This document shows positions 1 to 64,000 of a DNA stretch of 64,000 bases, piece by piece. Every line of letters starts with the position of its first letter. Position 1 is the stretch's first letter. The DNA lies in the NCBI RefSeq assembly GCF_003003265.1, contig NZ_PVTL01000008.1, positions 1 to 64,000 on the forward strand, in the 5' to 3' direction. Source of the stretch: Glaciihabitans tibetensis. Its GTDB lineage: Bacteria > Actinomycetota > Actinomycetes > Actinomycetales > Microbacteriaceae. The notes under the pieces were generated by a model. It saw nothing but the letters and a program-made list of their open reading frames with translations, was not told where the DNA came from and ran no database searches. The position numbers and the translations under genes were made by a program.

Positions 1-480
1 CAGCTGTTGCGTCTCGGCAAGCTGGGGTCGTTCGACTTCAACTCCCGTTTCTACGCCGATGACGACCTCATCGTCGGGGCAGCGGACCCGTTCCAGCTGT
101 TCCGTATCCTCTACGAAGTCATCCGTGGCGGTGGGCTGGCTGAAGACTCCCCGGTCGCGTTCATGCTCGACCAGTGCCACAACGTCGAAGACAAAATCCC
201 CGGGCAGATCCGCTCGGTCCTGAACGTGCAAGAAATGACCGCCCGGGCCCTCCTCGTCGACCGGGAGGCACTGACCGCGGCGCAACTCGCCGGCGACGTT
301 CTGGGGGCCAACGGGATCCTGATGGACGCGTTCTACACCGACGTCCGACCCGACCTCGCGACCTGGCGACAGTCGCGGGGACTCGAAGGCGACCCGATGG
401 CCGCCTACGCGGCATCCGGCTACCAACAATCCATCGCCGACACCCGCGTCGGGGGCCAACAAGCCTCCTGGGGCGCCTAA
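1..480 (+). CDS. rhaI: L-rhamnose isomerase, C-terminal part (5' end outside window)
   Basis: This is the last 159 residues of an L-rhamnose isomerase of the Pseudomonas/actinobacterial RhaI type, which interconverts L-rhamnose and L-rhamnulose in the cytosol. The reading frame is open from base 1, so the gene is cut by the window edge and no start is visible. The segment FDFNSRFYADDDLIVGAADP carries the acidic residues that bind the metal in this xylose-isomerase-like barrel family. Assignment is reinforced by the rhamnulokinase that follows after 61 bases and the rhamnose mutarotase further down. The product would be handed to the kinase at 542. Confidence 0.9.
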   Translation, partial: QLLRLGKLGSFDFNSRFYADDDLIVGAADPFQLFRILYEVIRGGGLAEDSPVAFMLDQCHNVEDKIPGQIRSVLNVQEMTARALLVDREALTAAQLAGDVLGANGILMDAFYTDVRPDLATWRQSRGLEGDPMAAYAASGYQQSIADTRVGGQQASWGA

Positions 481-541
481 CCCACACGCCCGGCCACCCG
501 ACTTCCACCACTCATTCATTGACACAGACAGGACCGGCACA

Positions 542-2014
542 ATGACGAGCCGACACCCCGCGGGCACGGTTGCCGCGGTTGACCTGGGGGCGACGAGCGG
601 TCGCGTCATGCTCGGCCACGTTGCCCCCAACGAACTGCGCATCACCTCGGTCGCGCGCTTTGCGAACGGACCCCTGCAGCTCAATGAGAACGGGCGCCCG
701 GCGCTGCACTGGAACATTGTGGAGCTCTACCGCAACGTTGTTGCCGGGTTGGCGACCGCGGTCGCCGCCGCTCCCGACATCCGCAGCGTCGGGGTCGACT
801 CCTGGGCCGTGGACTACGCGCTGATGCGCGGGGGCCGCCTGACCCAGCTTCCCTACCACTATCGTGATGCCCGGTGCCTCCCGGCGTCCGACCAGGCGCA
901 CAGCCGCCTCGCCGCCACCGGATTCACCGCCGCCGACCTGTACGCCGCTAACGGACTGCAGTTTCTGCCGTTCAACTCGTTGTACCAACTGGAGGCTGAC
1001 GGTGTTTCCGGCTCGCTGGAGACCGCGGACACGCTGCTGCTGATCCCCGACCTGCTGAATTACTGGCTCAGCGGTGCTGTCGTCGCCGAGCGCACCAACG
1101 CCTCTACGACGGGACTCCTCGGTGTGCACAGTCGCACTTGGGACGACGACCTGATCACGCGCCTCGGGCTGCCCGCACAGCTTCTGCCGCCCCTCATCGA
1201 TGCCGGCGAGCCCATCGGAACGCTCCTTCCCTCCGTCGCCTCTGAGATCCAGGCCCCGGGCGAGATCACCGTCACCGCCGTCGGGTCACACGACACCGCG
1301 TCGGCCGTGGTCGCCGTTCCGAGCGACCGCGACGACTGCGCCTACATCTCGTGTGGAACCTGGGCGCTGGTCGGCGTCGAACTGAATTCGCCGGTGGTCA
1401 GCGACAGCGCCAGACTCGCGAACTTCACGAACGAGGGCGGCGTCGATGGTCGTGTGCGTTTTCTGCACAACGTGATGGGCCTCTGGCTGCTGAGCGAATC
1501 GGTGCGCACGTGGGAACGCGAGGGACTCCCCATTGACCTCACCGAACTGCTCGCGCAGGCCGCCGCCGTTCGCGGCCAAGTCGCGGTCTTCGACGCCGAC
1601 GACCCGTGTTTCCTCAGCCCCGGCGACATGCCCAGCCGAATCGCGACCTACTGCCGCGAGCGTGACCTGCCGGTGCCACGAACACCCGCAGAGTTCACCC
1701 GCAGCATCCTCGAAAGCCTCGCGGACGCTTTTGCCCGTGGAATAGCGCAGGCAGAAGACTTGTCCGGACACCCCATCTCGGTCATCCACCTGATGGGAGG
1801 CGGATCGCAGAACCGCCTGCTCTGCCAGCTCACCGCCACCCGGTCCGGCTTACCGGTGCTTGCGGGCCCCGTCGAGGCGACCGCGATCGGCAATGTGCTT
1901 GTGCAGGCGCGAACCGCGGGAATGGTGACCGGCTCGCTCGAGTCGCTGCGGTCGCTCGTGGCACGCACCTTCGAGCCCATCCGCTACGAACCGGCGAGGT
2001 CCATGGCCCAATAA
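542..2014 (+). CDS. rhaB: rhamnulokinase
   Basis: A 490-residue FGGY-family sugar kinase that phosphorylates L-rhamnulose to L-rhamnulose 1-phosphate. The N-terminal phosphate-binding motif DLGATSGR is at residues 14-21, VDSWAVDY follows near 85, the catalytic-region GSHDTASA lies near 247 and the second nucleotide motif MGGGSQNRL near 419. Length is normal for RhaB. The ATG at 542 has only a weak AGGA upstream. It sits between rhaI and a sugar MFS transporter, so substrate assignment comes from context as well as sequence. The next step, rhamnulose-1-phosphate aldolase or a fused aldolase/dehydrogenase, is not in the window and would be expected upstream. Confidence 0.9.
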   Translation: MTSRHPAGTVAAVDLGATSGRVMLGHVAPNELRITSVARFANGPLQLNENGRPALHWNIVELYRNVVAGLATAVAAAPDIRSVGVDSWAVDYALMRGGRLTQLPYHYRDARCLPASDQAHSRLAATGFTAADLYAANGLQFLPFNSLYQLEADGVSGSLETADTLLLIPDLLNYWLSGAVVAERTNASTTGLLGVHSRTWDDDLITRLGLPAQLLPPLIDAGEPIGTLLPSVASEIQAPGEITVTAVGSHDTASAVVAVPSDRDDCAYISCGTWALVGVELNSPVVSDSARLANFTNEGGVDGRVRFLHNVMGLWLLSESVRTWEREGLPIDLTELLAQAAAVRGQVAVFDADDPCFLSPGDMPSRIATYCRERDLPVPRTPAEFTRSILESLADAFARGIAQAEDLSGHPISVIHLMGGGSQNRLLCQLTATRSGLPVLAGPVEATAIGNVLVQARTAGMVTGSLESLRSLVARTFEPIRYEPARSMAQ

Positions 2015-2102
2015 CTCCCGCAGCGCTGCATCACATCGAACGCCGCACCCCAGACGAGGGCGCGGACCTCTGCATCAAAGACGAACGCAAAGGAGGACCC
2101 CA

Positions 2103-3419
2103 GTGGTCCGATTTGGAAAAACCATAACAACGGGGACAAAAGCCACGGTCGCCGTGGCCATGTCCAACTACATCGAGGCGGGCTCGATCATCGCGATCGC
2201 GACGAGCCTCTCGCTCTGGCAAAAAGAATTCGGGTTCGACAACTTCCTCGTTGGCCTTCTCGCTGCACTGTCGGCCAACGCCTTCGGCGCTGCGGCAGGC
2301 GCGCTCATCGGCGGCCCGCTCTGCGACCGGTACGGCCGCAAATTCATTTATACCTACGACCTGATGCTTTACATGGGTGGTGTGCTGCTCGCCGTCTTCG
2401 CCGGAAACTTCTGGATGCTGCTCATCGCCTTCGTGCTCACCGGAATCGCAGTCGGCGCCGGTGTTCCCGCGTCGTGGACCTACATCGCCGAGCAGGCGCC
2501 CGCAGGGCAACGCGCCAAGCACGTGGGTATGGCCCAGCTGGCCTGGTCGGTCGGCCCGCTGGTGGGGTACCTCCTCGCTGTGCTGGTGCAGCCCCTCGGA
2601 TTGCTGGGCAGCAGGCTGATATTTGCCCAGCTGTTTGTGGTCGCTTTTGTCACCTGGTGGATGCGCCAGGGGCTGCCTGAGTCGGCGATCTGGAAGGACG
2701 AAAAAGTCAAGGCCCCGTCCGCCTCCCTCGTGCAGGGCCTCCGCGCGCTGTTCAGTAAAAAGGCTAATATCACAGCGCTGCTGTTCCTCGTTGGTGTGTA
2801 CGCGTTCTGGAACACGGTCGCCGGCCAGGCCGGCATCTTCATGCCTCGCGTCTACGAGGCGGCCGGTGTCGAGAGCGAGACCGAGCAATACCTGTTGCAG
2901 GCGCTGGTCTGGGGGCTGACCGTTCTCACCACGTACTTCGTGTTCATGAAGCTCGCTGACAAGTACAGCCGCCGGATCCTCTACATCGTGGGCGCGCTGC
3001 TGGGGATCGCCGCGTGGGCGGTGCTGGTGTTCGCTGAGCCGACCCTTCCCGCACTGCTGTCCTTCGCCGTGCTCTGGGGTGTCGCCTCGGGAATCGGCGC
3101 CCAGGCCTTCTACGGCGTGTGGGCGAACGAGCTCTTCGCGACGCAATACCGAGCCAGTGCGCAAGGGATTCTGTTCTTTGTCGCACGGGTGATGGTGGGC
3201 CTGCTCAGCGTCTGGTTCCCGATTCTGCTCACCTCAATCGGGCTGTCGTGGCTCGGGCTGCTCCTCATCGGGCTGCTCGCGGTCGCGCTGGTTGTGGGCG
3301 GGGTGTGGGCGCCTCGAACCCAGGGCAAAACGCTCCAGGAAATCGAGAAGGAACGGTATCCCGAGAACCGCGTCGCGTCCGCGTCCGAGTCTGAGCGCGT
3401 TACCCTCCCGATGCGCTAA
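2103..3419 (+). CDS. MFS sugar transporter, probably for L-rhamnose
   Basis: A 438-residue 12-TM transporter of the sugar-porter-like MFS branch. The loop between helices 2 and 3 carries the signature CDRYGRKF (about residues 79-86), and a PESAIWKDEK segment marks the central cytoplasmic loop. The GTG start at 2103 is set by a strong AAAGGAGG seven bases upstream. Its place between rhaB and the rhamnose mutarotase gene argues that it imports L-rhamnose or a related methyl-pentose; this substrate is an inference. It ends 20 bases before a perfect 13-bp hairpin. Confidence 0.8.
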   Translation: MVRFGKTITTGTKATVAVAMSNYIEAGSIIAIATSLSLWQKEFGFDNFLVGLLAALSANAFGAAAGALIGGPLCDRYGRKFIYTYDLMLYMGGVLLAVFAGNFWMLLIAFVLTGIAVGAGVPASWTYIAEQAPAGQRAKHVGMAQLAWSVGPLVGYLLAVLVQPLGLLGSRLIFAQLFVVAFVTWWMRQGLPESAIWKDEKVKAPSASLVQGLRALFSKKANITALLFLVGVYAFWNTVAGQAGIFMPRVYEAAGVESETEQYLLQALVWGLTVLTTYFVFMKLADKYSRRILYIVGALLGIAAWAVLVFAEPTLPALLSFAVLWGVASGIGAQAFYGVWANELFATQYRASAQGILFFVARVMVGLLSVWFPILLTSIGLSWLGLLLIGLLAVALVVGGVWAPRTQGKTLQEIEKERYPENRVASASESERVTLPMR

Positions 3420-3440
3420 CGCACCACAGCAACTATCGAC

Positions 3441-3485
3441 GGGGGATGTCGCGCCAACAGCGTTGCTGGTGCCGCGACATCCCCC
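3441..3485 (+). terminator. perfect hairpin between sugar transporter and rhaM
   Basis: The left arm gggggatgtcgcg (3441-3453) is matched exactly by cgcgacatccccc (3473-3485) around a 19-base loop. The following sequence is only moderately T-rich (atatttctc), and the next gene, rhaM, starts 37 bases later. It may terminate part of the transcription, or protect the 3' end of the upstream message. Confidence 0.5.
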
Positions 3486-3522
3486 ATATTTCTCATCGAT
3501 TTTCCCCAGAAGGATGCGCGTC

Positions 3523-3873
3523 ATGACACGAATCTGCTTCGAACTTCAGGTCAAACCCGGCCACCTCGATGCCTACCGCGCCAGCCACGCCGCGGTGTGG
3601 CCGGAAATGTTGGAGGCCCTCGAGAGCACGGGATGGCGCAACTATTCGATCTTCACCCGCCCCGACGGCCTGGTGATTGGCTACTTTGAGACGGACGACC
3701 TCGCGGCGTCGCTCGCCGGTATGGCGGCAACCGAGGTCAACGCGCGGTGGCAGGAGGCAATGGCCGACCACTTTATCGACAGCGCGCTGCCCGCCGACCA
3801 GACATTCGAATACCTCTCCGAAGCGTTCAACCTCGGGGACCAGCTGACGCGCACCCGAACTGCGCCGGCGTAA
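3523..3873 (+). CDS. rhaM: L-rhamnose mutarotase
   Basis: A 116-residue member of the RhaM family, which interconverts the alpha and beta anomers of L-rhamnose so that the isomerase always has its preferred form. Starting at ATG 3523 (AGAAGGA eight bases upstream) puts the family's Tyr and His at positions Y18 and H22, the same numbering as in E. coli RhaM, with WPEM following at 26-29. The frame is open upstream to 3292 but this runs through the end of the transporter gene and is not coding. The C-terminus is about ten residues longer than the E. coli enzyme. Confidence 0.9.
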   Translation: MTRICFELQVKPGHLDAYRASHAAVWPEMLEALESTGWRNYSIFTRPDGLVIGYFETDDLAASLAGMAATEVNARWQEAMADHFIDSALPADQTFEYLSEAFNLGDQLTRTRTAPA

Positions 3874-3920
3874 CCGAACCGGAAGAAACCGACCCCACCC
3901 GGTCGGACTCGGTACAGTGG

Positions 3921-3932
3921 TGAATCGTTCCA
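3921..3932. promoter_or_regulatory. possible LacI-family operator upstream of the rhamnose regulator
   Basis: TGAATCGTTCCA matches 10 of 12 bases of the common LacI-family palindrome TGAAACGTTTCA. It lies 50 bases before the LacI gene at 3982, where an autoregulatory site would be expected. It is imperfect, so this is tentative. Confidence 0.35.
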
Positions 3933-3981
3933 GACCGTACTCGGCTCGCCCCGCTGATCGCTGGACGAGGACGGAGAACTC

Positions 3982-5013
3982 ATGGTCACCGCGAATATCC
4001 GCGACGTTGCGGCCCTCGCGAAGGTCTCGGTCGGCACGGTCTCCAATGTGCTCAACAAGTCGAAAAAGGTGTCGCCGGCAACGGAAAGCCGGGTGACCGA
4101 TGCCATCGAGGCACTCGGGTTTGTGCGCAACGATGCCGCGCGACAGCTGAGGGTGGGCCAGAGCCGCACGGTCGGCATGATGGTGCTCGACGTGCGCAAT
4201 CCCTTTTTTACGGATGTCGCGCGGGGGGTAGAGGAAACCCTCGCCGCCCACGCCCGATCTCTCATCCTCGGCAACAGTGCTGAGGACGCGCAGCGGGAGC
4301 TCGACTACCTCGACCTGTTCGAGGAGCAGCGGGTTTCCGGACTGCTGATCACCCCGGTGGGCGACGTCGCCCCGCGGCTGGAACGGCTGCGCAAACGCGG
4401 CTCGCCTGTGGTATTGGTCGACCGTTACGAGGGTGCAGCGAACTTCAGCTCCGTCTCGGCCGATGACCGTCGCGGTGGAGCGCTCGCGCTCGAGCACCTG
4501 ATCGGCATCGGCCGGGTCCGCACCGCCTTCGTGGGCGGACCTCAGGCGATCATGCAGGTGCGGCACCGCCTCGAAGGAGCGCGCACCGCCCTCGAAGCGG
4601 CCGGGGGCGGTCCGCTGCGCGTTGTCGAGATGCCCACGATGTCGGCGGAGGCCGGGCGTACCGCCGGCGAGCAACTCCTCGACCTTCCGATCGGCGACCG
4701 CCCCGACGCGATCTTCGCGGCCAACGACCTGCTCGCCCTCGGTGTGCTGCAGGCACTTACCCACAGCGGCCTCTCCGTGCCGGACGACATCGCCCTCATC
4801 GGATACGACGACATCTACTTCGCCGCCTCCTCCGCCATTCCGCTCTCGTCCATCCGGCAACCCGCCCAGGCCATGGGCCGCGCGGCGGCCGAATTGCTGA
4901 TTGCCGAGATCGAAGACGGCCCGCCGGCCCACTACGAGCACGTGTTGTTTCAGCCAGAACTGGTAATTCGTGACAGCACGCGCCGAAACAACGCCGCAAC
5001 ACGCGCCGAGTAG
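3982..5013 (+). CDS. LacI-family transcriptional regulator of the rhamnose operon
   Basis: A 343-residue repressor with the LacI N-terminal helix-turn-helix (IRDVAALAKVSVGTVSNVLN, residues 6-25) and a periplasmic-binding-protein-like sugar sensor domain. It follows rhaM by 108 bases on the same strand, so it is probably the local regulator that responds to rhamnose or a pathway intermediate. A degenerate LacI-type palindrome lies 50 bases upstream. The 3' end is only 9 bases from the next gene, which is functionally unrelated. Confidence 0.85.
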   Translation: MVTANIRDVAALAKVSVGTVSNVLNKSKKVSPATESRVTDAIEALGFVRNDAARQLRVGQSRTVGMMVLDVRNPFFTDVARGVEETLAAHARSLILGNSAEDAQRELDYLDLFEEQRVSGLLITPVGDVAPRLERLRKRGSPVVLVDRYEGAANFSSVSADDRRGGALALEHLIGIGRVRTAFVGGPQAIMQVRHRLEGARTALEAAGGGPLRVVEMPTMSAEAGRTAGEQLLDLPIGDRPDAIFAANDLLALGVLQALTHSGLSVPDDIALIGYDDIYFAASSAIPLSSIRQPAQAMGRAAAELLIAEIEDGPPAHYEHVLFQPELVIRDSTRRNNAATRAE

Positions 5014-5022
5014 GCTTCCTGC

Positions 5023-6651
5023 ATGGGCGACCTGTTCGATGGATATGGCACTGCGGCAACCCGCGGGGCGGGTGCGGTCGCGTTCGACGAGATGTTCTCA
5101 TCACCGGGTACCGCGCGGCCGTCCTACAAAGAAATTCACGCCACTCTCGCGCGAATGACGCAGGAAGAGTTGCGCGGTCGCACCGACGCACTCGCCAGCA
5201 GCTACCTCGCGCAGGGGGTCACGTTCGACTTCGCGGGCGAGGAGAGACCGTTCCCGCTCGACGCCGTTCCGCGCGTCATCGACCAGGCCGAGTGGCAAAA
5301 GGTTGAAGCCGGGATCAAGCAGCGCGTCACGGCACTCGAGGCTTTCCTCGCTGACATTTACGGCGGCCAGGCCGCGGTGCGCGACGGGGTCATCCCGGCC
5401 GGATTAATCACCTCCTCCAGTCACTTCCACCGCGAAGCTGCCGGGATCGTCAGTGCCAACGGCGTGCGTATCCAGGTCAGTGGCATTGACCTGATCCGCG
5501 ACGAGGCCGGTACCTGGCGGGTTCTCGAGGACAACGTGCGGGTTCCCTCCGGCGTCAGCTACGTCATCTCCAACCGCCGCGTTATGGCCCAGACCCTGCC
5601 CGAACTCTTTGTCAGCATGAAGGTGCGGCCCGTGGGGGAGTACCCGCAGAAACTTCTCAACGCGCTGCGCGCCAGCGCTCCCGATGGAGTCGACGACCCG
5701 ACCGTCGTCGTCCTCACCCCCGGGGTGTACAACTCCGCCTATTTCGAACACACCCTGCTCGCCCGCCTGATGGGTGTCGAACTCGTCGAGGGCCGCGACC
5801 TGTTCTGCTCGGGTGGCCGGGTCTGGATGCGCACCACAGCCGGTCCCACCCGGGTGGATGTCATCTACCGCCGCGTCGACGATGAGTTTCTCGACCCGCT
5901 GCAGTTCCGTGCCGATTCGATGCTCGGCAGCCCCGGGTTGTTGCTCGCCGCGCGCCTCGGCAACGTGACGATCGCCAACGCCGTGGGCAACGGTGTCGCC
6001 GACGACAAGCTCGTCTACACGTACCTGCCTGACCTGATCCGCTACTACCTCGGCGAAGAACCGAAGCTGGCGAACGTGGACACCTGGCGGCTCGAAGACC
6101 CGCTGGCGCTCGAGGAAGTGCTCGACCGTCTCGATGAGCTCGTGGTTAAACCTGTGGACGGCTCCGGTGGCAAGGGCCTGGTCGTCGGCCCCGCGGCATC
6201 CCGCAAGGAATTGGACGAACTGCGGGTTCGCTTGCTTGCCGACCCCCGGGGATGGATTGCCCAGCCGGTTGTTCAGTTGTCGACGATTCCTACGCTGGTG
6301 GATGATGGGATCCGGCCACGCCACGCGGACCTGCGCCCGTTCGCCGTGAACGACGGTAAGGACGTCTGGGTGCTTCCCGGCGGCCTCACCCGCGTCGCGC
6401 TTCCCGAGGGTGAGCTCGTGGTGAACAGCTCGCAGGGCGGCGGGTCGAAGGACACCTGGGTTGTCGGCCAGGTGCCGCTGCAGGTCTCGCGGCACAGCAT
6501 TCAGGGTCTCGTGGCCGACCAGGCGGCGCCCACCTCGTCGATCCCGATCATCACCGGGGACCACACGCAGGATCACTCGCCGCTCGATGGGCCGCGCTCC
6601 GACCAGGACCAGCAACAACAGCAGCAACAGCAGCAAGGTGAGGAGGCCTGA
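5023..6651 (+). CDS. circularly permuted ATP-grasp protein (DUF404/DUF407 type)
   Basis: A 542-residue protein of the circularly permuted ATP-grasp family, predicted to form an amide or similar bond with ATP. Recognisable segments are VLEDNVRVPSGVSYVISNRR (about residues 167-186) and VVKPVDGSGGKGLVVG (about 374-389), the nucleotide-binding part. It is the first gene of a tightly coupled trio with an alpha-E protein (stop and start overlap by one base, TGATG) and a transglutaminase. This trio is widespread in bacteria; as far as I know its substrate is not established. The C-terminus carries a run of nine glutamines (Q530-Q538) encoded by CAG/CAA triplets, which is not part of the family core. 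Start is ATG 5023 with a weak ribosome site. Confidence 0.85.
   Translation: MGDLFDGYGTAATRGAGAVAFDEMFSSPGTARPSYKEIHATLARMTQEELRGRTDALASSYLAQGVTFDFAGEERPFPLDAVPRVIDQAEWQKVEAGIKQRVTALEAFLADIYGGQAAVRDGVIPAGLITSSSHFHREAAGIVSANGVRIQVSGIDLIRDEAGTWRVLEDNVRVPSGVSYVISNRRVMAQTLPELFVSMKVRPVGEYPQKLLNALRASAPDGVDDPTVVVLTPGVYNSAYFEHTLLARLMGVELVEGRDLFCSGGRVWMRTTAGPTRVDVIYRRVDDEFLDPLQFRADSMLGSPGLLLAARLGNVTIANAVGNGVADDKLVYTYLPDLIRYYLGEEPKLANVDTWRLEDPLALEEVLDRLDELVVKPVDGSGGKGLVVGPAASRKELDELRVRLLADPRGWIAQPVVQLSTIPTLVDDGIRPRHADLRPFAVNDGKDVWVLPGGLTRVALPEGELVVNSSQGGGSKDTWVVGQVPLQVSRHSIQGLVADQAAPTSSIPIITGDHTQDHSPLDGPRSDQDQQQQQQQQQGEEA
6610..6636 (+). repeat. CAG/CAA triplet run encoding nine glutamines
   Basis: Nine consecutive Gln codons (CAG or CAA mixed) at the C-terminal tail of the ATP-grasp protein, preceded by Asp-Gln-Asp. 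The mixture of codons argues against very recent slippage, but triplet expansion is the likely origin. Confidence 0.85.
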
Positions 6652-7580
6652 TGCTCTCACGGATTGCCGAGTCCCTGTTCTGGATTGGCCGCTACATTGA
6701 GCGGTCTGACGGCACGGCGCGCATTCTCGATGTGCACCTCCAGCTGCTGCTCGAGGACCCGTGGATCGAGGAGAACCTGGCCTGCCGCTCGCTGCTCAGT
6801 GTGATGGGCGCGGACATCCCCGATCAGCGCGAGCTCACCCGGGCAGACGTGCTGAGCATCCTCGCCGTTGACCGTACCGAGCCGGCATCCATCGCCTACT
6901 CGCTGGGCGCCGCACGCGAGAACGCCCGTCGCGCTCGCGAGGTGATCAGCACCGAACTGTGGGAGGCCCTCAATACGACGAGGGCGCGGATGCCGCGGCG
7001 GGTGTCCGAAGACAAGGTGCACGAATTCTTTGGCTGGGTGCGCGAGCGGTCGGCGCTGGCCGTGGGCATCATCGAGTCGGCAACGAGTCGGGATGAAGCG
7101 TGGAGCTTCTTCACCCTCGGTCGCAGTATCGAGCGGGCAGACATGACCGCCCGGCTGCTGTCTACCCGGTCGCTGACCGAGGCGAGCGGCCCGTCGTGGA
7201 CCACCATTCTCCGCAGCGTCGGCGCCTACGAGGCGTACCTGCGCACCTACCGGGGCATGCCCAGCGCCCGCAACGCGGCTGAGTTTCTGCTGCTTGACCG
7301 GCTCTTTCCCCGCAGCATCCTGTTCTCGGTCTCGCGCGCGGAGCAGTGCATGCGCGACATCGAGCCGCGCACCGACCGCGTCGGCGTCAGCGACCAGGCG
7401 CTGCGCCTACTTGGCCAGATCCGCAGCGAGCTGGAGTTCCGCCCGATCGCCGAGATCCTCGAGGACCTTCCCCGCCACATGGACAATGTGCAACTGGCCA
7501 CCAGCGCCGCCTCCGAGGCGATCCGTCAGCGCTACTTCCCCACGAACGCGGCTCCGAGCTGGGTACGAGAGAACACGTGA
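6651..7580 (+). CDS. alpha-E domain protein (DUF403)
   Basis: A 309-residue mostly helical protein of the alpha-E family. The N-terminus LSRIAESLFWIGRYIERSDG and the internal repeat FFTLGRSIERADMTARLL (about residues 151-168) are the family signature, with two related G-R-x-I-E-R motifs. It overlaps the ATP-grasp gene by one base and the transglutaminase by four (GTGA), so the three are translationally coupled. The alpha-E protein is thought to act with the ATP-grasp enzyme; its role is unknown. Confidence 0.85.
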   Translation: MLSRIAESLFWIGRYIERSDGTARILDVHLQLLLEDPWIEENLACRSLLSVMGADIPDQRELTRADVLSILAVDRTEPASIAYSLGAARENARRAREVISTELWEALNTTRARMPRRVSEDKVHEFFGWVRERSALAVGIIESATSRDEAWSFFTLGRSIERADMTARLLSTRSLTEASGPSWTTILRSVGAYEAYLRTYRGMPSARNAAEFLLLDRLFPRSILFSVSRAEQCMRDIEPRTDRVGVSDQALRLLGQIRSELEFRPIAEILEDLPRHMDNVQLATSAASEAIRQRYFPTNAAPSWVRENT

Positions 7581-8422
7581 ATCGTCTACGCATAAAGCAC
7601 TCCACCGGGTTCCGCTACGAGGGCGAGGTCACCGCCTCCTACAACGAAGCGCGGATGCTCCCGGCGAGCTCCGACGGGCAGCTCGTGCTGTTCTCGAACC
7701 TCGACATCCTTCCCATCTCGAGCCAGCACTCCTATGTGGACTACTGGGGAACGCGGGTTGCCTCCTTCGAGATCCTCACCCCGCACAAAGAACTCGCGCT
7801 CACCGCGACCAGCCTGATCGAAGTGCGGCACCGCGAGCACCCGGACCACGAAGTGTCGTGGGAAGAGCTTGCGGGACTGGTGGATGCCGGCACCGAGACG
7901 GTCGAGCAGCTGAAGCAGACCCGGCGCACTGACCCCCCGGTCGAAGTAGCCGAGCTTGCCCGCGAGATCCGCGCGCGCTCGGAAAACCCGTGCGACGCAG
8001 CCCTGGAGATCTCCCGCACCATCGGCGACGCGGTCGAGTACATGCAGGGCGTCACCGGCGTGCACACCACCGCCGCGGAGGCCTGGTCTGGACGCCGCGG
8101 CGTGTGCCAGGACATTGCGCATCTGACCCTGGGGGCTCTTCGCTCGGTGGGCATTCCCGCGCGCTATATCTCTGGCTACCTGCATCCGCTTCCCAACGCC
8201 GCGATCGGGCAGACCGTCGCAGGTGAATCGCACGCCTGGGTCGAGTGGTTCTGCGGCACCTGGCGCGGCTTTGACCCCACCAACCTCATCGACATCGGTG
8301 ACCGCCACGTCGCCGTCGGGCACGGCCGCGACTATAACGACGTCGCGCCACTGCGCGGCGTTTACGCGGGATCGTACGGCTCGCAGCTCTTCGTCAAGGT
8401 GGAGATCACGCGCGAGGCCTAG
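7577..8422 (+). CDS. transglutaminase-like cysteine protease/peptidase
   Basis: A 281-residue cytosolic protein with an N-terminal bacterial transglutaminase-like beta domain (residues 1-95) and a C-terminal transglutaminase core. The catalytic triad is visible as C177 (GRRGVCQDIAH), H219 (GESHAWVEW) and D233 (GFDPTN). The start is taken as GTG 7577, which overlaps the previous stop as GTGA; an open frame extends upstream into the alpha-E gene but is a shadow. No signal peptide is seen. In this gene context it may cleave or transfer a peptide made by the ATP-grasp partner, which is inference. Confidence 0.85.
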   Translation: MNRLRIKHSTGFRYEGEVTASYNEARMLPASSDGQLVLFSNLDILPISSQHSYVDYWGTRVASFEILTPHKELALTATSLIEVRHREHPDHEVSWEELAGLVDAGTETVEQLKQTRRTDPPVEVAELAREIRARSENPCDAALEISRTIGDAVEYMQGVTGVHTTAAEAWSGRRGVCQDIAHLTLGALRSVGIPARYISGYLHPLPNAAIGQTVAGESHAWVEWFCGTWRGFDPTNLIDIGDRHVAVGHGRDYNDVAPLRGVYAGSYGSQLFVKVEITREA

Positions 8423-8495
8423 CGCAAGGCACAGCGACCGAATCATGCAGTAGCTGGCGCAAGCCCCTCAGAATCGCCGGTGAAAATAGCGCGGG

Positions 8496-9158
8496 TCAAT
8501 ACGAGCCCTTGGCTTGTGAGTTCGTCCACGCCCCGCACGGGGTCGAGTAGCGTCCGGCGATGTAGCCGATGCCCCAACGAATTTGTGTTGCTGGGTTGGT
8601 CTTCCAGTCCGCGCCGGCTGATGCCATCTTGTTGCCCGGGTAGGACTGGGGAATTCCATAGGCGCCACTGGACTTGTTCTCGGCGAGGTGGTTCCAGCCC
8701 GACTCCTTCGTCCAGAGCGACACGAGGCAGTCGTACTGGTTGGCATCCCAGCCCTTTGCGGTGACCATCTCCAAGGCAATCGCCTTGGCTGAACCTGGAT
8801 CGGGTTTGCCCGACGCGGGGCTGGGGGCCGGGGGCGGTGGCGGTGGCGGCTCAGTGATTGTGTATGGGTCGTAAGAAATTGGGGTGTGCAGCGCGTCGAC
8901 CACCGTAAACGACTGGGTATCTGTGATCGTTTCCCACTCCGAGGGCGGGAGCGCGTCGGCGTAGGCGCCGGAGTAGGGGTCCACCACGATGACCATAACG
9001 AGCGCCGTGGCGCCGAATGCAGCGAGAAACCGGGTGACACGAGCCGGACGCCGCCACGTTCTGGGTGAGGGCTGGTTTCGGGTTGACGGTGTGGCACGAA
9101 CGCGTTGGACGTCGAGCACAGATCCCGCGCGCGAGGCCCCCGCTGAATGTTTACCCAT
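8496..9158 (-). CDS. secreted or membrane-anchored lysozyme-like (lytic transglycosylase-type) protein
   Basis: A 220-residue protein. A basic N-terminal region is followed by a hydrophobic segment (about residues 43-59), a linker with a proline run (104-110) and a C-terminal lysozyme-like domain. The likely catalytic acid is E152 in SLWTKESGWN, followed by SSGAYGIPQSYPGNKM and IRWGIGYIAGRYSTPCGAW, the typical actinobacterial single-domain transglycosylase pattern. The start is taken as ATG 9158; the open frame continues to 9434 but lacks coding features. It probably trims peptidoglycan at the cell surface. It stands alone, convergent with the transglutaminase gene. Confidence 0.8.
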   Translation of the reverse strand: MGKHSAGASRAGSVLDVQRVRATPSTRNQPSPRTWRRPARVTRFLAAFGATALVMVIVVDPYSGAYADALPPSEWETITDTQSFTVVDALHTPISYDPYTITEPPPPPPPAPSPASGKPDPGSAKAIALEMVTAKGWDANQYDCLVSLWTKESGWNHLAENKSSGAYGIPQSYPGNKMASAGADWKTNPATQIRWGIGYIAGRYSTPCGAWTNSQAKGSY

Positions 9159-9573
9159 CAGATGGTCAGAGTACCGCAATGAACAGAGCACGAACGGAAC
9201 GAGGTGACCTCGGCGGTGAACGGGTGGGGCCGCTGGCCACCGGGTGCGCAGCGCTGGTCCTAGAGTCCGGTTTGTGGGCGCTCGCCGTCGCTGTTCGCCG
9301 CGGCATTCGCCTCGTGATTTGGCTATCGCGTGACCAGCAGATTCCTCAATTAATCGCCCGCAATCCCCTAGACACCGTTCGACGGCCGGGTATATGTTCG
9401 CGGAGTCATCATAAGTAGCACGTGACTGATGCATCGTTACAAAGAGGTAGCGGAGTCAGCCCGTTTTTTGCGCGCCCTGTCGCGCCCGAACTGGCGCATT
9501 TTGTTTCCTCTGAAAGACCGCGAGACGTCGCGAGTCAGCTCAATTCGCAGCACTTCAGAGAGGAAAAGCAATC
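9159..9573. other. 415-base intergenic region
   Basis: No gene is supported here. It must hold the promoter of the lysozyme-like gene (leftward) and of the ChvE operon (rightward). The stretch around 9340-9440 is less GC-rich than its surroundings, as expected for a promoter, but I cannot fix -35/-10 boxes or an operator with confidence. Confidence 0.6.
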
Positions 9574-10692
9574 ATGTCAATGAAGAAAATGTTCGCTGTC
9601 CTGGCGACCGGCGCGGTGGCGTTGTCGCTCGCGGCCTGTGCGAGTGACAGCCCAGAGGCCGAGGGTGGCGGAGGGGAAGGCGCTGCAGAGTGCAACGTCG
9701 GCATCTCGATGCCCACGAGAAGCCTCGAGCGCTGGATCAACGACGGCGAGCAGCTCCAGCAGCAGTTGGAGGACGCGGACTGCACGGTCGACCTCCAGTA
9801 CGCAGACAACAAAACCGACCAGCAGATCAGCCAAATTCAGAACCAGATCGCCGGGGGCGCGAAGATCCTGGTGATCGCCGCGGTCGACGGCGAGGCACTG
9901 GCACCCGTGCTCGAAGAAGCCAAGGGCCAGGACGCAACGGTGATTGCCTACGACCGCCTGATCAACGGCTCGCCGAACGTCGACTACTACGCCACCTTCG
10001 ACAACTACAAGGTCGGAACCCTGCAGGGTGAGTACATCGAATCGACCCTCGGCCTGGCCGATGGTGCCGGTCCGTTCAACCTCGAGCCCTTCGCGGGCAG
10101 CCCCGACGACAACAATGCAAAGTTCTTCTTCGCTGGCGCGTGGGACGTTCTGCTGCCCTACGTCGAAAGTGGCCAGCTGGTCGTGCCGAGCGGCAAGTCG
10201 CCCGCCGACAACGACGAGTGGGCGAGCATCGGTATCCAGGGCTGGGCGTCCGACAAGGCGCAGGCTGAAATGGACAACCGCCTGTCGTCCTTCTACGGTG
10301 ACGGCAGCCAGGTGAACGTGGTGCTGTCTCCCAACGACAGCCTCGCCATTGGCATCGAGGCGTCGCTGAAGTCGGCCGGCTACGTGCCCGGCGCCGACTA
10401 CCCGATCATCACCGGGCAGGACGCAGACAAGGCGAACGTGCAGGCGATCCTCGCCGGCGAGCAGGCGATGACGGTGTGGAAAGACACCCGCACCCTGGGC
10501 GACCAGGTGTTCGCGATGATCGAGTCGATCAATGCCGGTGAAGAGGTCGAGGTCAACGACACCGAGACGTACGACAACGGCGAGAAGGTTGTGCCGTCGT
10601 TCCTGCTGACCCCGGAGGTTGTGGTGGAAGAAGACGTGCAGACGAAGCTCATCGACTCCGGCTTCCTCGAGGCATCCGACGTCGGTCTCTAG
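9574..10692 (+). CDS. chvE: ChvE-family monosaccharide-binding lipoprotein
   Basis: A 372-residue extracytoplasmic sugar-binding protein. The lipobox ALSLAAC puts the lipidated cysteine at C22, followed by a Ser/Glu/Gly-rich linker and the two-lobed binding domain of the multiple-monosaccharide (ChvE) branch. GAGAGGAAAA precedes ATG 9574. It is followed by a hairpin and tandem repeats and then by the matching ATPase and permease genes. ChvE proteins typically bind xylose, glucose, galactose or arabinose; which of these applies cannot be read here. Confidence 0.88.
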   Translation: MSMKKMFAVLATGAVALSLAACASDSPEAEGGGGEGAAECNVGISMPTRSLERWINDGEQLQQQLEDADCTVDLQYADNKTDQQISQIQNQIAGGAKILVIAAVDGEALAPVLEEAKGQDATVIAYDRLINGSPNVDYYATFDNYKVGTLQGEYIESTLGLADGAGPFNLEPFAGSPDDNNAKFFFAGAWDVLLPYVESGQLVVPSGKSPADNDEWASIGIQGWASDKAQAEMDNRLSSFYGDGSQVNVVLSPNDSLAIGIEASLKSAGYVPGADYPIITGQDADKANVQAILAGEQAMTVWKDTRTLGDQVFAMIESINAGEEVEVNDTETYDNGEKVVPSFLLTPEVVVEEDVQTKLIDSGFLEASDVGL

Positions 10693-10745
10693 GGCATCGG
10701 TCTAACAGACCAATCGTCACCAGCTCGACCGTCACCAGCTCGAAC

Positions 10746-10779
10746 GGTGCCGGCGCCCGGAACTCCGAGCGCCGGCACC
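10746..10779 (+). terminator. hairpin inside the chvE-gguA junction
   Basis: ggtgccggcgc (10746-10756) and gcgccggcacc (10769-10779) form a perfect 11-bp stem with a 12-base loop. There is no long T tract. Placed after the binding-protein gene, it probably raises binding-protein expression over the transporter by partial termination or by protecting the 3' end. Confidence 0.6.
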
Positions 10780-10798
10780 CCGGTTTCAGCGACACAGT

Positions 10799-10876
10799 CA
10801 CGCACGGCAGTAACGCAAGGCAGCCACGCACGGCAGTAACGCAAGGCAGCCACGCACCGCAGCAACACAAGGAGAG
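10799..10876 (+). repeat. 26-bp tandem repeat directly upstream of gguA
   Basis: Two identical 26-base units beginning cacgcacggcagtaacgcaa (10799-10824 and 10825-10850) are followed by a degenerate third unit (10851-10876) that ends in the ribosome-binding AAGGAGAG of gguA. The unit is not a simple sequence and falls just downstream of the hairpin. Confidence 0.85.
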
Positions 10877-10879
10877 AAC

Positions 10880-12409
10880 ATGAGCAACGTCATCCTGCGG
10901 ATGGTCGACATATCGAAGGACTTCAGCGGGGTCAAAGCTCTCGACGGGGTCTCGATGGAGGTGGAGCGGGGCAAGGTGCACGCGATCTGTGGTGAGAACG
11001 GCGCGGGCAAATCGACCCTGATGAAGGTGCTCAGCGGCGTCTATCCCGCAGGGAGCTTCGACGGGTCCATCGAGTTCGAGGGCGAGCCGGTGGCGTTCCG
11101 CTCCATCAACGACAGCGAGCACCTCGGCATCGTCATCATCCATCAGGAGCTCGCCCTCAGCCCCTACCTTTCAGTCGCCGAAAACATCTTCCTGGGCAAC
11201 GAGATCCAGAACCGCGGACGCATCGACTGGAACAGAACCAACCGCGAGGCGCAGCTGCTGCTCGCGCGGGTGGGGCTCGACGAAAACCCCGCAACCAAGA
11301 TCCTCGAACTGGGAGTCGGCAAGCAGCAGCTCGTGGAGATCGCGAAGGCGCTGTCCAAGCGGGTGAAGCTGCTGATCCTCGATGAGCCGACCGCGGCACT
11401 GAACGACGAGGATTCCAGCCACCTGCTCGGACTCATCGAGCAGCTACGCAGCCAGGGCATTACCTGCATCATCATTTCGCACAAGCTCAAGGAAATCCTC
11501 CGGATCGCGGACACCGTCACCATCCTTCGTGACGGCAAAACCATCGAAACGCTCGACTCGCACAGTCCGGATACGACGGAGCGACGAATCATCCGTGCCA
11601 TGGTCGGTCGCGATCTCAACAACATGTTCCCGCCTCGCGAGCCGCACATCGGGGAGGAGATGTTCCGGGTCGAGAACTGGACCGTTCATCACCCGGTGGA
11701 TGTCGGGCGCACAGTGGTGGACGACGCCTCGTTCAGCGTGCGTGCCGGCGAGATCGTCGGATTCGCCGGCCTGATGGGCGCGGGGAGGACGGAGCTGGCG
11801 ATGAGCATCTTCGGGCGCTCCTACGGCACGGACATCTCCGGCACCGCCTACAAAAACGGCAGACAGGTCAACCTGCGCACCGTCGACGAGGCGATCAAAA
11901 ACGGCCTCGCCTACGCAACGGAAGATCGCAAACGCTACGGGCTGAACCTGATCGGCGACATCACCGTCAACGTCTCCGCGGCCGCGCTGTCGCGGCTCAC
12001 CAAGCTGGGTGTCATCGACCGCAACCGCGAGTACAAGGTGGCGGATTCGTACCGCCACAAGATGAACATCAAGGCACCCACCGTCGCGTCGATAACCGGC
12101 AAGCTCTCCGGTGGCAACCAGCAGAAAGTGGTGCTGAGTAAGTGGATCTTCTCCGGCCCCGACATCCTCATTCTCGATGAACCCACCCGAGGTATCGATG
12201 TCGGCGCCAAATACGAGATCTACGGAATCATCAACGAACTGGCCGCCCAGGGCAAAGCCGTGATCGTCATCTCCTCTGAGCTGCCCGAGATCATCGGCCT
12301 CGCGGATCGCATCTACACGATCTCCGAGGGCCGCATCACGGGCGAAGTCGCGCGCGAAGACGCGACCCAGGAAACCCTTATGCACTACATGACCGCCGGA
12401 AGGAACTGA
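10880..12409 (+). CDS. gguA: sugar ABC transporter ATP-binding protein, two ATPase domains
   Basis: A 509-residue protein with two ABC ATPase domains in tandem, the layout of the GguA/MmsA/XylG family. The first has Walker [10 protein letters not shown] at residues 38-46 and Walker [12 protein letters not shown] near 155-165. The second has a degenerate Walker A (GLMGAGRTE), an LSGGNQQK signature near 411 and [11 protein letters not shown] near 431, typical of this family. It partners the binding protein upstream and the permease whose start is 6 bases downstream. AAGGAGAG lies just upstream of ATG 10880. Confidence 0.92.
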
Positions 12410-12414
12410 ACACC

Positions 12415-13608
12415 ATGAGCCAAACCACTGCTCCGTCGCGACGGAAGCTTCCGAAGCTGTCGATCAATCTCCGCCAATACGGCATCCTCGCCGCCCTCGT
12501 GGTGATCATCATCTTGTTCCAGATCCTCACCCAGGGGCGCCTGCTGCTGCCCGGCAACGTCAACAACCTCATCCAGCAGAACGCCTACGTCATCATTCTC
12601 GCCATCGGAATGGTGATAGTCATCATCGCCGGGCACATCGACCTGTCCGTGGGCTCGGTCGTCGCGCTGGTCGGGGCGGTGGCCGCCATCTCGATGCAGA
12701 CGTGGGGATTGCCCTGGTGGGTCGCGATCATCCTGTCGCTCGCAACCGGCGCCGCCGTGGGTGCGTGGCAGGGGTTCTGGGTAGCGTTTGTCGGCATACC
12801 CGCCTTCATCGTCACCCTTGCGGGCATGCTGATATTCCGGGGGCTGACCCTGGTTCTGCTCACCGGTGGCACCATCGCCGGGCTGCCCCGCGAGTTCACC
12901 GCGGTCGGCGCCGGATGGTTGCCGCCCGCGTTTGGTGAGCTCGGCGGCCGCGACCTGCTCACCCTCGCGATCGGGGCTGCCGCGTCGGTCGGGTTTGTCG
13001 TGCAGCAGCTGCGCGCGCGGGCGGCGCTGCGCCGACTCGAGCTGCCCCGCGAGGTGGGCGGCTCCTTCATCGCCAGAATGGTGATCGTTGTTGTCGCCAT
13101 CATGGCGCTCTCGTGGGCGCTCGCCGGCTACAGCGGCATGCCCATCATCCTGATCATCCTCGCCGGGCTGATCCTGCTCTACACGTTTGTGCTCAACCAG
13201 ACGGTGTTCGGTCGCCACGTCTACGCGATGGGCGGCAACCTCTTCGCCGCCCAGATGAGCGGAGTGAAGACCCGCTGGGTGAACTTCTTCATCTTCGTGA
13301 ACATGGGATTGCTCGCCGGGCTCGCGGGCGTCGTCAGCACCGCTCGTGCCGGCGGGGCGGTCGCCGGGGCCGGGCAGAACTTCGAGCTCGATGCCATCGC
13401 CGCAGTGTTCATCGGTGGCGCTGCGGTGCAGGGCGGGGTGGGCACGGTCGTGGGTGCCGTTGTGGGCGGCCTGGTCATGGGAGTGCTGAACATGGGGCTG
13501 TCGATTTTGTCGGTGGATGCCGCGTGGCAGATGGCCATCAAGGGACTCGTATTGCTGCTCGCCGTGGCCTTCGACGTGTTCAACAAGCGCCGCGGTGGCT
13601 CTCGCTAG
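12415..13608 (+). CDS. gguB: sugar ABC transporter permease
   Basis: A 397-residue inner-membrane permease of the GguB/MmsB/XylH family with about ten hydrophobic helices. Diagnostic segments are GHIDLSVGSVVALVGAVAA near residue 75 and the GGAAVQGGVGTVVGAVVGGL stretch near 340. It completes the transporter with chvE and gguA. GGAAGGA is found 12 bases upstream of ATG 12415. A repeat-rich intergenic stretch separates it from the ROK regulator. Confidence 0.9.
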   Translation: MSQTTAPSRRKLPKLSINLRQYGILAALVVIIILFQILTQGRLLLPGNVNNLIQQNAYVIILAIGMVIVIIAGHIDLSVGSVVALVGAVAAISMQTWGLPWWVAIILSLATGAAVGAWQGFWVAFVGIPAFIVTLAGMLIFRGLTLVLLTGGTIAGLPREFTAVGAGWLPPAFGELGGRDLLTLAIGAAASVGFVVQQLRARAALRRLELPREVGGSFIARMVIVVVAIMALSWALAGYSGMPIILIILAGLILLYTFVLNQTVFGRHVYAMGGNLFAAQMSGVKTRWVNFFIFVNMGLLAGLAGVVSTARAGGAVAGAGQNFELDAIAAVFIGGAAVQGGVGTVVGAVVGGLVMGVLNMGLSILSVDAAWQMAIKGLVLLLAVAFDVFNKRRGGSR

Positions 13609-13622
13609 CATTGCTGTAGCTT

Positions 13623-13693
13623 TTTGACCACAGCGAGCGATTTGATCACAGCGAGCATTTGACTATGTCGTGCTTTTTGAGCACGGCGAGCGA
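13623..13693 (+). repeat. degenerate 17-19-bp repeats between gguB and the ROK gene
   Basis: Four units each starting with TTTGA: tttgaccacagcgagcga (13623), tttgatcacagcgagca (13641), tttgactatgtcgtgct (13658) and ttttgagcacggcgagcga (13675). Units 1, 2 and 4 share cAcnGCGAGC. The array reaches to within 6 bases of the proposed start of the regulator. Confidence 0.65.
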
Positions 13694-13698
13694 GAAGG

Positions 13699-14928
13699 GT
13701 GCGCCCCGGCGGTCCAGTGACGACGACAGGCGGCACCCCGAGAGCGCTCGTCGCCGGGGCACACTCGAGCAACGACTTCATGCGCCAGCGCAACCTGTCG
13801 GCGGTGCTGACGATGCTGCACCACGACGGGCCGCAGTCCCGGGCCGATCTGGTGCGGCGCACAGGCCTCACCCGCTCGACCATCGCCGTGCTCGCCTCCG
13901 AACTCGAGGAACTCGACCTCGTGCGCGCCCTCGGAGCGACAGCGGTTCCCGGCCAGGTCGGACGCCCGAGCGCGCTGCTCGAGGCCAACGCGCAGGTTGC
14001 GGCAATCGCCATCCACCCCGAGACCGACGCCATTACCGTCGGCATCGTGGGGCTCGGGGGTGAAGTGCTGCGGCGGGTGCGCTACGACACCGCCGAACCG
14101 GCCACGGCGCGGGAGACGGTGCGAATCGTTCGCACCATCGTCGACGGAATGCGCGCCGACCTCGGTGCGGAGTGCCGGATCGTCGGAGCCGGCATTGCCG
14201 TGCCCGGCATGGTCAACACGAGCGATGGGCGCGTGCTGTTGGCGCCACACCTCGGCTGGAAGAACGAGTCCATCGCCGCGGCGCTGACACGAGCGCTCGG
14301 CGTCTCGGTTGTCGCCGGCAACGACGCCAGCGTCGGAGCGACCGGAGAATTCGCGTTCGGCGCGGCCCGCGGGGTGCAGAACCTCGTCTACGTCAACGGC
14401 ACCCCGAGCGGAATCGGCGGCGGCGTCATCATCGACGGAGTGCTGCTGCGCGGCATGGGCGGTTTCGCCGGAGAAATGGGCCACACCCTCGTCAACAGCT
14501 CGGGCACGCGGTGCCATTGCGGGCGCATCGGCTGCCTCGAAACCGAAGTGAGCCTCGAGCGCCTGCTGCCGTACCTCGGCCGGGAGCACATCGACGAAGA
14601 CGAACTCGACATCGCGCTGGGTCTCGGCCGCGACCCCGCGCTGCTGCGCGAGTTGGCGCACCAGGTCGACTTTCTCTCCGAGGCCCTCACCAATTTCGTG
14701 AACCTGTTCAGCCCCGACACCGTGGTGTTGGCGGGCTACCTCGGGTCGCTGCTGTCGGTGAGTCGAGAGCGGTTGACGGATGCCGTGCGCCTCAGCCCCC
14801 TCGGTGGGCACGTGCGCTCGATCCGACTGGAGCGGGCACAGCTGCGTTCGCGATTGATGCTGGTGGGCGCGGCCGAACTGGTTTTCGAGCGCACCGTGTT
14901 GCCGGTGCTGCCGAGCGACCCTGGCTAG
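13699..14928 (+). CDS. ROK-family transcriptional regulator
   Basis: A 409-residue repressor with an N-terminal winged helix (RADLVRRTGLTRSTIAVLAS, about residues 50-69) and a ROK sugar-kinase-like domain. The ROK zinc motif is visible as CHCGRIGCLE near residue 273. It lies downstream of the ChvE transporter on the same strand and probably controls it in response to the sugar, as XylR-like ROK proteins do. The start is uncertain between GTG 13699 and GTG 13717; neither has a clear ribosome site. Confidence 0.82.
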   Translation: MRPGGPVTTTGGTPRALVAGAHSSNDFMRQRNLSAVLTMLHHDGPQSRADLVRRTGLTRSTIAVLASELEELDLVRALGATAVPGQVGRPSALLEANAQVAAIAIHPETDAITVGIVGLGGEVLRRVRYDTAEPATARETVRIVRTIVDGMRADLGAECRIVGAGIAVPGMVNTSDGRVLLAPHLGWKNESIAAALTRALGVSVVAGNDASVGATGEFAFGAARGVQNLVYVNGTPSGIGGGVIIDGVLLRGMGGFAGEMGHTLVNSSGTRCHCGRIGCLETEVSLERLLPYLGREHIDEDELDIALGLGRDPALLRELAHQVDFLSEALTNFVNLFSPDTVVLAGYLGSLLSVSRERLTDAVRLSPLGGHVRSIRLERAQLRSRLMLVGAAELVFERTVLPVLPSDPG

Positions 14929-14944
14929 TCTCCAGCGACGTTGC

Positions 14945-16300
14945 TTAGCCTCGAGCGACCGTCGCGGCCGAGACTTCGGCGGCGGCAGCGGCCGGAGAAA
15001 CCTCGGCGCGGGGATTGCCGCGCTGGTCATCGTCGCGCCGGTCGCCGTCATACCTGAGGGAGAAATGCGCTGTCGCGTCGCGATCAAACCGCAGCCGCAG
15101 GTGCCGCGACACGTACATCCAGGTGAGGGCGATTGCCCCGGCAATGATTCCCGCAGCGGCGGCAACCCCGAGCGCCCAGCGGGGGCCGAAGGTGTTGGAG
15201 ACCCACCCCACCAGAGGTGCACCCACCGGAGTTCCGCCGGCGAGGATGGCCATGTACACCGCCATAACCCGGCCACGCAGCGCCGGCGTCGACGTTGTCT
15301 GTACATACGCGTTTGCGCTCGTGAGCAGGGTCATCGAACACAGCCCAACAACAACCAGCGAGAACGCGAACGACCAGAGCGTGGGCATCACCGCGGCCGT
15401 GAGGCAGGCGAGCCCGAAGGCGAGGGATGAGAAAATGACGACTGCCATCCGCGGGCGGTCGCGCCGCGCGGCCAGCAGGGCGCCGGTCACCGAACCGACC
15501 GCGAGAATCGACGAGAGGGCGCCGTAGGTGCTCGACCCCTGCCCGAACTCGACCGTCGCCATTGTCGCGGTGAAGATAGTGAAGTTCAGGCCGAACGTGC
15601 CGATGATGAAGACGATGACGAGGATCACGACAATGTCTGGACGGGATCCCACGTAGCGGAATCCGGCGCGAATCTGCCCGCGCTCCCGCGGCGCGCGCTG
15701 TGACGGCTGCAGGTTTTTGATGTGCATCGCCTTGAGCGCGACCAGCATCGCGACAAAGGTCGCCACGTTGAGCAAAAACACCCAACCCGATCCGATCGCC
15801 GCGATCAGAACGCCCGCCAGCGCAGGTCCGATCAGCCGGGCACCATTGAACGACGCCGAGTTCAGTGCGACGGCGTTGGGGATGCTGCGTTCGGTCACCA
15901 ACTCGGACACAAAAGCCTGCCGTGCCGGGGCATCAATTGCCGAGACCACGCCGAGGCCCAGCGCGAAGGCGTACACCTGCCACAGCTCGGCGACACCGAG
16001 GACCATGATCAGGCCGAGGCCGAGGGCGAGCAGACCCATCGCGCTCTGGGTAATCATCAACAGGCGGCGGCGGTCTACCCGGTCGGCAATCAGGCCCGAT
16101 ATCGGCAGCAGCAGCAATTGCGGGCCGAACTGCAGGGCCATGGTGATGCCCACCGCGACGGCATCGTGGTCGGTGAGTTCGGTGAGTACGACCCAGTCCT
16201 GGGCGGTACGTTGCATCCACGTCCCCACATTCGACACGAGCGCGCCGGCGAACCACAGGCGGTAATTGACCACGCCAAGTGAGCGGAACATTGCACTCAC
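14945..16300 (-). CDS. MFS exporter (enterobactin-exporter-like MFS_3 family)
   Basis: A 451-residue transporter with 12 predicted helices. The N-terminus (FRSLGVVNYRLWFAGALVSN) and ADRVDRRRLL near residue 74 are typical of the MFS_3 group that includes EntS-like and drug exporters. The GTG start at 16300 overlaps the MarR stop as GTGA, so the pair is a translationally coupled operon. MarR-coupled MFS pumps usually export toxic compounds; the substrate is unknown. The C-terminal tail is Ala/Glu-rich and hydrophilic. Confidence 0.82.
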   Translation of the reverse strand: MSAMFRSLGVVNYRLWFAGALVSNVGTWMQRTAQDWVVLTELTDHDAVAVGITMALQFGPQLLLLPISGLIADRVDRRRLLMITQSAMGLLALGLGLIMVLGVAELWQVYAFALGLGVVSAIDAPARQAFVSELVTERSIPNAVALNSASFNGARLIGPALAGVLIAAIGSGWVFLLNVATFVAMLVALKAMHIKNLQPSQRAPRERGQIRAGFRYVGSRPDIVVILVIVFIIGTFGLNFTIFTATMATVEFGQGSSTYGALSSILAVGSVTGALLAARRDRPRMAVVIFSSLAFGLACLTAAVMPTLWSFAFSLVVVGLCSMTLLTSANAYVQTTSTPALRGRVMAVYMAILAGGTPVGAPLVGWVSNTFGPRWALGVAAAAGIIAGAIALTWMYVSRHLRLRFDRDATAHFSLRYDGDRRDDDQRGNPRAEVSPAAAAAEVSAATVARG

Positions 16301-16716
16301 GAGTCGGCGAGCTCCCGCAGGATCGGCGCGGCCGCGGCGAGGCTCTGCCGCTGGTCATCCGTCAATTCGGCCAGCCGACGCGAGAACCACGCGTCGCGAC
16401 GCTGGCGGGTCTCCTCGATCATGCGTCGTCCCTCAGCTGTGAGATCAATAACCACTTTGCGACCGTCTTCGGTGGATGCCACGCGCGAGGTGTAGCCGGC
16501 ATCGACCAGCGCCCCCACAGTGCGGTTCATCGACGGGGGAGTGACGCGCTCGCGCCGACTCAGCTCGCTCAGGCCGAGCGGCCCGTCCTTCGCGAGCGCC
16601 GCGAGCACGGACAGCTGACCGTCACTGATGGTCTCGTCGGCCCGCTCGGCTCGCAGCCGCCGCGAAAGTCGCTGAATCGTCATCCGCAGGTCGCTGTCAA
16701 AGTTGTGGTCCGTCAC
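16297..16716 (-). CDS. MarR-family transcriptional regulator
   Basis: A 139-residue winged-helix regulator. LSELSRRERVTPPSMNRTVG is the recognition region and TEDGRKVVIDLTAEGRR the wing. The frame begins at TTG 16734, but GTG 16716 gives the usual N-terminus (TDHNFDSDLRMTIQRLSRRL), has GGGAG just upstream, and frees the operator-like repeats for promoter function. It is coupled to the MFS exporter by a four-base overlap and probably represses both. Confidence 0.82.
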   Translation of the reverse strand: MTDHNFDSDLRMTIQRLSRRLRAERADETISDGQLSVLAALAKDGPLGLSELSRRERVTPPSMNRTVGALVDAGYTSRVASTEDGRKVVIDLTAEGRRMIEETRQRRDAWFSRRLAELTDDQRQSLAAAAPILRELADS

Positions 16717-16736
16717 AATCTCCCAGCCTACCAATC

Positions 16737-16764
16737 GTTAGCATTGTAAATTAGCCGAGCTAAC
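16737..16764. promoter_or_regulatory. TTAGC inverted repeats, probable MarR operator
   Basis: The perfect inverted repeat TTAGCcgaGCTAA (16751-16763) is accompanied by a further TTAGC half-site at 16738-16742. It sits between the MarR-MFS operon and the divergent hydrolase gene, about 20 bases from the MarR start, so a bound repressor would cover the promoters of both directions. Confidence 0.6.
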
Positions 16765-16813
16765 AGAAATTTGGGGACGGGTAGCGGTCGTATTATTGCT
16801 GAAGGAGGCTTCT

Positions 16814-17707
16814 GTGCCGAAATTCACCACGTTCCGTGATGACCTGACGTTTGTCGACGCTCACGGTGTCACGATTCATTACTACGCCTGGCGGGCGGCG
16901 AAACCGGTCGGTGTCGTGCAGATTGCGCATGGGCTGGGCGAGTACGCCGGCCGCTACGAGAACCTCGCGCAGGAGCTCGTGAATGCCGGGTATTCCGTCT
17001 ACGCGGACGACCACCGCGGCCACGGCCGAACCGGCCTTGAGCAGCACAACGGCGACGCGACCAAGCTCGGGCGGCTTGGGCCGGGCGGGCTCCGCGCCGC
17101 GGCTGACGCGATCCACCAGCTGAGCGGGATCATCCGTAGTGAACTTCCTGGTGTGCCGCTCGCCGTCGTCGGCCACAGCTGGGGCTCGCTCATGGTGCAG
17201 TGGATTCTCAACAAACACGCGGCGGACTACGACGCTGCGGTCCTGACGGGAACGGCGTACCGCGTGCCCGGGCAGATGAAGAGCGGCCCGCTGAATGCCG
17301 CGCACAAACACCTCGGCAGCACGGGTTACGAATGGCTCAGCCGCGACCCGCTCGTCGCCCAGGCGTTCCTGGAGGATCCGCTCACGTTCTACGCCGATGC
17401 GCGCAAGCTGTTCGGGGTGCGCGACGGGCTGCATCTGTACGGGTTACCGTCCCGCACGCTCGGGAACGATCTGCCGCTGTTGATCATGATCGGCAGCGAG
17501 GATCCGCTCGGAGGTGAGCGCAGCGTCCGTGAGCTTGCCAACGCCTACATCCGTCGTTCCCACCTCACCGACGTAAAGGTGACCGTCTTCGCCGGGGCCC
17601 GGCACGATATTTTCAACGAGACCAACCGCGACGAGGTGATCGCGGACCTCATCGCCTGGCTCGGCGAGCACCTGGGCGATTCCACACCCGAACACGACGA
17701 CAAGTAG
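16814..17707 (+). CDS. alpha/beta hydrolase, monoacylglycerol lipase-like
   Basis: A 297-residue serine hydrolase of the monoacylglycerol lipase/lysophospholipase group. The nucleophile is S122 in VVGHSWGSL, the HGLGEYAGRY motif (39-48) forms the oxyanion region, the acid is in IGSEDPLGG near residue 226 and the histidine in ARHDIFNE near 263. No signal peptide is seen, so it is likely cytosolic. GTG 16814 is chosen because GAAGGAGG lies five bases upstream. It is divergent from the MarR-MFS operon and could share its operator. The lipoate-ligase-like gene follows after 11 bases. Confidence 0.85.
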   Translation: MPKFTTFRDDLTFVDAHGVTIHYYAWRAAKPVGVVQIAHGLGEYAGRYENLAQELVNAGYSVYADDHRGHGRTGLEQHNGDATKLGRLGPGGLRAAADAIHQLSGIIRSELPGVPLAVVGHSWGSLMVQWILNKHAADYDAAVLTGTAYRVPGQMKSGPLNAAHKHLGSTGYEWLSRDPLVAQAFLEDPLTFYADARKLFGVRDGLHLYGLPSRTLGNDLPLLIMIGSEDPLGGERSVRELANAYIRRSHLTDVKVTVFAGARHDIFNETNRDEVIADLIAWLGEHLGDSTPEHDDK

Positions 17708-17718
17708 GGCATCCCGTA

Positions 17719-18768
17719 ATGCATGGTGAATTCAAGGTTCCGGGCGGCAAGCTGGTTGTTGTCGACCTGGAGGTTGCTGAGGGTCTAATCGCCGAGTTCC
17801 GCCTCGCGGGCGACTTTTTCCTCGAGCCGGACAGCGCCCTCGACGCGATCAACTCCGCGATCATCGGCCTCCCCGCCGACTCCGAGGCGAGCCGCTTCAG
17901 TGCGGCCATCACGCAGGCGCTTCCGCGCGATGCCGTGCTGCTCGGGTTCACCGCGGATGCGGTCGCAACGACAATCCGGCGTGCTCTTTCGCAGGCGACG
18001 AGCTTCCACGACTACGAGTGGGAACTGATCCACGGCAAAGCAGAGACGCCGCTGATGCAGATGGCGCTCGACCAGGTTCTCGCCGAAGAAGTAGGAGCGG
18101 GTCGCCGCAAGCCCACACTGCGCATCTGGGAGTGGGACAGCCCCGCCGTCGTCATCGGCAGCTTCCAGTCGGTGCGCAACGAAGTCGACCTCGACAATGC
18201 CGCGAAGTACGGCTTCGAGGTGGTGCGGAGGGTCAGCGGCGGAGGCGCGATGTTCATGGATGCCGGGTCGGTTATCACCTACTCGATCTACGCACCGAGT
18301 GACCTCGTGCAGGGCATGAGCTTCGCCGATTCGTATGCCTTCCTTGACGAGTGGGTCATCGTTGCGCTGAAGGATCTCGGGATCAACGCGACTTACCAGC
18401 CCCTCAACGACATCACGAGTCCGACCGGCAAGATCGGCGGCGCCGCCCAGAAGCGGCTCGGTGCCGGCGCGGTGCTGCATCACGCCACCATGAGCTACGA
18501 CATGGACGGCGAGCGAATGGTTGAGGTGCTGCGTATCGGCCGCGAGAAGATGAGCGACAAAGGAACCAAGAGCGCGGCGAAGCGCGTGGATCCCATCCGC
18601 AGCCAGACCGGATTGCCGCGGGCCGAGATCATCGAGAAGATGAAAGCGACCTTCACCGGGCTCTATGGCTCGACATCCGGCGAAGTGACACCGGAGGAGA
18701 CCGCCAAGGCGCGCCAGCTGGTGGCCGAGAAGTTCGGCACTCCGGAGTGGCTGCACCGCGTTCCCTGA
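17719..18768 (+). CDS. lipoate-protein ligase A family protein with N-terminal accessory domain
   Basis: A 349-residue protein. Residues about 100-310 form the biotin/lipoate ligase domain, with RRVSGGGAM at 170-178 and the catalytic-type lysine K238 in GKIGGAAQK. Residues 1-95 resemble the small accessory domain that is C-terminal in E. coli LplA, here placed at the N-terminus as in several Gram-positive proteins. It would attach lipoate (or octanoate) to E2 or GcvH proteins. The lipase-like gene 11 bases upstream may be cotranscribed. Whether it is a true ligase or an amidotransferase is not certain. Confidence 0.8.
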   Translation: MHGEFKVPGGKLVVVDLEVAEGLIAEFRLAGDFFLEPDSALDAINSAIIGLPADSEASRFSAAITQALPRDAVLLGFTADAVATTIRRALSQATSFHDYEWELIHGKAETPLMQMALDQVLAEEVGAGRRKPTLRIWEWDSPAVVIGSFQSVRNEVDLDNAAKYGFEVVRRVSGGGAMFMDAGSVITYSIYAPSDLVQGMSFADSYAFLDEWVIVALKDLGINATYQPLNDITSPTGKIGGAAQKRLGAGAVLHHATMSYDMDGERMVEVLRIGREKMSDKGTKSAAKRVDPIRSQTGLPRAEIIEKMKATFTGLYGSTSGEVTPEETAKARQLVAEKFGTPEWLHRVP

Positions 18769-18797
18769 ACCGCCGAATCCGTGCCCGCAGAACCGCC

Positions 18798-18845
18798 GGT
18801 CAGCTGCACCGCTGATCAGCTGCACCGCTGGTCAGCTGCACCGCT
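18798..18845 (+). repeat. three tandem copies of a 16-bp unit
   Basis: Units ggtcagctgcaccgct, gatcagctgcaccgct and ggtcagctgcaccgct run without gaps between two convergent genes, and gatcagc continues into the 3' end of the minus-strand gene. CAGCTG makes each unit locally palindromic. Confidence 0.9.
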
Positions 18846-18847
18846 GA

Positions 18848-19441
18848 TCAGCGCGGCGCACCGGCAGAGTCCGGCAGCGCGCGCAGGAGGTCCAGCTGCA
18901 TAAAGTCGTCGATCCGCTGCGCTCGCACGGTGTCGTAGTCCGCGTCCGCTGCTTCGGCGGAGGACGTGGTGGTCAGGCGCGCCTGGATGGCGCGAAACAT
19001 GGCGTCGACGGCGTTGGTTTGGGCCTGAGCGACGAGCATCTCCACGTCTATATCTGATCGCGCGATGTTCCGAAGCGCATCGGCGATGAGCCGGTGGACC
19101 TGCGGCCGACGGCGCTGGTCCTCTCGCTTCTGCCGCGCCAGGTCTTCGTCCATGTCGGAGAGGAACTCGGTTGCCCCGGCCCCGCTGAGGCGATTGGCCG
19201 TTTCGTCGTTGTCGGCCGCGAGGCGCTGGAGCTCTGCGCGTGCGGCATCCCGGAGAACTTCGGGTTCGTAATCAGCGTGCTCGCCGAGCGCCGCGACGAT
19301 GATGTGATTAGTGAGCGCCATCCGTGCGGATGCCACGTAGATGAGAGCCCCCTCGTCCACAATGCGTTCGGTGGGGGCAAGGGGCGCCAGCGGGGGATCA
19401 ACATACGTGCCCACGTTTGCCCGGCGCTTCCTGCCGATCAT
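18848..19441 (-). CDS. hypothetical protein
   Basis: A 197-residue protein with no family I can name confidently. It is soluble, strongly charged and Ala/Arg-rich, and looks mainly helical. Residues 1-20 are basic and proline-containing; SARMALTNHIIVAALGEHAD (38-57) and RQKREDQRRRPQVHRLIADA (about 119-138) are the most distinctive stretches. There is no signal peptide or membrane segment. Codon use agrees with its neighbours, so it is a real gene. It ends beside the 16-bp repeats and begins about 50 bases from the GntR regulator gene, on the same strand, and may be cotranscribed with it. Confidence 0.65.
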   Translation of the reverse strand: MIGRKRRANVGTYVDPPLAPLAPTERIVDEGALIYVASARMALTNHIIVAALGEHADYEPEVLRDAARAELQRLAADNDETANRLSGAGATEFLSDMDEDLARQKREDQRRRPQVHRLIADALRNIARSDIDVEMLVAQAQTNAVDAMFRAIQARLTTTSSAEAADADYDTVRAQRIDDFMQLDLLRALPDSAGAPR

Positions 19442-19489
19442 TCCCGCTCCTCTCCGTGTGCGTTCGTCGCCGGTTGCGATCCCAGGGGT

Positions 19490-20218
19490 TCAGCCAGCGA
19501 CGCCCTCGACCGTGGATTGTAGGAGTGTGCGCTCAAGGCGATGCCCCGCCGTCAACATGTGAGCACTCATCGCAGCTTCGACGGCATTGGGGTCGCGCGT
19601 GAGCAGGGCTTCATAGACACGACTGTGCTCATCGAGCGCCAGCTGGGCTTCTTCTTCTCTGGCCAGGCCGCGCTCGACCCAGACACGAAGCAACGAGCGG
19701 ATGCTTTGCAGCAGGTCGAAGAGCACCTGATTGTCCGCGGCCTGGGCGATCAGAAGGTGGAATTTCAGGTCCGCTTCGATGAACCGCGTGCGGTCGCCAA
19801 GGTTCGATCGCATCGCGTCGATATGGTTTCCGAGCTGGTGCAGCTGCGCGTCGGTCATCAGCTCCGCGGCCAGGCGCGCGGCAAAGATCTCCAGCTGACT
19901 CCGGACGGCGATGAGCTCCTTCGTCCGAGGCGCGCCGAGCATAAGGCCCCAGTTGAGGGTCTCGGGGAGCAGCTCGGAAGCAGAACCGCGCAGGTAGGTG
20001 CCCGACCCGGGACGCACGTCGACGATTCCCAGGATCTCGAGTGCGGCCAATGCCTCGCGCACGGCGGAACGGCCGATTCCGAGCGACGATGCGAGCTGAC
20101 GTTCCGCGGGCAGACGCGTCCCGGGTTCGATCGTGCCGCTGGTCAGGTAGTCGAGCAGACGTTTTGCCACGGCACTCACCGCTGTTCCCGTGTCGACGCG
20201 ACCGATCGCTGCGGACAT
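19490..20218 (-). CDS. GntR/FadR-family transcriptional regulator
   Basis: A 242-residue regulator with the GntR winged helix (GTRLPAERQLASSLGIGRSA followed by VREALAALEILGI) and a helical FadR-type (FCD) effector domain with conserved His residues. The frame is open to 20335, but the GntR domain begins soon after ATG 20218; the start is not fixed by a ribosome site. It is divergent from the apionate-type operon, and two matching operator palindromes lie between them, so it is very likely the operon's repressor, released by a pathway acid or sugar. Confidence 0.82.
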   Translation of the reverse strand: MSAAIGRVDTGTAVSAVAKRLLDYLTSGTIEPGTRLPAERQLASSLGIGRSAVREALAALEILGIVDVRPGSGTYLRGSASELLPETLNWGLMLGAPRTKELIAVRSQLEIFAARLAAELMTDAQLHQLGNHIDAMRSNLGDRTRFIEADLKFHLLIAQAADNQVLFDLLQSIRSLLRVWVERGLAREEEAQLALDEHSRVYEALLTRDPNAVEAAMSAHMLTAGHRLERTLLQSTVEGVAG

Positions 20219-20323
20219 CGCGTCAGATGGACTTGCAGGGTAGGCGGGCACGAACGTCACGTTACCAACGAAACGGGGGTCATATCGGCCTATAGCGCAT
20301 CTCGTAGGAAAGTGATAGATATT

Positions 20324-20358
20324 TTGGTCCACCAATTCTTTGTAAATTGGTCAACCGG
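20324..20358. promoter_or_regulatory. twin GntR/FadR-type operators
   Basis: TTGGTCCACCAA (20324-20335) and TTGGTCAACCGG (20347-20358) both hold the core GGT-NN-ACC. Their centres are 23 bases apart, about two helical turns, so two dimers would bind the same face. They lie in the divergent region between the regulator and the transporter. Confidence 0.65.
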
Positions 20359-20432
20359 TTGCTATGTTGTACGCGGGCCCCTCGTCGGGCCACTCGCACT
20401 TAGTCTTCGCCTGATCTAACAAAGGGGTTACC

Positions 20433-21827
20433 TTGGCAAACACCCGTGTGGAGACACCGGTCTCCAGCATCGAAAAATCGACTATCCGAAAGATATCGAT
20501 CCGACTCGTTCCATTCGTTGCGCTGATGTTTTTCATCAACTACCTCGACCGCTCGGCCATTGGCTTTGCGGGTCCGAATGGTATGAACGATGACCTCGCA
20601 CTCACCGTCACCCAGGTCGGATTCGCATCCGGCGTCTTCTTCATCGGGTACATCCTGCTGGAGGTGCCCTCGAACCTCGCCCTCGCGCGATTCGGGGCCC
20701 GCCGCTGGCTCGCCCGAATCATGGTCACCTGGGGCATCGTGGCGGTGCTCTTCACGTGGGTGGGCAGCTTCGAGCACCTCGCGATCCTTCGGTTTGCGCT
20801 CGGTGTTGCGGAAGCCGGGTTCTTCCCCGGTGCCATTCTGTTCCTCAGCCTCTGGGTACCTGCTCGGCATCGAGGGAAGATCCTCGCGCTGTTCTACCTG
20901 GCCCAGCCGCTGAGCACGGTCATCGGTGCCCCGTTCGCCGGTCTGCTGATCGGCGCCGATGGATTCCTCGGCCTTGAGGGCTGGCGCGTGATGTTCCTCG
21001 GCGTCGGACTGCCCGCAATCATCGTCGGACTGATCGCGTGGTTCTACCTCAAAGACAAGCCTGCCGACGCGAAGTGGCTGAACCGCGAAGAGCAGGAATG
21101 GCTCACCGCTGAACTCGCCTCCGAGAGGGCAAAGACCGAGGCGCTGCACGTCGTCAGTGGCAAGAAGCACGGCGGTTTCAAGCAGGCGTTCACCAGTGGT
21201 CGGGTCTGGATGCTCTCGCTGATCTACTTCGGGTTCATCTATGGCCTCTACACGCTCGCCTTCTTCCTGCCGACCATCATCGCCGGGTTCCAGGAGATCT
21301 ACGGTGTCGAGTACAACGTCTTCGAGCGTGGTCTCATCACCGCGATCCCGTACGTCCCCGCGGCCATCGCGCTCTGGTTCTGGACCCGTGACGTGTCCAA
21401 GCGCGGCCTGAAGACCTGGCACATCGCCGGGCCTGCGGTCGTCGCAGCTGTTACCATCCCGCTCGCGCTCTTCGCCGGGTCGCCGGCCCTCACCATCGCG
21501 ATCATCGCGCTGACGGCGATGGCGATCTTCGCGGTGCTGCCGAACTTCTGGACCCTGCCGACGCAGTTCCTCACCGGAGCCGCGGCCGCAGCGGGAGTGG
21601 CGCTGATCAACACCGTGGGAAACCTCGCGGGATTCGGAGCCCCGTACATCACGGGAGCGGTTGCCGATGCAACCGCAGACGCCGCCGGAAACCCGCAGTA
21701 CTTCCTGCCCATGGGCATCGTCGGGTTCTTCATGCTGATGTCCGCCGTGCTGATGGTGCTCCTCGCCCGTGCCGGCAAGAAGAACGCACCGATCAACGGC
21801 GAGTCCGTTGTAACCGTCGCGCACTAA
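20433..21827 (+). CDS. MFS transporter (anion:cation symporter family) of the apionate-type operon
   Basis: A 464-residue 12-TM transporter of the ACS branch, which takes up sugar acids such as galactonate, glucarate and tartrate. NYLDRSAIGFA in helix 1 and the following LEVPSNLALARFGARRWLAR are characteristic. The start is TTG 20433 with AAAGGGG six bases upstream. It opens an operon of six genes and probably imports the acid that the last gene oxidises, inferred to be D-apionate. Confidence 0.85.
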   Translation: MANTRVETPVSSIEKSTIRKISIRLVPFVALMFFINYLDRSAIGFAGPNGMNDDLALTVTQVGFASGVFFIGYILLEVPSNLALARFGARRWLARIMVTWGIVAVLFTWVGSFEHLAILRFALGVAEAGFFPGAILFLSLWVPARHRGKILALFYLAQPLSTVIGAPFAGLLIGADGFLGLEGWRVMFLGVGLPAIIVGLIAWFYLKDKPADAKWLNREEQEWLTAELASERAKTEALHVVSGKKHGGFKQAFTSGRVWMLSLIYFGFIYGLYTLAFFLPTIIAGFQEIYGVEYNVFERGLITAIPYVPAAIALWFWTRDVSKRGLKTWHIAGPAVVAAVTIPLALFAGSPALTIAIIALTAMAIFAVLPNFWTLPTQFLTGAAAAAGVALINTVGNLAGFGAPYITGAVADATADAAGNPQYFLPMGIVGFFMLMSAVLMVLLARAGKKNAPINGESVVTVAH

Positions 21828-21883
21828 CCCACTGGGGTCGCCGTGCCGCACGGCGGCCCCTCGCAACAGCTCTGGAGAACACC

Positions 21884-23623
21884 ATGACCCGCCTCTATAA
21901 CGATCCGGTCGACTTCGCCGATGAGATGATCGACGGCTTTGTCGCCGCGAACAAGAACCACGTCCGCCGGGTTTCCGGTGGGGTGGTGCGCAGCACCCGC
22001 ACACCCGAAGGAACGGTCGCCCTTATTGTGGGCGGTGGTTCCGGTCATTACCCCGCGTTCGGCGGCATCGTCGGATCCGGCCTCGCGCACGGCGCGGCCA
22101 TGGGTAACCTCTTCGCGTCACCGTCGGCCCAGCAGGTCGAGTCGGTTGCCACGGCCGCGAATCGCGGCGGCGGTGTTCTACTCGGCTACGGCAACTACGC
22201 CGGAGATGTACTGCACTTCACCCAGGCACAGGAGAAGCTGAACGCGGCTGGGATCCCCACACGTTCCATCGCGGTCACCGACGACATCTCCAGCGCACCG
22301 CTCGCGGAGAAAGAAAAGCGCCGGGGAATCGCTGGTGACCTGACCGTGTTCAAGGCGGCGGCCGCCGCCGCCGAGGCTGGCTACTCCCTCGACGACGTTG
22401 TCGGTGTTGCCCAGCGCGCCAACGAGCGCACGCGTTCATTCGGGGTCGCCTTCAGCGGCTGCACCCTGCCCGGTGCGGGGGCGCCGCTGTTCTCGGTCCC
22501 GGAGGGTCGGATGGCGGTGGGAATGGGAATCCACGGCGAACCCGGAATCGAAGAGACCGACATCTCTACCGCCGATGAACTCGCTGAACGCTTCGTTGCC
22601 GCGCTGCTTGAGGAACTCCCCGAGGGGATCGATACCGTCGCGGGGAACCGTGTCGGCCTCATCCTCAACGGCCTCGGCTCCGTCAAGTACGAAGAACTCT
22701 TTGTGGTTTACCGCCGCGTCTCGCAGCTGCTGGAGCAGGCCGGGCTCGTCATCGTCGACCCGGAGGTGGGCGAACTCGTAACCAGCTTCGACATGGCCGG
22801 AGCATCGCTCACGCTGTTCTGGCTCGATGACGAACTCGAGGGCTTCTGGCGCAAGCCCGCCGACACCCCCGGCTATCGGAAGGGCTCGGTTGCTGCCGTC
22901 GAACAACTCGAGGCAAGCGAGATCGCAGAAGCAGAGGCAGTGATCATTCCTGTGTCCAGCGCCGAGTCGCGCGCCGCGGGCTGGGTTGTCTACGAGGCGA
23001 TCGAGGCGATCGCCTCCGTCGTCGACTCCAACGTCGACGAACTTGGTCGGATCGACGCCGTCGCGGGGGATGGCGACCACGGAATCGGCATGCAGCGCGG
23101 CGCGCGTGCCGGCGCCGCGGCCGCGCGGGAGGCGTTGGAGGCGGGCGCGGGCGCGAAAACCCTGCTCGACTCCGCGGCCGCTGCGTGGGCGAACCGCGCC
23201 GGTGGCACGTCGGGAGCGCTCTGGGGCGTGGCCCTGTCTGCGGTCGGCGCGTCCCTCGGCGACACGATGGAGCCGGGTCCAGCTGACGTCGCGGCCGGCG
23301 TCGCCGCCGCCCGGGACGCGATCATGTCGTTCGGTAAGGCGGACGTGGGAGACAAAACCATGGTCGACGCGCTCGTTCCGTTCAGCGCGACACTCGCAGA
23401 CGAGATCTCCGGCGGGACCGAGCTCGCTACGGCCTGGCAGCGCGCCGCCGATGTCGCCACCGCGGCCGCAACCGCCACGGCGGACCTCCTCCCGCGGATG
23501 GGCCGGGCCCGACCACACGCGGAGAAAAGTCTCGGAACCCCGGACGCCGGCGCCTATTCGCTCGGCCTCATCGTGCAGTCCATCGCCGTTGTACTGGCGA
23601 GCCACAGAGAAGAAGAGAAGTAA
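21884..23623 (+). CDS. lerK: dihydroxyacetone-kinase-family sugar kinase, probable L-erythrulose kinase
   Basis: A 579-residue protein joining a DhaK domain (1-330) to a DhaL domain (about 370-575), the ATP-dependent form. GGSGHYPAFGG is at 51-61 and the substrate-binding histidine is H217 in MGIHGEPG. The DhaL nucleotide/metal motif is VAGDGDHGIGM near residue 387. The order kinase, RpiB-like, TIM-like matches the L-erythrulose pathway defined in mycobacteria, in which LerK makes L-erythrulose 1-phosphate. A role on dihydroxyacetone itself cannot be excluded from sequence, but the neighbours favour a tetrulose. Confidence 0.78.
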   Translation: MTRLYNDPVDFADEMIDGFVAANKNHVRRVSGGVVRSTRTPEGTVALIVGGGSGHYPAFGGIVGSGLAHGAAMGNLFASPSAQQVESVATAANRGGGVLLGYGNYAGDVLHFTQAQEKLNAAGIPTRSIAVTDDISSAPLAEKEKRRGIAGDLTVFKAAAAAAEAGYSLDDVVGVAQRANERTRSFGVAFSGCTLPGAGAPLFSVPEGRMAVGMGIHGEPGIEETDISTADELAERFVAALLEELPEGIDTVAGNRVGLILNGLGSVKYEELFVVYRRVSQLLEQAGLVIVDPEVGELVTSFDMAGASLTLFWLDDELEGFWRKPADTPGYRKGSVAAVEQLEASEIAEAEAVIIPVSSAESRAAGWVVYEAIEAIASVVDSNVDELGRIDAVAGDGDHGIGMQRGARAGAAAAREALEAGAGAKTLLDSAAAAWANRAGGTSGALWGVALSAVGASLGDTMEPGPADVAAGVAAARDAIMSFGKADVGDKTMVDALVPFSATLADEISGGTELATAWQRAADVATAAATATADLLPRMGRARPHAEKSLGTPDAGAYSLGLIVQSIAVVLASHREEEK

Positions 23624-24094
23624 ATGACAAACAAGCTGCGTATTGCTATCGGTTCCGATGATGCCGGGTTCGACTACAAGGAGATCGTTCGGAAGGACCT
23701 CGAACTCAGCGACCTCGTCGAGTTCGTCACCGACGTGGGCGTGAACGAAGACGGCCACACCGCTTACCCGAAGGTGGCGATCGCTGCCGCCGAGTTGGTC
23801 GCTGCCGGCGAAGCCGACCGGGCACTGCTCTTCTGCGGTACCGGGCTCGGCGTCGCGATCTCTGCGAACAAGGTTGCCGGTATCCGCGCGGTCACCGCCC
23901 ACGACAGCTTCTCGGTCGAGCGCAGTGTGCTGAGCAACAATGCTCAGGTCCTGACCATGGGACAGCGCGTAGTGGGTATCGAGCTTGCCCGCCGCCTCGT
24001 GCGCGAGTGGCTGACCTACCGCTTCGACGAGTCGAGCGCCTCCGCTGAGAAGGTACGCGTCCTCGACCAGTACGAGACCACCGGCTCCTGCTGA
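23624..24094 (+). CDS. derI: RpiB-family isomerase, probable D-erythrulose-4-phosphate isomerase
   Basis: A 156-residue RpiB/LacAB-family isomerase, normal length. The active-site cysteine is C71 in [12 protein letters not shown], with [10 protein letters not shown] at 11-20 and [16 protein letters not shown] near 103. Its ATG follows the kinase stop directly (TAAATG) and its own stop overlaps the next start by one base. In the tetrulose pathway this enzyme converts D-erythrulose 4-phosphate to D-erythrose 4-phosphate, which enters the pentose phosphate pathway. A ribose-5-phosphate role is less likely in this operon. Confidence 0.75.
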
Positions 24095-24876
24095 TGGGCG
24101 CTCCCGTGGTGGTCGGCGTGAGCCTGAAGATGTACTTCGGGCATCGCCAGAGCCTCGACTGGTGCGCCAGCGTCGCCGAACTCAGCCGCTCACATGCGGC
24201 CGTGGCATCCGGGGCCGTCGAGCTCTTTGTGATCCCCGGCTACCTGTCGGTGCCCGCGGCGGCAGAGATCTTTGGCAGCGGCCCCGTGGCCGTGGGCGCC
24301 CAGGATCTTGCGTCCGAGGACACCGGCGCATTTACCGGCGAGGTGAGCGGTGTCGAACTTGCTGAGGTCGGTGTGCGCGTCGTCGAGGTCGGTCACGCCG
24401 AACGGCGTCGACTGTTCGGGGAGAGCGACGAGGTCGTCCGCAGCAAGACAGCCGCCGCCCTGCGCAACAACATGACGCCGGTTTTGTGTATCGGCGAGTC
24501 GGTCAAGTCCGACCCCGTCGATGCTGCCGCGGAAAGTATGCGCCAGGTTGTCTCCGCCCTCGAGGGTGCACCCGCCGGGCGCGTCATCGTTGCCTACGAA
24601 CCCGTTTGGGCGATCGGTGCGGCTGAGCCGGCACCGGCCGAATACATCCGGGCGGTCTGCGCCATCCTGCGCGCGTCCGTCGCAGCCCTCTCTGGCCGCG
24701 ACGGCAGCGCTGTGATCTACGGCGGCAGCGCCGGACCCGGCTTGCTCACCCAGCTCGGCTCAGACGTCGACGGACTGTTCCTCGGCCGCTTCGCCCACGA
24801 CACCGCCGCGCTCGGACGCGTCCTCGACGAGGCCGCCGACCTCGCGGCTTCCCGCGGGAAGGAGTCTGAACGATGA
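24094..24876 (+). CDS. lerI: triosephosphate-isomerase homologue, probable L-erythrulose-1-phosphate isomerase
   Basis: A 260-residue TIM-barrel enzyme that keeps all triosephosphate isomerase catalytic positions: K12 (SLKMYFG instead of the usual NWKMN), H101 (VEVGHAERR), E169 (AYEPVWAIG) and the phosphate loop IYGGSAGPG near 209. The changed N-terminal motif marks the LerI/EryH branch rather than glycolytic TpiA. It should turn L-erythrulose 1-phosphate into D-erythrulose 4-phosphate. It overlaps its neighbours by one base upstream and four downstream (ATGA). Confidence 0.75.
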   Translation: MGAPVVVGVSLKMYFGHRQSLDWCASVAELSRSHAAVASGAVELFVIPGYLSVPAAAEIFGSGPVAVGAQDLASEDTGAFTGEVSGVELAEVGVRVVEVGHAERRRLFGESDEVVRSKTAAALRNNMTPVLCIGESVKSDPVDAAAESMRQVVSALEGAPAGRVIVAYEPVWAIGAAEPAPAEYIRAVCAILRASVAALSGRDGSAVIYGGSAGPGLLTQLGSDVDGLFLGRFAHDTAALGRVLDEAADLAASRGKESER

Positions 24877-25664
24877 TCGGGCTCGGCACCTACTCGTTCT
24901 TCTGGCAGCACTCGAGCCTGGTCGCGGAGCCGCTGACGCTCGCCGATATGCTCCGCCGCACGCGCGAACTCGACGTCGAAGTTTTCCAGATCTGCGACTA
25001 CCCGCAATTGTTGGACTACTCGGCGGCGGAGGCACGCGAGCTGCGTGTTGTGGCCGACGGCCTGGGAATCCAGCTCGAGCTGGGAACCCGTGGAGTGCAG
25101 TCCGACCACCTCGCCAGCTATCTCAGCCTGGCCGAGACGCTCGGCGCGACCGTGGTGCGCAGCATGATCAACACGGCTGACCACAAGCCGTCGCTCGACG
25201 AGGCCGAGGGGCTGTTGCGCACCGTCCTTCCGTCGTTCGAGGGCGCCGGAGTGACCGTCGCCCTGGAGACCTACGAGCAGGTTCGTTCGGCCGATCTCGT
25301 CGCGCTCATCGAAGCGGTTGCGAGCCCCAGCCTTGGCATCTGCCTCGACCCGGCAAACTCCGTGGCGGCCCTGGAGAATCCGGTTGAGGTCATCGACCGG
25401 TGTGCGCCCTACGTGGCGAACATCCACTCGAAAGACTTCGCGTTTACCCGACGCGGGGGGTGGGTGGGGTTCACCCTCGAGGGCGTCCCGCTCGGAACCG
25501 GCCTGCTCGACTACGACTACCTCCTCGAGAAGGTGCGGCCGGACGAGCGCGGAATCAACCAAATCATCGAGCACTGGCTGCCGCTCGGCGAAACCATCGA
25601 GGACACCATCCGTCTCGAGAACAGCTGGAACACATCCAACCTGCAGTATCTAAGGAGCAAGTAA
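24873..25664 (+). CDS. oiaC: xylose-isomerase-like TIM barrel, probable 3-oxo-isoapionate decarboxylase
   Basis: A 263-residue protein of the AP-endonuclease-2/xylose-isomerase-like barrel. Candidate metal ligands are E132 (ALETYEQ), D159 (ICLDPAN), H185 (NIHSKDF) and E249 (IRLENSW). It is translationally coupled on both sides (ATGA with lerI, TAATG with apnO). In known D-apionate operons a barrel of this type (OiaC) decarboxylates 3-oxo-isoapionate to L-erythrulose, the substrate of the kinase encoded here. A sugar epimerase is the alternative. Confidence 0.68.
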   Translation: MIGLGTYSFFWQHSSLVAEPLTLADMLRRTRELDVEVFQICDYPQLLDYSAAEARELRVVADGLGIQLELGTRGVQSDHLASYLSLAETLGATVVRSMINTADHKPSLDEAEGLLRTVLPSFEGAGVTVALETYEQVRSADLVALIEAVASPSLGICLDPANSVAALENPVEVIDRCAPYVANIHSKDFAFTRRGGWVGFTLEGVPLGTGLLDYDYLLEKVRPDERGINQIIEHWLPLGETIEDTIRLENSWNTSNLQYLRSK

Positions 25665-26518
25665 TGTCGAACCCAATCTCCATCGCCGTCATCGGTGCGG
25701 GCGGAAAAATGGGCACCCGAGTGTCCAACAATCTCGCGAAGACCAACCACACCGTGTACTACAGCGAAAACTCGCCCGCCGGACAGGCGCGAATGGCCGA
25801 GATTGGCCGCGTCGTCACGCCGAGCGAAGCGGCGGTTGTCGCCGCTGACGTCGTCATTCTCGCCGTGCCGGATCTCGCGCTCGGCCCGGTCTCGAGCGCG
25901 CTCGTTCCGCTCCTGCGTCCCGGCACGGTTGTGCTGACGCTCGACCCCGCCGCCGCCTACGCGGGCCTCCTCACCACGCGCGACGATGTGGTCTTCGCTG
26001 TCGCGCACCCGTGCCACCCGTCGGTCTTCCTGGAGCGCCACACCCCCGAGGAGTACGCGGACACCTTCGGCGGAATTGCCGCGCCGCAGGACGTTGTTGC
26101 CGCCATCGAAAGTGACGACGACGCGAAGCGGGAGATCACCGAGGCGACGATCCGCGCAATGTACGCCCCGGTTATCGACGTGCACTGGGTCACCGTCAAG
26201 CAGCTCGCCCAGCTCGAGCCGACGTTGGTGGAGACGATCGCATGCATGATCGGCGCGCTCCTCAAGGAGTCGCTCGATGAGGCCATCAACACCATGGGCG
26301 TCCCGGAGGCAGCGGCGCGAGCCATACTGCTCGGCCACACGCAGGTCGCGCTGGCCAACAGCCTCAAGGGTGACAACCCGTTCTCCGACGCCTGCCTCAT
26401 CGCGATGGACTACGGTCGCTCCAACATCATCAAGGATGACTGGAAGAAGGTGTTCCAGGACGACGAGCTCGACAAGAACCTCGCCGCGATGCTGCACCTC
26501 GACGCGATCAAGCGGTAA
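25664..26518 (+). CDS. apnO: NAD-dependent oxidoreductase, probable D-apionate oxidoisomerase
   Basis: A 284-residue dehydrogenase with a Rossmann motif IGAGGKMGTR (10-19) and a C-terminal phosphogluconate-dehydrogenase-like helical domain. HPCHPSVF at 115-122 is a distinctive active-site stretch. The start is ATG 25664, overlapping the previous stop, with AAGGAG upstream; the long open frame before it is a shadow of oiaC. ApnO oxidises and rearranges D-apionate to 3-oxo-isoapionate. The complete set ApnO, OiaC, LerK, LerI, DerI in one operon is the main support. Confidence 0.68.
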   Translation: MSNPISIAVIGAGGKMGTRVSNNLAKTNHTVYYSENSPAGQARMAEIGRVVTPSEAAVVAADVVILAVPDLALGPVSSALVPLLRPGTVVLTLDPAAAYAGLLTTRDDVVFAVAHPCHPSVFLERHTPEEYADTFGGIAAPQDVVAAIESDDDAKREITEATIRAMYAPVIDVHWVTVKQLAQLEPTLVETIACMIGALLKESLDEAINTMGVPEAAARAILLGHTQVALANSLKGDNPFSDACLIAMDYGRSNIIKDDWKKVFQDDELDKNLAAMLHLDAIKR

Positions 26519-26570
26519 CACTGCGACTGGCCGTCTGACCTCGCGCTGAGGCCGTGTGCTTCAGATTTTG

Positions 26571-26603
26571 ACGTCGCCCCTGGGTTCCGCCCGGGGGCGT
26601 CGT
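26571..26603 (+). terminator. terminator-like hairpin after the apionate-type operon
   Basis: acgtcgcccc (26571-26580) pairs with ggggcgtcgt (26594-26603) with one mismatch, followed by a short TTT. It lies 53 bases after the last gene of the operon. Confidence 0.55.
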
Positions 26604-26650
26604 TTGTAGGCGGATGTCGGGGGCCACGGTCACGGCCGTAAGCTAGTGGG

Positions 26651-26953
26651 GTGAATGGCTGGCTGATCCTTGCGTTTGTGGCGGCCGTTGTGGCGCTCTG
26701 TTACCTGGGCTCCCTCCTTGGCTGGATCGACCTGTCCAACAAAAGTCGCAGCGGTGGCTCCGGAGGAATTGCGGGCATCGGCGACGAGGTGTTCAACCCG
26801 ACGCGGCACGAGGCCCAGATCGAACTTGACCGCCAGACGGTGCTACCGGCGCCCGCGCCGGTGGCGGGTGACGGCGACCTCGGCATCTACGCCGGCGACG
26901 TGCGCATCGACCTGCGCGAACTCTCTGACCGCGAAGTGGCCGACCGCGACTAG
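26651..26953 (+). CDS. small hypothetical membrane protein
   Basis: A 100-residue protein starting at GTG 26651. Residues 3-26 form a single hydrophobic helix (WLILAFVAAVVALCYLGSLL), followed by a Gly/Ser linker and an acidic hydrophilic tail with DLGIYAGDVRIDLRELSDRE near the end. It probably has one membrane span. No family is recognised. It sits alone between the apionate-type operon and the convergent LacI gene. Confidence 0.55.
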   Translation: MNGWLILAFVAAVVALCYLGSLLGWIDLSNKSRSGGSGGIAGIGDEVFNPTRHEAQIELDRQTVLPAPAPVAGDGDLGIYAGDVRIDLRELSDREVADRD

Positions 26954-26966
26954 CTCGCGCAGGCGC

Positions 26967-27989
26967 TCAGACCGAGTCGCGCTCAACCAGTTCGGTGGGG
27001 ATCAGCGTCAGCTTCTCGACCTCTTCGCCGTTGATCAGCCGCACGAGCACCTCGGCGATTTTCGTGCCCTGCACTCCGGCCGGCTGGTCGATGGTGGTGA
27101 GCGGCGGGGTGGCGTTTTTCGCGAAGTAGTCGTTGTCCATGCTGGTGATCGCGACATCCGCCGGCACTGACAGGCCGTGGCTCCGCAGCGCGCCCAGCGC
27201 GCCGGAGGCCATCTGCGCCGAGGCGATGAACACCCCGTCGAAGGGCTCGCCCCGCGCCAGCAGTCGTTCCATCGCCGCGGCGCCTCCCTCGGGGGTGAAG
27301 TCGCCCTCCTCGAGCAGGTCGGAGTGCAGCCCCGCCTCGGCGAGTGCTGCGCGCCATCCCTCAACCCGGTCAATGCCGGCGGCCATGTTCTGGGGGCCCG
27401 CGATGGTTGCGAGACGGCGGCGGCCGTGGTCGAGGAGGTAGCGGGTGGCGACCGTGGACGCCGCAACGTTGTCGACGTCGACGATGAAGTTCTCCTCGCC
27501 CTCCTGGCTCATCGGCCGTCCGCCGAAGACGACAGGGAGCGAGCGGGCCAGCTGCACATACGACCGGTCATCGCGGTGGTGGGACAGGATGAGCGCGCCA
27601 TCGACGTTGCCGCCCTGCAGGTAGCGCCGGGTCTTCTCCGGCTCCGCCTCCGAGGCGATGATGAGGGTCAGGGTGTAGTCGGTGCCGGAGAGATACATCG
27701 CGACGCCCTGCACCACCGAGGCGAAATAGGGGTCGGCGAAGAACTTCGCCGTGTTCTCGGGGATGACCAGCGCGATGGTGAACGTGCGCCGGCTGGCGAG
27801 GCTGCGGGCGGCCCGATTCGGAACGTACCCCAGCTGGTCGATCGCAGCGGTGACCGCCTTCAGTGCATCGGGCGTGACGCGGGGCGAGGCGTTGACCACG
27901 CGCGACACCGTCGAGCGCGATACTCCGGCGACGGCCGCGACCATTTCGAGGGTCGGCGTCACCCGAGCCGCCGTGGAATCCTCTGTCAC
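26967..27989 (-). CDS. LacI-family regulator of the beta-glucoside operon
   Basis: A 340-residue LacI protein; the helix-turn-helix is TLEMVAAVAGVSRSTVSRVV (residues 13-32) and the rest is the sugar-sensing domain. The start is GTG 27989 with GGGAG upstream. It follows the GH1 gene by 36 bases, making it the last gene of the operon that begins at the two perfect GTGAGAGCGCTCTCAC palindromes, which are typical LacI-family sites. Autoregulation and induction by a glucoside are likely. Confidence 0.85.
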   Translation of the reverse strand: MTEDSTAARVTPTLEMVAAVAGVSRSTVSRVVNASPRVTPDALKAVTAAIDQLGYVPNRAARSLASRRTFTIALVIPENTAKFFADPYFASVVQGVAMYLSGTDYTLTLIIASEAEPEKTRRYLQGGNVDGALILSHHRDDRSYVQLARSLPVVFGGRPMSQEGEENFIVDVDNVAASTVATRYLLDHGRRRLATIAGPQNMAAGIDRVEGWRAALAEAGLHSDLLEEGDFTPEGGAAAMERLLARGEPFDGVFIASAQMASGALGALRSHGLSVPADVAITSMDNDYFAKNATPPLTTIDQPAGVQGTKIAEVLVRLINGEEVEKLTLIPTELVERDSV

Positions 27990-28025
27990 CGGTATCTCCC
28001 GACCTATGTGCCTGACCTCTCCAGT

Positions 28026-29477
28026 CTAGATCGCAGCGCTCGTCACCCCTGATGCGGCGCGATGTTCTGCGATCATCCGGGCGAACTGGTGCCCGCTGTC
28101 CTTCACCGTGCGCACCTGGCTGGTGTAGTCGACCCGCACGATGCCGAACCGCTTGTTGTACCCCCAGGCCCACTCGAAGTTGTCGAGAAACGACCACACG
28201 AAGTAGCCGCGCACGTCTGCACCGTCAGCGATCGCGTCGGCAACGGCCTGCACGTGGGCGGCGATGTAGGCGCCGCGTTCCGGGTCGTGCACCGCGGCAT
28301 CCCCCTGCACAGAATCATCGCCGGTCACCACATCGTCGTAGGCAGCACCGTTTTCGGTCACGTAGAGCGGCGGGAGCGTCGGGTACTGCTCGCCCAGCCG
28401 CACCAGCAGCGTGTGCAGCCCCGCCGGGTGTACCTCCCAGCCCATCGCCGTCTGGGGCAGGGAGCGCGACGGAAACGTCAGGTGCTCAGAGCCCACGAAG
28501 GGTGACGAGGTCGGCCGGTCGGTGGGGGTGAGGGATGCCTCGGCGCCCAGTGGCAGCGGATATCCGCTCACGTTATCGTCGTGATAGTGGTTCACCCCGA
28601 GAAAATCGAGCGGCGCGGAAATGATGTCGAGATCGCCAGGGTGGACGACGTCGCTGAGGCCGAGCCCCGCGACATCCCGCAACACGTCCTTCGGGTATTC
28701 GCCGAGCAGGAGCGGTTCGAGGAACATGCGGTTCCACAATCCGTCCAGGCGCCGGGCGGCCTCGAGATCCACCGGATCAGTGGGGTCGTTGGGCACCGCG
28801 TTGGTGAGGTTGAGCGTGATGCCGATGTTCTGCGCACCACGCCGGCGGAGCGTGCGGGTGGCGAGCCCGTGCGCGAGGTGCTGGTGGTGCACGGCGGCGA
28901 GAGCTGCGGCGGGTTCCTGTCGTCCGGGCGCGTGTTCGCCGCCGGCGTAGCCGATGAGCGAGGAGCAGAGCGGCTCGTTGAACGTGGTCCAGTGGTCGAC
29001 CCGGTCGCCGAGGGCACCGTGCATGACTTCCGCGTAGTCACGGAACCGGTAGGCGGTGTCGCGGTTGGCCCACCCGCCCTTGTCCTCGAGCGCCTGCGGC
29101 AGGTCCCAGTGGTAAAGCGTGAGCCAGGGCAGGATCCCCGCGGCAAGCAGCTCGTCGACCAGTCGGCTGTAGAAGTCGAGACCCGCGGGATTCACCTCAC
29201 GGTCGCCCGGCACAACCCGCGCCCAACTCGTCGAGAAGCGGTAGGACTGCAGGCCGAGCTGTTTCATCAGCGCAACGTCCTCCGGCATGCGGTGATAGTG
29301 GTCGACGGCGACCTGGGGGGAGTCGCCGCCGGCCACCGCACCGGGTACGCGCGCAAACGCGTCCCAGATTGAGTCCTCTTTTCCGTCTTCGTGCGCGGCA
29401 CCCTCTATCTGTGCGGCGGCGGTCGCGGAGCCCCAGAGGAAATGAGGGGGGAATTGTGTTCCGAGGTGCATTGTCAT
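28026..29477 (-). CDS. bglB: GH1 beta-glucosidase
   Basis: A 483-residue family 1 glycoside hydrolase that cleaves beta-linked disaccharides or oligosaccharides. The acid/base glutamate is E168 in WTTFNEPL and the nucleophile is E375 in LYVTENGAAY. There is no signal peptide, so it acts on imported sugars. The ATG overlaps the stop of the upstream permease gene (TGATG). With a binding protein and two permeases in the operon it forms a complete uptake-and-cleave route, probably for cellobiose or another beta-glucoside. Confidence 0.92.
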   Translation of the reverse strand: MTMHLGTQFPPHFLWGSATAAAQIEGAAHEDGKEDSIWDAFARVPGAVAGGDSPQVAVDHYHRMPEDVALMKQLGLQSYRFSTSWARVVPGDREVNPAGLDFYSRLVDELLAAGILPWLTLYHWDLPQALEDKGGWANRDTAYRFRDYAEVMHGALGDRVDHWTTFNEPLCSSLIGYAGGEHAPGRQEPAAALAAVHHQHLAHGLATRTLRRRGAQNIGITLNLTNAVPNDPTDPVDLEAARRLDGLWNRMFLEPLLLGEYPKDVLRDVAGLGLSDVVHPGDLDIISAPLDFLGVNHYHDDNVSGYPLPLGAEASLTPTDRPTSSPFVGSEHLTFPSRSLPQTAMGWEVHPAGLHTLLVRLGEQYPTLPPLYVTENGAAYDDVVTGDDSVQGDAAVHDPERGAYIAAHVQAVADAIADGADVRGYFVWSFLDNFEWAWGYNKRFGIVRVDYTSQVRTVKDSGHQFARMIAEHRAASGVTSAAI

Positions 29478-30397
29478 CAGCCCTTCACTGCTCCCTGCAT
29501 GATTCCGGAAATGAGCTGGCGCCCCGCGACGAAGAACAGGATCAGCAGCGGGAGGGTCGACAGCACCGCGCCGGTGAGGACGATCGAGAAGTCGACGTAT
29601 CGGGCGGACTGCAGCTGCGACAACGCGGTCTGCAGGGTGGGGTTGGTGGCGTCGAGAACGAGCAGCGGCCAGAGGAAGTCCGTCCAGGCCGACATAAAGG
29701 TGAAGAGGCTGAGGATTGCCATTGCCGGGCGGGCAGCCGGGACGGCCACATGCCAGAAGGTGCCGATCATGCTTGCGCCGTCGACCCTCGCCGCTTCGAT
29801 GAGCTCGTCAGGAATGACATCCACCAAATATTGACGCATAAAAAATACACCGAACGCGGTGACGAGAGTGGGCACGATGACGGCGCCGATCTCGCCGGTC
29901 CACCCCCACTGCTTCATGAGAATAAAGAGAGGAATGATGCCGAGCTGGGTGGGGATCGCCATCGTCGTGATCACGAAGACCATCAGGCCGTTGCGGCCCT
30001 TGAACTTCAGCTTCGCGAACGCGTAGCCGGCGAGGGTGGAAAAGAGCACCACCGAGACCGTGATCACGCCCGAAATGATGAGACTGTTGCCGAGCGCCTT
30101 CCAGAACGGGATGCTGTCCATCACCTCGCCGACGTTGATCCAGAAGTTTCCTCCGGGCAGAAGCGGGGGCCAATCGGAGCTCAGCGCCTGGTTATTGCGA
30201 CTGCCGACCACCACAGACCACCACAACGGGTAGACGTTGATCAGCAGCAGCACGCCGAGGATGCCGTAGGTCAGGAAACCGGGACGACGGTCGAAGGTGC
30301 CGCCGCCGCCGCGACGGAGACGCGGCTTGCGCGGGTCGGGCGAGGTGGGTGGCGCAGCGAGGGGGACCGCCGCGGCGACCTCGGTTGTTGCGGTCAT
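29477..30397 (-). CDS. carbohydrate ABC transporter permease, MalG/CebG-like
   Basis: A 306-residue permease with six predicted helices. It has the MalG-type cytoplasmic loop ELIEAARVDGASMIGTFWHV near residue 205, the contact site for the ATPase. The start is ATG 30397, inside an ATGA overlap with the first permease; a longer open frame upstream is a shadow of that gene. The N-terminal 35 residues are polar and proline-rich. The operon has no ATPase gene, so a shared MsiK-type ATPase encoded elsewhere is expected. Confidence 0.88.
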   Translation of the reverse strand: MTATTEVAAAVPLAAPPTSPDPRKPRLRRGGGGTFDRRPGFLTYGILGVLLLINVYPLWWSVVVGSRNNQALSSDWPPLLPGGNFWINVGEVMDSIPFWKALGNSLIISGVITVSVVLFSTLAGYAFAKLKFKGRNGLMVFVITTMAIPTQLGIIPLFILMKQWGWTGEIGAVIVPTLVTAFGVFFMRQYLVDVIPDELIEAARVDGASMIGTFWHVAVPAARPAMAILSLFTFMSAWTDFLWPLLVLDATNPTLQTALSQLQSARYVDFSIVLTGAVLSTLPLLILFFVAGRQLISGIMQGAVKG

Positions 30398-31464
30398 TTT
30401 GTCAGTCCTTTGCGGGTGCCAGTGCCAGTGCCAGTGCGGGTGCCTGTGCGGCCGATTTTGCCGCCGGGTTTGGCCGTACGTTCGGACCCGCCGATACGCG
30501 TGGTCACTAAGAAGTTCACGAAGCCGATGGCCATGATGATCAGGAACAGCAGGAAAGCGATTGCTGAGGCCTTGCCGAAGTCCAGCCGGAAGAACGCCAT
30601 CTCCCACAGATAGAGCACGGTGGTCTGAAACTGGCGAGCGTTACCGCCTGCGGTGACCGGGTCAAAGAGGCGGGGCTCAGAGAAGATCTGCAGTCCGCCG
30701 ATGGTCGCCGTGATGATGACGAAGATCAGGGTCGGCTTGATGCTGGGGATCGTGATCGACAAGAAGCGACGAATCGCGCCGGCGCCGTCGAGTGCAGCCG
30801 ACTCATGGATGTCGCGGGGCACCGACTGCATGGCAGCCAGCAGTATGAGCGCGTTGTAGCCGGTCCAGCGGAAGTTGACCATCGTGGCGATTGCGATGTG
30901 GCTGGGGAGAGTTTCGGTTTTCCACGGAATCGCGTCGATACCGAAGTTGCCGAGGAAGTTGTTGATCAGGCCGTATTGCTCATTGAACATGTTGGTGAAG
31001 ATCAGCGACACCGCAACCGGAGTAACGATGTACGGCAGCAGCACGCTCATTCGCCAGAACGTCTTGGCCCGCAGGTGCTGGTCGAGTATCGCCGCGATGA
31101 CGATGGCGCAGGCAAGCTGGGGGATGCTCGACAACAAAAATATGCTCAGCGTGTTGCCCAGCGAGTTCCAGAAGAACCGGTCGCCGAGCACCGCAACGAA
31201 GTTGTCGAAGCCGATGAAATCGCCCTGTCCCTTGAGGAGGTGCCAGTCGTACAACGACACGACAAAGGTGTACAGCAGCGGGAACAGGCCGATCAGGCCG
31301 AAGAGAATAAAGAACGGGGAGATGTAGAGGTAGGGGGAGAGCTTCACATCCCACTTCCCGAGCCGTTGGCGGCGGGTCAGCCCGGTGAACGCCAGCGGTG
31401 GCTTCCGTTCGGGCTGCGGCGCGGTCGCCGCGGGGGGTGCAGGGGTCGTGGTTGTGGTCATCAT
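30394..31464 (-). CDS. carbohydrate ABC transporter permease, MalF/CebF-like
   Basis: A 356-residue permease with an N-terminal Thr/Pro-rich cytoplasmic extension and six main hydrophobic helices. The EAA-type loop is DIHESAALDGAGAIRRF near residue 230. The C-terminus ends in a low-complexity Thr-Gly-rich stretch (TRTGTGTGTR) encoded by repeated six-base units, unlike the compact C-termini usual for this family. It is separated from the binding-protein gene by a hairpin and a 22-23-base tandem duplication. Confidence 0.88.
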   Translation of the reverse strand: MMTTTTTPAPPAATAPQPERKPPLAFTGLTRRQRLGKWDVKLSPYLYISPFFILFGLIGLFPLLYTFVVSLYDWHLLKGQGDFIGFDNFVAVLGDRFFWNSLGNTLSIFLLSSIPQLACAIVIAAILDQHLRAKTFWRMSVLLPYIVTPVAVSLIFTNMFNEQYGLINNFLGNFGIDAIPWKTETLPSHIAIATMVNFRWTGYNALILLAAMQSVPRDIHESAALDGAGAIRRFLSITIPSIKPTLIFVIITATIGGLQIFSEPRLFDPVTAGGNARQFQTTVLYLWEMAFFRLDFGKASAIAFLLFLIIMAIGFVNFLVTTRIGGSERTAKPGGKIGRTGTRTGTGTGTRKGLTK

Positions 31465-31480
31465 CGTCCAATCGCTGTCG

Positions 31481-31525
31481 TGCTGGGGGAGGACCCCGGG
31501 CCATGCTGGGGGAGGACCCCGGCCG
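31481..31525 (-). repeat. 22-23-bp tandem duplication upstream of the first permease
   Basis: Two units each containing tgctgggggaggacccc lie at 31481-31503 and 31504-31525, between the binding-protein and permease genes. Each unit includes a copy of the ggaccccgg arm that can pair with ggccggggtcc at 31531-31541. Confidence 0.85.
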
Positions 31526-31541
31526 TGCAGGGCCGGGGTCC
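31514..31541 (-). terminator. hairpin after the binding-protein gene
   Basis: ggaccccggcc (31514-31524) and ggccggggtcc (31531-31541) make a perfect 11-bp stem with a 6-base loop, 12 bases after the binding-protein stop in the direction of transcription. It probably reduces read-through into the permeases or stabilises the upstream message. Confidence 0.65.
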
Positions 31542-31552
31542 TCAGGGGCGTG

Positions 31553-32863
31553 TTAGCCGACGAGCTCGTCGGTCAGCTTCATCGCTTCGGCCCAGCCGGT
31601 TTCCGCGTTGAGGTCGCCGGATTGGATCTGGTCGATAACCGCCTGGAAGACGTTCTCCTGGATGACCGAGTCGTCCGGGCCCTTGTACTGCGCCGTGACG
31701 CCCTGGGCGCGGGACGCGAGGATCGCGCCGACCGGTGCCCCTCCGAACAGCTCGTTCGGGGCGGCTTCTGAGGCCAGCGTCTCCTGGGCTTCGATCGTGC
31801 TCGGGAAGGTGCCCGCGGCCTCGAACTGCTTGACCTGCTGTTCCGGTGCGGTCAACCAGGTGGCGAGGGCCGCAGCTTCTTCGGGGTGCTCACTCGAGCC
31901 CGCGACGGAGAGGAACGCACCGCCCCAGTTGGACGCCCCGCCGGGGAACACATCGGCGAAGTCCCAGCCGGTGGAGGCATCGCCGCCGCCGGTCTCGAGG
32001 TTGGTCTTGATGTTGCCGAGCATCCAGCCCGGGCAGACGAAGGTTGCGAAGGTGCCGTCAACGAATTCCTTGCCCCCGCCCCAGTCCCATCGCACGGAGC
32101 CGGCGCTGAGGTCGCTGGCGATCATGTCGTTGACCTGCGCCCAGCGCTCTTCCATCTCGGCATTGCCCTCGATGTTGAGTTCGCCATCGGCGGTGTAGTA
32201 GCCCTCGTCGAGCTGGTTGATCATCGAGTTCCAGACGAAGCTGGCCTGGTCGATCCAGGCCTTGCCCGTCGCGGCCTGGTACTGCTTGCCCAGCTCGATG
32301 TACTTCTCCCAGGTGGCGTCCTCGCCGCCGAACAGCTCTGCAACAGATTCACGATCGCTCGGGAAACCCGCCTCTTCGAACAGGGTCCTGTTGTAGCACA
32401 GGCCCTGCGGCCCGATGTCCGTTCCGTACCCGATGACGCGGCCTTCCGCGTCGGTGCCCTGCGCGAACTTCCAGTCCACCCAGTTGTCCTTGATGTCCTG
32501 CGCGCCGTAGTCGTTCAGGTCGACGAACTCGGAGGAAACCTCCTGGATTGCTCCGAGCCATCCCTCCTCGATCGCAACGACGTCGCTCAGCCCGCCGCTC
32601 GCGATCTTCTGGAACGCGTCGGTGCGCGCGTTGCCGCCGGTGTCAATGTTGTTGGGGGTGATGGTGATGCCCGGATTGGCGGCTTCGTACTCGGCGTAGA
32701 GGTCGTCGTACCCGAACGTGCCGAACGTCGTGATGGTGAGGTTGACATCGCCTTCACCGTCACCGCCTCCGGACTCTCCGCCGCCGGAACATCCGGTGGC
32801 GACGAGGATAAGCGCCGAGGTGCCAGCGATCAAAGCGGCTGTTTTGCGTCGTGAGAGTCTCAC
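31553..32863 (-). CDS. sugar ABC transporter substrate-binding lipoprotein
   Basis: A 436-residue extracellular solute-binding protein of the CUT1 (family 1) type. The lipobox ILVATGC places the lipidated cysteine at C25, followed by a Gly/Ser/Glu linker. GTG 32863 is chosen because AAAGGAG lies five bases upstream; the frame is open further but without coding character. It is the first gene behind two LacI operators and feeds the two permeases and the beta-glucosidase. Confidence 0.88.
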   Translation of the reverse strand: MRLSRRKTAALIAGTSALILVATGCSGGGESGGGDGEGDVNLTITTFGTFGYDDLYAEYEAANPGITITPNNIDTGGNARTDAFQKIASGGLSDVVAIEEGWLGAIQEVSSEFVDLNDYGAQDIKDNWVDWKFAQGTDAEGRVIGYGTDIGPQGLCYNRTLFEEAGFPSDRESVAELFGGEDATWEKYIELGKQYQAATGKAWIDQASFVWNSMINQLDEGYYTADGELNIEGNAEMEERWAQVNDMIASDLSAGSVRWDWGGGKEFVDGTFATFVCPGWMLGNIKTNLETGGGDASTGWDFADVFPGGASNWGGAFLSVAGSSEHPEEAAALATWLTAPEQQVKQFEAAGTFPSTIEAQETLASEAAPNELFGGAPVGAILASRAQGVTAQYKGPDDSVIQENVFQAVIDQIQSGDLNAETGWAEAMKLTDELVG

Positions 32864-32919
32864 GGTCACTCCTTTGTGTGCGTGGATAGGATGCCGTGTG
32901 GGCGCGCTCCGATTCGACT

Positions 32920-32935
32920 GTGAGAGCGCTCTCAC
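32920..32935. promoter_or_regulatory. LacI-family operator, copy 1
   Basis: The perfect 16-base palindrome GTGAGAGCGCTCTCAC lies 57 bases upstream of the binding-protein start. The central CG and the form are those of LacI-family sites in actinobacterial glucoside operons. The likely ligand protein is the LacI gene at the operon end. Confidence 0.85.
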
Positions 32936-32984
32936 GGTGTTGGGCACAACACTGGCACCCCCCTCTGAGCTTGTCAAGGGTTTT

Positions 32985-33000
32985 GTGAGAGCGCTCTCAC
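32985..33000. promoter_or_regulatory. LacI-family operator, copy 2
   Basis: A second, identical GTGAGAGCGCTCTCAC, centred 65 bases from the first. The spacing would allow repression by looping or by two sites flanking the promoter. It lies 62 bases before the divergent VanY-type gene. Confidence 0.85.
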
Positions 33001-33061
33001 GATTTCTTCCGGAGTCTCGCCGGAGAGCGCCCATCCGCGGTGTCTATGCTGAATCGCGGGG

Positions 33062-33976
33062 GTGGTCACAGCGCGTATGGTCAGACGTGTGGCACAAGAG
33101 AGAAATACCCACGTCCTGTGGCGGCGGGTGATCGCCAGCGCGCTCGCCGCTGCTCTCCTCGGCACGCTGGTCGCCTGCGCGCCCGCTGCCGGATTCGCCG
33201 GTGGCGCCGGAACCACAGCGACACCGAGGCCGAGCCGCACCGCCCCAACCAACCTCACCCCGGCCACGACCGCCCCGCCCACGCCGACAGCTTTGCCCAC
33301 ACCGTCCGCACCCGCTCCGGAGGTCCCCGTGGTCGCACCGCCAGAACCTCCGCCCCCGGCCAGCTTCGACAGGGCCGCGCGGTCGGTGGACGACCCGACG
33401 AGCCTCTGGGTCGTGGCCAACAAGGTGCGTCCGCTCAACCCGGTCGACTGGGTGCCGCCGGACCTGGCGACCGTCCCCGTTGCGTACCAGAACCAGCAGC
33501 CGCTGCGCCTCGAGGCGGGCAACGCACTCGTGGCGATGTTTGCTGCGGCTGCGAGCGAGGGTGCGGGCGGGATGCAGATGCAGAGCGCCTACCGGTCCTA
33601 CGACCGCCAGGTGTCGGTGTACGCCGGCTGGGTGTCGCGCCTCGGACAGGCTCAGGCCGACGCCCAGAGCGCCCGCCCCGGTTACAGCGAACACCAGACC
33701 GGACTCGCCGTCGACATCTCACCGATCCCGTTGAGTTGCGCTCTCGACGCGTGTTTCGGATCCACCCCGCAGGGCATCTGGCTGGCCGAGAACGCGTGGC
33801 GCTTCGGGTTCCTCCTGAGGTACCCGGCGGACAAGGTCGACGTCACCGGATACACCTTCGAGCCGTGGCACTTCCGGTACATCGGTGTCGAACTGTCGAC
33901 CGAGATGCACACCGCAGCGGTGTCGACCCTCGAAGAGTTTTTTGGTCTCCCCGCCGCGCCGGGATACATCGGCTGA
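33062..33976 (+). CDS. VanY-type D-alanyl-D-alanine carboxypeptidase lipoprotein (M15B)
   Basis: A 304-residue exported peptidase. The hydrophobic segment ends in a lipobox GTLVAC (C39), followed by a Pro/Thr-rich spacer (about 50-100) and the M15 domain. Zinc ligands are H211 and D218 in YSEHQTGLAVDIS and H270 in FEPWHFRYIG, with E267 as the catalytic glutamate. It trims the terminal D-Ala from peptidoglycan peptides. The start is either GTG 33062 or ATG 33077. The next lipoprotein gene follows on the same strand. Confidence 0.88.
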   Translation: MVTARMVRRVAQERNTHVLWRRVIASALAAALLGTLVACAPAAGFAGGAGTTATPRPSRTAPTNLTPATTAPPTPTALPTPSAPAPEVPVVAPPEPPPPASFDRAARSVDDPTSLWVVANKVRPLNPVDWVPPDLATVPVAYQNQQPLRLEAGNALVAMFAAAASEGAGGMQMQSAYRSYDRQVSVYAGWVSRLGQAQADAQSARPGYSEHQTGLAVDISPIPLSCALDACFGSTPQGIWLAENAWRFGFLLRYPADKVDVTGYTFEPWHFRYIGVELSTEMHTAAVSTLEEFFGLPAAPGYIG

Positions 33977-34066
33977 GGCGAGCGCCTAGGTTTGTCAGAG
34001 GCGGATCAGGTATGGTCCGTCAGTGATTGCCCGGGCGCCTGTCCCGGGGCACCGCCAGGAGTTCCG

Positions 34067-34996
34067 TTGTTCTTTGCCGCCCGTCCCGCCCTCCGCCCGC
34101 TCGTCGCCGGCGCTCTTGCCGTCGCACTCGTGGCGTCCCTCGCGGCGTGTTCGGGGGATGCCGGGGGCTCCAGCGACGGGTCGGGCTCGACCGGCTCCGG
34201 CTCAACCGACACCGGCGCGACCGGCTCTGATTCGACCGACACCGCACCTGCCGTAGAGGCCCTCAGCGCCGCGGACGGCTCGGTCACCGGCGGGAGCACC
34301 ATCACGCTCACCGGGAGCGGCCTCGACGGGGTCACCGCCGTCTCTTTCGGCGCGAACGCCGCCTCTGCGGTGACCGCGGTCAGCGACGAGGAACTCACCG
34401 TGACGACACCGGCGGCGGTGAACTACGCCACTGGGCCGGTCGATGTGAGCCTGGCGGAGGGGGATGCTGCGGCCGTGGCATCCGGTCTGACCTACAACTA
34501 CACCGTGGTCACCCCGGTCGACGCGCAAATGAACTACCTGCTGACCTATTGGCAGAACCGCAACGAGGCGGAGTACGGCTCCTACGGCGACAACGACTGC
34601 GTCAACTTCACCAGCCAGAGCCTGATCGCCCGCGGCTGGGTCGAGGACGACGAGTGGTACCACGAGGCATCCTCCACCGGCGAGCACTCGTACAGCAGCC
34701 CGTGGCTAAGTTCGACCTCAATGATGAAGTACTTCACCGCGCGCCCGGAGCTGGCGACCGCGCTGACGGACCAGCAGCGCGACCAGGTGGTCATCGGCGA
34801 CATCGTGCAGTTTGACTGGGACAACAGCGGCGACCGTGACCACACCGGAGTAGTGACCCGCATCGAGGGCTCGGGCCCCGACCGGGTCATCTTCTTCGCC
34901 GGTCACTCGCTCGACTCCGACTTCCGCTCGGTTGACGTCGCGATCACCACCGACCACCCGGGCGGCACCGCCTACTACTGGCACCTCCAGAAGTAG
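34067..34996 (+). CDS. lipoprotein with IPT/TIG domain and Amidase_6-type cysteine peptidase domain
   Basis: A 309-residue protein. TTG 34067 is chosen because AGGAG lies five bases upstream and it gives a proper signal peptide with lipobox SLAAC (C28). A Ser/Gly/Thr-rich linker (29-60) is followed by an IPT/TIG-like beta domain (about 61-147) and a putative amidase domain with candidate catalytic C178 (DNDCVNFTSQ) and H259 (DRDHTGVVT). This is the NlpC-like Amidase_6 layout. Its target is unknown; being next to a VanY enzyme suggests a cell-wall role. Confidence 0.78.
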   Translation: MFFAARPALRPLVAGALAVALVASLAACSGDAGGSSDGSGSTGSGSTDTGATGSDSTDTAPAVEALSAADGSVTGGSTITLTGSGLDGVTAVSFGANAASAVTAVSDEELTVTTPAAVNYATGPVDVSLAEGDAAAVASGLTYNYTVVTPVDAQMNYLLTYWQNRNEAEYGSYGDNDCVNFTSQSLIARGWVEDDEWYHEASSTGEHSYSSPWLSSTSMMKYFTARPELATALTDQQRDQVVIGDIVQFDWDNSGDRDHTGVVTRIEGSGPDRVIFFAGHSLDSDFRSVDVAITTDHPGGTAYYWHLQK

Positions 34997-35037
34997 CTGC
35001 TCCTCACCCCTTCGGTCCTGCGGCAGACGAGCTCGGG

Positions 35038-35904
<867 letters not shown>

Positions 35905-35960
35905 AGTGCCCTCCAGAGCATGACGGGCCGACGCGGGATGCTGCGGCTCCGGTCTTTGTA

Positions 35961-35991
35961 GTTCACAACCTAAACTGTCCAACGCGTGAAC
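35961..35991. promoter_or_regulatory. inverted repeat in the rhodopsin-MarR promoter region
   Basis: GTTCAC (35961-35966) and GTGAAC (35986-35991) flank a stretch that, read leftward, contains TTGGAC and TACAAA about 16 bases apart, a possible promoter for the rhodopsin gene. The site could bind the divergently encoded MarR protein. Support is sequence symmetry and position only. Confidence 0.4.
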
Positions 35992-36057
35992 AAAAAGGGT
36001 GTTTTTTGCTCGGTTGGGCCGCTACGATTACTCAGATAAAAACACGGTGAGAACGTC

Positions 36058-36546
36058 ATGGATGGGCCACGTAATTTGAGCGAACCCGAGAAGCACGTTC
36101 TCTCCGGGTTCCCCGATGCTGCTCTGCGATTCTTCCGAGTTCTCGAGCAAAATCGACGCCGGGTTGCGTTCGAACACGGGCTTTCAGAGATCGAATTGCG
36201 GGCATTCTTTCGGGTCGCGGCGGCTGGCACGATTACGCCGAAAGACCTCGCGTTCGAACTTTCGTTGACGAAAGGGGCGATCACCGGCGTTTCGACCCGG
36301 CTGGTGGCAGCAGGTGTTCTGAGGCGCGTCGAACACCCCGTGGATCGACGAAGCCTCCACCTCGAGCTGACACCGGCGGGTCATGACGAGATGCGCGTGA
36401 TGCACGAGGATTTTCGCGCCATGCTCTCCTCGGCAGGCACCCAGCTCACCGAGAGCGATTTATCCCGGGCCAGTGAGGTGCTCGAGGAACTGTCGCGCAC
36501 CATGGCCGAGCGACCTGACGGGGGCCAGGACCGGCTTCTCGGTTAG
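36058..36546 (+). CDS. MarR-family transcriptional regulator
   Basis: A 162-residue winged-helix protein: PKDLAFELSLTKGAITGVST forms the recognition helices and VEHPVDRRSLHLELTPAGHD the wing with its conserved D-x-R. It begins 153 bases from the divergent rhodopsin gene and could control it, alone or with other targets. Its stop codon overlaps the stop of the convergent pgm gene (36543-36546). ATG 36058 has only a weak GGTGAG site. Confidence 0.82.
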   Translation: MDGPRNLSEPEKHVLSGFPDAALRFFRVLEQNRRRVAFEHGLSEIELRAFFRVAAAGTITPKDLAFELSLTKGAITGVSTRLVAAGVLRRVEHPVDRRSLHLELTPAGHDEMRVMHEDFRAMLSSAGTQLTESDLSRASEVLEELSRTMAERPDGGQDRLLG

Positions 36547-38171
36547 TTGCCGAGCGCCTCGTCGACGATGACCTTTGCCTCGGCCTGCACGCGGGCGAGG
36601 TGCTCCGCGCCGACGAATGACTCCCCGTAGATCTTGTACACGTCTTCCGTGCCACTGGGGCGGGCCGCGAACCATGCCTTGTCGGTGACGACCTTCACGC
36701 CGCCGACGGCTGCTCCGTTGCCGGGAGCCTCACTGAGGCGGGCGATGATCGGGTCGCCAGCGAGCTCGGTCGCGGTGATCGCGGAGCCGTTCAGCTTGCC
36801 GAGGCGCGCCTTCTGCTCTTTGCTCGCGACGGCGTCCTTGCGCTCGTAGACCGGCGAGCCGAACTGCTCGGTCAGCTCGACGTACAGCTGCGACGGAGTC
36901 TTTCCCGTGACCGCGAGGATCTCGCTGGCGAGCAGGGCGAGCAGGATGCCGTCCTTATCGGTGGTCCAGACGGTGCCATCCTTGCGGAGGAAGCTGGCTC
37001 CGGCGCTCTCCTCGCCGCCGAACGCGACGGATCCGTCGATCAGTCCGGGCACAAACCACTTGAAGCCGACGGGCACCTCCCAGAGGGTGCGGCCGAGCGA
37101 CTCGGCGACCCGGTCGATCATGGTGCTCGACACGAGCGTTTTGCCGATGGCGGCCTCGGGGTTCCAGTCGGGGCGATGCGTGTACAGGTACTGCACCGCG
37201 ACCGCGAGGTAGTGGTTCGGGTTCATCAGGCCTCCGTCGGGCGTGACGATGCCGTGACGGTCTGCGTCGGCGTCGTTACCGGTGAGGATGTCGAAGTCGT
37301 CCTTGTGCGCAAGCACGGACGCCATGGCCGACGGGCTCGACGGGTCCATCCGGATCTTCTCGTCCCAGTCGAGCGTCATGAATCCCCAGGCCGGGTCAAC
37401 GTTCGGGTTCACGACCGTGAGGTCGAGTCCGTAGGTCTCGGCAATGAGCTGCCAGTAGTGCACGCTGGCGCCGCCGAGCGGATCGGCACCGATGCGCACG
37501 CCGGCCTTCTTGATGGCCTCCACGTCGATGATGTTGACGAGGTCCTCGACGTAATTGCGGCGAAAGTCATAGGTCTCGACGGCGCTCGGCTCGCCGCGCA
37601 TGACGTCCTTCGAACCTGCGCTGATGATCTCGTTGGCGCGGTTCGCGATCCAGCTGGTTGCGTCGCTGTCGGCCGGCCCGCCGTGCGGGGGGTTGTACTT
37701 GAAGCCGCCGTCGCGCGGCGGGTTGTGGCTCGGGGTGATGACGATGCCGTCGGCCTGGTCGTCGTGGCCCTCGGCGTTGTACTTGATGATGGCGTGGCTG
37801 AGCGCCGGGGTGGGCACAAAGTCGTCGAACTCGTCGACGAGCACGCGCACGTTGTTCGCCACGAGAACCTCAAGTGCGGTGGTCTCGGCGGGGCGGCTGA
37901 GCGCGTGAGTGTCGCGGCCCATAAACAGCGGGCCGGTAATGCCCTGAGACGTGCGGTACTCCACGATCGCCTGGGTGATGGCGGCGATGTGGGTTTCGTT
38001 GAACGCCGCGTCGAGCGCTGAACCGCGGTGCCCGCTGGTTCCGAACGCGACCTTCTGGTCGGGATTGGTGACATCCGGAATCAGGTCGTAATACGCCCTC
38101 AGCAGTGCGGGCACATCGATGAGATCGGATTCCTGGGCGGGCGTACCAGCGCGCGTCGTCGTAGCTGTCAT
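36543..38171 (-). CDS. pgm: phosphoglucomutase, alpha-D-glucose phosphate specific
   Basis: A 542-residue alpha-phosphohexomutase that interconverts glucose 1-phosphate and glucose 6-phosphate. FGTSGHRGS lies at 43-51, the phosphorylated serine is S148 in VITPSHNPP, the magnesium loop is GNDADADRHG near 300 and the sugar-binding loop GGEESAGAS near 396. Length and motifs match the E. coli-type Pgm. It links glycolysis with glycogen and nucleotide-sugar synthesis and overlaps the MarR stop at its 3' end. Confidence 0.93.
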   Translation of the reverse strand: MTATTTRAGTPAQESDLIDVPALLRAYYDLIPDVTNPDQKVAFGTSGHRGSALDAAFNETHIAAITQAIVEYRTSQGITGPLFMGRDTHALSRPAETTALEVLVANNVRVLVDEFDDFVPTPALSHAIIKYNAEGHDDQADGIVITPSHNPPRDGGFKYNPPHGGPADSDATSWIANRANEIISAGSKDVMRGEPSAVETYDFRRNYVEDLVNIIDVEAIKKAGVRIGADPLGGASVHYWQLIAETYGLDLTVVNPNVDPAWGFMTLDWDEKIRMDPSSPSAMASVLAHKDDFDILTGNDADADRHGIVTPDGGLMNPNHYLAVAVQYLYTHRPDWNPEAAIGKTLVSSTMIDRVAESLGRTLWEVPVGFKWFVPGLIDGSVAFGGEESAGASFLRKDGTVWTTDKDGILLALLASEILAVTGKTPSQLYVELTEQFGSPVYERKDAVASKEQKARLGKLNGSAITATELAGDPIIARLSEAPGNGAAVGGVKVVTDKAWFAARPSGTEDVYKIYGESFVGAEHLARVQAEAKVIVDEALGN

Positions 38172-38271
38172 GCCTCCAGTCTGGCACCGGCGACGCCACT
38201 ATGGGACTGCCTTGTGAGCGCTGCATCCAAGAAATATCTGGCCGAGAGGGTTTGTCGCTAGGCTTCGAGTC

Positions 38272-39231
38272 ATGCCTGATACCGCTGCCTCCGAGACGTA
38301 TTCCTACCTCGGACCGGCGGGCACGTTTACCGAGGCCGCGCTGGCGCAGGTGCCGCAGGCCGCGGGCAAGCCGTGGCGCTCGGTCAACAACGTCGGCCAG
38401 GCACTCGACGACGTGGTATCCGGGCGCAGCGTCGCGGCGATGATCGCGATCGAAAATACGGTGGATGGCGGCGTCAGTGCCAGCCAGGATGCGCTCGCCA
38501 CAATCCCGAACCTGCGTATCGTCGGGGAGTATCTCGTCGACGTGAACTTTGTGCTCGTCGCGCGTCCGGGAACGACCCTCGCCGACGTCAAAACGATCAA
38601 CGCGCACCCGGTTGCCTACGGCCAGACCCATCTCTGGGTCGAAGCGCACCTGCCTCACCACGGGCACCTTCCGGCGACGTCGAATGTGGCGGCCGCGGCA
38701 TCCCTCTTAGAAAATGATCTGGCCGACGCGGCCATCGCGCCGCCCACCATCACCCGCCACCACGACCTCGATGTGTTGGCGACCAATATCGGTGACAACC
38801 CCAACGCGCAGACGCGGTTTGTGCTGGTGAGCCGCACCACCGCACTGCCCGGGCGAACCGGGTCAGACAAGACCAGCATCATTGCGGAATTGCCGGATAA
38901 CCGCGCCGGCCGTCTTCTCGAAATGCTCGAGCAATTCGCTACCCGAGGGGTGAACATGAGCCTGCTGGCATCGCGCCCCATCGGCGACGCCCTCGGCAGG
39001 TACCGCTTTGTGATCGACCTCGATGGCCACGTGCACGATGAGCGGGTTGCCGACGCGCTGCTCGGGCTCAAGCGGTTCAGCCCGAACGTCATCTTCCTCG
39101 GGTCCTACCCGCGGGCGGACAAGCTGCCCATCACCGTGACTCCGCGCTACGAGAACGAGGCCTTCACCGACGCGCGTGACTGGCTGCGCGGGCTGATCAG
39201 CGGCGAACCCGACGAGGGCTTCGGCCGCTAA
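38272..39231 (+). CDS. pheA: prephenate dehydratase
   Basis: A 319-residue enzyme that makes phenylpyruvate for phenylalanine synthesis. The catalytic domain shows YLGPAGTFTEAAL near the start and AMIAIENTVDGGVSA at 57-71; NPNAQTRFVLVSR near residue 180 marks its end. The C-terminal ACT domain contains GVNMSLLASRPIGDALGRY, the phenylalanine-binding region for feedback control. Its stop overlaps that of the convergent lipid-kinase gene. Confidence 0.92.
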   Translation: MPDTAASETYSYLGPAGTFTEAALAQVPQAAGKPWRSVNNVGQALDDVVSGRSVAAMIAIENTVDGGVSASQDALATIPNLRIVGEYLVDVNFVLVARPGTTLADVKTINAHPVAYGQTHLWVEAHLPHHGHLPATSNVAAAASLLENDLADAAIAPPTITRHHDLDVLATNIGDNPNAQTRFVLVSRTTALPGRTGSDKTSIIAELPDNRAGRLLEMLEQFATRGVNMSLLASRPIGDALGRYRFVIDLDGHVHDERVADALLGLKRFSPNVIFLGSYPRADKLPITVTPRYENEAFTDARDWLRGLISGEPDEGFGR

Positions 39232-40226
39232 AGCGATGCGGGGATGCGCACGGTCAACGCCAGCGGGTCAACCGTCGCCTTGACCGCGATCGCTTTGCCG
39301 AACGAGTCGCCGTCGAGCTCGAACTCCTGCGGACTTTCGAGGCGCATCACCAGCTGTGCACCCTTCATGTAGCGCAGCGTGCGCACCTCCCGGGTGAGGC
39401 TCATCAGCTTGCGGCCGACCTGGCTGCGCCGCAGAACGCCGTTCTCCCAGACGATCTTGACCCAGATCTGCACCCAGCCAAAAAAACCATCGGGCCGCAG
39501 GGCGACGATGTCGAAGATGCCATCGTCCACGGCTGCCTCGGGCAGGAGGAGGATGTTGGCGGGCAGCGATCCGCAATTGCCGATCAACACCGTGTGTGCG
39601 TTGAGCGTTCGCGCGGGCTGCGAGTCGAGCTGGTAGCGAATGCGCAGGCGGCTGCTTCCCTTGAGGGAACGGATGATGGCGTCGACGTAGGCCAGCCAGC
39701 CGACGCGTGCCTTGAGTTTCGGGTTGGTGTTGGCGATCATGTCGGCATCGAGGCCAAGGCCGGCCATCACCAGGAAAACGTAGCTGTCCTTCGAGCCGTC
39801 GGGACGGCGGGCTTCGACCACGCCGAGGTCGATCTTGCGGTCGCTGCCGGTGAACGCGGTGCTCAGGGACTGGGGCAGATTGTCGAGGGTGAGCCCGAGG
39901 TTGCGCGCGAGGAGGTTTCCCGTGCCCGAGGGCAGCAGGGCGATCGGCACGGTGCTGCCGCGCAGGGCCTCGGCGACGGCGCGCACGGTGCCATCGCCTC
40001 CGGCCGCCATCACGATACGGGCGTTCGCCGCGAGCGCCCTGCGGGTCTGTCCGCCGCCCGGGTCTTCCTCGGATGTTTCGAACCAGAGGCTCGGGCCCCA
40101 GCCGGCCGCTTTCTCTGCCGTGGCAACCGCTGCGCGGAGTTTGGTCTCGTCGACCTTGATCGGATTGAACACGATCGCGGCGGTGTGGATTTCGGTAGTT
40201 GTCTCGCTCTGAGCGGGGTCTGCCAT
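39228..40226 (-). CDS. diacylglycerol/lipid kinase family protein
   Basis: A 332-residue protein of the DagK/YegS/sphingosine-kinase family. The nucleotide motif is AAGGDGTVRAVAEAL near residue 76, followed by LLPSGTGNLLARNLGL near 97. ATG 40226 is taken as start, behind a GGGGG run; upstream methionines are less likely. It probably phosphorylates a lipid such as diacylglycerol at the membrane. It is divergent from serS with 62 bases between the starts. Confidence 0.87.
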   Translation of the reverse strand: MADPAQSETTTEIHTAAIVFNPIKVDETKLRAAVATAEKAAGWGPSLWFETSEEDPGGGQTRRALAANARIVMAAGGDGTVRAVAEALRGSTVPIALLPSGTGNLLARNLGLTLDNLPQSLSTAFTGSDRKIDLGVVEARRPDGSKDSYVFLVMAGLGLDADMIANTNPKLKARVGWLAYVDAIIRSLKGSSRLRIRYQLDSQPARTLNAHTVLIGNCGSLPANILLLPEAAVDDGIFDIVALRPDGFFGWVQIWVKIVWENGVLRRSQVGRKLMSLTREVRTLRYMKGAQLVMRLESPQEFELDGDSFGKAIAVKATVDPLALTVRIPASL

Positions 40227-40288
40227 GCCCCCACGGTACGGCATCATCTCCCTCCGGCAGCGCCCGCCCTGCAAAGTAGACTGGGGCG

Positions 40289-41554
40289 GTGATCGACCCT
40301 CAAATGTTGCGAGACAACCCAGAATCCGTACGCCGTTCGCAGGAGGCGCGTGGTGACTCCGTCGGCCTCGTCGATGAAGCGATCGCCGCAGATGCCCTTC
40401 GCCGGTCCACGATCGGCGAGTACGAGAAGCTACGGGCCGAGCAGAACGCGTTCGGTCGCCACGTCGCGATGGCGCCGAAGGATGAGAAGAAGGCGCTCGT
40501 CCAGCAGGCCCAGAAGTTTGCCGGCCGGGTGAAAGAGGCGCAGGCCATGGCGACGGAGGCCGAGACCGAGTTCAACCGGATCGTGCGCGCGATCGCGAAC
40601 CCGATCCTCGACGGTGTCCCGTCCGGCGGCGAGGAAGACTTCGTGCTTCTCCGCGAGGTGGGCGAGAAGGTCAGCTTCGACTTCGAGCCGCGCGACCACG
40701 TCGAGATCGGTGAGATCCTCAAGGCCATCGACATCACCCGCGGCACCAAGGTCAGCGGCAGCCGCTTCTACTTCCTCCGCGGAGTCGGCGCCCGCCTCGA
40801 GCTCGCCCTGATGAACATGGCGCTAGACAAGGCGCTCGCCGAGGGATTCGAACCGCTGATCACCCCCACGCTGGTGCGCCCCGAGGTTATGGCCGGAACC
40901 GGCTTCCTCGGTGAGCACGCCGACGAGATCTACTACCTCCCCGCCGACGACCTCTACCTGACCGGCACCAGCGAGGTCGCGCTCGCCGGATTCCACAGCG
41001 ACGAGATCGTCGACCTGACCGACGGCCCACTGCGCTACGCCGGGTGGTCCACCTGTTACCGCCGCGAAGCGGGATCGGCGGGCAAAGACAACCGGGGCAT
41101 CCTCCGGGTGCACCAGTTCAACAAGCTCGAGATGTTCAGCTACGTCCTGCCCGAGGAGGCCGAGGCGGAGCACCTGAGGCTCGTTGCCTTCCAGGAGGCG
41201 ATGCTGCAGGCCTGCGAGCTGAGCTACCGCGTCATCGACGTCGCCGCCGGTGACCTGGGGTCCAGTGCCGCGCGCAAGTACGACATCGAGGCATGGGTGC
41301 CCACCCAGGGCACCTACCGCGAGCTGACCAGCACCTCGAACTGCACGACGTACCAGGCCCGCCGCCTTGACACCCGTTACCGCACCGAGTCCGGCAAGAC
41401 GGCGCCGGTGGCGACCCTGAACGGCACCCTGGCCACCACGCGCTGGCTCGTGGCCATCCTCGAAACCCACCAGCTGGCCGACGGCTCGGTGCGGGTGCCC
41501 GTGGCGCTTCGCCCCTACCTCGGTGGGCTTGAGATCCTGGAACCGCGCAAATGA
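40289..41554 (+). CDS. serS: seryl-tRNA synthetase
   Basis: A 421-residue class II synthetase. The N-terminal coiled-coil tRNA-binding arm spans about residues 30-100; motif 2 is in [20 protein letters not shown] near 254 and motif 3 in [15 protein letters not shown] near 378. The start is GTG 40289. It charges serine tRNAs, two of which lie about 0.9 and 1.1 kb downstream. Its stop overlaps the next gene by four bases (ATGA). Confidence 0.95.
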
Positions 41555-42375
41555 GCCCTCGCACCACCCGGCGCGAGCGTCTGCGCTGGCTGATCGCGCT
41601 CGACATCGACGGCACGGTGATGTGCGAAGACGGCACAATTCAGGATGATGTTCGCAGCCAGATCAACCGTGCGGCGTCCCTCGGGCACGAGGTGATGATC
41701 GCCACCGGCCGTTCCGTCGCGATGACCCTCCCCGTGGTCGACCGCCTCGGCATCACCCCGAAGTACATCGTGTGCTCCAACGGCGCCATCACCCTGAAGC
41801 GTGACCCGAGCGCGCCGCTCGGGTACGTGCGGGACCTTGTCGAGACCTTCGACCCAAGCGAGGTACTGACGACCGTGCGCGCCAACCTGCGGTCGGCGAA
41901 CTACGCGGTCGAGGACGAAGACGGGCTGTCGCGCTACACCGGGTCGTTCCCGGATGGTGCGCTCGGCGCCGGAAGCGAAAAAGTCGAGTTCGATGACCTG
42001 CTCACGCAGCGGGCCACCCGCGTCGTCGTCATCTCGCCAGAACATGGCCTCGAAGACTTTCTCGAGATCGTCGACGAGATGGGGCTGCACAAGGTCAGCT
42101 ACAACGTCGGCTGGACCGCGTGGCTCGACATCGCTCCCGACGGCGTCAACAAGTCGACCGCGCTGGAGCGCGTGCGCGGCTTGCTGAAGGTGCCGCGCAG
42201 CCGGGTTCTCGCCGTCGGCGACGGTCGCAACGACATCGACATGCTCGAGTGGGCGTCGGTGTCGGGTCGCGGCGTCGCGATGGGTCAGGCTCCCGACGAG
42301 GTGAAGGCGGCGGCCAACGAGCTGACCGCCTCCGATCTCGACGGCGGCGTCGCTCGTCTGCTCGAGCGACTCTAA
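41551..42375 (+). CDS. Cof-type HAD-family hydrolase
   Basis: A 274-residue phosphatase of the HAD IIB (Cof) group. Motif I is [15 protein letters not shown] (residues 14-28), motif II contains IATGRS near 51-56, and motif IV is [13 protein letters not shown] near 224. It is coupled to serS by an ATGA overlap, a common actinobacterial arrangement. The substrate is probably a sugar phosphate or flavin phosphate, not determinable here. Confidence 0.88.
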
Positions 42376-42448
42376 GGCTCGAGCGGGCGCTGAGCAGCTC
42401 GTCCGGAGACGGGCGGCACCCGGCATCCGATACACTCACACTGTTACA

Positions 42449-42533
42449 GGAGGGCTGTCCGAGCGGCCGATGGAGCCAGTCTTGAAAACTGGTGGGCAGA
42501 AATGTCTCGTGGGTTCGAATCCCACGCCCTCCG
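42449..42533 (+). tRNA. tRNA-Ser (UGA anticodon)
   Basis: A class II tRNA: acceptor arms GGAGGGC (42449) and GCCCTCC (42526-42532), anticodon stem CCAGT/ACTGG around the loop CTTGAAA giving TGA, long variable arm, and the T arm GTGGGTTCGAATCCCAC. The discriminator is G, as in serine tRNAs. CCA is not encoded. Confidence 0.95.
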
Positions 42534-42638
42534 CACAATGTTGCTCGCGCGAGCTGGTCAGCCAGCCTCGCGATCTCGTGCCAGGACCCGCGGATTCGGC
42601 TACCCGCCCCGCTACGGCTATAGTTACAGACGAACGAT

Positions 42639-42729
42639 GGAGCTGTCGCATAGTTCGGCCTAGTGCACCACCCTGCTAAGGTGGAGAGGGGTTTATACTC
42701 CTCCGTGGGTTCAAATCCCACCGGCTCCG
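42639..42729 (+). tRNA. tRNA-Ser (GCU anticodon)
   Basis: A class II tRNA of 91 bases: acceptor GGAGCTG paired with CGGCTCC (42722-42728) with one G-T pair, anticodon stem CCACC/GGTGG around CTGCTAA giving GCT, a long variable arm and T arm GTGGGTTCAAATCCCAC. The discriminator is G. It reads AGC/AGU, 105 bases after the UGA serine tRNA. Confidence 0.94.
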
Positions 42730-43113
42730 CATCTTCCGAAATAGCCCTGAGATCCTTGTGATCCCGGGGCTATTTCGCTTTCTCCGGTCTCTCCCTGAAC
42801 GTTCCTTGTGGGGTTCCCAGCGCGGGATGTCATCCGCCGCACCCCTCGCCATGCCCGATCAGTGGCCCCCGCGCAAGGGCCACGCTGGCGCGTTGTGCGC
42901 TCTCAGGCGATGGGGTAGACAGTGAAAAGGCAGTCGTCATAGTCGACGGTGGCCTGGGCAGCCATGTACCCGACGTGGTTCGCCAGTGACTCCTCTCGAA
43001 TCGACTCTCCAGGACCCGACTGTGATGGCGAATTCTCTCGTACGGTGTGGCGATGTGTCGCGCCTTCTGCCCGTTCCTCGTGTGAACACCACGCCTGCCG
43101 GGCGGGGTGCTCG
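42730..43113. other. 384-base intergenic region
   Basis: It contains the terminator-like hairpin at 42737-42777 and presumably the promoter of the LuxR-type gene. The frame of that gene is open back to 42949, but this part lacks any family similarity and is not counted as coding. Nothing else is recognised. Confidence 0.6.
42737..42777 (+). terminator. terminator-like hairpin after tRNA-Ser(GCU)
   Basis: cgaaatagccc (42737-42747) pairs with gggctatttcg (42767-42777); the loop itself can form a short GATC/GATC stem. The following bases are CTTTCTC, a weak T-rich tail. Confidence 0.7.
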
Positions 43114-45942
43114 ATGAAGCTGATCGGACGGCGGGACGAGCTCGAACGTATCGTGCACGTCGCCAGCGCTCCGCGGGAGGGCGCCCTCCTCATCCTGGGG
43201 GAGCCGGGCAGCGGTAAGTCCTGGCTGCTCGAGCAAGCCCAGGCCGGCAGCCCGGTGCGGTCGATACTCACGCGGGCCCTGCCGACCGAGAAGTCGTGGC
43301 GACTGTCCGGCCTGGCCCGAGTGTTCGCCTTTGTCTCCGAGGTGGATGTCACGTCGCCGCGCACCGCGTCATGGCGAGATCGGGCGCCGCAGACGACCCC
43401 CGCGCCGCTGGGTGCGGGCTACGGCACTCACCAGTTCGACGACGGGGTCCCCGACGGCGGTACTCTCCGCGCGATCACGGCTCCGCCCGCGCTCACGGTG
43501 GCGGGAGACATCCGCGACGGCAGTGATCGATTCGCCGCCGCCCGCGAACTCCTGTCAGCCCTGCGCACCCCGATGACGGATCCGCTGTTGCTCCTTATCG
43601 ATGACATCGACCAGATGGACGAGGAGAGCCAGCTGCTGCTCGGGTACATGGCAGAGGGGCTCGCCGGAACGGGCGTTCGGATAGTCGCTGCGGCGACGAG
43701 CATCGCGCCGTCGAGTCCGCTCGCCGCCTTCCGCAGAATCGGACTTGGATCACTCTCCACCTCCGAAAGTCGGGCGCTCGCCGCGGTGGCGCTCGGTTCA
43801 GACGGCGACCCCGGCGTCGCCCGCATCCTGGCCGATACGTCGGCAGGCAGCCCCGCAACGATTGTGCGGGCCGCGCAGGCGCTCAGTTCCGGCCAGCGGC
43901 AGGGCCGCGAACCGCTCACTCTTCCATTGCGGCCCCCCGAGTCCAGCGACCGGCTGGCGGCGCAGCGTCTCGGCCACGCCGACGCCCGCGAGCTGCGCCT
44001 ACTCGAATACGTGTCGTTGGCAGCGTGCGCCCACACCGCCGCGTTGCTCGATGCGATCGGGATGTCGGATCCTGGCCAGTCTGCCGGGGAGGCCAGCTCG
44101 ATAACCGATGCCGACCGCCTGGATGATTTGGAGTACGCCGGGCTGGTCATCAGGCACGGGCACTCGGTGCGGATTGCCGACCCACGGGTGCGCTCCTGGC
44201 TGTACTGGAACATGGGGCCGGGCGCACGCCGTGAGCGTCACCGGCTGATGGCCGCCGCCCACCACGGCGTTGATGCGCGAATGGAGCACTGGCACCAGAG
44301 CTTCGCGGAGTACTCGCGGGAGCTGGTGGACGCGGTGCTGGCCGCGGCAAATCAGTGCGCCACCTCGAGCGACCGCGCCGCCGCGGTCGAGTTTGCCGAA
44401 CGCGCGCTCCGTCTCGCCGCGAGTGCGGCCGACCACCAGGTGCGGCTCCGGGAGTTGGCGACTACTTTCCTCGTCCATTCCGATCTGGGACTCGCCGCGC
44501 GCTACGCCCGGTGGGCGGCCACCGAGACCGGGTCCCCGCAGGCGGCGGTGGATGTCGCGACCCTGCGCATCGCAATCGAGTACGCTCGCACCCACGTGGT
44601 GCCCACCCACGACATTGACGCCGTCGTCGGTCTATATTCCGCGAACGGTATGGCCGAGGTGGCCAACCTGATGTCTCTCGCTGCCGCCTGCCACGCGGAG
44701 CGGTGGGAGACGGAAGAAGCCCGCCGGCAGCTCGTCCCCGGAGAGGCACAACTGACACAATCCGACCGGGCTGTCCGCGACGGGGTTTCTGGCCTCGTTG
44801 ACGCTCTCGAGGGAGTACCCATCGGGGCTGCTCAATCCCCGTCCGAGGTGGCCTCCGCTGGCGACGTGCCCGCGGCCGCTCTCGCCGAGATGCCCGTGCA
44901 CTCGTTGCTCCTGCTCGGCACCACCCTCAGCTACCGCGAGCACTACGCGAGGGCACGCCACATCTTCGCGTTGGTGACCACCCAGCCGACGATGAACACC
45001 CCGCTGTGGCTGGAGCTGGCGCGGTACCACCTCGCTGTCAACGAAATTCGCTCTGGCCGATATCACTCTGCCCGGCTCGCGGTCGAGGAGTGGATGGCTA
45101 GTGCGCCGCCAGCGACTGCCCGCACGTCATCCCGCATGTATTTGAGGGCGTGGTATTTGCAGTCCACCGGGAACTCCGCGGAGGCGAACGCTCTGTTCGC
45201 TGAGTGTATGGATCGAACCCTCGCCGAACGAACCCCAGCGGTCGCCGCGAACATTCTGGCGACACAGGGCGGTGCCGCTCTCGCTGCGAACGATTTCAGC
45301 GAGGCGACTCGCCTCCTTGAGCTCGCGGAGGTCATCGGTGGCCGCTTCGCGAATCCTGCCCTGCTGCGCAGTTCCATCGATCTGATCGAGGTCTACGTCA
45401 GTACCAACCGGCTGCGGGAGGCGCGCGGGGTGCTCGCAGGGCTGGAGGTGGCCCAAACGTCGTCCCCCTCACGCTGGCTCACCCTGGCGGTCGCCCGTGG
45501 TCGCGGGCTCACGGCCGCCGATGACCGCAGTCTGGCGCTGTACCAGCGAGCGCTCGAGTTGTACACGAGCGAGGACTCGCCGTTCGAGCGCGGGCGCACG
45601 CTGACGAACCTGGCGGCCGCCCAGGCGCGTCTCGGATTCGTGCGGGAGAGCGAGAAGTCACTGGCGGCGGCGCATAATGCCTTCGGCAACGCAGGGTCGT
45701 CGTCGTGGGCGCACCGGGTCAGGCACGGCGGAATCACCGATCCTGAGCCGGGCACCGCGGCGGCGGGCATCCTCACAGAAGAGGAACAGCTCATTGTCGA
45801 AAAGGTCCGCGAGGGATATCGCAACAAGGAGATCGCTGCTGAGCTCTACATCTCGTTGCGCACCGTCGAATTGCGCCTGACCCACATCTACCGCAAGGTG
45901 GGCGCCCGATCCCGGTCCCACCTCGCCGCGCTGCTGAACTGA
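43114..45942 (+). CDS. large LuxR-family ATP-binding regulator (LAL/MalT-like)
   Basis: A 942-residue regulator. The N-terminal P-loop is GEPGSGKS (29-36) and Walker B is LLLLIDDIDQMDEESQ near 170, within an AAA/STAND-like ATPase; the centre is helical and TPR-like; the C-terminal 60 residues are a LuxR helix-turn-helix (RNKEIAAELYISLRTVELRL). ATG 43114 begins MKLIGRRDEL, the usual opening of this family. No target operon can be named: neighbours are tRNA genes and a small membrane protein gene. Confidence 0.85.
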   Translation: MKLIGRRDELERIVHVASAPREGALLILGEPGSGKSWLLEQAQAGSPVRSILTRALPTEKSWRLSGLARVFAFVSEVDVTSPRTASWRDRAPQTTPAPLGAGYGTHQFDDGVPDGGTLRAITAPPALTVAGDIRDGSDRFAAARELLSALRTPMTDPLLLLIDDIDQMDEESQLLLGYMAEGLAGTGVRIVAAATSIAPSSPLAAFRRIGLGSLSTSESRALAAVALGSDGDPGVARILADTSAGSPATIVRAAQALSSGQRQGREPLTLPLRPPESSDRLAAQRLGHADARELRLLEYVSLAACAHTAALLDAIGMSDPGQSAGEASSITDADRLDDLEYAGLVIRHGHSVRIADPRVRSWLYWNMGPGARRERHRLMAAAHHGVDARMEHWHQSFAEYSRELVDAVLAAANQCATSSDRAAAVEFAERALRLAASAADHQVRLRELATTFLVHSDLGLAARYARWAATETGSPQAAVDVATLRIAIEYARTHVVPTHDIDAVVGLYSANGMAEVANLMSLAAACHAERWETEEARRQLVPGEAQLTQSDRAVRDGVSGLVDALEGVPIGAAQSPSEVASAGDVPAAALAEMPVHSLLLLGTTLSYREHYARARHIFALVTTQPTMNTPLWLELARYHLAVNEIRSGRYHSARLAVEEWMASAPPATARTSSRMYLRAWYLQSTGNSAEANALFAECMDRTLAERTPAVAANILATQGGAALAANDFSEATRLLELAEVIGGRFANPALLRSSIDLIEVYVSTNRLREARGVLAGLEVAQTSSPSRWLTLAVARGRGLTAADDRSLALYQRALELYTSEDSPFERGRTLTNLAAAQARLGFVRESEKSLAAAHNAFGNAGSSSWAHRVRHGGITDPEPGTAAAGILTEEEQLIVEKVREGYRNKEIAAELYISLRTVELRLTHIYRKVGARSRSHLAALLN

Positions 45943-45992
45943 CCGATGGCAAGCGAGGACCCAGTTGATAGCCGACGGGTTAATATTGCCCA

Positions 45993-46394
45993 GTGACCAT
46001 CCGCGACCTCATCGATCTGCTTGCCGAGCTCTTCGGGTGGTTTGGAATCCTCGCTGCCGCCGGCTGTTTCCTGGTGGTGGCGATTCTCCGACTGAGTCGA
46101 GGTCACTGGGAAGAGACCGAGGCCGTCGTCGTCGACAACGCGGACAGCAGCCAAATTCGGTGGATGACCGCGGAGGGTGTTTTGCACACCCGCACCCTCG
46201 ATCCGCACGATCGGGCGGCCATTGCCGACCCGGAGGAACTCCACATCTATTACAGCCGCAGGGCTCCCGACCACATTCGCTTCGACGTTGCGGGCCACGG
46301 AGAGAAGGTTCTGCGGGCGCTCGGATTCAGTTTTCTCGGCCTCGGCATCGTGGCGTTCGCGATCTCGCTGATCGCCCTGTTTGTGCCGAGCTAA
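45993..46394 (+). CDS. hypothetical two-span membrane protein
   Basis: A 133-residue protein starting at GTG 45993. Hydrophobic segments lie at about residues 11-31 and 108-131, with a hydrophilic, probably beta-rich domain between them (ETEAVVVDNADSSQIRWMTA near 40-59). The layout resembles DUF3592-type proteins, but I am not certain of the family. It is 50 bases after the LuxR-type gene and may be cotranscribed. Confidence 0.6.
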   Translation: MTIRDLIDLLAELFGWFGILAAAGCFLVVAILRLSRGHWEETEAVVVDNADSSQIRWMTAEGVLHTRTLDPHDRAAIADPEELHIYYSRRAPDHIRFDVAGHGEKVLRALGFSFLGLGIVAFAISLIALFVPS

Positions 46395-46442
46395 CGCCTC
46401 TGACACCGGGCTGCTATCCGCATTCTCTATACTTACGGCACG

Positions 46443-47744
46443 ATGACGGACAGTAACCCACCCGCGCCTGCCGCCTCGCGGAGGCGAGACCGCCGTTCGC
46501 TGTACGCAACCCCCCGGCACAGTCGCCATGGCGGCGGGTCCGCTACGGCCTTCATTTTCAAGCTCATCGCCGCGGCTCTCGCTGTGGTTCTGGTGAGCGG
46601 CGCATCCATTGCCGTGGTCAGGGTGTGGAGCCTCGGCACCGCCATCAATAACAACGCAATCGACATCTCGAACCCGGATGACAGTACGCCCCCGCAAATC
46701 GGAGCCATCACCGGCAGCTTCAACATCCTGGTCGTGGGCGTCGACAACGATGAGGAACAGAGTGAGGCGTTCGGTGAACGCGACGCGACGCTGAACGACG
46801 TCAACATCCTCCTCCATGTGTCCGAGGATCACACCTCCGCCACCGTGGTCAGCCTCCCTCGAGACCTCATCACCGCCCAGCCCGCGTGCACCGACCCGGA
46901 GAGCGGTGAAACCTCCTCAGCGCAGAGGAACGTTTCCCTCAACACGGCGTTTGCGCGCGGAGGATTGACCTGCGTTGTCAGCACCGTTGCCGATCTCACC
47001 GACCTGGAGATCGACTACGCAGCCCAGATGTCGTTTAACGCTGTCGTCCAGATGACCGACGCCGTCGGCGGCGTCTCGGTGTGCCTGGCCGAACCGATCG
47101 AAGACGATTATTCCGGGCTCGACCTTCCCGCGGGCACGAACGTGATTTCCGGCCAGACCGCTCTCGCCTTCCTGCGCACCCGTCACGGAGTCGGCGACGG
47201 CAGCGACCTCTCGCGCATCTCGTCGCAGCAGGTCTACATGTCTGCGCTGCTTCGCCAGCTGCAGAGCGACGAAACCCTGACCAACTTCACGCGGCTCTAC
47301 CGGCTGGCAAACGTGGCGGCGACCAACGTACGGTTGTCGACCTCGCTCACGTCCATCGACACCATGGTCTCGATGGCCCAGAGCCTGAGCACCGTTGACC
47401 TGTCGACGATGGCCCTGGTGCAGTACCCCGGCACCACGGGCGACCCCGACTTTCCGGGCAAGGTGATGCCCGACGAGGACGTCGCCGAAGAGCTGTTCGC
47501 CGCCATTGCGGCCGACGAGCCCATCACCCTCGGCGAGGACTCGCTGGGTAGCGGCTCGGTGCTCGACGGCAGCGTGCCGACCGAGGAGCCAGTGGCGACC
47601 GAGACGCCGGTCGCTCCGGTCGCAACGGAGGCGCCCACGGCGACGGATGGCGCGACACCAGCCCCCGAGCCCACCTCGGCGGCGATTGAAGGCCTCACCG
47701 GCCAGACCGCGGCGCAGCAGACCTGCTCCGCAGCTTCTGGCTAA
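46443..47744 (+). CDS. LytR-CpsA-Psr (LCP) family cell-wall glycopolymer transferase
   Basis: A 433-residue membrane-anchored protein: a cytoplasmic basic N-terminus, one transmembrane helix (about 38-62), the LCP domain, and an Ala/Thr/Pro/Glu-rich C-terminal tail with VATE/VATETP-like repeats. LCP marks are VVSLPRDLI (about 138-146), the FNAVVQMTDAVGGV stretch and FLRTRHGVGDGSDLSRISSQ with phosphate-binding arginines. Such enzymes attach wall polymers to peptidoglycan outside the membrane. Confidence 0.88.
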   Translation: MTDSNPPAPAASRRRDRRSLYATPRHSRHGGGSATAFIFKLIAAALAVVLVSGASIAVVRVWSLGTAINNNAIDISNPDDSTPPQIGAITGSFNILVVGVDNDEEQSEAFGERDATLNDVNILLHVSEDHTSATVVSLPRDLITAQPACTDPESGETSSAQRNVSLNTAFARGGLTCVVSTVADLTDLEIDYAAQMSFNAVVQMTDAVGGVSVCLAEPIEDDYSGLDLPAGTNVISGQTALAFLRTRHGVGDGSDLSRISSQQVYMSALLRQLQSDETLTNFTRLYRLANVAATNVRLSTSLTSIDTMVSMAQSLSTVDLSTMALVQYPGTTGDPDFPGKVMPDEDVAEELFAAIAADEPITLGEDSLGSGSVLDGSVPTEEPVATETPVAPVATEAPTATDGATPAPEPTSAAIEGLTGQTAAQQTCSAASG

Positions 47745-47849
47745 CTTCTCGCTTAGCTCGTGTGTGTTCGCGACGATGCCACCCGAAGTGGCGCCAGTCG
47801 TGCCTTCAAGCTGGTATAGTCGTCAGGTTGGGTTTTGGCCCTACAGGAT

Positions 47850-47922
47850 GCGCCCGTAGCTCAGCGGATAGAGCAATTGACTACGGATCAATAGGTCGGG
47901 GGTTCAAATCCCTCCGGGCGCA
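47850..47922 (+). tRNA. tRNA-Arg (ACG anticodon)
   Basis: Acceptor GCGCCCG (47850) pairs with CGGGCGC (47915-47921); the anticodon loop CTACGGA in the stem ATTGA/TCAAT gives ACG, read as ICG after deamination; the T arm is GGGGGTTCAAATCCCTC-like. Length 73 bases, discriminator A, CCA not encoded. Confidence 0.95.
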
Positions 47923-47928
47923 CAGACG

Positions 47929-47964
47929 AAAAGCCCCGCAATCTCAGTGATTGCGGGGCTTTTT
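47929..47964. terminator. strong bidirectional terminator
   Basis: aaaagccccgcaatc is mirrored by gattgcggggctttttc around a five-base loop. An A run on one side and a T run on the other allow use by both the tRNA-Arg and the minus-strand DyP operon, whose last gene ends at 47986. Confidence 0.9.
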
Positions 47965-47985
47965 CGGGTCGTGGGTGCTTTCGTC

Positions 47986-49323
47986 TCACAGCTCCGATAT
48001 CCACTTGAGTGCACTGAGGCTCGGCACGAACAGGTATTCACCGCCCCGGTTGACGACGAAGGTCGGCAGTTCGGTGAGCCGTCGGCGGATCGGCTTGTGG
48101 GGGATTGTGAACTGTTCGCTCCCGCTATTCGGGCCGACGAGCGGATCCTTTTCGTCGGGCGCGCCGAAAAAGAGCCCCTCGTTGATCCATTGCGTCTTCA
48201 CGAACTCGAATTGGCGGTCGATGCGCGCCATCGCGGCGACGAAGATGATGCCGCGGTCGACGCCATCGTCCTCGAGAACGCCATCGGGCAGCATCGGGCC
48301 GTAGCTCGTGCTGCGGCGCATCAGGCGATGGAGTCGAGGAACGCCGATGATCGAGGCATCGCGCGGGTTCATACGTCGTGCGTGCGCGCCCACCGGGCAC
48401 TTGATTCCTCGCGGGTCATCGGCCTCGTACATAAACGCATTGCTCCGCTCGATATCGCCGCCGAGCGCGGGGTCGTCCGCGTCTGGAGAGAGGACCAGGG
48501 GTGCACCGCTGGTCCATCGACCAACCATCTTCGCGGCGAGCAGCTCCTCATCCGCGCGATCTTTAGCGCGATCCCGCAGGTACTGCCGGTAGGCCGCGAC
48601 TCGCGTGTGAAGTTTGCGAACCACGAGGAACGTGCCGTTGCGGCCCAGTACCTCGGGCTGCGGCGTTGGGCTGATCTCACCCACTTCGTTCGGGTACCCC
48701 AGCAGAAACTCTCCCGCCTTGACGGGTGCTTCGTGAGGGTTGGTGCCGGGGATGCCGCTGCCTTCTACCGCCGGATTGCTCAACCCGTCCTTGAATCCGA
48801 AAGAGGTCTTCTCGCCTTCCTGCGCGTACACCTCCTGGCGCCAAATTACCTCGACGCCGGCGTAGTCCCGGTACGTTTCCCGAGCACTCTCGACGACGGT
48901 TGCCAGTCGCTCGGTATCGGGAGACAGCGCGGAGAGGGCGATGTGTACGTCCCCGGTTCCCAGTGGCGCCTCCCAGTGCTCTGGCGCACTCTCGCCGACA
49001 TCACCAAGGGATTCGGCGCGAGCGGCCATCCCCTCCTGGAACTCCTTGGGGAACGTGCGCAGCGATTGCTCGGGCACGCCGAGCACCCTGAGGCCTTCAA
49101 ACGAGATACCGACAGTCACCCACGCCTGCTTGTCTCGTCCTGCGGGATCACTGGCGGACGCGACCACGGGCAGCAGCCGTCCCAGCAGTTGTCGCCCCTG
49201 CCGTGGGTCGTCGACCCGCAAGAGGATGTAGACCCCGACGTAGGGGGTCGGGCGCGGGTGCAGCGCGCCGTTCTGGATGTCTGCGAGCTCCAGGGTGATG
49301 GCCTCCGCGGTGCTCATGGTCAC
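47986..49323 (-). CDS. DyP-type peroxidase
   Basis: A 445-residue haem peroxidase of the dye-decolorising family. GFKDG at 176-180 holds the distal aspartate D179 and the proximal haem ligand is H314 in VGAHARRMNP. The length fits the larger C/D-type proteins, not the ~300-residue B type. There is no Tat or Sec signal (MTMSTAEAITLELADIQNGA), so it is cytosolic, and no encapsulin gene is near. It is the last gene of a six-gene minus-strand operon and overlaps the unknown gene upstream by four bases (ATGA). Confidence 0.9.
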   Translation of the reverse strand: MTMSTAEAITLELADIQNGALHPRPTPYVGVYILLRVDDPRQGRQLLGRLLPVVASASDPAGRDKQAWVTVGISFEGLRVLGVPEQSLRTFPKEFQEGMAARAESLGDVGESAPEHWEAPLGTGDVHIALSALSPDTERLATVVESARETYRDYAGVEVIWRQEVYAQEGEKTSFGFKDGLSNPAVEGSGIPGTNPHEAPVKAGEFLLGYPNEVGEISPTPQPEVLGRNGTFLVVRKLHTRVAAYRQYLRDRAKDRADEELLAAKMVGRWTSGAPLVLSPDADDPALGGDIERSNAFMYEADDPRGIKCPVGAHARRMNPRDASIIGVPRLHRLMRRSTSYGPMLPDGVLEDDGVDRGIIFVAAMARIDRQFEFVKTQWINEGLFFGAPDEKDPLVGPNSGSEQFTIPHKPIRRRLTELPTFVVNRGGEYLFVPSLSALKWISEL

Positions 49324-50003
49324 TCCGATGCCAGGTCGAGCAGTGGTCGCAACGCGGGATGGGAGAGAGCCTCGGCCGCATCGGGATGATCCAGTACCTC
49401 GTCGAAGGCCTTCTTCAGCTCCTTCATCTTGTACTGCTCAACGACAGTGTCGCCGAAGGAGCGAAGGTAGGCCGTCGCTGTCACACGGTTCTGGTTGAAC
49501 AGCACCTTGATGTCGTTCGCGGTCGGGATGTTGTCGGGGCCGAAGTCTCCGGCCTCCTCGAGGTGCTGCATCCAGTTCGCGTAGATTCGGCGCTGCTTCT
49601 CGGTCGGCACCGAGTCATCGATATACGGGTCCCAGTCGGTGTCGAACTCGGTGGTGTGCAGATACCGTGTGTCGTTGTCGAACAGCGTGCACGTCATTGT
49701 CTGGATGCCTGTCGCCACGATCGCGAGTTTGCTGTTGCGCTCTTCGCTCTCCTTGAACTTGCGCAATTCCTCCTTGAGCGCTTCGGCGTGCCCGGGCTTG
49801 ACGTGGAAGAAGAGGCGCAGCTCGGTGACGTGCCCGACCTTGAGACCCATTTTCGCGTCATAGTTCTCCGGAAACTCGTACTCGCGGTTCCGCTTGTCCA
49901 CCGCGTCCTGTTGCGTCGCGCGGAGTTGGCCAATTTTCTCGACGAGGTCATCCGTACCGGCGTTCGACAGGGCCGCGTAGTCGATGTTGATGTCGTCCGA
50001 CAT
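49320..50003 (-). CDS. unknown protein in the DyP operon
   Basis: A 227-residue soluble protein. I do not recognise a family. It opens SDDINIDYAALSNAGTDDLV, and residues 59-125 (LRLFFHVKPGHAEALKEELR, then a strand-rich LYLHTTEFDTDWDPYIDD-like part) look like a ferredoxin-like fold of the Dabb/DyP half-domain kind. Charged helices follow and MKELKKAFDEVLDHPDAAEA is near the C-terminus. It has no signal peptide. It overlaps the peroxidase gene, so it probably works with it, as a partner or delivery subunit; this is inference. Confidence 0.72.
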   Translation of the reverse strand: MSDDINIDYAALSNAGTDDLVEKIGQLRATQQDAVDKRNREYEFPENYDAKMGLKVGHVTELRLFFHVKPGHAEALKEELRKFKESEERNSKLAIVATGIQTMTCTLFDNDTRYLHTTEFDTDWDPYIDDSVPTEKQRRIYANWMQHLEEAGDFGPDNIPTANDIKVLFNQNRVTATAYLRSFGDTVVEQYKMKELKKAFDEVLDHPDAAEALSHPALRPLLDLASE

Positions 50004-50020
50004 GGTTGTTCCTTCCTTCG

Positions 50021-51031
50021 TTAGCGCGTGGCTCGAGCCACGAGGTTCGCGGCACGGCCGGTCGGCCGCACCTCGAAGTTCTTCACGGCGAGCGGAAGCG
50101 CTCGCTTCAGATCGCCCGCGTCGAGCCAGAATTCCGCGGCGTGATCGGCGAAGGCCTCGACATGGCGCTCGACCAGCTCGTCGTAGCGAGCCGCGGCGAC
50201 GTTGCGCCAGTAGCGGGACTCCTCGCGCTCGTGCCTGCCGTCGAAGATGTGGGCGAGTTGGGCGGCGTAGTCAGGATCGTCCGATGTGGTGGCGAGGGGT
50301 AACAGCCTCGCGATCGCCGAGTCCGTTTCGCCCAACGCGGCCTCGACTTCGGCCAGGTGGCCGACCGCCGGGGCGTACGCGGGCAGCCGACGCACAGCCG
50401 ACTCCAACCAGGCGCGGGCCCGCCCCAGATTGCCCGCGGCGATCCACATATGCGCGCGCTTGAAGTCGAGTTGCGCGACGGGAATCGGCGAGACGCCGCG
50501 GTAGCGTTCCCGACTCGCGGCGAAGAGCTCTTCGGCGGTCGCGGTGTCGCCGCGGTCGGCGTGCACCGTCGCGAGGTTTCCCAGCGAGGTGAAATCCGAA
50601 CGGAGGTCGTCCGCAGAGATAAAGATTGCCAGCGCTTCGTCATAGCGCCCGACGGCCTGGAGAACCACCGCGCGCTCCCCGTCGACCTCGCGCGGGTCCC
50701 CACCGAGTCGTGTCGCCTCCTCGAGCTCGGCGAGGGCATCGCGGAAGCGATGGAGCGTCGCCCGAGTGCGCGCGAGGGCGAGGTGCGCGTTCCCGTCGTC
50801 CGGGGTCTCGACAGCCAGCTGTTCTGCCAGTGCGGTTGCCCACTCGTAGTCGCTTACGCGGCCGAGGAGGTGGCCGCGCAAGAGGATGAGCTCGATGAGC
50901 CCGGACTCGCTGCGCGCCGGGAGACGTCGCGCCGTGGCATCCCGCAGCATGCCCTCGATTTGGGCGCGCAGGTTATCCATTGCGAGCGCACCCGCCGTGG
51001 TTCGAAGGTCGGAGTCGAGTGTCTGTGTCAT
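50021..51031 (-). CDS. TPR-repeat protein
   Basis: A 336-residue helical protein with several tetratricopeptide-like units, e.g. WATALAEQLAVETPDDGNAH, LARTRATLHRFRDALAELEE and HLAEVEAALGETDSAIARLL. No catalytic motif, membrane span or signal is seen; a cytosolic scaffold for the other operon products is the simplest role. It overlaps the DUF4331 gene upstream by four bases and lies 17 bases before the unknown 227-residue gene. Confidence 0.82.
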   Translation of the reverse strand: MTQTLDSDLRTTAGALAMDNLRAQIEGMLRDATARRLPARSESGLIELILLRGHLLGRVSDYEWATALAEQLAVETPDDGNAHLALARTRATLHRFRDALAELEEATRLGGDPREVDGERAVVLQAVGRYDEALAIFISADDLRSDFTSLGNLATVHADRGDTATAEELFAASRERYRGVSPIPVAQLDFKRAHMWIAAGNLGRARAWLESAVRRLPAYAPAVGHLAEVEAALGETDSAIARLLPLATTSDDPDYAAQLAHIFDGRHEREESRYWRNVAAARYDELVERHVEAFADHAAEFWLDAGDLKRALPLAVKNFEVRPTGRAANLVARATR

Positions 51032-52170
51032 CGCCCGGTCTTTGCTTGCCCCAGTGACGGCAGCTTGGGGGTGGGCGGGTTGAGCTCTGGCGGCACCAGG
51101 TACGGGAACTCGTCTGAGGCAGGAACCGCGGGTCCATCGATGCCGTGCGTCAATTGCGGGCCATTGCCTGCGTTGACGAACACGTTCATAAATGTGCCCA
51201 TGCAGTCGTCGTTCGGGGCGCGGCCGCCACAGGTCGCGTGCGTCGCGCCGTTCTGCATCGCCCGCTCGATCTCGAAGAAGGTGCCGTCGCCCGAGAAGGG
51301 TTTCGATACGTCCACGACCATGAAGTCGGCGAGCAGGAGCTCGGTGAGCGGATGAGCACCGTCGGCGCTGAGGGGCCAGTCGACCTTTCCGTCCAGGCCA
51401 TCCCAGAACGCGAGGTTGGCGTTCATTCGGGAGTGGAACGCGCCGAGGTAGGCGGGGCCAAGCGCGAACGCGTCCTCCTCGTTGTAGAGGTCGCGGATCT
51501 CCAGGTCGCTGTTGACCGGGTCGAAGCCTTTGGGAAACAGAACAACGTTCTTGATGTCTGGACGTCCGTAACGTTCGAGTCGAAATTGTGGCGCGCCCGC
51601 GATTGCGGTCTCACCGACGACGGCGAACAGAGGCCCTTGGTCGTCGGGGAACATCGCCGATCGGTCACACTCGATCACGATGCTCAGAACGTTCTGATGC
51701 GCCACGGTGCTATAGCCAGGGTTCGTGAACGCAAGCTGCCGCGTCATGATCGAACGGATCACCGCGGGCCCGTCGAAGAAGAACGGATCCATGCGCTGGC
51801 CAGCGAAAACCCGGTAGCTGTCGCCCGCTGTGCCCTCCTCCCCGACGCGAAATGTCAGCGATTCTCCGTTCGGTGCGATGCACGTGCCCTCCTGCACGTC
51901 GCCGCCAGCGGGCGCGTTGAAGACGCAGCTGAACACGTACTCGGTATCGCCGACGTCGAACACCCGCGCGGATGGGTCGACGGACACCGGTCGGATGCGA
52001 AACCGGTAGTCGACGACGTCGGAGAACCGTGCTGTCGGACCCGCGAACGGGAACACGTTGAGCACGAGAACGAGCGAGCCCGAACGTTCCGGGCTCGGAA
52101 ACACGAACATATCCGTGATGTCGAGCGCCGAATCCGAAAACGCCCGCGGGCCGGAGCCGTGGTCAGACAT
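51028..52170 (-). CDS. DUF4331 family protein
   Basis: A 380-residue protein of the DUF4331 family: SALDITDMFVFPSPERSGSL near the start, followed by YRFRIRPVS and later PDIKNVVLFPKGFDPVNSDL. Family members are often exported, but this one starts MSDHGSGPRAFSD with no signal peptide, so it is probably cytosolic. It carries aspartate-rich stretches that might bind metal. It overlaps the hydrolase gene by eight bases and the TPR gene by four. Function is unknown in general. Confidence 0.8.
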   Translation of the reverse strand: MSDHGSGPRAFSDSALDITDMFVFPSPERSGSLVLVLNVFPFAGPTARFSDVVDYRFRIRPVSVDPSARVFDVGDTEYVFSCVFNAPAGGDVQEGTCIAPNGESLTFRVGEEGTAGDSYRVFAGQRMDPFFFDGPAVIRSIMTRQLAFTNPGYSTVAHQNVLSIVIECDRSAMFPDDQGPLFAVVGETAIAGAPQFRLERYGRPDIKNVVLFPKGFDPVNSDLEIRDLYNEEDAFALGPAYLGAFHSRMNANLAFWDGLDGKVDWPLSADGAHPLTELLLADFMVVDVSKPFSGDGTFFEIERAMQNGATHATCGGRAPNDDCMGTFMNVFVNAGNGPQLTHGIDGPAVPASDEFPYLVPPELNPPTPKLPSLGQAKTGR

Positions 52171-53179
52171 CGCCTACGCTCCGCAGAAAATCCACGAGGG
52201 CAACATTCACATTGGCCGGGTCTTCGTCGGGCGGCGAGTGCCCAACGCCCGGGAGAGTGATGATCCCCTGCAGGCCGGGAAATGTCGTGTACAGTCCCGC
52301 CAGCGCCGCCGCCTGGCGATCGACGCCGAACAAGGGCTTCGCCGAAGGGTCGCGATCGCCGGTGAGGAACGCTGCCGGTTGCGTGACCGTGACTCCGCTG
52401 AGAAACGAGGTGTTCCGCCACGTCGCGTCCTGGGCTGCGTACCAATTCAGTGCACCCTGGATGCCGCGGCGATCGAACTCCGCCACGGCGTAGTCGATCA
52501 CCCGGTCGTTCAGAAATGGCGGGAGCACGAGGGGAACGGTGTACGTGTCCTCGAACCGCTCCTCGCCCTTTTTCCAGAACGCGCGCCATTGCTCGTCATC
52601 GGTGCACGCCCCCGATACGGAGTAGTAGACGCCCGTGATGTAGCCGCGGATGTCTCTCATGATGGCGTCACCGGAGTCGGGTCGCGCGAAGTACTCCTGA
52701 TAGAACTCAAGGTCCTCCGGAAGTTTTGCGAAACTCTCCACCGGGCTGACCGGCGGGCGCGGCGATGGGGGCGAGCACATCATAAACAGCGCCCGGAACA
52801 GGTCGGGCCGCATCGCGAGGGCGTGGTACCCGACCGACGTCCCAAAGTCGTGCCCCACGAGGATCGCCGTCTTCTCGCCCAGCGCGCCCAAAAGGCCGAC
52901 GAGGTCGCCCACGAGGTGAGTCTGGTCGTAGTCGTTCACGTCGGCCGGGGCATCCGTCTGTCCATAGCCGCGCTGATCGGGCGCGACCACCCGAAAGCCG
53001 GATGCCGCAAGCACCTTGATCTGGTGCCGCCAGAGGTACCAGAGGAACGGAAAGCCATGCAGCAGGATGACGAGCGGACCTTTGCCCTCGTCGACGTAGT
53101 GCATTCGGAGGCCGTTGACGTCGGCGAACTGATGGTGGAAGACCCGAGGGTCATCAACATCGACGTCGAGCAGCGACAT
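52163..53179 (-). CDS. epoxide hydrolase-like alpha/beta hydrolase
   Basis: A 338-residue alpha/beta hydrolase with an aspartate nucleophile: oxyanion motif HGFP at 41-44, D111 in VGHDFGTS, acid in GDRDPSAK (D275/D277) and H314 in GVGHSPPDED. A cap domain with Tyr-rich LEFYQEYF (158-165) supports epoxide hydrolase, though dehalogenase is possible. There is no signal peptide. It is the second gene of the operon, 7 bases after the Mo enzyme. Confidence 0.83.
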   Translation of the reverse strand: MSLLDVDVDDPRVFHHQFADVNGLRMHYVDEGKGPLVILLHGFPFLWYLWRHQIKVLAASGFRVVAPDQRGYGQTDAPADVNDYDQTHLVGDLVGLLGALGEKTAILVGHDFGTSVGYHALAMRPDLFRALFMMCSPPSPRPPVSPVESFAKLPEDLEFYQEYFARPDSGDAIMRDIRGYITGVYYSVSGACTDDEQWRAFWKKGEERFEDTYTVPLVLPPFLNDRVIDYAVAEFDRRGIQGALNWYAAQDATWRNTSFLSGVTVTQPAAFLTGDRDPSAKPLFGVDRQAAALAGLYTTFPGLQGIITLPGVGHSPPDEDPANVNVALVDFLRSVGDV

Positions 53180-53186
53180 GACGCGC

Positions 53187-54323
53187 TCAGCTCACCGTGA
53201 TGGGGGTTTTGAAGACCCCGGTCCATTCGTAACCGTTGGGGTTCCAATTCACCGAACCGTCGAGCGGCTGGCTGCGCCCGAGGTAGTCAATGGCACGCGC
53301 CCAGATCTCATGCTCGCCGGGATCCAGCTGCACCTGCGTGCTCCAGAGGTACCAGGCGTAGGGACTGTCCGGAGTGTCAAACTGTGTCGGCTGCCACGTC
53401 TCGCCCCGATCCACCGACACCAGCACGGCCTCGAGCCGAGCCATGCCGTCGTTGTAGGCGACCCCACTCACGGTCACGGTGCCGCGGGCAACCGTCGCGT
53501 GGGGAGCGGGCTCCAGCACGTAGCTCATCAGTTTGATGAGCCAGGTTGGCCGACTGTTGTCGAGGGTGAATTCGAAGTCGTCGCCGGGCTTCACGGGCGA
53601 CAGCGGCACCCGGTACTCGACCGCATGATAAAAACACGTCGACTCCGACACCTCGAATCGCAGGCGCGCGAGCCACTTCAACTGCATGGTCCCGAAGAAC
53701 CCGGGGGTGATGAGGCGAACCGGCCCGCCGTGGATACCGGGAAGCGGCTCGCCGTTGAGCCGCAGGGCGATGATGCTCGTCGCGAGCACGTCGGCGACGG
53801 GCAGGCTGTGCTCGAGGTCGGATAGCTCCGGCCCCATCGCGCCCTCGCGCCCCTCGGCGGTGACGTACCTGACCTGCGGGTCGATGATCACGCCGTGCTT
53901 CTCGAGCACCGCCGACAGTGGCACACCTGAGAAGACCACATTCGCGACGCCGCCCTGGTTCCACGGGGTACCGGGGATGCTCGGATACATCGCCCGCCCG
54001 TTGCCTGAGCACTGGAGCACCATCTCGTACTCGACCTGCTCCATGTCGAGCAGCTCTTCGGCCTGGATGACAATTCGCGACGGTGTCATCAGGCCGACGA
54101 GCTCGATCTCCCACCCCTCGATCGGCCGAGCCGCGACAGTGTGCGCCTCGGGGAAGTCCTGGATGTTGCGGATGAAGATGCGGTCCGTGGTCGTGATGCG
54201 CTGCCCCGCCATGAGGGCGATGGGCGTCGCCGCGACCAGCGGCTGCGGTGACAGCACTTCGAGGTCGGGGTGCTTTCCCTCGACCCAGAGGTCACCGATG
54301 TCCTGTGTTGTTAGCTCCACCAC
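53187..54323 (-). CDS. sulfite oxidase-fold molybdopterin enzyme
   Basis: A 378-residue protein with the molybdopterin domain of the sulfite oxidase family followed by the Mo-co dimerisation domain (from about residue 255). The Mo-binding cysteine is C105 in VLQCSGNGRAMYPSIPGTPW. Unlike SorA, MsrP or the eukaryotic enzyme there is no haem domain and no Tat signal; the N-terminus is MVELTTQDIGDLWVEGKHPD. It is therefore probably cytosolic and needs another electron acceptor. The start is GTG 54323. It opens the six-gene operon; physiological substrate unknown. Confidence 0.85.
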   Translation of the reverse strand: MVELTTQDIGDLWVEGKHPDLEVLSPQPLVAATPIALMAGQRITTTDRIFIRNIQDFPEAHTVAARPIEGWEIELVGLMTPSRIVIQAEELLDMEQVEYEMVLQCSGNGRAMYPSIPGTPWNQGGVANVVFSGVPLSAVLEKHGVIIDPQVRYVTAEGREGAMGPELSDLEHSLPVADVLATSIIALRLNGEPLPGIHGGPVRLITPGFFGTMQLKWLARLRFEVSESTCFYHAVEYRVPLSPVKPGDDFEFTLDNSRPTWLIKLMSYVLEPAPHATVARGTVTVSGVAYNDGMARLEAVLVSVDRGETWQPTQFDTPDSPYAWYLWSTQVQLDPGEHEIWARAIDYLGRSQPLDGSVNWNPNGYEWTGVFKTPITVS

Positions 54324-54469
54324 GATGTGTCCTCACGTTGGCACCAGTGCATCTCCCCGCTCTCGAAAGGTACGTCGAATGGATGTCGTGAGGCCTCACC
54401 CCTAGCGGATGAAGCACTTCGGACCGCACTCCATGACCCTGAACATGGCGGCCTGATCTCGGAGGATCC

Positions 54470-55459
54470 ATGCATGTACCGGACGGATTTTTGGACACAC
54501 CCACCTCGATCGGCACGGCTCTCGTCGCCGCGGCAGCACTCGCGTTCGCGCTGAAACGTGCGCGCAGCGAGCACCCCGGAACGCGCCTGGCGCCGGCAGC
54601 AGGCGGTGTCGCCACGTTCGTGTTCGCGGCGCACCTGGTGAACTATCCGATCGGCGGCGGCACGAGCGGCCACCTTCTGGGTGCCGCGCTTGCCGCTGTG
54701 CTTGTTGGACCGGGGACCGCCATCGTTTGTATCAGCATCGTCCTCGCGGTGCAGATGCTCCTGTTTGCTGACGGCGGCGCCACCGCGCTCGGTACGAACG
54801 TTTTGCTCATGGCGGTCATCGGCGTCCTGGTGAGTTGGGGCGCCTTCCTTTTCGTTCGACGAGCGTTGCCCCGCGGCATCCCGTCCATCGTCGTTGCTGC
54901 AGCGATCGCCGGGCTTCTGTCCGTGCCGACGGTTGCCCTCGCGCTCGCGGGGCTTTACGCGTTTGCCGGCAACACGCCCGTTGATGGCGGCATGCTCTTC
55001 GCCGCGATGCTCGGGCCACACGTTCTCATCGGTGTCGGCGAGGCCGTGATCACCACCGCGGCCGTCGCCGCGGTGATAGCCCTCCGTCCCGACCTTGTGT
55101 ACGGAGCGCGGAGCATTCCGCTGGAGCCAGCCGTTGCGACCAGGCGATCGTCGGCGTTCGCCCTGCAGGCGGGGACGGTCGGTGTCACGGTGCTTCTGGT
55201 CGGCGGGATCGCGCACATCGCGTCCGGACATCCCGACGCGCTGGAGCGCGTCGCCGGCGATCTCGGGTTGGTCGACACGGGGCTCGCGGTTGTGGCCAGC
55301 CCGTTTGCCGGATACCTGGTTACGCAGCTGGGTGACTCATGGCTGTCATCGACGGTGGCGGGTTTCGTCGGATGTGCGGCGGTACTCGCTATCGCGGCCC
55401 TGACTCGGCTTACAGCTGACGCGACTTCGTCTCGTAGGGCAGCGCCGCTTCGGCTGTAG
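54470..55459 (+). CDS. CbiM/NikM-like ECF metal transporter component with fused N-type domain
   Basis: A 329-residue membrane protein with about seven to eight helices. The N-terminus MHVPDGFLD is the conserved start of CbiM/NikM proteins, where His2 helps bind Co2+ or Ni2+. The last third has a PDGLE-like segment (HPDALERVAGDLGL) and a further helix, as in fused CbiMN/NikMN proteins. GGAGG lies just before ATG 54470. The usual ATPase (O) and T (Q) subunits are not adjacent, which is unusual. It is divergent from the Mo-enzyme operon. Confidence 0.82.
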   Translation: MHVPDGFLDTPTSIGTALVAAAALAFALKRARSEHPGTRLAPAAGGVATFVFAAHLVNYPIGGGTSGHLLGAALAAVLVGPGTAIVCISIVLAVQMLLFADGGATALGTNVLLMAVIGVLVSWGAFLFVRRALPRGIPSIVVAAAIAGLLSVPTVALALAGLYAFAGNTPVDGGMLFAAMLGPHVLIGVGEAVITTAAVAAVIALRPDLVYGARSIPLEPAVATRRSSAFALQAGTVGVTVLLVGGIAHIASGHPDALERVAGDLGLVDTGLAVVASPFAGYLVTQLGDSWLSSTVAGFVGCAAVLAIAALTRLTADATSSRRAAPLRL

Positions 55460-55565
55460 TCGGCGGGTCAAACGGATCATTCCCCTGGCGGCGATGATCT
55501 GGTTCAGTGGAGCGTCTGACAGGCGCGAAGACGCCCACCAACCACCGAACAGGGGAAATGAACCT

Positions 55566-55856
55566 ATGTCGTTCCAGGCCTACCTCGACACCATCGAAGA
55601 CAAGACCGGGCTCACGCCTCGCCAGTTGCTCGACATCGCCTCGAGCAAGGGCTTCGATGATGAGAAAATCACCGCAGGCGAGATCCTTGAGTGGTTGAAG
55701 TCTGACTATGGTCTCGGGCGTGGTCACGGCATGGCGCTTGTTCACGTCATCAAAAAGGGTCCCCGGATCGACAGCAAGCACGTGGGGACAGCGGGATCGC
55801 ACCGCGACGAGTCGGCAACGCTCTGGCTCGACGGAAAGGCGAGCAACCCCGGATAG
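55566..55856 (+). CDS. DUF4287 domain protein
   Basis: A 96-residue protein of the DUF4287 family: MSFQAYLDTIEDKTGLTPRQ at the start, ITAGEILEWLKSDYGLGRGH in the middle, and HVIKK. ATG 55566 has AGGGGA nine bases upstream; the open frame before it is not coding. It is cytosolic and probably helical. Function unknown. It is convergent with the MFS gene that ends 36 bases away. Confidence 0.82.
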   Translation: MSFQAYLDTIEDKTGLTPRQLLDIASSKGFDDEKITAGEILEWLKSDYGLGRGHGMALVHVIKKGPRIDSKHVGTAGSHRDESATLWLDGKASNPG

Positions 55857-55892
55857 CCCTCTCGTCCTCGTTTGCGGACTCGGGCGTGCGGG

Positions 55893-57365
55893 CTACCGCG
55901 TAGCGTCTCGAGGGATCATTTCGTCGGCGGAACCGTCGGCATCGGCCGAGTCGGCCTGCGCAAGGTACTGCGCCGAGATAATGCGATACGACCGGGTGAA
56001 GAAGGCGCCGATGGCGGCGATCACCATTACTATTCCGGCGACCAGGAACACGAGCGCGATTCCTCGTGCCTGGCCGTCGCCAAGCAGCCATCCGAGACTG
56101 GCGCTCCCGGCATCCGAATTCATATAAGGGATGATCAGGAACTCGGCGATCGGCGCAATGAGGAATGCGGTAACGGGTGCGGCGGCCGACTCGAGCGCCG
56201 CGGCGAAGCCGAACACGCGACCCTGGGTGCGGAAGGGCACCACCTTCTGGATGACTGTTTGTTCGGCCGCTTCGACCGCCGGGATCAACGTCATGTAGAC
56301 CCAGATTCCGGCGGCGTAGAGCCACCACCACTCGCGGATTGTGAAGAGGGCTCCGAGAACGCCCATGAGTATGACGAGCAGCAGCAGGGTGCGGATCGGA
56401 TTGCGTCCGAGGCCGAACTTCGCGATCAGGAGACCGCCGACAATGAACCCGGTCGATGAGACGCCCAGAACGATGCCCCACCACTCGACGGGGAAGAGCT
56501 CGAGGCCGTACGGATCCATCAGCGCCAGGTAGACGCCGCCGATCAGGTTGTTGAACGTCGAGAAGATGATGAGAGCGAACAATCCCGTCGCCGCTCGCAC
56601 CGCGGTGATGCTGCCGCGGAGATCGATTAGGGGGCGCCGCTCGCCGTCGTGGTGCGGCCGCTCTTCGGGGATGCGGAGGAACAACAGGTGGGCGAGCGCC
56701 GCCGCCGAGAGGGCTATCGCAAGGACCAGGGTCCAGCCCATGCCCAACAGCCCGATCGACAGACCGCTGAACACGCTCGTCACCATAAACGCGAGACCCT
56801 GCACGGTGCCGACGAGCCCGTTGGCGTTGGCATGCCGTTCGGTCGGAATGAGCAGCGTGACGGTCGTGGACAGCGCGATGTTGCGCATGTTCTCGATGAC
56901 CGCCCCAAAGAGGATGATGCCGCTGAACAGCCAGAACATCGGCCCGCTGAGGTCGAGCAGGGTGGACTCGGGAAAGGCCAGGTAGAGGCCGAGACTGATC
57001 GCGAAGGCGATCAGGGTTACCGCTCCGGCGAAAACCATCACGGAGTGTTTGCGATGCCGGTCGACGATCGTGCCGAAGGCCATGGAGCACACAGCGACGA
57101 GCAGCATGTACGCGCCGCCGATGATGCCGGTCGCGAGCACCGAGCGCGTTTCCAGATACACCCAGAAGGTCAGGGCGAACCAGAGAAAGCTCGTGGTGAT
57201 GTTCGCGACAGCCGTGTTCACGAGCACCTGCGCGAAGGTGCGTGCACCGCCGGGCGGCGGCTCCTGGGATGCGACGGATGCCCCGGCGCGTGTCTCGGAC
57301 TCGGCGGGTGTCTTGTCTCTCACCGCTGACTCGTCCGGGGCGGGTGTCTCGTCTGCGGTGGCCAT
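55893..57365 (-). CDS. MFS exporter
   Basis: A 490-residue, 12-TM transporter with a long acidic N-terminal extension (about 45 residues rich in Glu, Ala, Pro and Ser). The helix 2-3 loop reads GTIVDRHRKHSVMV, typical of MFS_3-like drug/H+ antiporters. ATG 57365 is chosen because GGAGA lies six bases upstream. The substrate cannot be told. It is divergent from the glycerate kinase gene. Confidence 0.82.
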   Translation of the reverse strand: MATADETPAPDESAVRDKTPAESETRAGASVASQEPPPGGARTFAQVLVNTAVANITTSFLWFALTFWVYLETRSVLATGIIGGAYMLLVAVCSMAFGTIVDRHRKHSVMVFAGAVTLIAFAISLGLYLAFPESTLLDLSGPMFWLFSGIILFGAVIENMRNIALSTTVTLLIPTERHANANGLVGTVQGLAFMVTSVFSGLSIGLLGMGWTLVLAIALSAAALAHLLFLRIPEERPHHDGERRPLIDLRGSITAVRAATGLFALIIFSTFNNLIGGVYLALMDPYGLELFPVEWWGIVLGVSSTGFIVGGLLIAKFGLGRNPIRTLLLLVILMGVLGALFTIREWWWLYAAGIWVYMTLIPAVEAAEQTVIQKVVPFRTQGRVFGFAAALESAAAPVTAFLIAPIAEFLIIPYMNSDAGSASLGWLLGDGQARGIALVFLVAGIVMVIAAIGAFFTRSYRIISAQYLAQADSADADGSADEMIPRDATR

Positions 57366-57515
57366 GCCGTTCTCCAATCGACGCGCTAACGCTCGTAGGC
57401 TGAGGGCGAATGGGTAATGCCGGATCGACAGTCGCCGCAATGGATCGGACTGATGTCGTCCAGTGTAGGGAGATACCGCAGCCATGTGGAGCCGCCAAAC
57501 GGACAGCGTCGTCCC

Positions 57516-58688
57516 ATGAATGCGCCTCAGCCACGCGTGTCGGTGCTCGTCGCGCCGGATAAGTTCAAGGGCAGTCTCACCGCTGGCGAGGTGGCGCGCT
57601 GGATCACGGAAGGGCTCCTCGAGGGTCCGCACGGTCGGCTCCTGTCCTGCAGGCAGCTGCCGCTGGCGGACGGCGGAGACGGCAGCGTCGCAGCCGCCCT
57701 GTTCGCTGGATTCGAGCCTCTCGCCCTGACCGTCACCGGTCCGACCGGGCAGCCAGTCTCGACCACCGTGGCCCTGAACGGAACGATGGCACTCGTCGAA
57801 GTGGCGACCACCTGCGGGCTCAGCGTGTTGCCGGGCGGCCGCACGGACGCGCTCGGCGCATCCAGCTATGGTGTGGGCGAGGCTATCCGGGAGGTGGTCG
57901 CGCGCGGAGCGCGGCGGGTCGTGATTGCCCTCGGGGGCAGCGCGACCACCGATGGGGGAGCGGGGATGCTGGCGGCACTCGGTGCGCGGTTCCTCGACGC
58001 CGACGGCGCCACACTCCTTCCCTCCGGTGGCAATCTTTCGCGCGTCCGCTCAGTTGATACCGCCGAACTGCTTCCGTTGGCGGGGGTGGAACTCATCGGA
58101 GCCAGCGACGTCACGAACCCCCTCACGGGACCGAATGGCGCGGCGCACATCTTCGCGCCGCAAAAGGGCGCCGACCCGGCGACTGTGATCGAACTCGATG
58201 CCGGCCTGTCCCACCTGGTCACGCGTGTCGACACCGCCGGATTCCCTCAGGCCCGCGGCGCGGCACTCGTTCCCGGCGCGGGTAGCGCCGGCGGGTTGGG
58301 GTTCGCGATTGTGCTGCTCGGCGGCCAGCTCGTGTCGGGAGCAGACTTTTTCCTCGACCTGCTCGGGTTTGACGGTCATGTCGCCGCCTGCGACATCGTC
58401 ATCACCGGGGAAGGCTCCCTCGACGCGCAGACATCCCAGGGAAAACTGGTCTCCGTCGTCGGCAAGCGTTCGGGCGGTAAGCCCGTCATCGCCGTAGTCG
58501 GACGCAGCGAGCTCGGCGAGGCAGAAGCGGGCGCTCTCGGGCTGTCCCGCGTGTATGCGCTCGCGGACCAGACCGGCCGGGACACCTCCCGCGACCCCGC
58601 ACTCTCCGCCCGACTTCTTGTGCAGATCGGTCACACGATTGCGGCGGCGCTCGCCGCGTCCGCGGCTGACGGCAGCCCGCCGCGGTAG
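57516..58688 (+). CDS. glycerate kinase (GlxK/GarK family)
   Basis: A 390-residue glycerate 2-kinase-type enzyme. VLVAPDKFKGSLTAGEVARW opens the protein, LADGGDGSVAA follows near residue 45 and ALGGSATTDGGAGMLAALGA near 140. ATG 57516 is the start; the frame upstream to 57417 is not coding. It phosphorylates D-glycerate from glyoxylate or sugar-acid breakdown. No glyoxylate pathway genes are adjacent. Confidence 0.88.
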   Translation: MNAPQPRVSVLVAPDKFKGSLTAGEVARWITEGLLEGPHGRLLSCRQLPLADGGDGSVAAALFAGFEPLALTVTGPTGQPVSTTVALNGTMALVEVATTCGLSVLPGGRTDALGASSYGVGEAIREVVARGARRVVIALGGSATTDGGAGMLAALGARFLDADGATLLPSGGNLSRVRSVDTAELLPLAGVELIGASDVTNPLTGPNGAAHIFAPQKGADPATVIELDAGLSHLVTRVDTAGFPQARGAALVPGAGSAGGLGFAIVLLGGQLVSGADFFLDLLGFDGHVAACDIVITGEGSLDAQTSQGKLVSVVGKRSGGKPVIAVVGRSELGEAEAGALGLSRVYALADQTGRDTSRDPALSARLLVQIGHTIAAALAASAADGSPPR

Positions 58689-58919
58689 GGCCAGAAATCT
58701 TGTAACCCGCGAGAAACATGAGGGAAACACTCGCTCGAACTACGCGGTCTAGAGTCAGGATTCCTGCACCACATCAGCGCGTTGTCCCGATCACCACTTC
58801 GCCAGGCCGTATCGCTCTGCTCCTCGATCGTCCCCGGACGGCGCCGCGCACCGCGGTTATTCCGGCGCGCCCAGCCGAGACGACGGCGCTGTTCCGCGAT
58901 GAAAGAAGGAATCCTCCCG

Positions 58920-59669
58920 ATGCATCACCTTGCCCCGCGCCGGTCGCGCCTGCGTATGGCCACGGCGGCCATTGCTCTCGCCGTAGGCTTCACGATGGTG
59001 AGCGCCGGTTCGGCGTTTGCCGCTCCCGCCCCCGCGATAACGATCACCACCACCGCAAGCGCCGAGGTCGGCCAGCCCGTCGACGTAGCCGTCACCGTTA
59101 CCGACACCACCGACGTGTTCAGCTACGCGATCACACTGAGCTACGACCCCGCGATCTTCGCGTACAGCGACAACAGCGCGACCGACGGCCCAGCCGGTGG
59201 TTTTGACAGCGTCGTAGAGGACGAGGGCGCGGTCACCCTGGTCCACAGTCGTCTCGGGACGTCGCCCGCCCTCGCGGGGAGCCTGCCAGCGTCGTTGTCC
59301 TTCACCACCATCGGCAGCGGAACGGGTTCCATCACTGCATCCGTAGCTCTCGTAAATTCAAGTGGTGCCGCGAGCGCAGCCGTTCCTGCTGTAACGAGCG
59401 CGCCCATAGTCGTCACGGCGGTGCCCGTGCCCGTGCCGAGCGACACGGCGTCGCCGACCGCCTCGCCCACCCCGTCTGCCGCGCCCTCTCAATCGCCTTC
59501 CCCGACTCCCACGTCGAGCGCCGCACCGGCTGCGAATGCCGCACCGACGGGCATCCTGGCCCTCACGGGTGTCGCCGGCGGAGCCTTGGTCTACGTCGCG
59601 ATCGGAAGCATCCTTGCGATCGCCCTGGGTGTCGTCGTGTACCGCCGCCGAGTAGCGAGCGCCCGATGA
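58920..59669 (+). CDS. cohesin-like, sortase-anchored surface protein
   Basis: A 249-residue exported protein. A basic N-terminus and hydrophobic core end in SAFA-AP (signal cleavage about residue 34). Residues about 38-150 resemble a cohesin-type beta sandwich: VGQPVDVAVTVTDTTDVFSY, then ITLSYDPAIFAY and LSFTTIGSGTGSITASVAL. A Pro/Ser/Thr linker leads to the sorting signal LALTG (213-217), a hydrophobic helix and a basic YRRRVASAR tail. LAxTG signals suit class E sortases of actinobacteria. ATG 58920 has AAGAAGGA nine bases upstream. The dockerin-bearing amidase gene follows, which gives the cohesin call its meaning. Confidence 0.72.
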   Translation: MHHLAPRRSRLRMATAAIALAVGFTMVSAGSAFAAPAPAITITTTASAEVGQPVDVAVTVTDTTDVFSYAITLSYDPAIFAYSDNSATDGPAGGFDSVVEDEGAVTLVHSRLGTSPALAGSLPASLSFTTIGSGTGSITASVALVNSSGAASAAVPAVTSAPIVVTAVPVPVPSDTASPTASPTPSAAPSQSPSPTPTSSAAPAANAAPTGILALTGVAGGALVYVAIGSILAIALGVVVYRRRVASAR

Positions 59670-59740
59670 CCCACTTCAATCAGACTCCTACAACTCGTAT
59701 CGGGGCCGTACGTCCCCCCTTCTCCGTGAGGAAAAACCCA

Positions 59741-61588
59741 GTGGCTTTACGTCGCACACGCACGACCGCGGCCGCAGCGACGGGCATCGTCTCGATGCTC
59801 GCCGTCAGCGCCTTCGTGGGAACACCAGCGGTCGCCGAACCGATCAACACGGCGGCCTCAACCGGCGTCTTCCTGGCGCCGTACTATACGGAGCTTGACC
59901 TCACGGGCGACGAGCAGGTGACTTCCGCGGATCTTGAACTTCTCGCGCAGGCTCTCGGCGCGACGGCGACATCACCCTCCTGGGCGGCCGTCTCCACCGC
60001 GGACGTCGATGTCGACGGAACTATCACTCTCACCGACATCGCGACGGTCTCCACCCGGATCATCTACGACGATGGTCCCTTCGACCTCATCGAGGCGACG
60101 ACCATCGACATGCAGGCCGCGATGAACGCGGGTGTCACCTCGTCTGTTGAGCTCACCCAGGCGTACCTCGACCGAATCGACGCGTACGACCGCGTAAAGG
60201 TTGATCCCGCCACCACCGGACGGGCGCTGAACTCGATCATCTCGACCAACTCCACCGCGCTGGCAGCGGCGGCCGCGGCAGACGCAACCCGGGCGGCAGA
60301 GGGGATGACCAGCATGCTGCTCGGTATTCCCCTCGCCGTAAAGGACAACTACAACACGAAGGACATGCCCACGACCGCGGGCTGCAGCTGCTGGGACGGC
60401 AACCAGACCTCCGACGATGCGTTTATGGTCGAGGGACTTCGCGCTGCCGGGTCCGTCATTCTCGCCAAGGCGAGTCTCGACGAGTTCGCACTCGGGTTCT
60501 CGTCTGCATTCTCGTCGTTCCAGGAGCCCGGTGCGTCTCTGCTCGTCGCCAGCCCGTACAACACGACTCGTACCGCGGGCGGATCCAGCGGGGGAACCGG
60601 TGCCGCAATCGCAGCGAACCTCGCCGGGATCGGATTCGGCTCCGACACGGGCGGATCGATCCGTGTGCCGTCTTCGTACAACCAGCTCGTCGGCATCCGC
60701 CCCACGGTTGGTCTTTCCAGCCGCGACGGCATCGTTCCGCTCGCACTGACCCAGGACACGGGAGGCCCCATCGCACGCAGCGTCACCGACGCGGCGGTTG
60801 CACTCGACGCCGTCGTGGGAGTCGATCCCGCTGATCCGATCACGGCTGAGCAGACCGGGCTCGTTCCGGATTCGTACACGGAATACCTCGACCCGACTGC
60901 TCTCCAGGGCACCCGGATCGGATACGTGGCCTCCATGGTGGGCACCAACGCGACCGTGTTGCGCCTGTGGAACGAGGCGCTCGACAAGCTCCGGGCGCAG
61001 GGCGCGGAGATCGTGGTGATCCCGAGCTCGCCCACCCTCACGGCGACGCTCGACGAGAGCAGCGGAAGCACGAACGAGTTCAAACACGACCTCGCGATCT
61101 ACACGCAGACCTACCTCAACCCGGCGGTCACGGCGCGGTCCATCCCGGAACTCCTCGCCTCCGGTCGGATGGTCCCTAACCGCAGCACCACGTACACAGC
61201 ACGCGAAAACGTGACCGAAGAGGCGTACCAGAGATGGGCGGGGCCGACCGGTACACACACGGCCGCAATCGCGACGGGAAGCACCTTCGTGACGTCGTTG
61301 CTCGACGACAACAACCTGGACTCGATCATTTACCCGTCGACTGGCCAGTACACCACCATCAGCACCAACATGCGTCTGAGTCCCAATACCGGGATGCCCT
61401 CGGTGACGGTGCCGATGGGACAGTCGATACCCACTGACGCCGGTGCGGTCGCTGGCGCCGGCGTGAACCTGGAGTTCCTGGGACGCAACTACGACGAAGG
61501 AACGCTCATTGGGCTGACCTACGCGTTTGAGCAGGCCACGCACGCGCGCACCACTCCTGCGCTGTACGGAGCCCTGCCGACGAGGTAG
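59741..61588 (+). CDS. secreted amidase-signature enzyme with N-terminal dockerin
   Basis: A 615-residue exported enzyme. GTG 59741 (GAGGAAAA upstream) gives a normal signal peptide ending VAE-PI near residue 33; the frame is open back to ATG 59666, which overlaps the previous stop. Residues 53-64 and 88-99 are two dockerin-type calcium loops with Asp at positions 1, 5 and 12 of each (D53, D57, D64; D88, D92, D99). The amidase-signature domain follows: K201 in LAVKDNYN, the Gly/Ser motif GGSSGG (280-285) and nucleophile S306 in DTGGSIRVP. It hydrolyses an amide outside the cell; the substrate is unknown. Confidence 0.85.
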   Translation: MALRRTRTTAAAATGIVSMLAVSAFVGTPAVAEPINTAASTGVFLAPYYTELDLTGDEQVTSADLELLAQALGATATSPSWAAVSTADVDVDGTITLTDIATVSTRIIYDDGPFDLIEATTIDMQAAMNAGVTSSVELTQAYLDRIDAYDRVKVDPATTGRALNSIISTNSTALAAAAAADATRAAEGMTSMLLGIPLAVKDNYNTKDMPTTAGCSCWDGNQTSDDAFMVEGLRAAGSVILAKASLDEFALGFSSAFSSFQEPGASLLVASPYNTTRTAGGSSGGTGAAIAANLAGIGFGSDTGGSIRVPSSYNQLVGIRPTVGLSSRDGIVPLALTQDTGGPIARSVTDAAVALDAVVGVDPADPITAEQTGLVPDSYTEYLDPTALQGTRIGYVASMVGTNATVLRLWNEALDKLRAQGAEIVVIPSSPTLTATLDESSGSTNEFKHDLAIYTQTYLNPAVTARSIPELLASGRMVPNRSTTYTARENVTEEAYQRWAGPTGTHTAAIATGSTFVTSLLDDNNLDSIIYPSTGQYTTISTNMRLSPNTGMPSVTVPMGQSIPTDAGAVAGAGVNLEFLGRNYDEGTLIGLTYAFEQATHARTTPALYGALPTR

Positions 61589-61601
61589 CCCGAGCAAGTC
61601 G

Positions 61602-61645
61602 AATGCCCGCCCCAGCGCCGAACCGGTGCTGGGGCGGGCATTTTT
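61602..61645 (+). terminator. strong intrinsic terminator after the amidase gene
   Basis: aatgcccgccccagc (61602-61616) pairs perfectly with gctggggcgggcatt (61628-61642), loop 11 bases, followed by TTTTT (61641-61645). Confidence 0.93.
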
Positions 61646-61698
61646 CGTGGTCAGGGCTCGGATGGGGACGACGTGATGATCCCTCGATCCGGGCTATG

Positions 61699-61717
61699 TT
61701 AGATTAGCCTCACCTAA
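61699..61717. promoter_or_regulatory. DtxR/IdeR-type iron box
   Basis: TTAGATTAGCCTCACCTAA matches 16 of 19 positions of the IdeR/DtxR consensus TTAGGTTAGGCTAACCTAA. It lies 95 bases before the iron-siderophore binding-protein gene, so iron-replete repression of the operon is expected. Confidence 0.8.
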
Positions 61718-61811
61718 CCTGGCGTCGGCCACAGCACCCGGTCCGTCGATCCGATTCCGCTCGGCCTCCCGGGTAGCGGCACGTTCTCCCTCACCGAAAG
61801 TCGAGTTTTCT

Positions 61812-62843
61812 ATGCGTTCTCCCCGTTCCCTTGCCGTCACGGCAACCGCGCTCGCGGTCTCCGCTGTGCTCGGCCTCAGCGCCTGCAGCAGCACTGCCGA
61901 CACCGCCTCTGACGACACGGCGACCGCGGAGGGGTACCCGATCACCATCGAGCACGCCCTCGGCACCACCACGCTGACCGAGAAGCCCGAGCGCGTCGCC
62001 ACGGTTCAGTGGGAGAACCAGGAAGTGCCGCTCGCGCTCGGTGTCGTTCCCGTGGGAATGGCCGCGGCCAACTTCGGAGATGACGACGGAGACGGAATCC
62101 TACCCTGGGTGGCAGAAAAGCTGGACGAGCTCGGGGGCGAAGCCCCCGTCCTCTTCGACGAAACCGATGGAATCGACTTCGAAGCGGTCGCCGACACGAA
62201 CCCCGATGTGATTCTCGCGGCGTACTCCGGCCTGACGCAGGAGGACTACGACACCCTCAGCGAGATCGCTCCGGTCGTCGGCTACCCGGACGCACCCTGG
62301 GCCACGTCGTGGCGCGACTCGATCAAGTTCAACAGCATGGGTATGGGCATGGCCGAGGAAGGCGAGCAGCTTGTCGCCGACATCGAGCAGGAAGTTTCCG
62401 ACTCCGTTGCCGAGTACCCGCAGCTCGAGGGCAAGGCGACCATGTTCCTGACTCACATCGACCCGACTGACCTGAGCGAGGTCAACTTCTACACCGGTTT
62501 TGACACCCGCGGCGCGTTCTTCGAGGACCTCGGCCTGGCCACTCCCCAGAGCGTTGCAGATGCATCGGAAGACAACTCCTTCTCGGGCACGGTCAGTGCC
62601 GAGCAGGTCGACGTCTTCTCCGACGTCGACATCCTCGTCACCTACGGAGACGACGAGACCATCGCGCTGCTCCAGGGCGACCCGCTGCTCTCGCAGGTGC
62701 CCGCTATCAAGAACGGTGCGATCGTTGCGCTGCCCGACTCCAGCCCGCTGGGAACCGCAGCCAACCCGACCCCGCTCGCCATCTCGTGGGTCCTCGACGA
62801 GTACGTCGCGCTTCTTGCCGCGGCAGCCGACAAGGCTCTGTGA
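61812..62843 (+). CDS. iron-siderophore ABC transporter substrate-binding lipoprotein
   Basis: A 343-residue class III binding protein of the FepB/FhuD type. The lipobox VLGLSAC gives C25, and residues 45-120 (ITIEHALGTTTLTEKPERVA, then DPDVI-like NPDVILAAYSGLTQEDY) are typical for ferric siderophore binding proteins. It is controlled by the IdeR-like box upstream and followed by FecCD-type permeases. The siderophore, probably hydroxamate or citrate-like, cannot be specified. Confidence 0.88.
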   Translation: MRSPRSLAVTATALAVSAVLGLSACSSTADTASDDTATAEGYPITIEHALGTTTLTEKPERVATVQWENQEVPLALGVVPVGMAAANFGDDDGDGILPWVAEKLDELGGEAPVLFDETDGIDFEAVADTNPDVILAAYSGLTQEDYDTLSEIAPVVGYPDAPWATSWRDSIKFNSMGMGMAEEGEQLVADIEQEVSDSVAEYPQLEGKATMFLTHIDPTDLSEVNFYTGFDTRGAFFEDLGLATPQSVADASEDNSFSGTVSAEQVDVFSDVDILVTYGDDETIALLQGDPLLSQVPAIKNGAIVALPDSSPLGTAANPTPLAISWVLDEYVALLAAAADKAL

Positions 62844-62859
62844 GCCTGACGCTGGCTCT

Positions 62860-62927
62860 GTAACCCAGATCACTCGGTAACCCAGACAACTCCGTACTCC
62901 AGACAACCCTGTGACCCAGACAATTCA
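62860..62927 (+). repeat. four tandem copies of a 17-bp unit running into a start codon
   Basis: Units gtaacccagatcactcg, gtaacccagacaactcc, gtactccagacaaccct and gtgacccagacaattca follow without gaps. The last unit supplies the GTG start and first five codons of the permease gene. Confidence 0.92.
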
Positions 62928-63954
62928 GCGCCCCGATTCGGGCGTCGCCACCGTGCGACGCCCGAATCGCGTGCGGCTGTTGTGGCTGATTGCGGTGCTG
63001 GGGCTCCTCGCCGTCCTCGCGGTAACGTCGCTCGTTGTTGGCTCGCGGGATGTCTCGTTTGACGACCTTCTCGCCGGTCTGCGCGGGTCGATGGACAACC
63101 TCAGCCAGGCCGCCGTAGTGAAACGAATCCCCCGCACGATTCTCGCCGTGATCGTGGGCGCCGCGCTGGGGCTCTCCGGCGCGGTCATGCAGGGCGTCAC
63201 CCGCAACCCGCTCGCCGACCCCAGCATCCTCGGGGTGAACATGGGCGCCTCCCTCGCTGTCGTCACCGGCATCGCCTGGTTCGGGCTGTCCACCGCCACC
63301 GGTTACCTGTGGGCCGCGATCGCGGGCGCGGCCGTGACCGCCGTCTTTGTCTACACGATTGGTTCGCTCGGTCGTGGCGGTGCCACCCCGCTCAAACTGG
63401 CGCTCGCGGGCGCTGCAACCTCGGCCGCGCTCGTTTCCTTCATCACCGCGGTGGCGCTACCCCGAGGCGACATCTCAGCCAACATCCGATCGTGGCAGAT
63501 CGGTGGTGTGGGCGGTGCTTCCTTCGACAGCATCCAGCCCATGCTCCCGTTCTTCGTCGTGGGCTGCGCGATCAGTCTGATGTCGGCTCGAGGTCTTAAT
63601 TCGCTTGCCCTGGGGGATGACCTCGCCGCCAGCCTCGGAGAACGAGTTGCCGTCGCCCGCGCTTTCGCCGCCGTCGGTGCGGTTCTGCTGTGCGGTGCCG
63701 CGACCGCTGTTGCGGGCCCGATCGGCTTCGTCGGCCTGGTTGTGCCGCACTTCTGCCGATTGTTGGTCGGCGTCGACCAGCGCTGGCTTCTCCCATTCTC
63801 AGCGCTGACCGGCGCGTGCCTGCTCGTCTTTGCCGACGTGATCGGGCGCATCATCGCTCGCCCCGCCGAGCTCGATGTCGGGATCCTCACCGCCCTCATC
63901 GGCGCACCGTTCTTCATCGCCATTGTTCGCCGCCAGAAAGTTCGTGCCCTATGA
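62911..63954 (+). CDS. FecCD-family siderophore ABC transporter permease
   Basis: A 347-residue permease with about nine to ten helices. KRIPRTILAVIVGAALGLSG near residue 70 and QGVTRNPLADPSILGVNMGA near 94 are the FecCD signature, and GPIGFVGLVVPHFCRLLVGV near 269 is the conserved ATPase-contact region. The GTG start at 62911 falls in the fourth copy of a 17-base repeat; a later GTG at 62953 is possible. A second permease begins at the window end. Confidence 0.9.
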   Translation: MTQTIQRPDSGVATVRRPNRVRLLWLIAVLGLLAVLAVTSLVVGSRDVSFDDLLAGLRGSMDNLSQAAVVKRIPRTILAVIVGAALGLSGAVMQGVTRNPLADPSILGVNMGASLAVVTGIAWFGLSTATGYLWAAIAGAAVTAVFVYTIGSLGRGGATPLKLALAGAATSAALVSFITAVALPRGDISANIRSWQIGGVGGASFDSIQPMLPFFVVGCAISLMSARGLNSLALGDDLAASLGERVAVARAFAAVGAVLLCGAATAVAGPIGFVGLVVPHFCRLLVGVDQRWLLPFSALTGACLLVFADVIGRIIARPAELDVGILTALIGAPFFIAIVRRQKVRAL

Positions 63955-63976
63955 CCATGCGTGCGCTATGACCGCG
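63943..63976 (+). repeat. 17-bp duplication across the junction of two permease genes
   Basis: cgtgccctatgaccatg (63943-63959) and cgtgcgctatgaccgcg (63960-63976) differ at three or four positions. Each contains CTATGACC, so the stop/start junction (ATGA) is present twice. Confidence 0.85.
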
Positions 63977-64000
63977 GGCACCGTCTTCGTCAAACCCTCC
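63968..64000 (+). CDS. start of a second siderophore permease (cut by window end)
   Basis: ATG 63968 opens an 11-codon frame (MTAGTVFVKPS) that runs out of the window. FecCD systems usually need two permeases, so this is probably the partner of the one upstream. The nearer ATG at 63951 gives only six codons before a stop. Confidence 0.5.
   Translation, partial: MTAGTVFVKPS

What the first reader, a model, noticed from the sequence alone, without database searches (positions are those of the whole stretch)
58920..61588. A cohesin-like wall-anchored protein paired with a dockerin-bearing amidase
Seen: a 249-residue exported protein with a cohesin-like beta domain and an LALTG sorting signal is followed, on the same strand and before a single strong terminator, by a secreted amidase whose N-terminus carries two dockerin-type calcium loops (D53/D57/D64 and D88/D92/D99). 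Known: cohesin and dockerin bind tightly and normally build cellulosomes of anaerobes. Inference: this is a minimal one-scaffold, one-enzyme device that clips an amidase to the cell wall of an actinobacterium, with no polysaccharide-degrading enzyme involved. I know of no described system of this form.
Basis: partly seen in the sequence, partly recalled or inferred. Interest (0 to 1): 0.85.

Follow-up and report, generated by a model that had tools for sequence, protein, structure and literature searches.

The report
Cohesin-dockerin wall tether for an amidase
A bacterium carries a two-gene unit in which a wall-anchored protein with a cohesin socket sits beside a secreted amidase bearing the matching dockerin plug, and the pair stays together across bacteria of two phyla, which suggests that this 'plug and socket', famous from cellulose degradation, also serves as a simple one-enzyme holder on the cell surface.

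Summary
Window 58920-59669 encodes an exported cohesin (Pfam cut-off passed; AlphaFold pLDDT 95.6; VIA Z 16 to solved cohesins) with an LALTG sorting signal; 59666-61588 a secreted amidase with an N-terminal type I dockerin (cut-off passed). They are the only cohesin and dockerin above cut-off in the genome, which has a class E sortase. Of 82 distinct dockerin-amidase loci (Actinomycetota, Bacillota), 78 have a cohesin gene next door on the same strand (56 upstream, 17 downstream) or in the same frame (5); the other 4 end at contig ends. None of 25 examined dockerin-less relatives has a cohesin beside it; 9 of 11 scanned Bacillota ones carry SLH wall-binding domains instead. In 12 of 12 Bacillota pairs the cohesin partner has SLH domains in place of the sorting signal. 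So a cohesin anchor holding a dockerin enzyme is well supported by genomics. Binding is not shown: a fusion model was inconclusive and a covariation test negative. Not a cellulosome: one cohesin, one dockerin, no carbohydrate enzyme here. My paper searches found no description of the pair. New variant of a known kind.

The parts
58920..59669 (+). cohesin protein gene, 249 aa: signal peptide (by eye), one cohesin, Pro/Ser/Thr-rich linker, LALTG sorting signal, hydrophobic segment, RRR tail
   Evidence: alignment of 23 sequences with L213, T216 and G217 invariant
59022..59420 (+). cohesin domain (133 residues modelled; Pfam match 59037-59321)
   Evidence: Pfam 32.1 bits; AlphaFold2 pLDDT 95.6; Foldseek best 2jh2 E 1.2e-10; VIA Z 16.1
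59556..59570 (+). LALTG sorting motif of the LAxTG type (link to class E sortases recalled)
   Evidence: sequence; class E sortase elsewhere in the genome, 166 bits against cut-off 160
59666..61588 (+). secreted dockerin-amidase gene; 640 aa from ATG 59666, likelier 615 aa from GTG 59741
   Evidence: start by comparison with homologues
59897..60061 (+). type I dockerin; calcium loops 59897-59932 (D78, D82, D89) and 60002-60037 (D113, D117, D124)
   Evidence: Pfam 31.9 bits; T80, G81, D82, D89, D113, D124 invariant and D78, D115, D117 nearly so in 21 sequences
60086..61564 (+). amidase-signature catalytic domain; candidate triad K226, S307, S331 (roles recalled)
   Evidence: PF01425 260.3 bits; the three residues invariant in 21 sequences; nearest solved: peptide amidase 5ac3/1m21
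61601..61643 (+). hairpin with T-rich end, likely terminator of the pair
   Evidence: fold -48.4 kcal/mol, z -7.2; not listed by the simple scan

Best explanation
A two-gene surface-display unit. The first gene makes a short wall anchor: exported, joined to peptidoglycan through its LALTG motif by a class E sortase, holding one cohesin outward on a flexible linker. The second makes an amidase, exported separately, whose N-terminal dockerin folds around calcium and plugs into that cohesin, so the enzyme is held 1:1 on the cell surface. The enzyme is an amide hydrolase nearest to peptide amidase, probably removing terminal amides from peptides or small amides at the surface. Shown: domains, cohesin fold, sorting signal and sortase, conserved linkage, fusions, exchange of anchors. 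Inferred: binding, calcium need, export, sorting, substrate.
For: Both modules pass curated cut-offs and are the only ones above cut-off in the genome. Cohesin fold Z 16.1. In 398 family genomes all 20 with a Pfam cohesin are among the 29 with the dockerin amidase, while in a phylum draw cohesins are in 2 of 296 and dockerins in 5 of 296 genomes, the window genome counted in both. 78 of 82 distinct dockerin-amidase loci have an adjacent (73) or fused (5) cohesin, order varying (56 up, 17 down); 4 end at contig ends, and for three of these a cohesin is seen on another contig's end (G155; genomes of L096 and L102). Dockerin-less relatives have no cohesin beside them: 18 of 18 and 7 of 7 examined, of 32 listed. 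Anchor exchange: LxxTG signal in 40 of 60 named partners; SLH in 12 of 12 Bacillota partners; SLH directly on 9 of 11 scanned dockerin-less Bacillota amidases. Dockerin amidases lie on one side of a branch in a quick tree, support 89. In 22 of 22 actinobacterial genomes tested, at most one Pfam cohesin and one Pfam dockerin.
Against: No binding shown: the fusion model has pLDDT 68, pTM 0.46 and a poor amidase core, and no inter-domain error was given. Cohesin and dockerin do not co-vary beyond the amidase: partial rank correlation 0.12; 19 of 43 amidase windows score as high or higher. Six Nocardioides partners (4 of them fused) have no sorting motif; the two scanned match an Ig-like family below its cut-off; the fused ones keep both modules in one chain, which the plain wall-tether model does not explain. 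Two partners (L148, G132) have only a C-terminal hydrophobic segment, and the L148 one is a cohesin by my profile only, with no Pfam match. The Demequina frame (L098) is broken. Pfam misses the cohesin in 6 and the dockerin in 4 of those 22 genomes, so 'only one' holds at Pfam sensitivity. Both congeners held (2 of 2) lack a match for either module.
Confidence: 0.8

Rival explanations
1. The dockerin and the cohesin are each structural add-ons (a calcium clamp on the amidase, a generic beta-sandwich spacer on the wall protein) and the genes are neighbours for co-expression only.
For: No excess cohesin-dockerin covariation; no binding shown; pilin and other wall-protein domains also match the model at Z 12.6-12.9.
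Against: Dockerin and neighbouring cohesin are present together in 78 of 82 loci (4 at contig ends) and absent together in 25 of 25 examined dockerin-less loci; five fusions; the best cohesins outrank the pilin domains (Z 16 against 13).
Confidence: 0.12
2. The anchored cohesin is a general dock for several dockerin proteins, its own or another cell's, the amidase being merely the neighbour.
For: Seven Paenibacillus/Cohnella genomes hold 7-33 cohesins and 2-28 dockerins; two family genomes, G320 and G359, have two dockerin matches and one cohesin.
Against: The window genome has one dockerin above cut-off and 22 of 22 actinobacterial genomes tested have at most one.
Confidence: 0.12
3. The enzyme acts on the cell's own envelope (for example removing amides from amidated peptidoglycan stems) and the tether places it there.
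For: Tether to the wall by sorting signal or SLH; nearest solved enzyme is named peptide amidase.
Against: No recurring wall-synthesis neighbours noticed by eye in the listed loci (output cut, and 24; no annotation run); absent from most family genomes (dockerin amidase in 29 of 398).
Confidence: 0.2

Closest known systems
Cellulosomes (scaffoldin plus dockerin enzymes; SLH- or sortase-anchored)
   Same: cohesin-dockerin plug, extracellular, wall-anchored cohesin
   Different: one cohesin, one dockerin, no multi-cohesin scaffoldin, no carbohydrate-binding module or carbohydrate enzyme in this pair; an actinobacterium
SLH-anchoring cohesin proteins with dockerin-cohesin enzymes of Paenibacillus guangzhouensis (PMC11557425, sections 6 and 15 read)
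   Same: cohesin-SLH anchors; enzymes that carry both a cohesin and a dockerin; Bacillota relatives found here look alike
   Different: many such proteins per genome, carbohydrate-active enzymes; that survey demanded a multi-cohesin protein and a dockerin glycosidase, so a 1:1 amidase pair fell outside it
Non-cellulosomal cohesins of Clostridium perfringens glycosidases (2jh2, 2w1n; 2vo8)
   Same: nearest solved cohesins: 2jh2 and 2w1n by sequence (weak, E 0.009-0.017) and fold, 2vo8 by fold
   Different: there the cohesin is part of an enzyme; here it is a separate wall anchor
Dockerin/cohesin proteins of ANME archaea (PMC9012536, passages read)
   Same: cohesin-dockerin use outside cellulose degradation, attachment to the outer layer proposed
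   Different: dockerins on solute-binding proteins, proteins with several cohesins; no amidase pair in the passages read
Peptide amidase 1m21/5ac3 (Stenotrophomonas maltophilia, organism recalled)
   Same: catalytic domain, E 3.6e-70 over about 490 residues
   Different: the matched chains are little longer than the catalytic domain (503 and 514 residues); substrate of the window enzyme untested

Membership tests
Cohesin (PF00963) | sequence profile above cut-off | tested here: met
   32.1 bits, cut-off 24.1
Cohesin (PF00963) | cohesin fold (beta sandwich) | tested here: met
   pLDDT 95.6; Foldseek ranks 1-24 are cohesin or cohesin-dockerin entries; VIA Z 16.1 over 127 residues, rmsd 2.5
Cohesin (PF00963) | binds a dockerin | not testable with these tools
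   no two-chain prediction, no assay; natural fusion model inconclusive
Dockerin type I (PF00404) | profile above cut-off, two calcium loops | tested here: met
   31.9 bits, cut-off 22.9; loop Asp residues conserved in 21 sequences
Dockerin type I (PF00404) | calcium-dependent cohesin binding | not testable with these tools
   needs an assay
Cellulosome | scaffoldin with several cohesins | tested here: not met
   one cohesin above cut-off in the genome, one further weak match below it
Cellulosome | dockerin on carbohydrate-active enzymes | tested here: not met
   the only dockerin above cut-off is on the amidase
Sortase substrate (LAxTG, class E) | motif, hydrophobic segment, basic tail, class E sortase in the genome | tested here: met
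Sortase substrate (LAxTG, class E) | covalent link to the wall | not testable with these tools
   needs fractionation
Amidase signature family (PF01425) | profile and Lys/Ser/Ser triad | tested here: met
   260.3 bits; K226, S307, S331 invariant in 21 sequences (triad roles recalled)
PRK08137 amidase (NF006006, equivalog) | score above curated cut-off | tested here: not met
   345.6 bits, cut-off 534

The most novel reading that the evidence does not exclude
Cohesin-dockerin is a portable one-socket, one-plug holder for surface enzymes in Gram-positive bacteria, independent of cellulosomes: the amidase unit arose once, passed between Bacillota and Actinomycetota, and changed its anchor on the way (SLH, sortase signal, Ig-like or membrane tail, direct fusion) while the connector stayed.
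Probability: 0.55. Interest if true: 0.8.

Novelty: new variant of a known kind. Interest (0 to 1): 0.7.

Why it matters
Cohesin-dockerin is known mainly as the assembly principle of cellulosomes. A conserved 1:1 unit with a non-carbohydrate enzyme, in genomes with no other cohesin or dockerin above cut-off, would show the module at its simplest and offer a new binding pair for surface display. It makes the open question of what lone cohesins and dockerins do outside cellulosomes testable with two small proteins, and the exchange of anchors gives a natural series to study how enzymes are placed on Gram-positive surfaces.

Tried and rejected
Interface prediction: only single chains can be folded, so I used a natural fusion (Nocardioides L117, dockerin-amidase-cohesin) with alignment A6; confidence too low, no claim made. 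Alignments A4, A5 and A7 were not used for it; in A4 the cohesin-only rows were misplaced, and in A6 about ten residues of each cohesin-only row still lie outside the cohesin columns.

Covariation of cohesin and dockerin beyond the amidase: of 77 pairs, 65 actinobacterial ones were used (12 others, Bacillota pairs and L098, left out; L144 not among the 77 because of its dockerin score): not exceptional.

Empty site in congeners: the glycerate kinase matches are only 43-48% identical, so no orthologous site was found; left. Plasmids: no match of the amidase at 1e-60 among 72,556 records. Weak second cohesin match in the window genome (C3:97881-98129, 17.9 bits, below cut-off): my cohesin profile finds nothing there. 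Dockerin of G263: in an 86-residue frame at a contig end, not on an amidase; left out of the pair count.

Papers: ten searches showed no description of a cohesin/dockerin-amidase pair in the rows listed; three listings were partial (20 of 47, 15 of 23, 10 of 13). Passages were seen in PMC5817068, PMC6403190, PMC11557425 (also sections 6 and 15), PMC12484212, PMC9012536, PMC8199887 and PMC12915301; no paper was read whole. The 2009 review of non-cellulosomal cohesins and dockerins (doi 10.1111/j.1574-6968.2008.01420.x) is not held and may mention members.

The 80 loci are the best 80 of at least 514. Loci are not independent events; some are strains of one species. Adjacency was judged within the flanks held (mostly 5 kb or more).

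Full report
What is there. Window 58920-59669 (+) encodes a 249-residue protein with a signal peptide (by eye), one cohesin (PF00963, 32.1 bits, cut-off 24.1), a Pro/Ser/Thr-rich linker and an LALTG sorting signal with hydrophobic segment and RRR. The next gene (to 61588) encodes a secreted amidase (PF01425, 260.3 bits) with a type I dockerin at its N-terminus (PF00404, 31.9 bits, cut-off 22.9). A strong hairpin follows at 61601-61643, though a simple terminator scan does not list it.

Is the cohesin real? AlphaFold2 on an alignment of 57 sequences (the window cohesin and 56 related ones) gives pLDDT 95.6 and pTM 0.88. The first 24 Foldseek rows in the PDB are cohesin or cohesin-dockerin entries (best 2jh2, E 1.2e-10); VIA-align gives Z 16.1, 16.0 and 15.8 for three Clostridium perfringens cohesin structures and 13.8 for a CipA cohesin (1aoh), while pilin and other wall-protein domains follow at up to 12.9. 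It is a cohesin, nearest to non-cellulosomal ones.

One of each. The window genome (3.73 Mb, 21 contigs) has one cohesin and one dockerin above cut-off and five sortase matches, one passing the class E cut-off on its matched stretch alone (166 against 160 bits).

Linkage in the family. In 398 genomes of the family, 20 have a cohesin and 25 a dockerin at E 0.001. A search with the amidase finds 29 genomes whose protein spans the dockerin (E 1e-120 or better); all 20 cohesin genomes and 24 of the 25 dockerin genomes are among them (the 25th, G263, has a dockerin fragment on something else). With profiles built from the family the cohesin lies beside or in the same frame as the amidase in 27 of 29; in G155 the two sit at the ends of two contigs and in G057 the amidase starts a contig. 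In a draw of 296 genomes of the phylum cohesins are in 2 and dockerins in 5, the window genome counted in both.

Linkage beyond. The best 80 loci in GTDB genomes include Leifsonia, Curtobacterium, Microbacterium, Agreia, Cellulosimicrobium, Cellulomonas, Oerskovia, Georgenia, Demequina, Nocardioides, Paenibacillus and Cohnella. 62 have the dockerin; 60 of these have the cohesin next door or fused, and the other two (L096, L102) end at contig ends, each genome having a cohesin at the end of another contig. 18 of 80, all Bacillota, lack the dockerin, and in all 18 no cohesin was found in the flanks held; nor in 7 examined (of 32 listed) dockerin-less amidases of the family. Gene order that flips, and fusions, while the association stays, is what one expects of physical partners.

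Anchors change, the connector stays. Of the 60 partners loci, 40 end in an LxxTG signal. Of the other 20, the 12 from Paenibacillus/Cohnella carry SLH domains (12 of 12; Pfam sees the cohesin in 11 of 12); six from Nocardioides have neither, the two of them scanned matching an Ig-like family below its cut-off; L148 has only a hydrophobic tail and no Pfam match; the L098 frame is broken. Of 11 dockerin-less Bacillota amidases scanned (of 18), 9 carry SLH domains directly, one with three. So related amidases are fitted for the surface either directly or through dockerin and cohesin. A quick maximum-likelihood tree of 91 amidase domains puts the 66 dockerin-bearing ones on one side of a branch (support 89), with the actinobacterial ones as one group within (support 99), in keeping with one origin and transfer between phyla; the root was set at the midpoint and some dockerin-less rows have long branches.

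How far is it one-to-one? In 22 actinobacterial genomes behind these loci there is at most one cohesin (16 with one, 6 with none) and one dockerin (18 with one, 4 with none) at Pfam level; those missed by Pfam are seen by my profiles at the locus. Seven Paenibacillus/Cohnella genomes have 7-33 cohesins and 2-28 dockerins; Cohnella xylanilytica has one of each. In five Paenibacillus-type stretches looked at (chosen because a short cohesin frame lies beside a larger cohesin protein) the short neighbour is a cohesin-SLH protein of 342-351 aa in 5 of 5; the larger protein has its own cohesin in 5 of 5 and a Pfam dockerin in 4 of 5, and two are a polysaccharide lyase and a family 3 glycosidase. How many enzymes one anchor serves there was not counted. 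Two family genomes (G320, G359) have a second dockerin match; a Pfam scan of the called proteins recovers it in G359 but not in G320.

Enzyme. The catalytic domain is nearest in the PDB to peptide amidase 5ac3/1m21 (E 3.6e-70; profile E 1.8e-107 for 1m21). K226, S307 and S331 are invariant in 21 sequences. It fails the cut-off of the nearest named NCBI family. Substrate unknown; a surface peptide-amide hydrolase is my best guess.

Results against. The only computational look at the interface, a natural fusion, was too poor to read. Cohesin and dockerin distances do not correlate beyond what the amidase explains more than amidase windows do. The Nocardioides chains that hold dockerin and cohesin together without an evident anchor do not fit a simple wall tether. 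Both congeners held lack the pair at Pfam level.

Novelty. [quoted passage not shown] it lists single-cohesin proteins as of unknown function and tells of five SLH-anchoring proteins and 28 dockerin-cohesin proteins, many with glycosidases, in Paenibacillus guangzhouensis. Non-cellulosomal cohesins and dockerins are known in general (PMC9012536 passages). I found no report of this pair in ten searches (listed under Tried and rejected; three listings partial). I file it as a new variant of a known kind.

Noticed in passing
L078:6914-10612 (G320) and L077:5466-9170 (G359): Two genomes with the pair have a second dockerin match in a 1.23-kaa secreted-looking protein and no second cohesin; the G320 one ends in its own LAATG signal. 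A Pfam scan recovers the dockerin in L077 but not in L078. Possibly a second client of the same cohesin.
   Followed up: partly
L080:7294-9900: Single reading frame holding cohesin, LSATG signal, hydrophobic segment, second export-like segment, dockerin and amidase: the two genes fused head to tail.
   Followed up: partly
L117, L123, L124, L131: Nocardioides frames with dockerin, amidase and cohesin in one chain; Ig-like match below cut-off at the C-terminus of L117, the one scanned.
   Followed up: partly
L185-L189: Paenibacillus-type proteins (a polysaccharide lyase, a family 3 glycosidase and others) with their own cohesin (5 of 5) and a dockerin (4 of 5), each beside a cohesin-SLH protein of 342-351 aa.
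   Followed up: partly
L098:4133-4582: In Demequina sediminis the cohesin frame ends early and lacks linker and sorting signal: frameshift or decay.
   Followed up: no
window 61812-63954: Downstream genes look, by eye, like an iron-siderophore uptake operon (binding protein, permease); not part of the pair.
   Followed up: no
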